NCBI GenBank assembly: GCA_946061345.1
Contig: CAMGRA010000002.1
Location: forward strand, 1 to 36,444
Direction of reading: 5' to 3'
DNA from: an uncultured Clostridia bacterium
GTDB taxonomy: Bacteria > Bacillota > Clostridia > Oscillospirales > Oscillospiraceae
DNA: 36,444 bases
The translations under genes were made by a program, and so were the position numbers. This document shows, one piece after another, positions 1-36,444 of this stretch. Under the pieces are notes generated by a model, which did no database searches, was not told where the DNA came from, and saw only the letters and a list, made by a program, of their open reading frames with translations. Position 1 is the stretch's first letter. Every line of letters starts with the position of its first letter.

Positions 1-1
1 C

Positions 2-634
2 CGGGTGCTGCGGCTGGAAAAAAACTGCGGCCACGGCGCGGCAAGACGGGCGGGATTAGAGGCCTGCCGGTGTGAGCTGGTTGCCCTGATGGATGCCGAC
101 GATATCTGCGTGCCGGAGCGGTTTGCACTGCAGACGGCGGCTTTTGCGGCCCATCCTGAGGCTTGTGTCATCGGCGGACAGATCGAGGAATTTATCGGTA
201 CGCCGCAGCAGACCGTGGGAAAGCGTGTGGTTCCGCTGACAGATGCGGAGATCAAGGCATATATGAAAAAACGCTGTCCTTTCAATCAGGTCACCGTCAT
301 GCTTCGCAAGCAGGCAGTCGGGGAGGCCGGCGGCTATTTGGACTGGTACTGCGACGAGGATTATTATCTTTGGCTCCGGCTATATCTGGCGGGAGGCTGC
401 TTTGCCAACGTACCCGAGACCCTGGTCATGGTCCGCGTTTCCGGGGAAATGTACGCCCGCCGCGGCGGACGGAAGTATTTTCAAAGCGAGGTTCGGCTGC
501 AAAAATATATGTACCGGCAAGGGATCATCACCTTCCCGCAATACTGCGTCAATGTGGTGAAACGATTCATCGTGCAGCTTCTGCTGCCGAACAAATTACG
601 CGGCTGGGTATTCCGCCGCCTGGCACGGGAGTAA
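2..634 (+). CDS. Glycosyltransferase family 2, C-terminal part (5' end outside window)
   Basis: The reading frame is already open at base 2, so the gene begins to the left; 210 codons are visible. It looks like the catalytic core of a GT2 (GT-A fold) glycosyltransferase. Early in the fragment is a pattern typical of the nucleotide-sugar site (ENCGHGAARRAG, then ALMDADD, the DxD-type metal site). Further on is YLDWYCDEDYYLWLR, matching the ED-containing acceptor/base region of the family. The C-terminus is basic and partly hydrophobic (IVQLLLPNKL), which could be membrane-associated. A GTG at base 5 is not a convincing start because the fragment lacks the N-terminal beta-strand of GT2 enzymes. 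It is followed 2 bases later by the cytidylyltransferase gene. The sugar donor cannot be told. Confidence 0.88.
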   Translation, partial: RVLRLEKNCGHGAARRAGLEACRCELVALMDADDICVPERFALQTAAFAAHPEACVIGGQIEEFIGTPQQTVGKRVVPLTDAEIKAYMKKRCPFNQVTVMLRKQAVGEAGGYLDWYCDEDYYLWLRLYLAGGCFANVPETLVMVRVSGEMYARRGGRKYFQSEVRLQKYMYRQGIITFPQYCVNVVKRFIVQLLLPNKLRGWVFRRLARE

Positions 635-636
635 GT

Positions 637-1062
637 ATGGCTGAAAAGAAATACAAAATCGGATATACCGCAGGCGTTTTTGACCTGTTCCACATCGGAC
701 ATTTGAATATCCTCCGGCGCGCCAAAGAATTGTGCGAGGTTCTTATCGTCGGCGTGACGACGGATGAGCTTTGCCTGCAGCGGAAAGGAAAGCACCCTGT
801 TGTCTGCGAGCATGATCGTATGGAGCTTGTCGCTGCCATCCGCTATGTGGACCGGGTGATTGCGCAGAAGGACATGGACAAGCGGAAAGCGGTTCTGGCC
901 TGTCACGCAGACGCGGTATTCGTCGGCTCTGACTGGCAGGGTACACCCGCATGGCAGCAGTACGAACGTGAGCTGGCCGAGATCGGCTGCGACGTGGTGT
1001 ATTTTCCCCATACAGAGGGCGTTTCCTCCTCCATCCTGCGAGAGCGGCTGGAGGCACGATAA
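637..1062 (+). CDS. TagD-like glycerol-3-phosphate (or related) cytidylyltransferase
   Basis: A 141-residue protein, the usual size of TagD-type nucleotidyltransferases, which join CTP to a polyol or alcohol phosphate to give a CDP-activated unit. The N-terminus shows GVFDLFHIGHLNIL with the HxGH nucleotide-binding motif at about residues 19-22. The C-terminus has HTEGVSSSILRERL, the family's RTEGISST-like motif. I chose ATG 637, which directly follows the preceding stop and gives the canonical N-terminus; an in-frame extension back to 163 overlaps the GT2 gene and resembles nothing. Its neighbour is a LicD phosphotransferase, so it probably supplies a CDP-linked donor for phosphodiester decoration of the polysaccharide. 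Glycerol phosphate is likely but not proven; other substrates of this fold are possible. Confidence 0.88.
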   Translation: MAEKKYKIGYTAGVFDLFHIGHLNILRRAKELCEVLIVGVTTDELCLQRKGKHPVVCEHDRMELVAAIRYVDRVIAQKDMDKRKAVLACHADAVFVGSDWQGTPAWQQYERELAEIGCDVVYFPHTEGVSSSILRERLEAR

Positions 1063-1141
1063 GAGGGCTTCCGCCCCAAAGCGGGCGCGGAAGATGCCAC
1101 TGTTTTTAGCGAAAAGACCGACTACAAGGGGATGTGAACAC

Positions 1142-1999
1142 TTGGCTGTTGAGAATTCCGCGAACTCTATCGCCGCGGTTCAGAAAAAGATCCTGGAGAT
1201 CATGCGATATATCGACAGGCTTTGCCGGGGAAACGGCATTACTTACTGCATCATGGGCGGAACGGCCCTGGGGGCGGTCCGCCACGGCGGCTTCATCCCC
1301 TGGGACGACGACCTGGATATTTTTATGACGCCGGACCAGTATGAGAAGTTCCATCGGGTATTCCTTCGGGAAAACAGCGATACCTTTGTGCTGCAGGAAT
1401 GGCGCACGACAAAGCAGTATCTGGAATATGCCAAGGTGCGCATGAACGGCACGACCTTTATCGAGCACTGCTTTTCCGACTGTCCGGAGATGCATCACGG
1501 CATTTACGTGGACATTATGATACTTCACAAGGTGCCGAAAAACCGGCTGGTCCAGCGTCTGGTGTATCTGGAATCCAAATATGTGACTCTCTATGGCCTG
1601 TCCCAGCGCAACTGGCAGCCCAAGACCGGGATGCAGAAAGCCACGCTTCATATGCTGAAGCTGTTGCCCAACCGTTGGCTGGCAAAACGCTGCTACCGGC
1701 GCATCTATCGCTATGATGAGCTGCAGACCGGCTTTGACTACTGCTATTGGATCACCAAGGCCGGCTTCCGACAGGGGTTGTTTGATGCCTCTCTCTTTTC
1801 AGAAGTGAAGGAGATGCCCTTTGAGGATTGCAGCTTTCTTGCGCCGGTTAGGATCGAAGAATACCTCACCTACCGCTACGGTGATTTCAGAAAGCTGCCG
1901 CCGGAAAGCGAACGGATCGCGGCGCTTCACGCGGAAACGGTGGACACGCAGAGAGATTACCGCCTGTATTTTGAAGAGAAGGAGCACTGTGCGGGATAA
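1142..1999 (+). CDS. LicD family phosphotransferase
   Basis: LicD proteins transfer a phospho-alcohol such as phosphocholine from a CDP-activated donor onto a glycan. The family signature is clear: YCIMGGTALGAVRHGGF followed by IPWDDDLDIFM at about residues 33-61, with the DDDLD metal and nucleotide-binding acidic cluster. The rest fits the family in length (285 residues) and in the late motif FEDCSFLAPVRIEEYLTYRYG. The start is uncertain. TTG 1142 has AAGGGG ten bases upstream and gives a short N-terminus before the conserved helix; ATG 1094, in the same frame, is the alternative. The frame is open further upstream but only as a shadow of the previous gene. Next to a TagD-like cytidylyltransferase, the pair may build and transfer one phospho-substituent. 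Confidence 0.88.
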   Translation: MAVENSANSIAAVQKKILEIMRYIDRLCRGNGITYCIMGGTALGAVRHGGFIPWDDDLDIFMTPDQYEKFHRVFLRENSDTFVLQEWRTTKQYLEYAKVRMNGTTFIEHCFSDCPEMHHGIYVDIMILHKVPKNRLVQRLVYLESKYVTLYGLSQRNWQPKTGMQKATLHMLKLLPNRWLAKRCYRRIYRYDELQTGFDYCYWITKAGFRQGLFDASLFSEVKEMPFEDCSFLAPVRIEEYLTYRYGDFRKLPPESERIAALHAETVDTQRDYRLYFEEKEHCAG

Positions 2000-2019
2000 T
2001 TGTTTTCGCAAAACGGCCT

Positions 2020-3276
2020 ATGAAACGAGTACTGATCCTGGGTAATAATTGCCTTTCCCAGAGCAATAACAACGGCAGAACCCTTTCCAATCTGCTGTTG
2101 GGATATCCGAAAGATAAGCTGGCGCAGTTCTGCCTGCTGGACGGTGCGCCGGATTTCGAACGCTGCGAGCGCTATTTTGTGGTCTCCGACCGGGAGGCTC
2201 TGGACGCTCTGCTACATTTGCGCCGCGTGGGAAGACGGCTGACGGAGACCGACGCGGCTAAGCTCATCGCGCCCAGAAGAAGCATCAGGAACCGCAATGC
2301 GCTGACCATGCTTTTACGGGAAGCGGTCTGGCGCAGCGGACTGTGGAAGCGGGGTGGCTTCCGGAAATTTGTGGAGGAATTCCATCCTGAGGTCATTTTG
2401 CTTCAGGCGGGGGATTGCGCGTTTATGCTCCGCCTGGCAAGGCTTCTGGCGAAAAAATACCATATCCCGCTGGTGATCTACAACAGCGAGAGTGACTATT
2501 TCAAGGACCACGACTATTTCCGCGCCAGGGGCATTGCACATCTTTGCTACCCGCTGTTCCGGCGGATGCTTCGCAGGGAATTCAGAAAGACGATGCAGGC
2601 TGCAAGCTATGCGGTCTATCTCTGCGATGAGTTGAAAACGGCTTACGATGCCGAATTTGACTGCCCGTCGGAGGTCATCTACACGGCGACACGGCTTCAG
2701 CCTGTGAATAAGCCTCTGACCGGACCGCTGTCGGCGGTGTATCTGGGGAATCTGGGCCTGTGCAGGCATGAGAGCCTGATCGAACTGGCTCGGACGCTGC
2801 AGAGGATTGAGCCCGGGGCGTTGCTTCATATCTACGGCAGAGCCCCCAACGACACGGTGGAACAGGCTCTGCGCTCCTGCGGCGCGATACAGCTTCACGG
2901 CTTTGTCCCCTATGACGAGGTCCGCCGCGTAATGTCGGAGGCAGTGCTTCTGGTCCACGCGGAGAATTTTTCCGAGCTTTACAGAAAAGAATTACTATAT
3001 GCATTTTCGACAAAAATACCCGATTGCCTGGCAAGCGGAAGCTGTTTTCTGCTCTACGCGCCGTCGGAACTGGCGGCAACAAAGTACCTGCTGAAAACGG
3101 AATCAGCCTACGTAGCGACAGACAAGGCGCAGCTTGAGACATATTTGCGCCTGCTGCATGAGCAGCCGGAGGCAAGAAAAAGATATCTGGAGCGCGCCGG
3201 GGCTGTGGTGGAGGAAAACCACAACGCGGTAAAGAACGCTGCGCGTTTCTGCGCGATCCTGAACAGCAGGCTTTGA
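2020..3276 (+). CDS. Glycosyltransferase, GT-B fold (GT4-like)
   Basis: A 418-residue protein with two Rossmann-like halves. The N-terminus MKRVLILGNNCLSQSNNNGRT resembles acceptor-domain starts of GT4-like enzymes that carry a flexible NxxGR loop. The C-terminal half has LSAVYLGNLGL, LHIYGRAP, IQLHGFVPYDEV and a late segment, KIPDCLASGSCFLLYAPSE, which resembles the donor-binding end of GT4 enzymes (EALASGxPV). The usual E-x7-E motif is not clearly conserved, so donor and mechanism are uncertain. The ribosome binding site is weak. It sits 20 bases after the LicD gene and 18 bases before the EpsG-like gene within the polysaccharide operon. Confidence 0.8.
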   Translation: MKRVLILGNNCLSQSNNNGRTLSNLLLGYPKDKLAQFCLLDGAPDFERCERYFVVSDREALDALLHLRRVGRRLTETDAAKLIAPRRSIRNRNALTMLLREAVWRSGLWKRGGFRKFVEEFHPEVILLQAGDCAFMLRLARLLAKKYHIPLVIYNSESDYFKDHDYFRARGIAHLCYPLFRRMLRREFRKTMQAASYAVYLCDELKTAYDAEFDCPSEVIYTATRLQPVNKPLTGPLSAVYLGNLGLCRHESLIELARTLQRIEPGALLHIYGRAPNDTVEQALRSCGAIQLHGFVPYDEVRRVMSEAVLLVHAENFSELYRKELLYAFSTKIPDCLASGSCFLLYAPSELAATKYLLKTESAYVATDKAQLETYLRLLHEQPEARKRYLERAGAVVEENHNAVKNAARFCAILNSRL

Positions 3277-3294
3277 AGGCCAAACGAGATCAAC

Positions 3295-4377
3295 GTGGTG
3301 AAAGGTATGACAGTATATTTTGCGGTTATTTTCCTGATTGCATTATTCTCAATTCTATACAGCGCCCGCTGCAAGACGGAAAAGACCAGAAACACGCTGT
3401 TGTGCTGGACGGTTTTTTTCCTGCTGTTTCTTCTCCTGGCCCTGCGAAACGAAAATATGGGCGCCGATCTGCTGAACAAGGACATGACCGGCGGCTATCT
3501 GGTGGCCTATGACGAATTGGCTGATAAGCCCTGGGGGGTCATTTTTGACGGCTATCTGAACTATGAGGCGGGCTATATCCTCCTGAATAAGCTGGTCGCC
3601 CTGCTATCCGGTGGAAACCGGCAGATATTCCTGGCCGTTTGCGCCCTTGGCTCTATGCTGCCCGTGGCCTACATGATCTACTGCAACAGTGATACACCGG
3701 CCTTTTCTTTCTTGATTTACATGGGCCTGCCTGTGTTTCTGCTGCTGTATTCCGGCCTGCGGCAGAGTCTGGCCATCGGTCTGACCTTCCTTTCTGTCCG
3801 CTATATCCAAAAACGGAAGCCTATCCCGTTCATCCTGCTGATCCTGGCTGCGGCTCAGTTCCATTATTCCGCCTACCTTTTCCTGATTGCTTACCCGATC
3901 TATTATCTGCGGATGAATACGTCACTGCGGGTCGTGTCGGTGTTTTCGCTCCCGGTGGTCTTTTTGCTCCGTTATCCTCTCTTTTCCATTTTAAGCAAGC
4001 TGCTGAAACAGAATGCGGCCGTGGAGGACAACGGTGCGATTACACTGTTCCTGGTGTTTTTTGCCATCTATTTTTTCTGCTTTATATTTACCAACGAGAG
4101 CGAAGAACAAACCGGCTATATCAACCTGTTTTTCCTTGCCTGTTTCTGTCAGGCCTTTGGCGGCGTGAACTCCATCGCGCTGCGAATGGGCTATTACTTT
4201 ATGATGCCGCTGGTGCTGCTGCTTCCAAAGGTGGACGGCAGTATGCGGGTGGAGCAGGAACGCAAGCTGGCTAAAATCGTGATTTTGGCCTGCTTTGTGC
4301 TCTACGGGCTTTACGCCATTTCCAGCTCAAAATGGGCGGAGGCAAATCCCTACTATTGGTTTTGGGAAACGGTCTGA
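3295..4377 (+). CDS. EpsG/Wzy-like polysaccharide polymerase, membrane protein
   Basis: A 360-residue, very hydrophobic protein with roughly ten predicted membrane helices (for example ILYS-flanked residues 8-22, LLCWTVFFLLFLLLALR, FLVFFAIYFFCFIF and IVILACFVLYGLYAI). The arrangement LALRNENMGADLLNKDMTGGY after the second helix, then LLYSGLRQSLAIGLTFLSVRYI and LAAAQFHYSAYLFLIAYPIYY, is characteristic of the EpsG family. These proteins probably polymerise repeat units at the outer face of the membrane. Start choice is uncertain among GTG 3295, GTG 3298 and ATG 3307, since none has a strong upstream Shine-Dalgarno. Together with the flippase at 9093 this suggests a Wzx/Wzy-type export route. 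Confidence 0.83.
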   Translation: MVKGMTVYFAVIFLIALFSILYSARCKTEKTRNTLLCWTVFFLLFLLLALRNENMGADLLNKDMTGGYLVAYDELADKPWGVIFDGYLNYEAGYILLNKLVALLSGGNRQIFLAVCALGSMLPVAYMIYCNSDTPAFSFLIYMGLPVFLLLYSGLRQSLAIGLTFLSVRYIQKRKPIPFILLILAAAQFHYSAYLFLIAYPIYYLRMNTSLRVVSVFSLPVVFLLRYPLFSILSKLLKQNAAVEDNGAITLFLVFFAIYFFCFIFTNESEEQTGYINLFFLACFCQAFGGVNSIALRMGYYFMMPLVLLLPKVDGSMRVEQERKLAKIVILACFVLYGLYAISSSKWAEANPYYWFWETV

Positions 4378-4409
4378 CCGCCGGGAAAGAAGAGAGCGTG
4401 GTGTGAAAT

Positions 4410-5615
4410 ATGAAAATCGTTGCGATCAATTCCTGTACCTACGGCAGCACCGGAAGTATCATGCAGAGCATCGCGCAGACAGCCATTACCCATGGCCATA
4501 CGGCCTATATTGCCTTTCCCGACGGGAGGCACAGGGAGCGCAACCGTCTGGCATGCCGGGACCTTCCGGCGATTCCCTTCAGCAGCCGGTTTTCCGAGAG
4601 CTTTCACCTGCTGGCTGACCGTCTGACGGGCTTCAACGGCTGCTTTTCCGTGTTTTCCACAGCGGCGCTTCTGCGTAAGCTGGACAAGCTGCAGCCGGAC
4701 CTGCTCCATCTGCACAATCTGCATAATTGTTACATCAATCTGCCCATGCTGTTCCGCTATATCAAAAAACGTCACCTCCGGGTGGTGTGGACCCTCCACG
4801 ACTGCTGGGCCTTCACCGGCCACTGCCCCCATTTTGACGGTATCGGCTGCGATAAATGGCAGACGGGCTGTGAGCACTGTCCCCAGTACAGGCGCTATCC
4901 CCAAAGCCTGGTCGACCGGTCAAAAGCCATGTACCGCCGGAAGAAAAACTGGTTTACCGGGGTAGAGGATTTGACCATTGTCACGCCCTCTGCCTGGCTG
5001 GCGGAGCTGGCTGAACGCTCCTTCCTGGGGGACTATCCCATTCGGGTCATCCCTAACGGTATCGACCTGTCCGTTTTCCGCCCGACGGGAACGAATAAAG
5101 AGCGACGGAAGGATAGATTTGTCATTCTGGGTGTTGCCGCCGCCTGGTCGGAGGCGAAGGGCCTGGATGTCTATATAGAACTGGCAAAACGTCTGGAGGA
5201 TCGCTTTCAGATCGTCCTGGCGGGCACTGATGAAGAAGTGGACCGCAAACTGCCGGGCAACATTATCTCTATCCGGCGGACTGCCGACCCTCATAAATTG
5301 GCAGAGCTATACACCGCTGCCGACCTGTTTGTCAACGCAACGCGGCAGGACAATTACCCGACGGTGAATCTGGAGGCGCTCGCTTGCGGTACACCGGTTT
5401 TGACTTTTCGTACCGGCGGCAGTCCTGAGGCCATTGACGCCGAGTGCGGTATGACTGTCGAAAGGAACGATATCAATGCTCTGGAGCAGGCCATCCGAAG
5501 AATCGCGGAGGTAAGCCCGTTTGTGCCGGAGGCCTGCATTCGCCGCGCACAGGAATTTGCTGCGGAGCACCAATTTGAAAAATACGTGAAACTGTATGAG
5601 GCAGGTGCGACATGA
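4410..5615 (+). CDS. Glycosyltransferase family 4 (GT-B)
   Basis: A 401-residue retaining-type transferase. The N-terminal half has MKIVAINSCTYGSTGSIM with the glycine-rich acceptor loop, then LLHLHNLHNCYINLPML. A cysteine-rich segment follows (HCPHFDGIGCDKWQTGCEHC), typical of a GT4 subgroup seen in exopolysaccharide loci such as WcaC-like proteins. The hinge region reads TPSAWLAE and VIPNGIDLSVFRP. The donor site NYPTVNLEALACGTPVLTF near residues 313-331 carries the E-x7-E spacing expected for sugar-nucleotide binding. It overlaps the next gene by four bases (ATGA), indicating translational coupling. Donor sugar unknown. Confidence 0.9.
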   Translation: MKIVAINSCTYGSTGSIMQSIAQTAITHGHTAYIAFPDGRHRERNRLACRDLPAIPFSSRFSESFHLLADRLTGFNGCFSVFSTAALLRKLDKLQPDLLHLHNLHNCYINLPMLFRYIKKRHLRVVWTLHDCWAFTGHCPHFDGIGCDKWQTGCEHCPQYRRYPQSLVDRSKAMYRRKKNWFTGVEDLTIVTPSAWLAELAERSFLGDYPIRVIPNGIDLSVFRPTGTNKERRKDRFVILGVAAAWSEAKGLDVYIELAKRLEDRFQIVLAGTDEEVDRKLPGNIISIRRTADPHKLAELYTAADLFVNATRQDNYPTVNLEALACGTPVLTFRTGGSPEAIDAECGMTVERNDINALEQAIRRIAEVSPFVPEACIRRAQEFAAEHQFEKYVKLYEAGAT

Positions 5616-6778
5616 GAATCGTTTTTGCTTCCAATTTCATGAATCACCATCAGATGCCGCTGGCAAAGGCGTTCTCTGCCATGAGGGATGTGGAATTCAC
5701 CTTTGTCGCCGCAGAGCCTGTCCCTGCAGAGCGCAGGAAGTTGGGCTACCATGACATGAATCACGCCGCACCCTTTATTCTCTGCGCCTATGAAAGCGAA
5801 GAAGCGCACCGGTGTGCTGTCGAGCTGTGCGAAGCCTGCGACGTTCTGATCTACGGCAGCGCACCCGGGGAATTCTACCGGCACCGTCAGAGAAAGGGCA
5901 AGCTGACCTTCCGCTATTCCGAACGCGTGTATAAGGAGCCGTGCCCCCGGTATGAGATACCTATGCGCACCGTCTGCTATTTCTTCCGCTACACGCTGTG
6001 CAGGAAGCTCTATCTGCTTTGTGCCAGCGCATATACGGCGGGAGACTACAGAAAAACCGGGACCTTCCGCGGCAGAGCCTACAAGTGGGGATATTTTCCG
6101 GAAGTGACGGAATACGCGGATATTGCCGCGCTGGTGACGCAAAAAAAACCTGCGTCTCTTTTGTGGGCAGGCAGGCTGATCGGCTGGAAGCACCCGGAGG
6201 CTGCGATCCTTGCGGCAAAAAAGCTGAAAGAAACGGGTACCAGCTTCTCACTGAACATCATCGGCACCGGCGAGATGGAAACGAAGCTGCGGACGATGAT
6301 TGCCGAAGCCGGTCTGGAGGAACAGGTGCATTTGCTTGGCCCCATGCCGCCGGAGCAGGTGCGCAGGTATATGGAGTCCTCCGAGATCTTTCTGCTCACC
6401 TCTGACCGCAATGAGGGCTGGGGCGCGGTGCTGAACGAGGCGATGAACAGCGGCTGTGCCGTTGTGGCGAGCCATGCCGTCGGCTCAGTACCGTTTCTGA
6501 TCCATCATAAAGAGAACGGTCTGATCTATCGAGACGGGGACACGGATATGCTTTTCCGCCGCATCCAATGGCTGTTGGAGCGTCCTGACGCACGGGAAGC
6601 AATGGGAAAACACGCCTATGACACCCTGCGGGAGGAATGGAATCCCAAAATGGCGGCGAGTCGATTTGTCTCCCTTTCCCGCGCGATCCTGAACGGGGAG
6701 GGCAGACCGAAGCCCTTTGACGGCGGCGTTTGCAGCGAGGCTAAGCCGATCCCGGAAGAATGGTTGGAGGAAACATGA
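5612..6778 (+). CDS. Glycosyltransferase, GT4-like (GT-B)
   Basis: A 388-residue transferase. The C-terminal domain is canonical: SLLWAGRLIGWKHPEAAI, NIIGTGEMETKLR, VHLLGPMPPEQVRRYMESS, and the donor-binding NEGWGAVLNEAMNSGCAVV. The N-terminal half starts MRIVFASNFMNHHQMPLA, a form often seen in enzymes that accept lipid-linked sugars. The start overlaps the previous stop by four bases and its own end overlaps the next start by four, so it is translated as part of a tight operon. The last 20 residues are acidic and trail beyond the normal fold. The donor sugar cannot be inferred. Confidence 0.88.
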   Translation: MRIVFASNFMNHHQMPLAKAFSAMRDVEFTFVAAEPVPAERRKLGYHDMNHAAPFILCAYESEEAHRCAVELCEACDVLIYGSAPGEFYRHRQRKGKLTFRYSERVYKEPCPRYEIPMRTVCYFFRYTLCRKLYLLCASAYTAGDYRKTGTFRGRAYKWGYFPEVTEYADIAALVTQKKPASLLWAGRLIGWKHPEAAILAAKKLKETGTSFSLNIIGTGEMETKLRTMIAEAGLEEQVHLLGPMPPEQVRRYMESSEIFLLTSDRNEGWGAVLNEAMNSGCAVVASHAVGSVPFLIHHKENGLIYRDGDTDMLFRRIQWLLERPDAREAMGKHAYDTLREEWNPKMAASRFVSLSRAILNGEGRPKPFDGGVCSEAKPIPEEWLEET

Positions 6779-7812
6779 AGCTTTTGGTCAGCGTTATCAT
6801 TCCTGTTTTTAACACAGAACGGTATCTGCGCGGCTGCCTGGACTCGGTATGCGCCCAGAGTTGGCGGGATTTGGAGCTCATCCTTGTGGATGACGGTTCA
6901 ACTGACGGCTCCGGTGTTATCTGCGATGAATACGCAGCACACGATGCTCGTGTTCGTGTGCTGCACCAGGAAAACAGCGGCGTTTGTGCCGCACGCAACG
7001 CAGGTTTGCAGATGGCCGCGGGCCGCTATGTCTGCTTTGTCGACAGCGACGACAGACTGGCGGAAAACGCGGTCGCCGACCTGGTCAGCGCAGCACTGCG
7101 CAGTGGTGCGTCCTATATTGGGGAGTTTCCCCAAAAGCAAAATACAGACGAAACTGTAATCGACGTTCAAAAAAAGCCAATGGAATTGCTTCATTACCTT
7201 TCCACCGGCACGTCCGCTTCCTCCTGCGCGAAGCTGTTTGAGCTTTCTGTCATCCGGGCGCATGGCCTTTGTTTTGACACAGAACTGAAATGCTCAGAGG
7301 ACGCGCTGTTTAACCGGCAGTATCTTTGCTGCTGTGACCGGCTGTGTCTGATACCCGAAACGATCTATACGATCAATGCAGAGAATCCCGTATCTCTCTC
7401 TAAAAAAGGCTATCCCGAATTCAGCCGTTATTTTGCAAAAAAGCTGAAAGTGCTGGAGGAGCTGACGCAGCGCTTGAGCATCACACAGGCGCAGAGAGAG
7501 GAGTTTCTCTCCTACCGCGCCGTCCACGGTATCCGCATCAGTGTTCGCCATTACTTCACCTGCTTACCGGTGGAAGCGGAAAGGCTTGTCACCGAAGCGA
7601 CAGCCCAATTGCTGCCCTGGGTGCGCTTTGATACGGTGCCCTGGGACCGGGAACTGCAGATTTGGTGGCAGCACCACCGCCGGGAACTGGAACAGGGGGA
7701 GTTTCGGACCTTTCTGAAGAGGACGCGGCGGGAGACCTTGATCGAAAAGCAGCGGGCTAAGCTGGCAAGGAGAGTCAGGGCCTTACAGAAAAGAATTACC
7801 GCTGCTCGGTAG
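6775..7812 (+). CDS. Glycosyltransferase family 2 (GT-A)
   Basis: A 345-residue inverting-type transferase. It begins MKLLVSVIIPVFNTERYL and continues with ELILVDDGSTDGSGVICDEY (first aspartate pair), ENSGVCAARNAGLQMAAGRY and FVDSDD (the DxD-type metal site near residues 89-94). A KCSEDALFN segment near 166-174 provides the ED motif of the catalytic region. ATG 6775 was chosen because GGAGG lies five bases upstream and the protein then starts exactly at the first strand of the fold. The frame extends 15 bases further into the previous gene without a better start. The C-terminal 40 residues are strongly basic and may contact the membrane. Part of the polysaccharide operon. Confidence 0.92.
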   Translation: MKLLVSVIIPVFNTERYLRGCLDSVCAQSWRDLELILVDDGSTDGSGVICDEYAAHDARVRVLHQENSGVCAARNAGLQMAAGRYVCFVDSDDRLAENAVADLVSAALRSGASYIGEFPQKQNTDETVIDVQKKPMELLHYLSTGTSASSCAKLFELSVIRAHGLCFDTELKCSEDALFNRQYLCCCDRLCLIPETIYTINAENPVSLSKKGYPEFSRYFAKKLKVLEELTQRLSITQAQREEFLSYRAVHGIRISVRHYFTCLPVEAERLVTEATAQLLPWVRFDTVPWDRELQIWWQHHRRELEQGEFRTFLKRTRRETLIEKQRAKLARRVRALQKRITAAR

Positions 7813-7859
7813 AAGACACGTGATACCGTCGAATTACACGATCTCAGGGGCAAGACACT

Positions 7860-9092
7860 ATGAGGAATATCCTGTTTTTATTGAATATGTATCTGCCAAA
7901 CGCGGACCCAAACGGGGTTTGCTGCAGTCATGTGGCGGAAGCATTGGCACGTCAGGACTATCATGTGCTGGTCGCTGCCCACGAGCAGCCGGATGCAGCG
8001 GAGCTTGAGGTGATCAACGGCGTCGAGGTATTCCGGCTACACCGCAGCTGGCCTGTTAAGAAGCAGAGTCATGCGATTAACGGCGTTATGACTTACTGCA
8101 AATTGCTTTGGCCATGGTACCGCTATCCCTACACCACAGACTGGAAAGGCGTCGCCGACATGACTGCCGTCGCAGAGAAGCTCATAAAGGAAAAAAGCAT
8201 TGACACGCTGATCTGCGTATCTTTCCCGACAGAATCCCTGAACGCGGGGGCGTTATTGAAAAAGAAATTCCCCAATCTCAGGTGCTATGGATATCTGCTT
8301 GACTCCTTTTCCGCCGGGTTCTGTCCCAGATTTCTTCCTCGCAGCCTTGTCCGGCACAGGAAGCAAAAGTGGGAAGAGCGGCTGTTGGAACCAATGGATG
8401 GTGTGCTGCTGATGGAATCCGGCAGAGACCACTATGAAAAAAACTGTCGCCGTATGCCCTGGTACGGGAAAGCACGTTACTGCGATATCCCGGCTGTGGT
8501 GCCGCCGGCGGGACAGCCGGTGAGGGCGGAAGACCCGCAGACCGTGACGATCTGCTTCACGGGCACGATGCTGACCCATACCCGGACACCCGACTACTTT
8601 CTGGAACTGCTGAAAAGGCTCAGGGGTATTCGGATCAAGGCTGTGTTTGCGGGATATACCAACTGCGCCCCGGACCTGTCCGCCTTTTCGGAGGACAGCA
8701 ATATCTCCGTGCATATGCTCGGTCAGGTCAGCCATGAAGCTGTCAGCGGCCTTTTGTCGGAGGCGTCGATGCTGCTGAATCTCGGAAATAAAAACGCCGC
8801 ACTGACGCCGAGCAAGATCTTTGAATATATGTCCTACGGCAAGCCGATCATTTCCACATTTTGCGTCGATAACGATAGCAGCGCGACGTATTTGAGAAGA
8901 TATCCCTGTGCGTTGCTGCTGGACGAAAGAGACGCTGATCTGGATGGGGCGGCAGAGCGGCTGAGGCGGTTTATCCTTGACAACCGGAATACCGTGATCC
9001 CCTACGGGGAGACGGAACGGCGGTTTTACGGCAATACGCCGTCTGCAACCATCGAAGCGCTGAAAGAACTGGAAGAAAAGGCAGGCAAATAG
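7860..9092 (+). CDS. Glycosyltransferase, GT4-like (GT-B)
   Basis: A 410-residue protein starting MRNILFLLNMYLPNADPNG, with CSHVAEALARQDYHV as the first helix of the acceptor domain. The second half has TVTICFTGTMLTHTRTPDY and KAVFAGYTNCAPDL. The donor-site-like segment ALTPSKIFEYMSYGKPIIS replaces the more usual E-x7-E pattern and resembles the KxxEYMAxGKPVI form common in this group. A 47-base gap separates it from the previous gene, with AGGGG about ten bases before the ATG. It abuts the flippase gene directly (TAG then ATG). Donor and acceptor unknown. Confidence 0.85.
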   Translation: MRNILFLLNMYLPNADPNGVCCSHVAEALARQDYHVLVAAHEQPDAAELEVINGVEVFRLHRSWPVKKQSHAINGVMTYCKLLWPWYRYPYTTDWKGVADMTAVAEKLIKEKSIDTLICVSFPTESLNAGALLKKKFPNLRCYGYLLDSFSAGFCPRFLPRSLVRHRKQKWEERLLEPMDGVLLMESGRDHYEKNCRRMPWYGKARYCDIPAVVPPAGQPVRAEDPQTVTICFTGTMLTHTRTPDYFLELLKRLRGIRIKAVFAGYTNCAPDLSAFSEDSNISVHMLGQVSHEAVSGLLSEASMLLNLGNKNAALTPSKIFEYMSYGKPIISTFCVDNDSSATYLRRYPCALLLDERDADLDGAAERLRRFILDNRNTVIPYGETERRFYGNTPSATIEALKELEEKAGK

Positions 9093-10502
9093 ATGTCATT
9101 TTTAACAGACAAACTGAAAAAAATGGATACAAATGACCGCTCCATTCTGACGAATACCATTGCTGCCTTTCTCATCAAGGGCGGCGGGCTTGTGCTGTCT
9201 TTGTTCACCATGCCGGCCTATCTCCGTTATTTCCATAACGAAACTGTCCTTGGACTGTGGTTCACCCTCTTGTCTGTGCTGACATGGATCCTGAATTTTG
9301 ATTTCGGCATCGGCAACGGTCTGAGGAACCATCTGGCCCGGACCCTTGCAACGGGGGAATATGGGGAGGCAAAACGCTATCTTTCCGCCAGCTATGCGGC
9401 ATTAGGCACCATATGCCTGTGTATCATTGTTTGCTTCCTCGGTCTCTTTCAAAACGTCAACTGGCACCGAATATTCCACATTGACGCCCAGGTTGTATCC
9501 TCCGGGGCACTCCGGCTTTCCGTAGCGATTGTTTTTGTGGGGATCATTCTGCAATTCTTCCTGGGCCAGATCACGGCGGTCCTGTATGCCATGCAAAAGC
9601 CGTCCGTGAATAATCTGTGCAGTCTGGTGACCAAAATACTGCTCGTAGCTTCCTTATATCTGCTGCCCTCCGGGGCAAATGACACAAACCTGATCACCAT
9701 GTCCGTTCTCCACGTGGTTACTATGCTGCTGCCGCTGGCTGTTGCAACGCTGGCTGTGTTCAGTCAACGGACAATGCGAAGCCTCCTGCCGTCCTTCCGC
9801 TGCATAAAGAAGCGCTATATCAAAGACATTGTCTCTCTGGGCGGTATGTTTTTCCTCGTGCAGGCGGCCTATGGGGTGATCGTCAGCACGGATAACTATC
9901 TGATTTCATGGTTTTCCGACAGCGCGGATGTGGTTTCCTATCAGATCTATGCGAAATTCTTTCTCCTTATCAGCTCCCTGTTCATCCTTGCTGTGTCGCC
10001 GGTCTGGTCCGCCGTCACAAAGGCGGTGGCCGAGGGCAACAAAAAATGGATCGAAAAACTCTACCGTCGGCTGCTTCTGATGGCAGGCCTGGGAACGTTG
10101 TGCGAATTCGCCCTCCTGCCGTTTTTGCAGTTTGCCGTTGACCTTTGGCTCGGGGAAGAGACGATCACAATCCAGTATTTGTACTGTCTGCCCTTTGCCG
10201 TTTTGGGGAGCCTGACCATGTTTAACAGCGTGTTTTCCAGTATCACCAACGGTGCGGGAAAACTGCGGATTCAGGCGGCCTGTTTTGGCATCGGCGCCCT
10301 GGTCAAGGTGCCGCTGTCCTGGCTGCTGGTCCGGCTGACGGGCAACTGGACCGGTGTGATCATTGCGACTGGTGTCTGTGTGGGACTGTATTGTCTCGTT
10401 CAGCCGCTGACTATCAGAAAATGGCTGACTGGCCTGCCGCAGGGCGGAGAGCATAGCCACGTTTCGGAATTGAAAGAGGAAGGTAAAAAATATGATAAAT
10501 GA
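9093..10502 (+). CDS. Wzx-type polysaccharide flippase (MOP superfamily)
   Basis: A 469-residue membrane protein with about 12 hydrophobic helices and the organisation of polysaccharide transporters of the MOP (multidrug/oligosaccharidyl-lipid/polysaccharide) superfamily. Recognisable pieces are GLWFTLLSVLTWILNFDFGIGNGLRN near residue 50, which matches the first conserved loop of Wzx-like proteins, and a second-half repeat start KDIVSLGGMFFLVQAAYGVI. It would move undecaprenyl-linked repeat units across the membrane for polymerisation by the EpsG-like protein at 3295. The start follows the previous stop with no gap and the end overlaps the next gene by 11 bases. Confidence 0.88.
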   Translation: MSFLTDKLKKMDTNDRSILTNTIAAFLIKGGGLVLSLFTMPAYLRYFHNETVLGLWFTLLSVLTWILNFDFGIGNGLRNHLARTLATGEYGEAKRYLSASYAALGTICLCIIVCFLGLFQNVNWHRIFHIDAQVVSSGALRLSVAIVFVGIILQFFLGQITAVLYAMQKPSVNNLCSLVTKILLVASLYLLPSGANDTNLITMSVLHVVTMLLPLAVATLAVFSQRTMRSLLPSFRCIKKRYIKDIVSLGGMFFLVQAAYGVIVSTDNYLISWFSDSADVVSYQIYAKFFLLISSLFILAVSPVWSAVTKAVAEGNKKWIEKLYRRLLLMAGLGTLCEFALLPFLQFAVDLWLGEETITIQYLYCLPFAVLGSLTMFNSVFSSITNGAGKLRIQAACFGIGALVKVPLSWLLVRLTGNWTGVIIATGVCVGLYCLVQPLTIRKWLTGLPQGGEHSHVSELKEEGKKYDK

Positions 10503-11676
10503 GCAGCAACGCGGCGTACTCCTGCTGGTGCGCAGTGCGCTGACAGGAAATAAGGAACAGCTTCCGACAGATTTCAATCTGGAAGAGGCCTATACGGAGG
10601 CGCTGAAGCAGCAGATTGTGCCGCTTCTGTACTATGGCGCTATGAACTGCGATGTTTCCGGCGACCTGCCGATCATGGAGCAGATGCTCCTGACCACCGC
10701 AAAGGCAATTTCTATCTGTGAAAGCCAGGAACAGGTGCGTGATGAGATATGCCGGTGCTTTGAGAGCGCCGGAATTGATTACGTTTTACTGAAAGGCTCG
10801 GTCCTGCAGTCGCTTTACCCTGAAGCGGGAATGCGACTGATGTCGGATATCGACATTCTGATCCGCATGGAGCAGTATCCCCGTATTCTGGCGCTTATGA
10901 CAAAAATGGGCTTCGCCCGGGGGGCGGAGACGGACCATGAACTGCCGTGGCAAAAACACGGTGTACATATTGAACTGCATAAGAGCCTGATCCCCTCTTA
11001 TAACAAGGACTTTTACGCTTACTACGGTACAGGCTGGCAGTTTGCAAAGCCTGTTGCCGGGAACCATCGGTATGATTTCTCTGATGAAGATCAAATGGTG
11101 TATCTTTTTTCCCACTTTGCCAAGCACTACCGCGATATGGGTATCGGCGTGAAGCATTTTGCGGATCTGTATGTCTACCGCAGGGAAAAGCCGGGACTGG
11201 ATGAAGACTATATTCGGCGCGAGCTGAAAAAACTGAGTTTAGAGAAGTTTTATGCCCATGTTCTTCAAACACTGGCAGTTTGGTTTGACGGTGCTGCGTC
11301 AACGGAGGCCACAGACATGATCACCGCTATCGTACTTACCAGCGGCGCTTACGGTGACAGCAGAAACAGCTTTTATTCCAATCTGATCAAGAACACTGCG
11401 AGTCCGGAGGAATGTAAAAAGGCCTGCCGTCACAGAAAACTCGAGTTGGTATTCCTTCCGTACCGGGATATGTGCGTTAAATTCCCAATTCTAAAAAAGG
11501 TGCCGGTGCTGCTGCCCTTTATGTGGGTGGCGCGTGGTGCCGGTTCGCTGTTTGTGTCAAATAAGTTCAGAAAGATGAGAAGGACCATGAAAAGCCTGAA
11601 ACCGGAATGTGTGGAGGGATACCAGGAGTCTCTGCATCTTGTTGGGCTGGATTACCATTTTGAGGATCAATACTGA
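10492..11676 (+). CDS. Nucleotidyltransferase family protein (PF14907-like)
   Basis: A 394-residue protein of the NTP_transf_5 type, a nucleotidyltransferase-fold family whose reactions are mostly unknown and which often lies in polysaccharide loci. Seen directly: YVLLKGSVLQSLYPEAGMR then LMSDIDILI at about residues 97-125, giving the KG, YP.x.G.R and DIDI signature with the metal-binding aspartates. A histidine-containing HGVHIELHKSLIP segment follows near 160. The ATG has GGAAGG upstream and overlaps the flippase end by 11 bases, so it is probably the last gene of this operon. Its final Tyr-stop codons lie inside the 58-base repeated sequence that begins at 11670. Function in polysaccharide modification is only inferred from position. 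Confidence 0.8.
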   Translation: MINEQQRGVLLLVRSALTGNKEQLPTDFNLEEAYTEALKQQIVPLLYYGAMNCDVSGDLPIMEQMLLTTAKAISICESQEQVRDEICRCFESAGIDYVLLKGSVLQSLYPEAGMRLMSDIDILIRMEQYPRILALMTKMGFARGAETDHELPWQKHGVHIELHKSLIPSYNKDFYAYYGTGWQFAKPVAGNHRYDFSDEDQMVYLFSHFAKHYRDMGIGVKHFADLYVYRREKPGLDEDYIRRELKKLSLEKFYAHVLQTLAVWFDGAASTEATDMITAIVLTSGAYGDSRNSFYSNLIKNTASPEECKKACRHRKLELVFLPYRDMCVKFPILKKVPVLLPFMWVARGAGSLFVSNKFRKMRRTMKSLKPECVEGYQESLHLVGLDYHFEDQY

Positions 11677-11819
11677 AAACCAATTAAAATATTCATTTCA
11701 ATCGGTTTTCAACGCCGTTCCGGCGTTGCGTTTTCGCAATGGAAAGGTAAGCATCGCGATAATACGTCTCGTATCAATCACGATATCGCAATTGAAATGC
11801 GCTTTGCACATTTCAATTG
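11670..11819. repeat. Hairpin-chain element A (shares a 58-base core with 33565-33622)
   Basis: This gene-free stretch consists of successive small palindromes. A 12-base stem at 11672-11711 has one mismatch; next come an ACGCCG/CGGCGT hairpin, a TGCGTTTTCGCA hairpin, ATACGTCTCGTAT, and a perfect 11-base stem 11789-11799 with 11809-11819. The first 58 bases (11670-11727) match 33565-33622 with two differences. The rest of 11677-11880 holds no convincing ORF. A weak promoter-like pair (TTGCAC 11804, TTTGAT 11828, spacing 18) could serve the gene at 11881. AAGGAG precedes that gene's start. Confidence 0.72.
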
Positions 11820-11880
11820 GTGATTGGTTTGATTCTGTTCAGGAAATGATTCGACGTTCTACGGAAAAAGGAGAGAAAAA

Positions 11881-13356
11881 ATGAATAAGGCAATACGCTT
11901 TTATCTCAGCAGAAGAAACCCGCTGAGCTGGCTGGCTGCGTTGATGGCTGTGGCATCCGCCGTGCTTCAGATCCTGGCGCTCTGCTTCGGCCTGCAGTTG
12001 ACTACCGTGAACTTCTGGTTCCAGAAGGTCCTGCCCATCTGGATCGCCCTGGGCTTTGCCTTTATTGTTCTGGTTCGCGGGCCGAAGGAATTCTACCGCT
12101 CCACAAAGCCGGTATTCTGGACCTGCGTCTATTTTGCCCAGATCGCCCTGGACTGGAACCTGCAGCTGCAGGAGGCTCCCGGTCTTGCAGCGGAGCTGGG
12201 AGGCGGCTATGCCCTCTTCGGCTATAAGCGCTATGTCGCGGTCTGCTGGATCATCTACCTGGCGTTTTATTTCATTTACCGTATGTTCATGACGGGGAAG
12301 CTCAGGCATTATCTGATCCTGCTTTTTATGGGACTGCTGCCTTTTTCAGTGCTTCTGTATGATTTTATCTATTGCGTTCCCGGCCTGGCGCTGTGCGAAC
12401 TGATGAATAAGCTGGCGAACGTGCTTCTGGTGGGGTCCCTCTTCGCGGCGGTCCTGGGCCTGCGAATTTTCACCGATGGGAAATATCATCCAACCTGGGG
12501 CGACCGCGGCGATGGACGTCAGCTCCGCACCATTGATGGTATGTCACTTGTCGCCAACTATATTATGCCCAACCGCAACGGTGCCTCCAACTCCATCCAT
12601 GACAAGCTGGAGATCTCCAATATTGAACGTTACATTCACAAAAAACGCGCCGAGGGTATGGATAATTTCGGTATTACCCATGTGTTCCTGGCGGCTTATG
12701 TGCGCTGCGTTGCCAAATATCCCGGCATCAACCGCTTCCTGTCCGGCCAGCGGGTATTCCAGCGTGACGAGGATATCCAGTTCACCATGGCCATGAAAAA
12801 GGACATGCGCACCGACGGCGAGGAAACCATGATCAAGCTCCATCTGACCCAAACGGACACCTCCAGGGAGGTCTACGAAAAATTCAACAAGGCCTATGAG
12901 GAGGTCAAATCTACACCGCTGAACAGCAGCTTTGACGCTGTGGCGGGAGCGCTGGCGAGCATCCCCGGCCTGCTGCTGAAATTCGTGGTCTGGGTCCTCA
13001 AGGTCATGGACTATTTCGGTAAGCTGCCCAAATTCCTGCTGGAGGTCAGCCCGTTCCATGCCTCTGTGATCTTCACCTCCATGGGCTCTCTGGGCATCCC
13101 GCCCATTGTCCACCATCTCTATGATTTCGGCAACCTGCCGGTATTTTTGGCCTTCGGCAGAAAGTATCGCAAACAGGAGCTGGACGCGGAGGGCAATGTA
13201 GTCACGCGGCGTTATGTGGATTTTGTGATGAACTGTGACGAACGCACCGTCGACGGCTTCTATTATGCAACGGTGCTGAAATACTTCCACAAGCTTCTGC
13301 GCAACCCCGAGGTGCTGGACAACCCGCCGGAAGAAATTATCCGTGATATTGATTAA
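11881..13356 (+). CDS. Membrane protein with 2-oxoacid dehydrogenase E2/CAT-like acyltransferase domain, catalytic His replaced
   Basis: A 491-residue, two-part protein. Residues 15-200 hold about six hydrophobic helices. Residues 215-480 resemble the catalytic domain of E2 acyltransferases and chloramphenicol acetyltransferase: IDGMSLVANYIMPNRNGASN, THVFLAAYVRCVAKYPGINR, DIQFTMAMKKD, SVIFTSMGSLGIPP and FVMNCDERTVDGFYYATV. In active E2 enzymes the last motif reads DHRxxDG with the catalytic histidine; here the position is glutamate (about residue 452), so classical acyl transfer is doubtful. No lipoyl domain or E1/E3 gene is nearby. AAGGAG lies seven bases before the ATG. A strong terminator follows. 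Substrate and role are unknown; similar proteins are often labelled as E2 subunits, which is probably misleading. Confidence 0.75.
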   Translation: MNKAIRFYLSRRNPLSWLAALMAVASAVLQILALCFGLQLTTVNFWFQKVLPIWIALGFAFIVLVRGPKEFYRSTKPVFWTCVYFAQIALDWNLQLQEAPGLAAELGGGYALFGYKRYVAVCWIIYLAFYFIYRMFMTGKLRHYLILLFMGLLPFSVLLYDFIYCVPGLALCELMNKLANVLLVGSLFAAVLGLRIFTDGKYHPTWGDRGDGRQLRTIDGMSLVANYIMPNRNGASNSIHDKLEISNIERYIHKKRAEGMDNFGITHVFLAAYVRCVAKYPGINRFLSGQRVFQRDEDIQFTMAMKKDMRTDGEETMIKLHLTQTDTSREVYEKFNKAYEEVKSTPLNSSFDAVAGALASIPGLLLKFVVWVLKVMDYFGKLPKFLLEVSPFHASVIFTSMGSLGIPPIVHHLYDFGNLPVFLAFGRKYRKQELDAEGNVVTRRYVDFVMNCDERTVDGFYYATVLKYFHKLLRNPEVLDNPPEEIIRDID

Positions 13357-13360
13357 CTGA

Positions 13361-13410
13361 AAAAACGGTGCGCTGCAGATCTTCAAGACCTGCAGCGCAC
13401 CGTATTATAT
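13361..13410. terminator. Bidirectional intrinsic terminator
   Basis: A perfect 14-base stem (13365-13378 with 13390-13403, loop 13379-13389) lies between the convergent genes ending at 13356 and 13410. An A-run on the left (13361-13365) serves as the U-tract for minus-strand transcription and a T-rich right flank serves the + strand. Confidence 0.9.
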
Positions 13411-14387
13411 TATGTGAGTGCTGCCAGAGCTTCTTTCAGTTGGCTTGCGTAGGCATCTACGGCGCTCTGGGGGAAGACGACGGAGGCCCGTCCGCCGAAG
13501 CCTGCCAGCCACCCCAGAAAGTTGGGGGAGAGGGATACTCTAACTGTCAGCGTAAAATGCTCGTCGCCGTCGGGAATGAGCAGGACATCCCGGCCAAAAC
13601 GGTCAACCACCACGCCGGCCAGGGCGTTTTCAAACCGCAGCTTGACCTGCTGCGTCTTTCCGCGGTACATGCCGAAGACCTCCCGTGAATAGGCGGCCGG
13701 GTCAAATTTCCGGCTTTCTTCAGTAAAGACGCGCTTCTGGCCCGTCAGGAAGATCTCTTCCATCTTGTCCACGCGGTAATGGGTGATGCCGTGCTTTCCC
13801 GTATAGGCGATGAGATAGTAATTCTCATTGTCCCAGAGCAGGGCGTAAGGACTGGCGGTACAGCGCCCCCGGCGGAAATGTTTCTTCAGATCCACGCCCC
13901 AGTCAAAATAGCGGAATACGACTTGGCTGTCTCGATCTATGGCTTCGTACAGGGTGTCGATGTTGGAAATGCTGGTATCGTTTTCCGTTTTCAGACGACC
14001 GGACAGGACGATCTGGCGCCGCAGCAGCTCCGCCTCATGGGTGCTGGACAGGGCGGCCAGCTTTTTGATCAGGGCGGACGACTGCCCGGCGGTCAAAAAC
14101 CTCGACGAGAGCACCGCGTCTACCAGCAGCTTTAACTCCGAAAGCTCAAAATCCCGCTGGGCAACGTAGTAGCCGCCGTTGCTGCCCCGACGGTAGAGGA
14201 CCTCGGTCCCGTATTCGTTCAGCATACTGATATCGTCGTAGATGCTCTTTCGTTCGGCACGGATGCCCCTGGATGCCAGATAGTCCACCAGGGCCGTCAC
14301 CTTTGCCGGATGCTTTTCATCGGTGTTTTGCCGCAGGTAATCCCGCAAATAGAGCAGTTTCAGCTTCTGATTCTCTGATTTTGCCAT
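13410..14387 (-). CDS. WYL-domain transcriptional regulator (HTH + WYL)
   Basis: A 325-residue regulator of the YafY/PafBC-like group. The N-terminal 75 residues form a winged helix-turn-helix (KLLYLRDYLRQNTDEKHP, then RAERKSIYDDISMLNEYG and RRGSNGGYYV). A helical linker follows, then a WYL domain around residues 140-230 (VVFRYFDWG, SPYALLWDNENYYLIAY and HYRVDKMEEI), and a C-terminal WCX-like segment ending LGWLAGFGGRASVVFPQ. WYL domains sense ligands, in some cases nucleic acids or nucleotides; no ligand can be inferred here. It is divergently transcribed from the permease at 14545 and may regulate it or itself. No defence genes are adjacent. Confidence 0.9.
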   Translation of the reverse strand: MAKSENQKLKLLYLRDYLRQNTDEKHPAKVTALVDYLASRGIRAERKSIYDDISMLNEYGTEVLYRRGSNGGYYVAQRDFELSELKLLVDAVLSSRFLTAGQSSALIKKLAALSSTHEAELLRRQIVLSGRLKTENDTSISNIDTLYEAIDRDSQVVFRYFDWGVDLKKHFRRGRCTASPYALLWDNENYYLIAYTGKHGITHYRVDKMEEIFLTGQKRVFTEESRKFDPAAYSREVFGMYRGKTQQVKLRFENALAGVVVDRFGRDVLLIPDGDEHFTLTVRVSLSPNFLGWLAGFGGRASVVFPQSAVDAYASQLKEALAALT

Positions 14388-14418
14388 GAAAAACCGCCTC
14401 TCCCTTCGATCTCTATTT

Positions 14419-14448
14419 ACAATACCATAAACGGGACGAAAAAAGCAA
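14419..14448 (-). promoter_or_regulatory. Candidate promoter of the WYL regulator gene
   Basis: On the minus strand TTGCTT (14443-14448) is followed after 18 bases by TATTGT (14419-14424), about 30 bases upstream of the regulator start. GGGAGAGG just before the start codon acts as the ribosome binding site. Confidence 0.55.
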
Positions 14449-14485
14449 GAGGGCAGGGGAGCTCAAGCGCAAATATCGGCGGCAC

Positions 14486-14514
14486 TTGACGATTTCCCAA
14501 CTTCGTGGTATTTT
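14486..14514 (+). promoter_or_regulatory. Candidate promoter of the AI-2E family permease gene
   Basis: TTGACG (14486-14491) and TATTTT (14509-14514) are separated by exactly 17 bases, 30 bases before the ATG at 14545. AAGGAG lies between them and the start codon. The promoter is divergent to that of the WYL regulator. Confidence 0.65.
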
Positions 14515-14544
14515 AAGAAAGAAGCTGGAAAAGGAGCGACCGCT

Positions 14545-15855
14545 ATGAAGCTGCATCGCAACGAAAAATATTTTAAATGGGGGATGACGGCCTTCCTGGT
14601 CATTGTGGCAGGAGGCTTGTTTTGGCTGATCTTTTCCAATCTGTCGGGATTCTATCAGTTGATCCTGGACTTTCTGGACATTATCTCCCCGCTGGTCTAC
14701 GGCTGCCTGTTTGCTTATCTGATGAATCCCATTATGCAGTTTGTCAGGAAGCTGATGGACAAGGCCCTGGCCAACCGCAAGCTTTCAGACAAGGCCAGAT
14801 CCCGTCTGAGCACGACGGTCAGTGTTGTCACAGCAGTCATTGCTTTGCTGGCGCTTCTTTATGCTCTGGTCGCTCTGATCGTTCCGAGCATCATCAACAG
14901 CCTGGAGGAGCTTTTGCAGCAGGAGAGACTGGAACGCTATGGACTCACCATCACCACCTGGATCAATGATACCTTCGCCGGGACAGCGGTGGAGGAATGG
15001 TTCCACGAGAATCTGGACAGCCTGCTCCAGCTGCTGATCAACGAGCTGAAAAAGATCGATATTGCTTCCTTCCTCGGCAGCCTGACCAGTTCAGTCTACA
15101 GCGTGGTCATGGGTGTGTTTAATGCCGGCATTGGCATCATCGCCGCGGTCTATATCCTGATCTACAAGAAAAGCCTGTGCGCGCAGGCGAAGAAGATCAT
15201 CATTTCCGTCTTCTCCACAAAGCACGCCGACCGTATTTTTGAGGTCGCCCGCCGCACCAACAAGATCTTCGGCGGCTATGTCATCGGCAAGCTCATCGAC
15301 GCGCTCCTGGTGGGCATCATTACCTACATCTTTTTGATCATCACGGGCATGCCATACGCGCCGCTGATCGCAACGTTGGTAGGCGTGACCAATATCATTC
15401 CTTTCTTCGGGCCGTTCCTTGGTGCCATCCCGTCGGCACTGCTGCTGCTCATTGAGCATCCCATTGACGCGCTGTACTTCTGCATTTTTATCCTGGCGCT
15501 TCAGATGATCGACGGCAATATCATAGAAAACCGCATCCTGGGCGAGAAGTTGGGTATTTCCGATCTTTGGGTCCTGGTAGCGATCCTTGTCTTCGGCGGC
15601 ATTTTCGGCTTTGCCGGGATGCTGCTGGGCGTGCCGGTTTTTGCCGTGATCTATACGCTCATCAATGACCGGGTCAACGGACGCCTGAAGCACAAGCGCT
15701 ATCCCACGGATACCGACGTCTACTATTCCATCAAGATGGTGGAGGATCTGCCGGTGGAGCCTGCGCCCAGCTATTCCTACGTCTCCGTCGAGCCCGCCTA
15801 CGATATGCACGCTGAGCCGGATGACGATGACGACTATGACGACTATGAAGAATAG
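14545..15855 (+). CDS. AI-2E family transporter (PerM/YdiK-type permease)
   Basis: A 436-residue membrane protein of the AI-2E transporter family (PF01594). It starts with two helices (FKWGMTAFLVIVAGGLFWLIF; LDIISPLVYGCLFAYLMNPI). A soluble amphipathic middle part follows, then the diagnostic C-terminal helices: GGYVIGKLIDALLVGIITYI, ATLVGVTNIIPFFGPFLGAI, IDGNIIENRILGEKLG and GFAGMLLGVPVFAVIY. The tail is unusually acidic and tyrosine-rich (about 12 Asp/Glu in the last 15 residues). Family members export varied solutes or ions and few are truly autoinducer transporters, so the substrate is unknown. It is a single-gene unit with its own promoter and a following hairpin. Confidence 0.9.
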   Translation: MKLHRNEKYFKWGMTAFLVIVAGGLFWLIFSNLSGFYQLILDFLDIISPLVYGCLFAYLMNPIMQFVRKLMDKALANRKLSDKARSRLSTTVSVVTAVIALLALLYALVALIVPSIINSLEELLQQERLERYGLTITTWINDTFAGTAVEEWFHENLDSLLQLLINELKKIDIASFLGSLTSSVYSVVMGVFNAGIGIIAAVYILIYKKSLCAQAKKIIISVFSTKHADRIFEVARRTNKIFGGYVIGKLIDALLVGIITYIFLIITGMPYAPLIATLVGVTNIIPFFGPFLGAIPSALLLLIEHPIDALYFCIFILALQMIDGNIIENRILGEKLGISDLWVLVAILVFGGIFGFAGMLLGVPVFAVIYTLINDRVNGRLKHKRYPTDTDVYYSIKMVEDLPVEPAPSYSYVSVEPAYDMHAEPDDDDDYDDYEE

Positions 15856-15880
15856 ACAATTAGAGTAACAAGAATCATAT

Positions 15881-15912
15881 CACAGGGGGGCTGCCTGTCA
15901 GCCCCCTGTTCG
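15881..15912 (+). terminator. Probable terminator after the permease gene
   Basis: A GC-rich hairpin with ACAGGGGGGCT (15882-15892) pairing, with one bulged G, to AGCCCCCTGT (15900-15909), followed only by a short T pair. It lies 26 bases after the permease stop and ahead of the FHA-FtsW gene, so it could terminate or merely attenuate. Confidence 0.55.
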
Positions 15913-15938
15913 TAAACCAAAAGAAAGTGAGGTGCTGT

Positions 15939-17687
15939 ATGCTGCCTGATTTCTTTGAAACACTGAACAGTTACTTCCAAACCGACGGCAGAGGCTTTGC
16001 CGAGGTGTTCTGCGCGGTCTGGTGCTATCTTGCGCCGGTGCTGGGCGTCCTCATTCTTTGGCGCTGCGCCAAGCCCCTGCTGCGTTTCCGCCGTGAGCCG
16101 GAGACCTGGGCGTGGCTGGTCATGCCCGACGGTCAGCAGCTTCCCGTGACCCACTGGGAGAATATCATCGGCCGCGGCCGTGGCTGCGACATTGTGGTGA
16201 ATCTGTCCACGGTCTCCCGCAATCACGCGGTCCTGACCCGCTATGACGACGGAAGCTGGTCCCTGACGGACATCGGCTCCCGGGGCGCGGTATCGGTCAA
16301 CGGCAAGACCGTGGATATCTGCGCCCTGCAATACGGCGACGTGATCTCCCTCGGCGGCGTGGAAATGGTTCTTGCTCCTACCACGGCGGAGGAGGTGGAG
16401 GAGCAGAAATACTACCGCACCCGCCCCGCCGCCATTGCAAGCCCCGGCCTGACCCTCACCATCCTGACTGTATTTCAGCTCCTGACGGCGCTGCAATTCT
16501 GGATGAACGGTAAGGAGGATGCCATTTCCACAGTCGTATTGGGCTTTATGGCGGTCATCGGCCTGGAATGGCTGCTGTTTATGGCCCTGAAGATCATGCG
16601 CCGCAGCAGCTTTGAGGTGGAGACCCTGGCGTTCTTCCTTTCCACCATCGGCCTTTCCGTCATTGCGTCCTCTGCGCCGACGGAGGTGACCAAGCAGCTC
16701 ATTTGTATTGCCGGCGGCATTTTTATCTATCTGGTCATCGGCTGGTCCATGCGGGACCTGAACCGCGCCAAGCGCTTCCGCTATCTGGCAGCGGTGGCAG
16801 GCCTGCTCCTGCTGGCGGCGAACCTGGTCCTGGGCCGGGAGATCAACGGCGCGAAAAACTGGATCCAGATCGGCTCCATGTCCTTCCAGCCCTCGGAGCT
16901 GGTCAAGCTGTGTTTCCTGTACGTGGGCGCGTCCACCATGGACCGCATCGTGACCAAGCGGAATATGCTCTCTTTCATCATTTATTCCGCGGCCATCTGC
17001 GGCTGCCTGGCGCTGATGAACGACTTCGGCACCGCGCTGATCTTCTTTGTGGCCCTGGTGGTCATCTGCCTCATGCGAAGCGGCAGCTTTTCCGCTCTGG
17101 CGCTGCTGGGAACGGTGGTGTGCTGCGGCGTTTTGCTCCTGCTGGTCATCGACATCCCGCCCCATGTCCTGCGGCGTTTTTCCACCTGGGGCCATGCCTG
17201 GGAGGATCCGCTGAACGGCGGCTATGACCAGGTCAAGGCCATGACCTGTATCGCCTCCGGCGGCCTGTTCGGCCTCGGCGCGGGCAACGGGGCCTTCCGC
17301 TACTACGTTATGGCGGCGGACACGGACTATGTGTTTGCCTTCGTATGCGAGGAATGGGGCCTTATTCTGGGACTGCTCCCGGTCCTTGCCATCATTCTGC
17401 TGGGTGTCTTTGTGGCCCGCTCTGCAGCCATCGGGCGCAGCAGCTTCTATACCATCGGTGCCTGTGCGGCGGTGGCTATTATGATGACCCAGACGATTTT
17501 GAACGTGTTCGGCACCATGGACATCCTGCCTATGACCGGCGTTACGTTCCCCTTTGTGTCCAACGGCGGTTCCAGTATGCTCTCGTCCTGGGGACTTTTG
17601 GCGTTTATCAAGGCTGCCGACACGCGGCAAAACGCCAGCTTCGCGGTGAGGACCGCCAAGGCTGAGGAGGTGGAGCCGTATGAATAA
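15939..17687 (+). CDS. FtsW/RodA/SpoVE-type SEDS peptidoglycan polymerase with N-terminal FHA domain
   Basis: A 582-residue fusion. After one N-terminal hydrophobic segment comes an FHA domain (about 58-140) with IIGRGRGCDIVVN, STVSRNHAVL and LTDIGSRGAVSVNG. FHA domains bind phosphothreonine, so kinase control is plausible. Residues 150-575 form a SEDS glycan polymerase with about ten helices: NGAKNWIQIGSMSFQPSELV, LMNDFGTALIFF, ASGGLFGLGAGNG, AADTDYVFAFVCEEWGLI (the Asp here matches the essential SEDS aspartate) and TGVTFPFVSNGGSSML. ATG 15939 has GAGG seven bases upstream; the GTG at 15927 lacks a good site. It overlaps the class B PBP gene by eight bases, the usual SEDS-PBP pairing. Whether it serves division, elongation or sporulation is not clear. 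Confidence 0.92.
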   Translation: MLPDFFETLNSYFQTDGRGFAEVFCAVWCYLAPVLGVLILWRCAKPLLRFRREPETWAWLVMPDGQQLPVTHWENIIGRGRGCDIVVNLSTVSRNHAVLTRYDDGSWSLTDIGSRGAVSVNGKTVDICALQYGDVISLGGVEMVLAPTTAEEVEEQKYYRTRPAAIASPGLTLTILTVFQLLTALQFWMNGKEDAISTVVLGFMAVIGLEWLLFMALKIMRRSSFEVETLAFFLSTIGLSVIASSAPTEVTKQLICIAGGIFIYLVIGWSMRDLNRAKRFRYLAAVAGLLLLAANLVLGREINGAKNWIQIGSMSFQPSELVKLCFLYVGASTMDRIVTKRNMLSFIIYSAAICGCLALMNDFGTALIFFVALVVICLMRSGSFSALALLGTVVCCGVLLLLVIDIPPHVLRRFSTWGHAWEDPLNGGYDQVKAMTCIASGGLFGLGAGNGAFRYYVMAADTDYVFAFVCEEWGLILGLLPVLAIILLGVFVARSAAIGRSSFYTIGACAAVAIMMTQTILNVFGTMDILPMTGVTFPFVSNGGSSMLSSWGLLAFIKAADTRQNASFAVRTAKAEEVEPYE

Positions 17688-19014
17688 GCTGGCAAAACGT
17701 GCCTGGTTTGCCTATTTCCTGGCCGCTGCCATGCTGGTAGGCGTGCTGGTCATTGTGGTACGCTATGTTGTCAACGGGCCGGACTGGATGCCCTTCCAGA
17801 ACGACGGCGTCATCGTCGACCGCTCCGGGACGGTGCTGATGGACAACACCGATGGCCGTACTCTTGCCGATGACGCGACGGTGCGCGCCTCCATGCTCCA
17901 GATCCTCGGCGACAACGAGGGCTATATCACGCCCTATCTTCTCAACGAATACGGCGACGAGCTGGCCGGCTTCAACCGCATCAGCGGAACGCGCCATATG
18001 GGCGGCGGAGAGGGGAGAATGACCCTGACCCTGAGCGCCTACGTACAGCGGGCCGCCCTCAACGCCCTGAACGGGCAGCACGGCACCGTGGGCGTGTATA
18101 ACTACAAAACCGGCGAGATCCTCTGCATGGTTTCCTCGCCCACCTATGACCCCTGGACCGTGCCCGATGTGGCGGGCAACCCGGAGCAGTACAACGGCGT
18201 CTACGTCAACCGTTTTCTCCATTCGGCCTACGCACCCGGCTCCACCTTCAAGCTGGTGACGGCGGCTGCGGCGCTGGAACGGATTTCGGACATCGAAGAC
18301 AGAACCTTTTACTGTGAGGGCAGCGCCCGGATCGGCAGCGAGACGGTGATCTGCAACGGCGTCCACGGGACGATCAGTTTCCGACAGGCCCTCTGTCAGT
18401 CCTGCAACGTCGCCTTTGCGCAGATCGCCGATGAATTGGGCGCAGACGTGCTGACGAATTATGCCGAACGGTTTGGTATCACCGACAGCCTCTCCTTTGA
18501 CGGATTCATTACAAAGAAAGGCAACTTTGACCTCTCGGAGGCGACGGCCTATGAAGCGGCCTGGGCGGGTGTCGGCCAATACACGGATCAGATCAACCCC
18601 TGCCAGTACATGACCTTCTTGGGAGCCATTGCCAACGGCGGTCAGGCGGCAACGCCCTATCTCGTGGACAAGGTCACTTTCGGCAGCAAGACAAAGTACG
18701 AGGCAAAGACGGAGATGGGGGATAAGATCCTCAGCGCGTCGGCGGCGGATACCCTGGCGGAAATGATGCACTATAACGTGGTCAACAACTACGGCGAGTG
18801 GTATTTCAGCGGCCTCTATGCCGGCGCAAAATCCGGCACGGCGGAACGGGGCGAGGGTCTGACCTCCAACGCGCTGCTGACGGGCTTTGTCCAGAGTGAG
18901 GATTATCCGCTGGCTTTCGTGGTGGTCATCGAAGGCGGCGGCGCAGGCAGTACAGCCTGTACGCCGGTCATCCGTCAGGTTCTCGATGCCTGCGTCGTGG
19001 CGATGGGTTCGTGA
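17680..19014 (+). CDS. Class B penicillin-binding protein (PbpA/FtsI-like transpeptidase)
   Basis: A 444-residue peptidoglycan transpeptidase, near the length of the actinobacterial PbpA type rather than the long PBP2 forms. A single N-terminal membrane helix (YFLAAAMLVGVLVIVVRYVV) is followed by GVIVDRSGTVL. The transpeptidase domain has all three motifs: SxxK as YAPGSTFKLVTA (about residue 187), SxN as QSCNVAFAQI (about 241) and KTG as GAKSGTAERG (about 384). No PASTA repeats are present. It overlaps the SEDS polymerase gene by eight bases and should form a polymerase-crosslinker pair with it. No clear terminator follows before the tRNA promoter. Confidence 0.93.
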   Translation: MNKLAKRAWFAYFLAAAMLVGVLVIVVRYVVNGPDWMPFQNDGVIVDRSGTVLMDNTDGRTLADDATVRASMLQILGDNEGYITPYLLNEYGDELAGFNRISGTRHMGGGEGRMTLTLSAYVQRAALNALNGQHGTVGVYNYKTGEILCMVSSPTYDPWTVPDVAGNPEQYNGVYVNRFLHSAYAPGSTFKLVTAAAALERISDIEDRTFYCEGSARIGSETVICNGVHGTISFRQALCQSCNVAFAQIADELGADVLTNYAERFGITDSLSFDGFITKKGNFDLSEATAYEAAWAGVGQYTDQINPCQYMTFLGAIANGGQAATPYLVDKVTFGSKTKYEAKTEMGDKILSASAADTLAEMMHYNVVNNYGEWYFSGLYAGAKSGTAERGEGLTSNALLTGFVQSEDYPLAFVVVIEGGGAGSTACTPVIRQVLDACVVAMGS

Positions 19015-19063
19015 TGCTTTCGCCGGAGCAGGAAAGAAATACCGAAAAATCAAAAGAAAACAC

Positions 19064-19092
19064 TTGACATCCGGCGATTTATCATGTATGAT
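19064..19092 (+). promoter_or_regulatory. Strong sigma-A-type promoter for tRNA-Ser
   Basis: TTGACA (19064-19069) and TATGAT (19087-19092) at an ideal 17-base spacing, 38 bases before the tRNA 5' end. Confidence 0.88.
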
Positions 19093-19130
19093 ATTCAAGC
19101 TGATTTTGCAGAAGCAAGATCGGCTGAATT

Positions 19131-19222
19131 GGAGAGGTGGCTGAGCTGGCCGAAGGCGCACGACTGGAAATCGTGTAGGCGTTAAAAGCGTCTCGCGGGT
19201 TCGAATCCCGCCCTCTCCGCCA
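19131..19222 (+). tRNA. tRNA-Ser (anticodon GGA)
   Basis: A full class II cloverleaf. The acceptor stem GGAGAGG (19131-19137) pairs with CCTCTCC (19212-19218), followed by discriminator G and an encoded CCA (19220-19222). The anticodon stem CACGA/TCGTG encloses CTGGAAA, so the anticodon is GGA (reads UCC/UCU). A long variable arm (GGCGTTAAAAGCGTC region), expected of tRNA-Ser, is present, and the T arm is CGGGTTCGAATCCCG. Confidence 0.97.
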
Positions 19223-19224
19223 TG

Positions 19225-19253
19225 AAAAAAGCACGCGAAAGCGTGCTTTTTTT
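19225..19253 (+). terminator. Intrinsic terminator of tRNA-Ser
   Basis: AGCACGC-GAAA-GCGTGCT hairpin (19230-19247) with an A-run before it and a seven-base T-run after it, immediately downstream of the tRNA CCA end. Confidence 0.93.
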
Positions 19254-19254
19254 C

Positions 19255-19420
19255 AATGATATCCGTCCTTGGGGAACGGATGATATACTTGACAGTATGA
19301 TATCTGCTTCGCAGATGATATACGCTTCGCGTATGAGGGGAACGGATATTATATCATATTTGCAAAGCAAATATATCATGCGGCGTAAGCCGTATATCAC
19401 CTCGCGCAGCGATATAAATT
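19255..19420. repeat. Hairpin-chain element B (GATAT-linked mini-palindromes)
   Basis: A gene-free stretch made of consecutive small palindromes: ATCCGT/ACGGAT (19261-19281), ATCTGCTTCGCAGAT (19302-19316), ATACGCTTCGCGTAT (19320-19334), ATATTTGC/GCAAATAT, CGGCGTAAGCCG and TCGCGCAGCGA. They are joined by GATAT/ATATC spacers. GGGGAACGGAT occurs twice as a direct repeat (19271-19281 and 19337-19347). Short ORFs on either strand here look artefactual. The region lies between the tRNA terminator and the terminator of the minus-strand surface-protein gene. Confidence 0.75.
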
Positions 19421-19455
19421 TGAATAAGGCTGGATCCTGATCCCGGAATCCAGCC
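19421..19455 (-). terminator. Terminator of the SLH surface-protein gene
   Basis: GGCTGGATCC (19428-19437) pairs with GGAATCCAGCC (19445-19455) with one bulged A. On the minus strand the hairpin is followed by TTATTCAAATTT, a moderately T-rich tract, eight bases after the stop codon at 19464-19466. Confidence 0.65.
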
Positions 19456-19463
19456 CATTTTCT

Positions 19464-22400
19464 TTATTTGCCGAACTTTTCCACAAAGCGCATGAGCACC
19501 GTTGCGATTTCCGCGCGGGTGGCGCTGCTTGCGGGGAGAATGTAGGTTTTGCCGCCCTCGGCGGAGCCTTGGATGATCTCCTCGGCAACGGCCCAGCTCA
19601 TGGCCTCTTTTGCGTAGCTGCGGACCTGATCTGCGTCGGGGAAGCCGTCCAGATCGGCACGGGCTTCGCTGACCTTGCCCTTGTAGTCCGTGTAGCGGTA
19701 GAGGATCGTAACCATCTGCTCGCGGGTCACGGGATCGTCCGGGGCAAATACGCCGTCGGAAACGCCGTTGACGATTTGGTTGGCGGCGGCCCAGCAGACC
19801 GCGTCGGTGTACCAGCTTTCGTCCACATCCTTGAACGGATTCTCAAGGCCGGAAACGTCGGGGTTGCCCTCTGCCCGGTACAGGACTGTGACCAGCATGG
19901 CACGGGTCATCTCCGTCTGCGGCTCAAAGGTGTCTTTTCCCATGCCGTTCATCAGACCGTTGACGCTGGTGTATTTCACCGCCTCGTAGAACCAGTCGGT
20001 CTCATTGACATCGGTATAGGGATTCACGAAGGGGACTTCCGGCATCTCTATGGTCACATCGCTCATGTCATAGAGGGAGGTCTGGCCGCCCAGGAAGCGG
20101 TAGTAGGCAGTCAAAGCGTAGTAGCCCTGCTCTGTTGCCATACCGTCACGGTCACCGCTGGGAAGATGACAGAAGCCACCGCCTTCCACATAATAGTCAC
20201 ACAGGGCGTCAACTGCACTGCGTCCGTTCTTGATAAAACGGACATCGGTGTTCGGGTCGATACCCAAGGCTGTCAGGGCGGCGATCACCTGAGCGGAAGA
20301 TTCCGCGTTGGCGGTATTCCAGGAGCCGTAGCCGCCGTCTTTCTGCTGAGCTTCGGAGAGAAGCGCGAGGGCAGCGTCAACAGCCACCTTTACCGCTTCA
20401 TTTCCGCTGTAGTAGGGAGCCAGTGCCTGCAGCGCCATGGCGGTCATATCCGGATCGCCGATGTCGCCGGAGAGCGCCCAGCCGCCGTCCTCCAACTGCG
20501 CGGAGAGAATGTAGGCGATCAGCTTTTCGCGGGTGACCTGTTCTGCGCCCTCGGGTGCGGCGGGGATCTCATACTTGCCGCTGTCAAAGGCAATCAGTGC
20601 CCAGACCGGGCCGTTGATGCCCTGCTTTGTCAGGTATGCCATATCGGTCAAACCCTGCAGCAGATCGTGACCGTCCACGTCGGTGACATCCTTTCCCATG
20701 GCAGTCAGGGCGAGAATGACGCGGGAATTGTCCGTGGATTTCGAGCGGTGGAGCTGCTCTGCATCGTTGATATTCTGCTTAACGTAGTCAACCACGTTGT
20801 CATAGTAGGCATCAGGCACGTCCCGGCCGCTTCTGGCAAGGCCAATGATGATCCAATCACCGCCAACGGAGCCGACCGCGGGTGTTTGCTCCGCGGACAG
20901 AGCTTCCAGATAGCTGCCGGTGGCCAGATAGATGGTTTCCACGTCGGCGTGGGGCAGCTTCAGGATCGCAAGAAGGGCCTCCGCCTCCGTCAGCACGTCG
21001 TAGTTGGTGACCAGGACCTTTTGGGCATCGGTCAGGGCATCGTAAGCCGTCCGGGCGGCGTTGATGGCCGTTTCAGATTCCGCCGTGACGGCGCCGATGG
21101 CGTCGATCAGCCCGATGACTGCATCGGCTGCAAGCTGATCCTTTGCCGCCTGGGTCATTCCCAGGGCGAAAACGTTGCTGCTGTCGTTTTTATAGTAGAG
21201 CGCGCCGTCGCTGCCTGCAATGACGCTGCAAACACAGAACTGTTCATAGCCTGCCGCGTCGTACAGGGTGGTCTGGACTGCCTCAGAGCCGTCGGCCTTT
21301 GCCTTGATCACGTTGAGTCCGCCTGGGTTGGCGTTATAGGTGACATAGAGATAGACATAGCCGCTTGCCTCATAAGCAGTGGAAAGTAGGATGGAACACT
21401 GGGGATAGGCCGGTTCCTCCACGGACCAGAGGATCTCCATCGAGTCCGCGTCCACGGCAATGATATTATTGCTGCCGGACCAGTTTCCCACGCCGAGATA
21501 AACGATGCCGTTATAGACGACCGGCGTGCCGGTGGAAGCGCTGCCGCAGGCCGAGCAGTCCTTCACGGTCAGATCGGACAGAACGCCGGTTTCTGCATCC
21601 AGGGCAGCGCGGCAAAGGCTGGCGTTGTTCAGAGTGAAGTAGACCTTGCCATCCTCATAGCACACGGTGGAGCGAATCGAGCCGTCACCAACAGTCAGAT
21701 CAGAAATGAGAGCGCCGGTATCCTTGTCGCGGCTGAAGATATGGCCGCTGTCGCTGCCGCAGACCACATAATCACCGACGACTACCGCGCCTGCCCAGTA
21801 GTAGCCCATTTCGTCCGTCTGCCGCCAAACCAGAGAGCCGTCCGCTGCATCCAGACAGACGAAGGCGTATTCCCCGTTGTAGCCGAAGCCTACGTAGATC
21901 TTCCCGTCGGCGCAGGCAATGGGGCTCTGTGCCTGACCGCCCAGAGCGTCGGAATAGGTCCAGAGCGCCTCCAGTGTTTTGGCGTTGAAGGCCTGAATGG
22001 TGCCGCCGCCCAACGGGCAGAAGATGATCCCGTCTGCATAGGCAGCGGGTACGGAGCCCCAGCTTGTCGAGGCGCACATCTGCGCGGAAGCCAGAACCTC
22101 GCCGGTCTCCAGGCTCAGCTTTTTGATGGAATTGCCGTAGAGCACCACCAGACTGTCGTCTACGATCAGCATGGGGCTGGGAGCATCCGACCAACCGGAG
22201 GAGTGCTTGACGGCCCACTTCAGTTCCGTTTCTTCCGCACTGCGCGGCGTAGCGGCGCTTGTCACGCCGTTATTTTGGCTGTTGCCGCGGAAGCTGGGCC
22301 AATCCGCGCCGACAGAAGGATCCACCTCGTCCGGCAGATCGACGGTGATGGTGTAGGTGGTGGGGGTCGCGCCGGAATTCATGGATTCGCCGGTGCCGAC

Positions 22401-23096
22401 CTCCAGGGTAAGCACGGTGCCGTCCGTTACGGGAACGGTGGCGGTGCGCTTATACTCTGTTTCGCCCGCCATAATGTGTACCTGAAAATTCTTGTTGGTC
22501 GCGGTGGGCGTCACGACGATGCCTTCCGTGCCGGCAGGAAGCGCCAGGGTATATTCCAGCGTTTCGGACGCGAAAGCAGGGGAGAGGGTACCCTTGCTGA
22601 AGGCGAGGGCCTTCAGACTGGTGTCGTTGCTGCCCCAGTCGCTGCCCAGATCTGTGCCGTAATCGCAGGAGTACAGGATGGCGATCTCGTCGCCTGCTTC
22701 CAGAGTTCCGTCAGCGACGGTGTAGTGCTCAAAGCCGTAGTTGGTAAACCAGTCGTTCAGGGTGCCCATCCAGCCCGACATGGCGCCGCCGTCATAAGCG
22801 GCTAGGCCGTCCACACTGCTGATGTAGCCGCTGTCCAGGCCCTCAGCAGTCAGATTTGCTTCCTCCAGTGCCACACCGACACAGCTCAACATGGTAGAGC
22901 TTTCGTCGATCTCTACCCATGTGTCCACAAGGGTACCGGCCCAGGGAGCGCCGTCTTCCACGGAAAGTGTGTTGTTCTCCACGGTCACGTGTACCTGATC
23001 CTTTGTCTCGTCCCGCTCGGCGGCAAGGGCCGAGAAGGGGACAAGGCTCAGGACCATGGCAAGGACCAGGAGAAGGCTTACAATTCGTTTCTTCAT
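19464..23096 (-). CDS. SLH-anchored surface protein with DUF4430, PQQ-like propeller and alpha/alpha-toroid; candidate corrinoid binder
   Basis: A 1210-residue secreted protein. The signal peptide MKKRIVSLLLVLAMVLSLVP ends near ALA-AE (25-27). Domains in order: DUF4430 (about 34-155, with GAMSGWMGTLNDWFTNYGFE); cadherin-like sandwich (160-255, LKALAFSKGTLSPAF); PQQ-type beta-propeller (265-640); short helical domain (645-712, AYDALTDAQKVLVTNYDVL); an alpha/alpha-toroid of the prenyltransferase-like fold (717-1010, LEDGGWAL and QKDGGYGSW); three SLH repeats (1022-1210) for cell-wall anchoring. DUF4430 is related to the transcobalamin C-terminal domain, and transcobalamin's other half is also an alpha/alpha barrel. 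A cobalamin riboswitch controls the gene, so corrinoid capture is the best inference. ATG 23096 has GGAGG seven bases upstream; ATG 23102 is too close to it. Confidence 0.85.
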   Translation of the reverse strand: MKKRIVSLLLVLAMVLSLVPFSALAAERDETKDQVHVTVENNTLSVEDGAPWAGTLVDTWVEIDESSTMLSCVGVALEEANLTAEGLDSGYISSVDGLAAYDGGAMSGWMGTLNDWFTNYGFEHYTVADGTLEAGDEIAILYSCDYGTDLGSDWGSNDTSLKALAFSKGTLSPAFASETLEYTLALPAGTEGIVVTPTATNKNFQVHIMAGETEYKRTATVPVTDGTVLTLEVGTGESMNSGATPTTYTITVDLPDEVDPSVGADWPSFRGNSQNNGVTSAATPRSAEETELKWAVKHSSGWSDAPSPMLIVDDSLVVLYGNSIKKLSLETGEVLASAQMCASTSWGSVPAAYADGIIFCPLGGGTIQAFNAKTLEALWTYSDALGGQAQSPIACADGKIYVGFGYNGEYAFVCLDAADGSLVWRQTDEMGYYWAGAVVVGDYVVCGSDSGHIFSRDKDTGALISDLTVGDGSIRSTVCYEDGKVYFTLNNASLCRAALDAETGVLSDLTVKDCSACGSASTGTPVVYNGIVYLGVGNWSGSNNIIAVDADSMEILWSVEEPAYPQCSILLSTAYEASGYVYLYVTYNANPGGLNVIKAKADGSEAVQTTLYDAAGYEQFCVCSVIAGSDGALYYKNDSSNVFALGMTQAAKDQLAADAVIGLIDAIGAVTAESETAINAARTAYDALTDAQKVLVTNYDVLTEAEALLAILKLPHADVETIYLATGSYLEALSAEQTPAVGSVGGDWIIIGLARSGRDVPDAYYDNVVDYVKQNINDAEQLHRSKSTDNSRVILALTAMGKDVTDVDGHDLLQGLTDMAYLTKQGINGPVWALIAFDSGKYEIPAAPEGAEQVTREKLIAYILSAQLEDGGWALSGDIGDPDMTAMALQALAPYYSGNEAVKVAVDAALALLSEAQQKDGGYGSWNTANAESSAQVIAALTALGIDPNTDVRFIKNGRSAVDALCDYYVEGGGFCHLPSGDRDGMATEQGYYALTAYYRFLGGQTSLYDMSDVTIEMPEVPFVNPYTDVNETDWFYEAVKYTSVNGLMNGMGKDTFEPQTEMTRAMLVTVLYRAEGNPDVSGLENPFKDVDESWYTDAVCWAAANQIVNGVSDGVFAPDDPVTREQMVTILYRYTDYKGKVSEARADLDGFPDADQVRSYAKEAMSWAVAEEIIQGSAEGGKTYILPASSATRAEIATVLMRFVEKFGK

Positions 23097-23205
23097 TGTC
23101 ATACCTCCAAGCAAAGAATTGGTTGAAGTGTCTTGCATCCGGCCTGCCTTTTCGGCAGACGCGATAGCGCGGCCCCTTTGCCGGGACAGTCCTTTTGCAA
23201 GGCGG

Positions 23206-23244
23206 CAAAGAAAAGCTGCGGCGACCGATCATGGTCGCCGCAGC
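23206..23244 (-). terminator. Riboswitch-linked intrinsic terminator (minus strand)
   Basis: A perfect 12-base stem (23215-23226 with 23233-23244, loop of six) followed on the minus strand by TTTTCTTT. It lies between the cobalamin riboswitch and the start of the surface-protein gene, where premature termination upon ligand binding would switch the gene off. Confidence 0.9.
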
Positions 23245-23303
23245 CGTTTTTCCGCGCACAAAGCAGCCAGCGCTCCGTACTTGCAGAGCCTGACCGAGGA
23301 CAC

Positions 23304-23489
23304 CGCTTGAGCAGGTCTCCTGACTTGCGTATTTACAGCACCCCCGCAGCCTTCTCAGAGCAAAGCTCCAATGACCGGCTTTCGCCATGCAGGGTGCCTC
23401 CACGCTTACAGTGGCGGTACCGTTCGTGAGTTTCACACGATTCCCTATTCTCCCGTGGGCTTGCCTGCAAGCCGTTGGGCACTCAAACG
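23304..23489 (-). promoter_or_regulatory. Cobalamin riboswitch, classical type (upstream of SLH surface protein)
   Basis: Read on the minus strand, this leader carries the textbook cobalamin-box pattern in order: AATAGGGAAT, GTGTGAAACTCAC, ACGGTACCGCCACTGTAAG, AAAGCCGGTCATTGG and AAGTCAGGAGACCTGC. The ends close as a P1 helix, CGTTTGAG (minus strand of 23482-23489) with CTCAAGCG (minus strand of 23304-23311). A promoter lies about 20 bases upstream and an intrinsic terminator about 60 bases downstream. High corrinoid would be expected to repress the gene. Confidence 0.95.
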
Positions 23490-23508
23490 TTATTCACTTT
23501 CTGCTTAA

Positions 23509-23537
23509 AAAATAGCACTGAAAACCGGCTTTGTCAA
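23509..23537 (-). promoter_or_regulatory. Promoter for the riboswitch-surface protein transcript
   Basis: On the minus strand TTGACA (23532-23537) and TATTTT (23509-23514) are spaced by exactly 17 bases, placing the transcript start just ahead of the riboswitch P1 helix. Confidence 0.82.
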
Positions 23538-23619
23538 TCGAATCCTGAAAAAAGGATTGCGCCGGAAAGAAAAATGTGCTACCATGAATACAACGGCAGT
23601 TGCCTGTATACTTTATATA

Positions 23620-23760
23620 CGAATCACGGTTGAATTGGAATGGGAAAATCCCAACGGTACCAAGCCGCCGTAGACGGACAGAAAGCCGCACAAGGCCATT
23701 GGAGCGATCTGAGAAGACCTGTGCAAAGGGTGTCCGGAGTCGGAATACGGACCGTGATCG
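23620..23760 (+). promoter_or_regulatory. Compact cobalamin-type riboswitch, variant (upstream of corrinoid operon)
   Basis: The + strand leader aligns with the cobalamin core: TGGGAAAATCCCAACGGTAC matches the GGTGAAAATCCNNNACGGTCC core, GCCGCCGT replaces GCCACTGT, GGCCATTGG matches the AGCCAnTGG region, and TGAGAAGACCTG replaces CAGGAGACCTG. A P1 helix closes it: CGAATCACGGT (23620-23630) with ACCGTGATCG (23751-23760). A 3' arm GTCCG/CGGAC (around 23732-23750) could form the last hairpin. It is about 45 bases shorter than the divergent riboswitch and deviates in the B12 box, so a variant subclass is likely. The upstream promoter is not clear; TATACT at 23607 is a possible -10. Confidence 0.78.
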
Positions 23761-23833
23761 AAGCAGAGAGACTCTTGGGGATGGTCTGTCGGCTTTTTCT
23801 GCGCCCTGCGAATGGGCTTATTTGTGCGTCTGA

Positions 23834-23857
23834 AAGTCCCCGAACGGGGACTTTTTT
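23834..23857 (+). terminator. Riboswitch-linked intrinsic terminator (plus strand)
   Basis: AAGTCCCC-GAAC-GGGGACTT (23834-23853) followed by T's to 23857, ending 20 bases before the start codon of the first operon gene. This is the expected expression platform. TTGGGGAT near 23775 could compete for the left arm as an antiterminator (inference). Confidence 0.9.
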
Positions 23858-23877
23858 CTCGTCTATGGAGGCTTTTT

Positions 23878-25146
23878 ATGAAAAAGCGGATCGCAAATTT
23901 CATTATGATCGCCGTCATCGTGCTCATAGCCGCCGTTGGAGTTCTGGCGGTGGGGCATATCCAGGGCTGGTTCGACAAGGCCGACGGGGAGAACGCCGTG
24001 CTTTCCGCAGTGCGCGGGATCGTGACCGTGGAGCGCGGCGGCGTTGCCTATGATGCCGAAGCGGGCACCGTTCTCCGGCAGGGAGACCGGCTGACGGCTT
24101 CTTACGGTGCCACGGCAACGATTCAGGTGGGCGGCGGCTGGCTGACCATGGGCGAAAAGACGGAGCTGTCGGTCACGGAGCCTTCGGCAGACGGCTTTGC
24201 CGCGGCGGTGGCCTCCGGCGAGGTATTTTTCTGCGCCGAAACGCCCATGACAGTCGCCTTTGACCGTTACGAGGCCGTTTTTTTTGATGCCGTGGCATCT
24301 CTCAGCGTTCGCAGCGGCGCCCGGAGCATCAGTGTCTATGAGGGAACTGTCTCCTGCGAAGATAACGAAGCCCGGGCAGGGCAGATGCTCAACCTGATCG
24401 GGGATGACTGCAGTGTAGCGGCCTGCCGGATCGAGTCGCTGAATGATTTTTTGATCGTACAGCTCCGCGCCGCCAACGAGACCCGCTCACTCTGCTTCAC
24501 CAATGAGGACCTCGACCGGCTGGTGGCAGACCGTCAGGCCTCCATGCAGGCGCTTTTGACAGCTCCGACCCAACCGGAGGCCTCTGGGGAGCCGTCAGAG
24601 GAAACAGAGCCTTCTTTCGCAGAAACGCAGGAAAACACCGCGCCCTCCATAGCGCCGACAGAGAAGCCGACGGAAGCTACACAGGCTGCATCCCCGACGG
24701 AAACGGAGCCCTCCGAGACCCAGCCGGAGGAGACGGAACCTCCCGTAAAAAACACCTGCACTGTTTCCATCCGATGCGACACGATTCTGAATAACATGGA
24801 CAATCTTGCGCCGGGCAAAGCGGAATTTGTCCCCGGCGACGGCTTCATTCTCTATCCCGTCACCGTGGAATTTGAGGAGGGTGAGACGGCCTTTGACGTG
24901 CTGACCCGCGTCTGCACAACCTATGGCATCCAGATCGAATACAGCTGGACGCCCATGTATGACAGCTACTACATCGAGGGCATCGGCCACCTGTACGAAT
25001 TTGACTGCGGCAGCGAGTCGGGCTGGATGTATAAGGTCAACGGCTGGTTCCCCAACTACGGCTGCTCCGTCTACACGCTGAAAGACGGCGACAGCATTGC
25101 CTGGTGCTATACCTGCACCGGCCTGGGGGCCGACATCGGCGGCTGA
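23878..25146 (+). CDS. Membrane-anchored FecR-like / DUF4430 protein; candidate corrinoid-binding component
   Basis: A 422-residue protein. An N-terminal helix (FIMIAVIVLIAAVGVLAVG) has no obvious cleavage site, so it probably anchors the protein outside the membrane. Residues 40-170 resemble a FecR-type domain (VRGIVTVERGGVAYDAEAGT, VLRQGDRLTASYGATATI, GEKTELSV). A Pro/Glu/Thr-rich spacer follows (about 222-292). The C-terminal 130 residues are DUF4430, the transcobalamin beta-domain relative: VEFEEGETAFDVLTRVC, SGWMYKVNGWFPNYGCSVY and DGDSIAWCYT. ATG 23878 has GGAGG six bases upstream and follows the riboswitch terminator; the frame extends to 23812 but through the terminator. As first gene before the ECF genes it may hand corrinoid to the transporter. 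Confidence 0.83.
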   Translation: MKKRIANFIMIAVIVLIAAVGVLAVGHIQGWFDKADGENAVLSAVRGIVTVERGGVAYDAEAGTVLRQGDRLTASYGATATIQVGGGWLTMGEKTELSVTEPSADGFAAAVASGEVFFCAETPMTVAFDRYEAVFFDAVASLSVRSGARSISVYEGTVSCEDNEARAGQMLNLIGDDCSVAACRIESLNDFLIVQLRAANETRSLCFTNEDLDRLVADRQASMQALLTAPTQPEASGEPSEETEPSFAETQENTAPSIAPTEKPTEATQAASPTETEPSETQPEETEPPVKNTCTVSIRCDTILNNMDNLAPGKAEFVPGDGFILYPVTVEFEEGETAFDVLTRVCTTYGIQIEYSWTPMYDSYYIEGIGHLYEFDCGSESGWMYKVNGWFPNYGCSVYTLKDGDSIAWCYTCTGLGADIGG

Positions 25147-25158
25147 GTGGAGTAGCAT

Positions 25159-26028
25159 ATGAAACGAGACGCTTTTTCCCAGTATCATCCCGCGGTGAAT
25201 TTCGTGTTCTTCGTCGGAGCCATCGGCTTCGGCGTGGTGATCCAGCATCCTGCCTATGCGGCGGCGGGCTGTGTCTCCGCCGCGCTCTATTATCTTTTGC
25301 TGCGGGGCAGGTCTGCATGGAAGCTGATCCTTTCCATGCTCCCGCTGGCAGCGCTGCTCACCCTTATCAATCCGCTGTTCAACACCTCCGGCGAGCACAT
25401 TCTCTTCCGGGTGTTCGGACGGCCCTATACCCTGGAGGCGCTGTACTACGGCATGGCCATCGCCGCAATTTTTGTGGTGATGATGCTCTGGTTCGGCTGC
25501 TATAACGCCGTGCTGACCAGTGACAAGTTTACCGGACTGTTCGGAAATCTGATCCCGGCTTTGTCCCTGCTTTTGGTGATGGTCCTGCGGATGATCCCCA
25601 ACTTCTTTAGAAAAATGAAGCAGATCATCGGTGCGCGGCGATCCATCGGCAAGGGCGCCGAGAAGTCCGGCAGCACCAAAGAGAAGATCGGTCAGGGAAT
25701 GACCGTATTATCAGCGCTGACGGACTGGGCGCTGGAGGGTAGTGTCGTGACTGCCGACTCCATGCGCGCCCGGGGCTACGGGACTGCCCGGCGCACCAGC
25801 TTTCAAATCTACCGCATGACCCTGCGGGACTGGGTGCTGCTGGCGCTCATGGTTTTTCTGGCGGCAGGCGTGATCGTCGCAGGCGGCGTCCGGGCTGAAT
25901 TTACCCCGATTCTGTCCATTGCGCCTCTGACCTGGGGCTTTGCTGCTTACTGCGTATTTCTCTCCATCCCCACGGCACTACACATCAAGGAGGCCCTCCA
26001 ATGGCGCATTTCCATATCCAAAATCTGA
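25159..26028 (+). CDS. ecfT: ECF transporter T component (EcfT), first copy
   Basis: A 289-residue membrane protein. EcfT couples the ATPases to the substrate-binding S component. Membrane helices lie at about 12-50 and 60-75, then NTSGEHILFRVFGRPYTLEA, LTSDKFTGLFGNLIPALSLLL and LVMVLRMIPNFFRKMKQI. The coupling helices carry the two short basic signatures, GARRSIGKG and DSMRARGYG (about residues 155 and 200). Two to three helices follow. GTGGAG lies six bases upstream of the ATG. The end overlaps the fused ATPase gene by 28 bases. A second T gene occurs at 28374 in the same operon. Confidence 0.9.
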   Translation: MKRDAFSQYHPAVNFVFFVGAIGFGVVIQHPAYAAAGCVSAALYYLLLRGRSAWKLILSMLPLAALLTLINPLFNTSGEHILFRVFGRPYTLEALYYGMAIAAIFVVMMLWFGCYNAVLTSDKFTGLFGNLIPALSLLLVMVLRMIPNFFRKMKQIIGARRSIGKGAEKSGSTKEKIGQGMTVLSALTDWALEGSVVTADSMRARGYGTARRTSFQIYRMTLRDWVLLALMVFLAAGVIVAGGVRAEFTPILSIAPLTWGFAAYCVFLSIPTALHIKEALQWRISISKI

Positions 26029-27662
26029 GCTTTTCTTACCCTAATGCGAAAAAGGAATCCCTGAGCGGGGTGACCCTCAGCGTTGAAAAAGGGGAGTATG
26101 TGGTCCTCTGCGGCAAGAGCGGCAGCGGAAAAACCACCCTCCTGCGGCACCTGAAATCCGTGCTGACGCCCCACGGCAAGCGCAGCGGACAAATTCTGTT
26201 CTGCGGTGTGCCCATAGATGAGGTGAGCAAGCAAGACCAGGCCTCCAAGATCGGCTTTGTCATGCAGAACCCCGACGATCAGATCGTCACGGACAAGGTC
26301 TGGCACGAATTGGCCTTCGGACTGGAAAGTCTGGGCTGCGACCAAAAGACCATGCGGCTCCGGGTGGCGGAAATGGCCAGCTATTTCGGCATCCAGGGCT
26401 GGTTCCACCGAAATGTGGCGGAGCTTTCCGGCGGTCAGAAGCAGCTTCTGAATCTGGCCTCCATCATGGCGATGCAGCCGGAGGTGTTGATTCTGGACGA
26501 ACCGACCAGCCAGCTTGACCCCATTGCCGCGTCGGATTTCCTGAATACGGTGCGTAAGATCAACCTGGAGCTGGGCACCACCATCCTCATCACGGAGCAC
26601 CGGCTGGAGGATATTTACCATGCCGCTGACCGGGTGGTCGTCATGGACGGCGGAAAGATCATCGCCAACGATACGCCTCGCAGGGTGGGGGAGCAGCTTT
26701 ACGCCCAAAATAACGAGATGTTCGCGGCGCTTCCCACGCCGGTGCGGGTGTTCTACGGGGCAAAGGCCGAGGGAGACTGCCCACTGACCGTCCGTGAGGG
26801 GCGCAACTGGCTGTCAAAAACTTTTGAAAACCGCACGCTGGCGGCGGTGGAGCCTGACAGTGAGCCTGCCATGGAGGAAGTAAGGAATCCTGCCTTGAAG
26901 GTAAAGGAGGCCTGGTTCCGCTACGAAAAGGACAGCCCGGACGTGCTGCGGGGTGTCAGCTTTGAAGTGCCTGCCGGCAGCCTGTTTGCCGTCGTCGGCG
27001 GCAACGGCGCGGGCAAGTCCACCGCTCTGAAAGCCGTCTGCGGCATCTGCAAAATCTACCGCGGCCGGGTGGAGATCTTCGGAAAGGACCTGAAAAAGTA
27101 CCGCTCCGGGGAGCTGTTTCAAAACTGCCTTGCCATGCTGCCCCAGGATCCCAAAAGCCTGTTTGTAAAAAAGACCGTCCGGGAGGAATTGGCCGAGATG
27201 TGCCGGGAGGAGGACAAGATCGCTCAGGCCGCCGCCCTCTGCGAGATCGAATCGCTGATGGACGCCCATCCCTATGACCTGTCCGGCGGCGAGCAGCAGA
27301 GAGCAGCCCTTGCCAAGGTTCTGCTGACCCAGCCGCGCCTCCTGCTTTTGGACGAGCCGACCAAGGGCCTGGACAGCTTCTTCAAGCAGAAATTCGCCCA
27401 AATACTGCGCAAGCTCAGACAGCAGGGCATGACCATTGTCATGGTGTCCCATGACGTGGAGTTCTGCGCTGAGCACGCCGACCTTGTGAGTATGTTCTTT
27501 GACGGCCAGATCCTCACCACGGACACGCCCCACCGTTTCTTCGGCCAGAACAGCTTCTACACCACGGCGGCAAACCGCATGAGCCGCTGCGTGTTCCGCA
27601 ACGCCGTCACCGCCGGGGATGTGGTGGCCCTGTATCAAAAGAACCGGGAGGGAAGCACATGA
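26001..27662 (+). CDS. Fused ECF transporter ATPase (EcfA-EcfA' in one chain)
   Basis: A 553-residue protein with two ABC ATPase domains, driving ECF import. Domain 1 has Walker A GKSGSGKTT (38-46), Q-loop region VMQNPDDQIV, signature LSGGQKQ (about 141) and Walker B VLILDEPTSQLDP. Domain 2 starts near 290 with Walker A GGNGAGKST (about 332), signature LSGGEQQR (about 426), Walker B LLLLDEPTKGLD and a switch His in MVSHDVEF. Both nucleotide sites look intact. AAGGAGG lies seven bases upstream, inside the previous gene. Its stop overlaps the S-component start by four bases. Confidence 0.93.
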   Translation: MAHFHIQNLSFSYPNAKKESLSGVTLSVEKGEYVVLCGKSGSGKTTLLRHLKSVLTPHGKRSGQILFCGVPIDEVSKQDQASKIGFVMQNPDDQIVTDKVWHELAFGLESLGCDQKTMRLRVAEMASYFGIQGWFHRNVAELSGGQKQLLNLASIMAMQPEVLILDEPTSQLDPIAASDFLNTVRKINLELGTTILITEHRLEDIYHAADRVVVMDGGKIIANDTPRRVGEQLYAQNNEMFAALPTPVRVFYGAKAEGDCPLTVREGRNWLSKTFENRTLAAVEPDSEPAMEEVRNPALKVKEAWFRYEKDSPDVLRGVSFEVPAGSLFAVVGGNGAGKSTALKAVCGICKIYRGRVEIFGKDLKKYRSGELFQNCLAMLPQDPKSLFVKKTVREELAEMCREEDKIAQAAALCEIESLMDAHPYDLSGGEQQRAALAKVLLTQPRLLLLDEPTKGLDSFFKQKFAQILRKLRQQGMTIVMVSHDVEFCAEHADLVSMFFDGQILTTDTPHRFFGQNSFYTTAANRMSRCVFRNAVTAGDVVALYQKNREGST

Positions 27663-28384
27663 AACGGTCTACGGTATCTTCCATTCTCACGGTTCTTCTG
27701 CTGATCCCCGCGACCCTCTATCTGGGAACCAAGCTCCCCGGCCGCTGGTATTACCTGACCAGCACGCTCATTATCATTGAGACCATGATCCCCTTTTTTC
27801 TGGCCTTTGAAAAGCGCAGACCTCAGGCCAGGGAACTGGTGACCATTGCGGTCATGGCGGCCATTGCGGCCGTATCCCGCGCCGCTTTCGCCTTCATCCC
27901 GAATTTTAAGCCCATTGTGGGCATCATCATGATCACGGGCATCGCCTTCGGCGCCGAGGCGGGCTTCCTGACGGGCACCGTCGCCGCCTTTGCCAGCAAC
28001 TTTTTCTTCGGCCAGGGACCCTATACCCCGTGGCAGATGATGGCTTACGGCTTCGGCGGCTTCCTGGCTGGCCTGCTCTTCCACAAAAAGCGGAAGCTGC
28101 ATCAGAAGCCTGTGCTCTATCTGGCGGTCCTCACAGCCTTTGGCTTCGTCGGCATTGTCGCCGTGGTGGGGCCGCTGCTGGACTGCTGCACCATCTTCAC
28201 CACGGGCACGCAGCTCACCTGGGCCTACGCGCTGGCCTGCTTTGCCTCCGGCTTCCCCATCAATGTGACCCATGGCATTGCCTGCGGATTGACCATGCTG
28301 CTTTTGAGCAAGCCCCTGCTTGACAAGCTGGACCGCCTGAAAACCAAATACGGCATGATGGAGGCCGGTACCGATGGGCTTTGA
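27659..28384 (+). CDS. ECF transporter S component (probable corrinoid or precursor specificity subunit)
   Basis: A 241-residue membrane protein with about six helices. It has the look of ECF S components: AVMAAIAAVSRAAFAFIPNF, MITGIAFGAEAGFLTGTVAA and a conserved loop SNFFFGQGPYTPWQMMAYG, with helix packing AxxxA. The S component binds the substrate; here the operon and riboswitch imply cobalamin, cobinamide or another corrinoid, or a lower-ligand precursor. The sequence alone does not fix this. It overlaps both neighbours (four bases upstream, eleven downstream), so stoichiometric production with both T components and the ATPase is likely. Confidence 0.85.
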   Translation: MKRSTVSSILTVLLLIPATLYLGTKLPGRWYYLTSTLIIIETMIPFFLAFEKRRPQARELVTIAVMAAIAAVSRAAFAFIPNFKPIVGIIMITGIAFGAEAGFLTGTVAAFASNFFFGQGPYTPWQMMAYGFGGFLAGLLFHKKRKLHQKPVLYLAVLTAFGFVGIVAVVGPLLDCCTIFTTGTQLTWAYALACFASGFPINVTHGIACGLTMLLLSKPLLDKLDRLKTKYGMMEAGTDGL

Positions 28385-29255
28385 ATGTTACCATCCGGCG
28401 ATCGGCCTGATCTATTTTGCTGCGGTCATCGCCGCGACGATCTGCTTTCAGCAGCCTGTCTTTCTGGCCATCTCTTTTCTCTGCGCTTTTGCCTACTCCG
28501 TGAAGCGGAACGGCAGGCGGGCGCTCCTCTTTGACCTCTGTCTGATCCCGCTCATTTTGCTGTTTGCCGGCTTTTATTCCGGCTATCACCACTTCGGCGT
28601 GACGGTTCTGGACAGGAATTTCATCGGCAACCGTATGACGCTGGAATCCCTCCTGTACGGCCTGACCCTGGGGACCGTGACCGCCGCAGTTTTCATGTGG
28701 ATGAGCTGCGTCTTTTCAATTTTTACGGCGGATAAGGTGGTCTACCTGTTCGGCAGGGTCAGCCCAAAGCTGTCCCTGTTTCTCTCCATTGTCCTACGGA
28801 TGGTGCCCCGGCTCAAGGTCCAGGCGAAAAAGGTCAGTACGGCGAGGAAAGCCATCGGCAGGGGAGCGGGTCAGGGCAGTTTCTTTCGCCGCCTTTCCAA
28901 CGGTATCAAGCTGCTGTCGATCCTGATCACCTGGCTGCTGGAATCCATGGCGACCATCTCCGATTCCATGCGCAGCCGCGGCTATGGCCGGAAAGGCCGC
29001 ACCGCCTTTTCCATCTACCGCTTTGACAGCCGGGACCGAAGCGTGGTCATCGGGATCTTCACCTGCCTGACGCTTCTGGCCATGGCGGTCCTCCTCGGGC
29101 AGACCGGCATGGACTTTGACCCCAGACTCCACATGAACCCGATCACGCCTCTGTCCTGCCTTTTCTATCTGGGCTACGGCGTCCTTTGCCTGCTGCCCCT
29201 GGGACTGGAAGTGACGGGAGAGCTTCGCTTTGCACACCTGAGGAAAAGCATATGA
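28374..29255 (+). CDS. ecfT: ECF transporter T component (EcfT), second copy
   Basis: A 293-residue membrane protein with the same plan as the first T component: FYSGYHHFGVTVLDRNFIG, FTADKVVYLFGRVSPKLSLF, LRMVPRLKVQAKKVSTARKA and DSMRSRGYGRKGRTAFSIYR. The two basic coupling signatures are STARKAIG and SMRSRGYG. It starts inside the S gene and ends overlapping the TIM-barrel gene. Possible meanings are an alternative T for the same ATPase, or a module acquired by duplication that serves a different S component. The two T proteins look clearly diverged, so the duplication is not recent. Confidence 0.88.
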   Translation: MGFECYHPAIGLIYFAAVIAATICFQQPVFLAISFLCAFAYSVKRNGRRALLFDLCLIPLILLFAGFYSGYHHFGVTVLDRNFIGNRMTLESLLYGLTLGTVTAAVFMWMSCVFSIFTADKVVYLFGRVSPKLSLFLSIVLRMVPRLKVQAKKVSTARKAIGRGAGQGSFFRRLSNGIKLLSILITWLLESMATISDSMRSRGYGRKGRTAFSIYRFDSRDRSVVIGIFTCLTLLAMAVLLGQTGMDFDPRLHMNPITPLSCLFYLGYGVLCLLPLGLEVTGELRFAHLRKSI

Positions 29256-30004
29256 AACGACAAAACTGGTACCTGTCCACCATCGACCCGCAGGCGGAAA
29301 AGTTGGTGCGGGAATACGGCCTGGGCTTGGAGATCGCCGAATTCTGCACTGCCTCCAACCTGGACGACAACCTGAAAGAGACAGACAGGGTTGTGGGCGA
29401 AAAAATAAAATACGCAGACCACTTCATTCTCCACGGCCCCTTTAACGAGCTGTTTCCCTGCGCCGTTGACCCGAAAGCAAGGGAGCTGGCCTCCTTTCGT
29501 TATGGCCAGGCCCTGGAACGTGCCCGAGCCTACGGCATCGGAAAGGTCGTTCTTCACGCGGGCTTTAACCCCTATTTATATTATCCCTGCTGGTTTGAAG
29601 AGCAGTCAATTGACTTTTGGCGGGCTTTTGAGATCCCCGACGGGATGACTGTCTGCCTGGAAAACGTTTTGGAAGAGAAGCCGGAGATGCTGGCAAATAT
29701 CCTACAGGCGGTGGACAGCCCGAAGCTGCGGATGTGCCTGGATTTGGGCCATGTGAGCGCCTATTCCAAGATCCCGGCGGAGGACTGGCTGCGGATCTGT
29801 GCGCCCTGGCTTTCCCATTTCCACATTCACAACAACGACGGCTCCCGGGATACCCACAGCGGCTTGACGGAGGGAATCCTTCCCGTGGAATCGCTGCTGC
29901 ACCTGGCGGAGAAGCTGTGTCCCGACGCGACCTTTACCCTTGAACTTCCCGAAGCAGGCACTTCTGTCTGCTGGCTGAAAGAAAAGGGCTTTCTGGAGGA
30001 ATGA
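29252..30004 (+). CDS. TIM-barrel protein, sugar phosphate isomerase/epimerase-like (xylose isomerase-like fold)
   Basis: A 250-residue protein of the AP-endonuclease-2/xylose-isomerase-like barrel. Metal-binding positions of the family are present: GKVVLHAGF, VCLENVLEEKPEM (Glu), CLDLGHVSAYS (Asp, His), SHFHIHNNDGSRDTHSGLTEG (two His, Asp) and FTLELPEAG (Glu), so it is probably an active metal enzyme. I use ATG 29252, which has GAGGAAA upstream and overlaps the previous stop; the frame extends back to 29186 as a shadow. Its place between the ECF genes and cobT is suggestive of a role in corrinoid or lower-ligand metabolism, but no known step of the pathway uses this fold. Substrate unknown. 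Confidence 0.8.
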   Translation: MKRQNWYLSTIDPQAEKLVREYGLGLEIAEFCTASNLDDNLKETDRVVGEKIKYADHFILHGPFNELFPCAVDPKARELASFRYGQALERARAYGIGKVVLHAGFNPYLYYPCWFEEQSIDFWRAFEIPDGMTVCLENVLEEKPEMLANILQAVDSPKLRMCLDLGHVSAYSKIPAEDWLRICAPWLSHFHIHNNDGSRDTHSGLTEGILPVESLLHLAEKLCPDATFTLELPEAGTSVCWLKEKGFLEE

Positions 30005-30006
30005 CC

Positions 30007-31089
30007 ATGGAATTACTGGACCTGGAGATCAAGCCGCTGGACGAGACGGCAATGTCTGCTGCCCGTGCGCGGCAGGCGCAGCTTGCCAAACCGCCCGGAA
30101 GCCTGGGACGGCTGGAGGAATTGTCCGTGCAGCTTGCGGGCGTCACGGGAAAAGTGCAGAGCACCATCAAAAAGAAGCATCTTCTGGTCTTTGCCGCCGA
30201 TAACGGCGTGGTGGAGGAGGGCGTGTCCAGCGCGCCCCGGTCCGTGACCCTGCAGCAGACGGTGAACCTGACACGGGCCAAGACGGGCGCCTCTGTGCTG
30301 GCAAAGCACTTTGGCTGCGGGATCACGGTCTGTGATGTGGGCGTGAATGCCGACATCACGGAGAAAGCCGTTTTGGACCGAAAGATCGCCTACGGGACGG
30401 GGAATATCGCCCACGGCTCTGCCATGACGCGGGAACAGGCCCTGACTGCCATCCGCACCGGCATAGAGCTGGCCCAAAGCACCGACGCGGACGTGCTGGG
30501 AGTCGGTGAAATGGGCATCGGCAATACCACGACCTCCTCTGCTGTGCTGGCGGTGCTGCTCGAAGCGGATGTGGAGGCTGTCACAGGCCGCGGCGGCGGC
30601 ATTACGGACGAGAGTTTCCGCAAAAAGAAGGACGTGATCCGCCGGGCCATCGCCGTGAACCAGCCGAACAGATTCGACGTGGTGGACGTGCTTGCAAAGG
30701 TGGGCGGCTTCGACATTGCCGCTATGTGCGGCGCGTTCCTGGGAGCCGCCGCGACACAGCGCCCGGTGGTGATCGACGGCTTTATCTCCGCGGTTGCCGC
30801 CTTGTGTGCGGTGAGGCTCCGTCCCAACGTCCGGGGCTACCTGATCCCCAGCCACGCCTCCTATGAGATCGGCTACCGGCTTGCCATGGATGCCATGGAG
30901 CTGCAGCCCATGCTTCTGCTGGGGATGCGCCTCGGGGAGGGAAGCGGCTGCCCCCTGGCCTTTGAGATCCTCTCTGCCGCCTGCGCGGTCATGAACCACA
31001 TGGCGACCTTTGACCAGGCCGGCATCAACGATGACTACTTAGACGAGATCCGCGTCGGCGACAAATTCACCGTGGAGGGAAAAGCATGA
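30007..31089 (+). CDS. cobT: Nicotinate-nucleotide-dimethylbenzimidazole phosphoribosyltransferase
   Basis: CobT transfers phosphoribose from nicotinate mononucleotide to a lower-ligand base such as 5,6-dimethylbenzimidazole, giving alpha-ribazole-5'-phosphate. The 360-residue length is typical. Seen motifs: AKPPGSLGRLEELSVQLAG, VFAADNGVVEEGVSSAP, VGEMGIGNTTTSSAVLA, VTGRGGGITDE and MRLGEGSGCPLAF (the Glu near residue 309 matches the catalytic glutamate). The start ATG 30007 is preferred to ATG 30001 because GGAGG (29995-29999) is seven bases away. It overlaps cobU by four bases. The base specificity cannot be read from the sequence. Confidence 0.97.
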   Translation: MELLDLEIKPLDETAMSAARARQAQLAKPPGSLGRLEELSVQLAGVTGKVQSTIKKKHLLVFAADNGVVEEGVSSAPRSVTLQQTVNLTRAKTGASVLAKHFGCGITVCDVGVNADITEKAVLDRKIAYGTGNIAHGSAMTREQALTAIRTGIELAQSTDADVLGVGEMGIGNTTTSSAVLAVLLEADVEAVTGRGGGITDESFRKKKDVIRRAIAVNQPNRFDVVDVLAKVGGFDIAAMCGAFLGAAATQRPVVIDGFISAVAALCAVRLRPNVRGYLIPSHASYEIGYRLAMDAMELQPMLLLGMRLGEGSGCPLAFEILSAACAVMNHMATFDQAGINDDYLDEIRVGDKFTVEGKA

Positions 31090-31631
31090 CAGTCTTTGTA
31101 AGCGGCGGCGCAAAAAACGGAAAATCCTCGTTTGCCCAGGATCTGGCTGTGAAATTAGCCAAGGGCGGCAAGCACTACTACGTCGCCACCATGATCCCCA
31201 GTGACGAAGAAGACCGGGAGCGCATCCGAAAGCACCTGGCTGACCGGGAAGGACTGGGCTTTGAGACCATCGAGTGCGGGAGAAACATCCTTTCCTGCCT
31301 GGATAAGGCGGAAAAGGACGCCACCTTTTTGCTGGACAGCGTGACGGCGCTGCTGATGAACGAGCTGTTTCCGAATCCTGCCGACGGAAAAATGGATACG
31401 GACGCGGCCTGGCGCTGCGCAGAGGACCTGGTCACCTTTGCCCAAAGCGTCCGAAACGCCGTGTTCGTCAGCGATTATATCTACTCTGACGCCGCCTGCT
31501 ATGATGAGACTACAGAGGTTTACCGTGCCGGTCTTGCGGCCATTGACCGGCGCCTGGTAGCGGCCTGTGACACAGTGGTCGAAGCGGCGGCAGGAAATTT
31601 TATCGTCCACAAGGGGGAAGCGCTCCTATGA
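31086..31631 (+). CDS. cobU: Adenosylcobinamide kinase / adenosylcobinamide-phosphate guanylyltransferase (CobU), divergent
   Basis: A 181-residue CobU-type protein that would phosphorylate adenosylcobinamide and then attach GMP. The P-loop is intact (FVSGGAKNGKSSFAQ), the RIRKHLADR segment carries the histidine that forms the GMP intermediate, and TFLLDSVTALLMNELF is the usual Walker-B-like strand. The C-terminal motif normally written NEVGxGIVP is replaced by SDYIYSDAACYDE, yet the following helix and ending AGNFIVHKG remain CobU-like. A second, short CobU-like gene two genes downstream retains what this one lacks. GTGGAGGG precedes the ATG, which overlaps cobT. Confidence 0.88.
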   Translation: MTVFVSGGAKNGKSSFAQDLAVKLAKGGKHYYVATMIPSDEEDRERIRKHLADREGLGFETIECGRNILSCLDKAEKDATFLLDSVTALLMNELFPNPADGKMDTDAAWRCAEDLVTFAQSVRNAVFVSDYIYSDAACYDETTEVYRAGLAAIDRRLVAACDTVVEAAAGNFIVHKGEALL

Positions 31632-32368
31632 AACAACTGCTCCATGCCTTTGCCATGTGCCAGTCCATGTTCTGCGCCCTCCCATGCCCCTGGCACATCT
31701 GGGACGAGGAAGCAAGGGACAAAATGCTGCTGTTTCTGCCTGTTGTCGGTCTGGAGATGGGCGCGATCTGGGCAGGGCTTGCCTATCTTGCGCGGCTCAT
31801 CGGCCTTCCCGCTCTTGTAACCGGACTGGTTCTATGCGCCTGTCCCTTTGTGCTGAGCGGCTTTATCCATCTGGACGGCTTTCTGGATGTGACCGACGCC
31901 GTGCGGTCCTGCCGGGAACTGCAGCGCAGACGGGAGATCCTCAAGGACCCCCACGTGGGTTCCTTTGCGGTCATCGGCTGTATTTTGTTGATGCTTGCGC
32001 AGTTTGCGCTGTTTGCGTCCGCGCCGGATGGCGCGGATTTGCGGATCTTATTTTTTATCCCGGCGGTGAGCCGCTGCTGCTCCGTCCTGGCGGTGTCTGC
32101 GCTGCGGCCCATGCACACCAGCCAATACGCCGCGAGAAAAAAATCAAAAGCGCAGAGTTGTATCATCGCGACCTCGCTGTGTGCCGCCGTTGCCGCAGGC
32201 TTCCTGCTCTGTGGGAAATACGGCTTTACCCTGTTGGGATGCCTGCTTGGTTATGGGCTGGCTCTGTGCAGGGGCTACAGGTCCCTGGAAGGGATGAACG
32301 GCGATATTTCCGGCTATGCTCTGACCGTCGGAGAACTGTGCGCTGTGGCGATTTTTGCGTTTCTATAG
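31628..32368 (+). CDS. cobS: Cobalamin synthase (adenosylcobinamide-GDP ribazoletransferase)
   Basis: A 246-residue polytopic membrane enzyme that joins AdoCbi-GDP to alpha-ribazole(-phosphate). Family motifs: LSGFIHLDGFLDVTDAV (about residues 76-92, metal-binding acidic residues), REILKDPHVGSFAVIG, PAVSRCCSVLAV and a terminal EGMNGDISGYALTVGEL. Around six hydrophobic helices are visible. AAGGGGG precedes the start, which overlaps cobU by four bases. Its product is dephosphorylated by the CobC-like protein at 32749 if the phosphate form is used. Confidence 0.95.
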   Translation: MKQLLHAFAMCQSMFCALPCPWHIWDEEARDKMLLFLPVVGLEMGAIWAGLAYLARLIGLPALVTGLVLCACPFVLSGFIHLDGFLDVTDAVRSCRELQRRREILKDPHVGSFAVIGCILLMLAQFALFASAPDGADLRILFFIPAVSRCCSVLAVSALRPMHTSQYAARKKSKAQSCIIATSLCAAVAAGFLLCGKYGFTLLGCLLGYGLALCRGYRSLEGMNGDISGYALTVGELCAVAIFAFL

Positions 32369-32377
32369 GAGGCGGCT

Positions 32378-32752
32378 ATGGTTTTGATCATCGGCGGCGC
32401 GTACCAGGGAAAGCTGGACTACGCCAAGGTCGTTTTTTTCATTGAAGATAACGAGATTTTCGCCTGTGACGGCGCTGAAATCGATTTTTCCAGGCGGTGT
32501 ATTTACCGCATTGAGGAATTCACTCTGGCCTGCGTTCGGGAAAACATCGATCCGACGGAGTATTTTCGTTCCCACCGGGAAAGGTGGAAAGACAGCATTT
32601 TGATCTGCCAAGATATTTTCTGCGGTGTGGTGCCGTTGGGCGAGGAAATGCGGGCCTGGCGGCAGGCGACCGGGCGGCTGTGCCGGTATCTGTCCGGGGA
32701 AGCCGCACAAGTCAGCAGGCTTTTTTGCGGCTTGGAGCAGCGGCTGAAATGA
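32378..32752 (+). CDS. Short CobU-like protein (degenerate P-loop)
   Basis: A 124-residue protein, about two-thirds of CobU length. The N-terminus VLIIGGAYQGKLDYAKV resembles the CobU P-loop but has Leu where Ser/Thr follows the lysine. The HxADR middle part and Walker-B strand are largely missing (only a short RRCIYRIEEFTL and DPTEYFRSHRERW segment lies between). The C-terminus ILICQDIFCGVVPLGEEMR and AWRQATGRLCRYLSGEAA matches the NEVGxGIVP-end of CobU well. AGGAGG lies five bases upstream of the ATG, and the stop overlaps the next gene. It may assist the full-length CobU or be non-catalytic; a direct role is inferred. Confidence 0.78.
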   Translation: MVLIIGGAYQGKLDYAKVVFFIEDNEIFACDGAEIDFSRRCIYRIEEFTLACVRENIDPTEYFRSHRERWKDSILICQDIFCGVVPLGEEMRAWRQATGRLCRYLSGEAAQVSRLFCGLEQRLK

Positions 32753-33309
32753 GCACCGTATATCTGATCCGCCACGGCAGGACTGAGGCCAACGAAAAAC
32801 ATCTCTACTGCGGAAGCTCGGATGTCCCGCTGTCCGAGGCAGGCATCATGGCACTGAAAAAGCTGACCTACCGTATTAAAAGCGCCCACTTCATCACCAG
32901 CGGTATGAAACGGACGGAACAAACACTGCAGGTGTTGTTCGGAAAGGTCCCTCACAGCCGGGAGCCAAGATTCCGGGAGATGGATTTTGGCCTGTTTGAG
33001 CTGCGCAGCTACGAAGAAATGAAGGACGACCCTGCCTATCAGGCGTGGATCAGCGGCGATAACGAGGCCAAGGCGGCTCCCGGCGGTGAGAGCGGCGTGC
33101 AGATGCAAAAAAGAGCTATAGAGGCCTTTTCGGAACTGAAAGAGACAGGACGGGATGTGGTGATTGTCACCCACGGCGGAGTGATCGCCGCGATCATGGC
33201 TCATCTGTTTCCCGAAGAAAACAAAAACCGCTATCAGTGGCAGCCGAATCCCGGGTGCGGATACGCTGTGTTTCAGGGTCGTTACGTGCCGTTAACGGTC
33301 ACCGGTTGA
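32749..33309 (+). CDS. cobC: Alpha-ribazole phosphatase-like histidine phosphatase (CobC)
   Basis: A 186-residue phosphoglycerate-mutase-type histidine phosphatase. YLIRHGRTEANEKHLYCG has the catalytic RHG (residues 8-10); TSGMKRTEQTL, REMDFGLFELRSYEEM and VIVTHGGVIAAIMAH (second catalytic His near 141) complete the set. CobC removes the 5'-phosphate from alpha-ribazole-P or adenosylcobalamin-P, the last step of nucleotide-loop assembly, and the operon position fits. ATG 32749 overlaps the previous stop (ATGA) and starts exactly at the fold; the longer frame from 32584 is a shadow. Other small-molecule phosphatase activities are possible. Confidence 0.9.
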   Translation: MSTVYLIRHGRTEANEKHLYCGSSDVPLSEAGIMALKKLTYRIKSAHFITSGMKRTEQTLQVLFGKVPHSREPRFREMDFGLFELRSYEEMKDDPAYQAWISGDNEAKAAPGGESGVQMQKRAIEAFSELKETGRDVVIVTHGGVIAAIMAHLFPEENKNRYQWQPNPGCGYAVFQGRYVPLTVTG

Positions 33310-33358
33310 GGGCACGAACGGGAGCAAGTCCGGTTTTGTGCTTTGCCGGTAAACATAG

Positions 33359-33402
33359 AACAGACTGTTCATTTTTACGATTGAACAGCCTGTTGGTTTT
33401 TT
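33359..33402 (+). terminator. Terminator of the corrinoid operon
   Basis: AACAGACTGTTCA (33359-33371) pairs with TGAACAGCCTGTT (33382-33394, one mismatch), followed by GGTTTTTT. It lies 50 bases after the cobC stop. A second nested hairpin with outer arms ACCGG/CCGGT (33301-33350) overlaps the stop codon of cobC and could add to termination or stabilise the RNA end. Confidence 0.8.
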
Positions 33403-33417
33403 ACATTATTTACATTC

Positions 33418-33446
33418 CTGTCTATTCCCGGTGTGTTGGGTATAAT
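33418..33446 (+). promoter_or_regulatory. Promoter-like sequence, copy 1 (TATAAT with CCC-N8-GGG spacer)
   Basis: CTGTCT (33418-33423) and TATAAT (33441-33446) are separated by 17 bases. The spacer carries TTCCC and GGG in the same places as in the promoter at 33722, so the two are probably duplicates. The -35 is weak. No gene begins directly after it. Confidence 0.45.
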
Positions 33447-33457
33447 TCAAGCGAGAT

Positions 33458-33665
33458 GGAATACTGATACTGATTCTTGGTGAAAAAGTTTCATCAAGAA
33501 TCCCGTGTGCTGCGCACACTCACATCTTGCTTAAGGCACGCTGTGCCGTCTTGTGCAGAATCTGATACTGAAAACCGATTAAAATATTCATTTCAATCGG
33601 TTTTCAACGCCGTACCGGCGTTTTCGGCGCTATAAAAAGCAAGGAAAGCTTTTTATCAGATTCTG
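33458..33665. repeat. Hairpin-chain element C (shares 58-base core with element A)
   Basis: Consecutive palindromes: ATTCTTG...CAAGAAT with a TGAAA/TTTCA inner stem (33473-33501), GTGTGCTGCGCACAC, GGCACGCTGTGCC, a perfect 12-base stem (33569-33580 with 33595-33606), ACGCCGTACCGGCGT, and AAAAAGC/GCTTTTT. CAGAATCTGAT (33556-33566) and ATCAGATTCTG (33655-33665) are perfect 11-base inverted repeats closing the right half. The 58 bases at 33565-33622 match 11670-11727 with two differences. No ORF of note; the 33403-33832 interval otherwise holds only the two promoter-like sites and the leader of the next gene. Confidence 0.75.
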
Positions 33666-33721
33666 GATAAAAGCACGCTGACCTTTTTTGGAAAAAATGA
33701 TCATATTTTGCAGAAAACTCC

Positions 33722-33750
33722 TTGACTGTTCCCACTATAATGGGTATAAT
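33722..33750 (+). promoter_or_regulatory. Promoter of the BspA-like surface-protein gene
   Basis: TTGACT (33722-33727) and a perfect TATAAT (33745-33750) spaced by 17 bases, about 83 bases before the start codon. The spacer holds TTCCCACTATAATGGG, an imperfect palindrome lying exactly between -35 and -10 that could be an operator. Confidence 0.85.
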
Positions 33751-33832
33751 TTAAAATGAAGAGCTATCTGTTTCGGATGCTTCGGATGCATTTCAGAGGA
33801 TGCTTATAAAGAATTATAAAGGAGACGAAAAG

Positions 33833-36444
33833 ATGAAAAAACGATTTCTCAGCGTATTTCTGGCACTGTGTATGCTCTGTGCCCTGCTGCCTGCTGGCTT
33901 GCCGGCGGCAAGCGCGGCGGGTGTAGCCTACCCCGTTGAGGGCGGTAACATCTACTTCGACGTGTTCACAGGGAAGATCACGGACTGTGATGACACCGTG
34001 ACCAAGGCGTATATCCCGGCGGAGATTAACGGCAAGGCTGTTACGGGAATCGGTGGGTACGCGTTTCAGGACTGTTACTATCTGACGAGCGTGACGATCC
34101 CCGAAAGCGTGACCAGCATCGGTGATTATGCGTTTAGTTACTGCAGAAGCCTGACCAGTGTGACGATCCCTGATGGCGTGACCAGCATCGGCAATTCTGC
34201 GTTCTACAATTGCACCAGCCTGACGAGCGTGACGATCCCGAACAGTGTGCCGAGCATCGGCGATTATGCGTTCTCCCATTGCAGCAGCCTGACGAGCGTG
34301 ACGATCCCTGATGGCGTGACCAGCATCGGTGATTATGCGTTTAAGGACTGCACCAGCCTGACGAGCGTGACGATCCCCAACAGCGTGACCAGCATCGGCA
34401 ATTCTGCGTTCTACAATTGCACCAGCCTGACGAGTGTGACGATCCCGAACAGTGTGATGAGCATCGGTTACGAAGCATTCAGCAACTGCAGCAGCCTGAC
34501 CTCAGTTTATTTTTTGGGCAACGCGCCTAAGGTTGGAACGAACGCATTCGCAACGTTGAGTGGGGAAACCGCCCTGACGCTCTATTACCTTGAGGGCAAG
34601 AGCGGCTGGACCACGCCCACCTGGAACGGCTATCCGGCAGAACCGGTAACAAGCATTGCCTACCCCGTCGAGGGCGGCAACATCTACTTTGACATGGCCA
34701 CGGGAACCGTTACGGATTCTGACAAAACCATAACCAAGGCGGATATCCCGGCGCAGATCAACGGTGTGGCGGTGACCGGCATAAAGAGTCATGCTTTTTT
34801 CGACTGCACAGACCTGACCAGCGTCACGATCCCCGACAGCGTGACGAGTGTCGAAGAATTTGCGTTTTCGGCCTGCAGCAGCCTGACCGCAATCAATGTG
34901 GCGACGGGAAATACCGCCTATACCTCGGTGGATGGCGTCCTGTTCAGCAAGGATATGACGATCCTGGTTGCTTATCCGACCGGCAAGGCAGGAGAATATG
35001 TTGTTCCAAACGGCGTGATGAACATCGGTGATACCGCGTTTTCGGGTTGCCGCAATCTGACGAGCTTGACGATCCCCGACAGTGTGACCAGTATCGGTAT
35101 TTTTGCATTCGAAAGCTGCACCAGCTTGACGAGCGTGACGATCCCGAACAGTGTGACGAGCATTGGCAGAGGTGCGTTTAGCGAATGTAGCAGTCTGACG
35201 AGTGTGATGATCCCCGACGGTGTGACCAGTATCGATGATTCTGTGTTCTCCGGCTGCAGCAGTCTGACGGACGTGACGATCCCGAACAGTGTGACCAGTA
35301 TCAGTGATTGGGCGTTCGAAAGCTGCAGCAGCCTGGCAAGTGTGACGATCCCGAACAGTGTGACGAGCATTGGTGATGCTGTGTTCTCCGGCTGCAGCAG
35401 TCTGACGAGTGTGGTGATCCCCGCCGGTGTGACCGATATCGGCAATAATGCGTTTTTCGATTGCACCAGCCTGACGAGTGTTACGATCCTGAACAGTGTG
35501 ATGAGCATCGGTAGTTATGCGTTTTGGAACTGCAGCAGCCTGACGAGTGTGACGATTCCCGACAGCGTGACGTTCATCGACAGTTATGCGTTTTACAACT
35601 GTATCAGCCTGACCTCCGTTTATTTTCTGGGCGATGCGCCCGAGCTTGGATCGCGCGCATTTCAGACGAAAAGCGGTAGTGAATATGTCAATATCCCCGG
35701 CCTGACGCTCTATTACATTGACGGAAAAGCCGGCTGGACCACGCCTACCTGGAACGGTTATCCGACGCAGCCGCTATCCGCATTGCCGGTTGTCGCTTAC
35801 CCTGTCGAGGGCGGCAATATCTACTTTGAAAAAGCAACGGGAACCATTACGGATTGTGACGACACCGTAACCAGGGCGGATATCCCGGCAGAGATTGACG
35901 GCGCGGCAGTGACAAGCATCGGCAATGATGCATTCAGCTACTGCAGCAGCCTGACAAACGTCACGATCCCCGACAGCGTGAGGACCATGGGTTGGAATGC
36001 GTTTCTCTATTGTACTGCCCTGGAGGATGTGACAATACCGGGCGGATTGACGAATGTTGGACAAAGCGCGTTTTTTTGCTGCACCGCACTGACGAGTGTG
36101 ACGATCATGGACGGCGTGATATCCATCGATTGTTTTGCGTTCCGCGGCTGCAGCGGCCTGACCAGCGTTACGATTCCGAACAGCGTGACGACCATCAGTT
36201 ATTATGCGTTCAACGGCTGCACCTATTTGAGGGAGATTACGATCCCCGACAGCGTGACCAGTATCGGTGATTATGCGTTCTTCAACTGCAGTAGCCTGAC
36301 CTCCGTTTATTTTCTGGGCGATGCGCCCGAGCTTGGATCGCGCGCATTTCAGACGAAAAGCGGTAGTGAATATATCAATATCCCCGGCTTGACGCTCCAT
36401 TACATTGAGGGCAGGAACGGCTGGACCACGCCCACCTGGAACGG
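33833..36444 (+). CDS. BspA-type leucine-rich repeat surface protein (3' end outside window)
   Basis: A frame open from ATG 33833 to the window edge (870 codons seen, no stop). GGAG lies eight bases upstream. The signal peptide is MKKRFLSVFLALCMLCALLP with a likely cut near ASA-AG. The body is a tandem array of about 23-residue LRR_5/BspA repeats of the form LTSVTIPxSVTSIGxxAFxxC. Three blocks begin with AYPVEGGNIYFDxxTG and IPAEINGxAV (about residues 32, 276 and 660). Each repeat series in a block ends with SVYFLGxAP, LTLYYxEGKxGW and TTPTWNGYP. Such proteins act in adhesion or host interaction in gut bacteria. Anchor domains, if any, lie beyond the window. Low codon variation between repeats suggests recent duplication. 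Confidence 0.92.
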   Translation, partial: MKKRFLSVFLALCMLCALLPAGLPAASAAGVAYPVEGGNIYFDVFTGKITDCDDTVTKAYIPAEINGKAVTGIGGYAFQDCYYLTSVTIPESVTSIGDYAFSYCRSLTSVTIPDGVTSIGNSAFYNCTSLTSVTIPNSVPSIGDYAFSHCSSLTSVTIPDGVTSIGDYAFKDCTSLTSVTIPNSVTSIGNSAFYNCTSLTSVTIPNSVMSIGYEAFSNCSSLTSVYFLGNAPKVGTNAFATLSGETALTLYYLEGKSGWTTPTWNGYPAEPVTSIAYPVEGGNIYFDMATGTVTDSDKTITKADIPAQINGVAVTGIKSHAFFDCTDLTSVTIPDSVTSVEEFAFSACSSLTAINVATGNTAYTSVDGVLFSKDMTILVAYPTGKAGEYVVPNGVMNIGDTAFSGCRNLTSLTIPDSVTSIGIFAFESCTSLTSVTIPNSVTSIGRGAFSECSSLTSVMIPDGVTSIDDSVFSGCSSLTDVTIPNSVTSISDWAFESCSSLASVTIPNSVTSIGDAVFSGCSSLTSVVIPAGVTDIGNNAFFDCTSLTSVTILNSVMSIGSYAFWNCSSLTSVTIPDSVTFIDSYAFYNCISLTSVYFLGDAPELGSRAFQTKSGSEYVNIPGLTLYYIDGKAGWTTPTWNGYPTQPLSALPVVAYPVEGGNIYFEKATGTITDCDDTVTRADIPAEIDGAAVTSIGNDAFSYCSSLTNVTIPDSVRTMGWNAFLYCTALEDVTIPGGLTNVGQSAFFCCTALTSVTIMDGVISIDCFAFRGCSGLTSVTIPNSVTTISYYAFNGCTYLREITIPDSVTSIGDYAFFNCSSLTSVYFLGDAPELGSRAFQTKSGSEYINIPGLTLHYIEGRNGWTTPTWN
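35606..35686 (+). repeat. 81-base exact intragenic repeat, copy 1
   Basis: Identical to 36293-36373, offset 687 bases (229 codons, in frame). It encodes the block-ending segment around SVYFLGDAPELGSRAFQTKS in the BspA-like gene. Confidence 0.88.
36293..36373 (+). repeat. 81-base exact intragenic repeat, copy 2
   Basis: Second copy of 35606-35686, with no base differences seen. Perfect identity including third codon positions points to recent duplication or gene conversion within the BspA-like gene. Confidence 0.88.

What the first reader, a model, noticed from the sequence alone, without database searches (positions are those of the whole stretch)
31086..32752. Complementary, partly degenerate CobU pair around cobS
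The first CobU has an intact P-loop and the GMP histidine region but lacks the NEVGxGIVP-type motif. The second, 124 residues, keeps a GVVP C-terminal half but has a P-loop without Ser/Thr (GGAYQGKL) and no middle part. CobU is an oligomer with active sites near subunit contacts, so the two may form one functional enzyme, or the short one may be regulatory.
Basis: partly seen in the sequence, partly recalled or inferred. Interest (0 to 1): 0.63.

Follow-up and report, generated by a model that had tools for sequence, protein, structure and literature searches.

The report
Two-part vitamin B12 CobU enzyme
Many gut Clostridia carry a vitamin B12 assembly enzyme, CobU, as two inherited-together proteins, each missing a piece that the other keeps, and in two lineages the two genes have fused into one; I found no earlier description of this variant.

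Summary
The window's corrinoid operon (cobT, long CobU, cobS, short CobU, cobC) holds two CobU-family proteins. The long one keeps the P-loop and guanylylation-type histidine but lacks GxGxVP and the arginines after it. The short one (124 aa) keeps that segment, has a broken P-loop and lacks the middle. The pattern is old and conserved. In the window's order 73 of 78 cobS-linked CobU genes have an adjacent short partner, one more has it elsewhere, four have none. At least 542 genome-contig loci encode relatives of the short protein; the 80 best are mostly Oscillospiraceae and Lachnospiraceae. Canonical CobU and the short gene never co-occurred (0 of 91). Long and short each form one clade. Two separate lineages carry natural long-short fusions. 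AlphaFold2 packs one fusion confidently (pLDDT 92, pTM 0.85); all strong Foldseek matches of the short protein are CobU. Best reading: one heteromeric CobU, the short subunit completing the long subunit's active site. Neither half reaches NCBI's CobU cut-off, and I found no description in the open papers searched. No complex or activity was tested; atomic contacts are inferred. Five long-only genomes remain unexplained.

The parts
31086..31631 (+). Long CobU subunit (181 aa): P-loop GGAKNGKS, RIRKH region, LLDS acid; GxGxVP and following arginines replaced (VSDYIYSDAACY)
   Evidence: ORF; PF02283 95.5 bits; motif census
31628..32368 (+). cobS, cobamide 5'-phosphate synthase, between the two CobU genes
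   Evidence: PF02654, E 3.8e-38
32378..32752 (+). Short CobU subunit (124 aa): degenerate P-loop GGAYQGKL, middle part missing, GVVP and R92, R95, G99 kept
   Evidence: PF02283 26.8 bits, profile 109-167; model pLDDT 96.1 with CobU structures as the only strong matches
30001..31089 (+). cobT, overlapping the start of long cobU
   Evidence: PF02277, E 1.1e-129
32749..33309 (+). cobC-type histidine phosphatase, overlapping the end of short cobU
   Evidence: PF00300, E 2.1e-37
25159..29255 (+). ECF-type transporter genes (two T-like components, double ATPase, S component) upstream in the same cluster
   Evidence: PF00005, PF07155/PF12822, PF02361; 25159-26028 has no Pfam match and is called T-like only by resemblance to 28374-29255 (inference)
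23610..23770 (+). Cobalamin riboswitch upstream of the cluster
   Evidence: RF00174, 36.4 bits against gathering score 31.5

Best explanation
The two genes encode the two subunits of one heteromeric CobU (AdoCbi kinase / AdoCbi-P guanylyltransferase). An ancestral self-assembling CobU was duplicated and the copies split the work. The long subunit keeps the nucleotide half: P-loop, Walker B-like acid, and the histidine that in Salmonella CobU carries the GMP. The short subunit lost those and keeps the GxGxVP / R..RE..GR segment, which I infer reaches into the long subunit's active site across their contact, as neighbouring subunits do in other RecA-like oligomers (established knowledge of F1-ATPase, RAD51). 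Shown: complementary sequences, linkage, co-occurrence, single-clade trees, natural fusions, CobU fold of the short subunit, confident packing of the fusion model. Inferred: the physical complex of the separate proteins, trans completion of the active site, retention of both activities.
For: Linkage: 73 of 78 cobS-linked CobU loci of the order have the short gene nearby, one has it on another contig. Complementary loss: GxGxxP intact in 0 of 173 long and 158 of 186 short proteins or fused halves; P-loop GK[S/T] intact in 171 of 173 long and 18 of 186 short; canonical positions G142, G144, V146, P147, R153, R156, G160 kept only by the short. Mutual exclusion: short gene with a degenerate CobU in 10 genomes, with a canonical CobU in 0 of 91, also in 11 further short-bearing genomes. 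Fusions in seven Lachnospiraceae loci and separately in G402. Fusion model pLDDT 92.3, pTM 0.85. Long one clade and short one clade, SH-aLRT 99 each. Purifying selection. Congener G012, 95% complete, has the pair and no CbiB, so it is a salvager in which no other CobU was found.
Against: Four genomes of the order and G442 have a long-type CobU and no detectable short. The statistical test that fewer canonical residues are lost by both than expected is not significant (P 0.30); part of the complementarity follows simply from the deletion in the short protein. Canonical CobU structures hold three like chains, so the 1:1 stoichiometry implied by the fusions needs a new assembly.
Confidence: 0.8

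Rival explanations
1. The long protein is a complete enzyme by itself and the short one is a regulator or a scaffold that holds it to membrane-bound CobS or to CobC.
For: The long-only clade shows that a long-type CobU can exist without a short partner. The gene order puts short between cobS and cobC. A membrane-tethered nucleotide-loop assembly complex has been proposed (PMC8749415).
Against: All long proteins lost residues that are invariant in canonical CobU, and the short protein keeps precisely those; a regulator need not. Fusions are long-short, not CobS-short. The long-only clade is itself more altered (P-loop GENxSGKS, changed C-terminus).
Confidence: 0.12
2. The two proteins divide the reactions: the long one alone is the guanylyltransferase, and the short one is needed only for the kinase reaction on cobinamide (substrate binding), so that genomes with CbiB can lose it.
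For: All five long-only genomes have cbiB and so make AdoCbi-P directly; the window's genus has no cbiB in G000 or G012 and keeps the pair.
Against: Most pair-bearing genomes also have cbiB (19 of 21) and keep the short gene, so the contrast is weak. The P-loop is in the long protein.
Confidence: 0.07
3. The short gene is a decaying duplicate without function.
For: It has lost catalytic motifs and scores just under the Pfam cut-off.
Against: Purifying selection, conservation across families of the phylum, invariant residues and fusions.
Confidence: 0.01

Closest known systems
Canonical bifunctional CobU/CobP (PF02283; NCBIfam PRK05800; PDB 1cbu, 1c9k, 7tm8, 8yes, 9vio)
   Same: Both subunits are homologous to it and have its fold; same operon neighbours cobT, cobS, cobC; together they hold most of its conserved positions
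   Different: Two different genes instead of one; neither half holds all motifs; neither half nor the fusion reaches the PRK05800 cut-off of 161 bits (75, 27, 134)
Catalytic / non-catalytic subunit pairs of RecA-like oligomers (F1-ATPase alpha/beta, RAD51 paralogs)
   Same: Duplicated RecA-like subunits, one with a degraded P-loop, expected to donate residues in trans; such chains are the next best fold matches of the fusion
   Different: Only an analogy of mechanism; not close relatives, and the short CobU subunit has an internal deletion
CobY, archaeal AdoCbi-P guanylyltransferase
   Same: Same guanylyl transfer step (PMC4626045)
   Different: Described as non-homologous to CobU (PMC7242693) and without kinase activity (PMC4626045)

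Membership tests
CobU superfamily (PF02283) | Significant match to the curated family model | tested here: met
   Long 95.5 bits (cut-off 27). Window short 26.8, just under; relatives of the short protein reach up to 50 bits on their own; fold search of the short model gives CobU only
Canonical single-gene CobU (NCBIfam PRK05800 equivalog) | Score of at least 161 bits | tested here: not met
   Long 75.3, short 27.3, natural fusion 134.1
Canonical single-gene CobU (NCBIfam PRK05800 equivalog) | P-loop GxxxxGK[S/T], RIxxH and GxGxVP in one chain | tested here: not met
   Long lacks GxGxVP in 173 of 173; short lacks RIxxH in 186 of 186
Canonical single-gene CobU (NCBIfam PRK05800 equivalog) | Kinase and guanylyltransferase activity | not testable with these tools
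   Needs enzyme assays or complementation
Two-subunit (catalytic plus donor) RecA-like enzyme | Two paralogous subunits with constant co-occurrence | tested here: met
   74 of 78 genomes of the order; 10 of 11 degenerate CobU genomes in the phylum sample
Two-subunit (catalytic plus donor) RecA-like enzyme | Physical complex with residues reaching the partner's active site | tested here: inconclusive

The most novel reading that the evidence does not exclude
A single-origin, two-subunit CobU in which every active site is made of a catalytic long subunit and a motif-donating short subunit, replacing the one-gene enzyme across much of the Oscillospiraceae and Lachnospiraceae and in further families of the same phylum; the split may let the kinase (salvage) and guanylyltransferase (de novo) functions be tuned separately.
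Probability: 0.6. Interest if true: 0.7.

Novelty: new variant of a known kind. Interest (0 to 1): 0.6.

Why it matters
CobU is a signature gene in predictions of which gut bacteria make or salvage vitamin B12 (for example PMC6593275). In a large group of Clostridia that gene is really two genes, neither of which reaches NCBI's equivalog cut-off, so annotation and pathway calls there can be wrong. The pair also offers a natural dissection of an enzyme with two activities: it should show which residues act in trans, and the long-only clade may separate the kinase from the guanylyltransferase.

Tried and rejected
Decay or pseudogene: rejected by dN/dS and distribution. Another complete CobU elsewhere in the window's genome: none found, but that genome is only 56% complete; the third hit (C3) is a P-loop match that recurs in most relatives whether or not they have a CobU. 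Missing short gene in G204: resolved, it lies on another contig. G012 and G040 look incomplete because of contig ends. Profile comparison of the short family with the single long window sequence detects only the P-loop stretch, a single sequence being a weak profile. The test that fewer canonical residues are lost by both than expected is not significant. A genome scan with the 26-row alignment failed for lack of a conserved stretch and was repeated with five sequences. No paper describing a split CobU was found in the full-text searches of the open library; subscription papers, including the CobU structure papers of 1998-1999, were not readable. Inter-protein covariation was not attempted, being confounded by shared ancestry in related pairs.

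Full report
What is in the window. The cluster reads riboswitch (23610-23770), DUF4430 gene, ECF transporter genes, a TIM-barrel gene, cobT, long cobU, cobS, short cobU, cobC, with overlapping start and stop codons at cobT/long cobU, long cobU/cobS and short cobU/cobC. Pfam CobU covers the whole long protein (95.5 bits) and only the C-terminal part of the short one (26.8 bits, profile 109-167).

Is it general? Among 60 relatives the short protein was found in 14 genomes, the window's included. All 14 also carry a CobU over the family cut-off; only G040 (contig end) and G043 carry the long gene without it. A sample of 248 genomes of the order gave 84 CobU loci in 82 genomes besides the window. 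Six loci are a different, solo CobU-like family. Of the 78 cobS-linked loci, 73 have the short gene close by, almost always as long-cobS-short(-cobC); G204 has it on another contig; G192, G043, G065 and G078 have none. In a sample of 349 genomes of the phylum, 23 genomes (the window's included) give full-length matches to the short profile, several in other families. Among 102 genomes of a 150-genome phylum sample with a CobU, the short gene goes with a degenerate CobU (10) and never with a canonical one (0 of 91); one degenerate CobU, G442, stands alone (nominal Fisher P 5e-13, inflated by shared ancestry). Eleven further short-bearing genomes checked one by one have only degenerate long genes, 82-139 bits. 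In named genomes at least 542 loci encode relatives of the short protein; the 80 kept include Flavonifractor, Anaeromassilibacillus, Intestinimonas, Faecalicatena, Fusicatenibacter, Lacrimispora and Mediterraneibacter. Matching contig lengths (for example G128:C57 with Flavonifractor sp. An82, 145088 bases) place Flavonifractor in the window's own family; this is an inference.

Which residues went where. In 165 separate and 8 fused long proteins GxGxxP is intact in none and the P-loop in 171. In 178 separate and 8 fused short proteins GxGxxP is intact in 158 (a few of the remainder are long fragments typed as short) and P-loop GK[S/T] in 18. Against 37 canonical CobUs, 44 positions are at least 90% one residue: 11 kept by both, 19 by long only (all before position 140 except N163), 7 by short only (G142, G144, V146, P147, R153, R156, G160), 7 by neither, of which D84 to E and W57 to F in long and D157 to E in short are conservative. 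The excess over independent loss is not significant (P 0.30), so I claim a division by segment only. His-46 of Salmonella CobU is the guanylylation site (title of Thomas et al. 2000, cited in PMC8749415); its equivalent lies in the long protein.

History. On 115 shared columns the long proteins form one clade and the short ones another (SH-aLRT 99 each; one apparent stray is a truncated long fragment). The long-only group falls inside the long clade, so it probably lost its partner. Columns are few, so finer branching is unsure. Natural long-short fusions exist in seven Lachnospiraceae loci (two of them, L203 and L216, next to precorrin-8X methylmutase CbiC) and in G402, whose long half groups with the window's clade instead; these look like two separate fusion events.

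Structure. The fusion from L223 was modelled with 7 fusions, 16 long and 16 short proteins, each aligned to its own half: pLDDT 92.3, pTM 0.85. Best PDB matches are CobU, then KaiC, RAD51-paralog and F1-ATPase chains. The window's short protein alone gives pLDDT 96.1, and all its matches with E below 0.001 are CobU.

Function. The congener G012 (95% complete) has the pair and no CbiB, so it can only salvage, which needs the kinase if cobinamide is the substrate; most other pair-bearing genomes have CbiB. The pair therefore probably does both reactions, at least in the window's genus (inference). The long-only genomes examined all have CbiB and could thus do without the kinase; this suggests, but does not show, that the short subunit matters most for phosphorylation. 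Both genes are under purifying selection like cobS and cobT.

Known or new. The parts are members of a known family; the two-gene arrangement is not captured by NCBIfam's CobU equivalog, and I found no report of it in the open literature searched. I file it as a new variant of a known kind.

Noticed in passing
window 19464-23138 (-), riboswitch 23293-23501 (-): A 1224-aa protein with S-layer (SLH), DUF4430 and prenyltransferase-toroid-like matches, downstream of a cobalamin riboswitch: possibly a surface-anchored corrinoid binder resembling transcobalamin. A second DUF4430 gene (23812-25146) heads the opposite cluster behind its own riboswitch.
   Followed up: partly
window 29246-30004 (+): A TIM-barrel gene (PF01261, sugar isomerase/endonuclease type) sits inside the corrinoid cluster between the transporter and cobT; its role is unknown.
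   Followed up: no
L128-L131, L285 (G192, G043, G065, G078, G442): Long-type CobU with P-loop mostly GENxSGKS or similar, altered C-terminus and no short partner anywhere in the genome, in organisms with cbiB. How these work is unexplained.
   Followed up: partly
L100 and L115, also L109, L117, L123, L125: A separate CobU-like family without the His region and with an ETGFS motif. In the two loci examined (L100, L115) it lies beside a PilT/T2SSE-type ATPase gene and away from cob genes, perhaps a CobU relative recruited to type IV pili.
   Followed up: partly
L281-L284: In other families of the phylum the short gene comes after cobC and both subunits are more divergent; these may show an early stage of the split.
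   Followed up: partly
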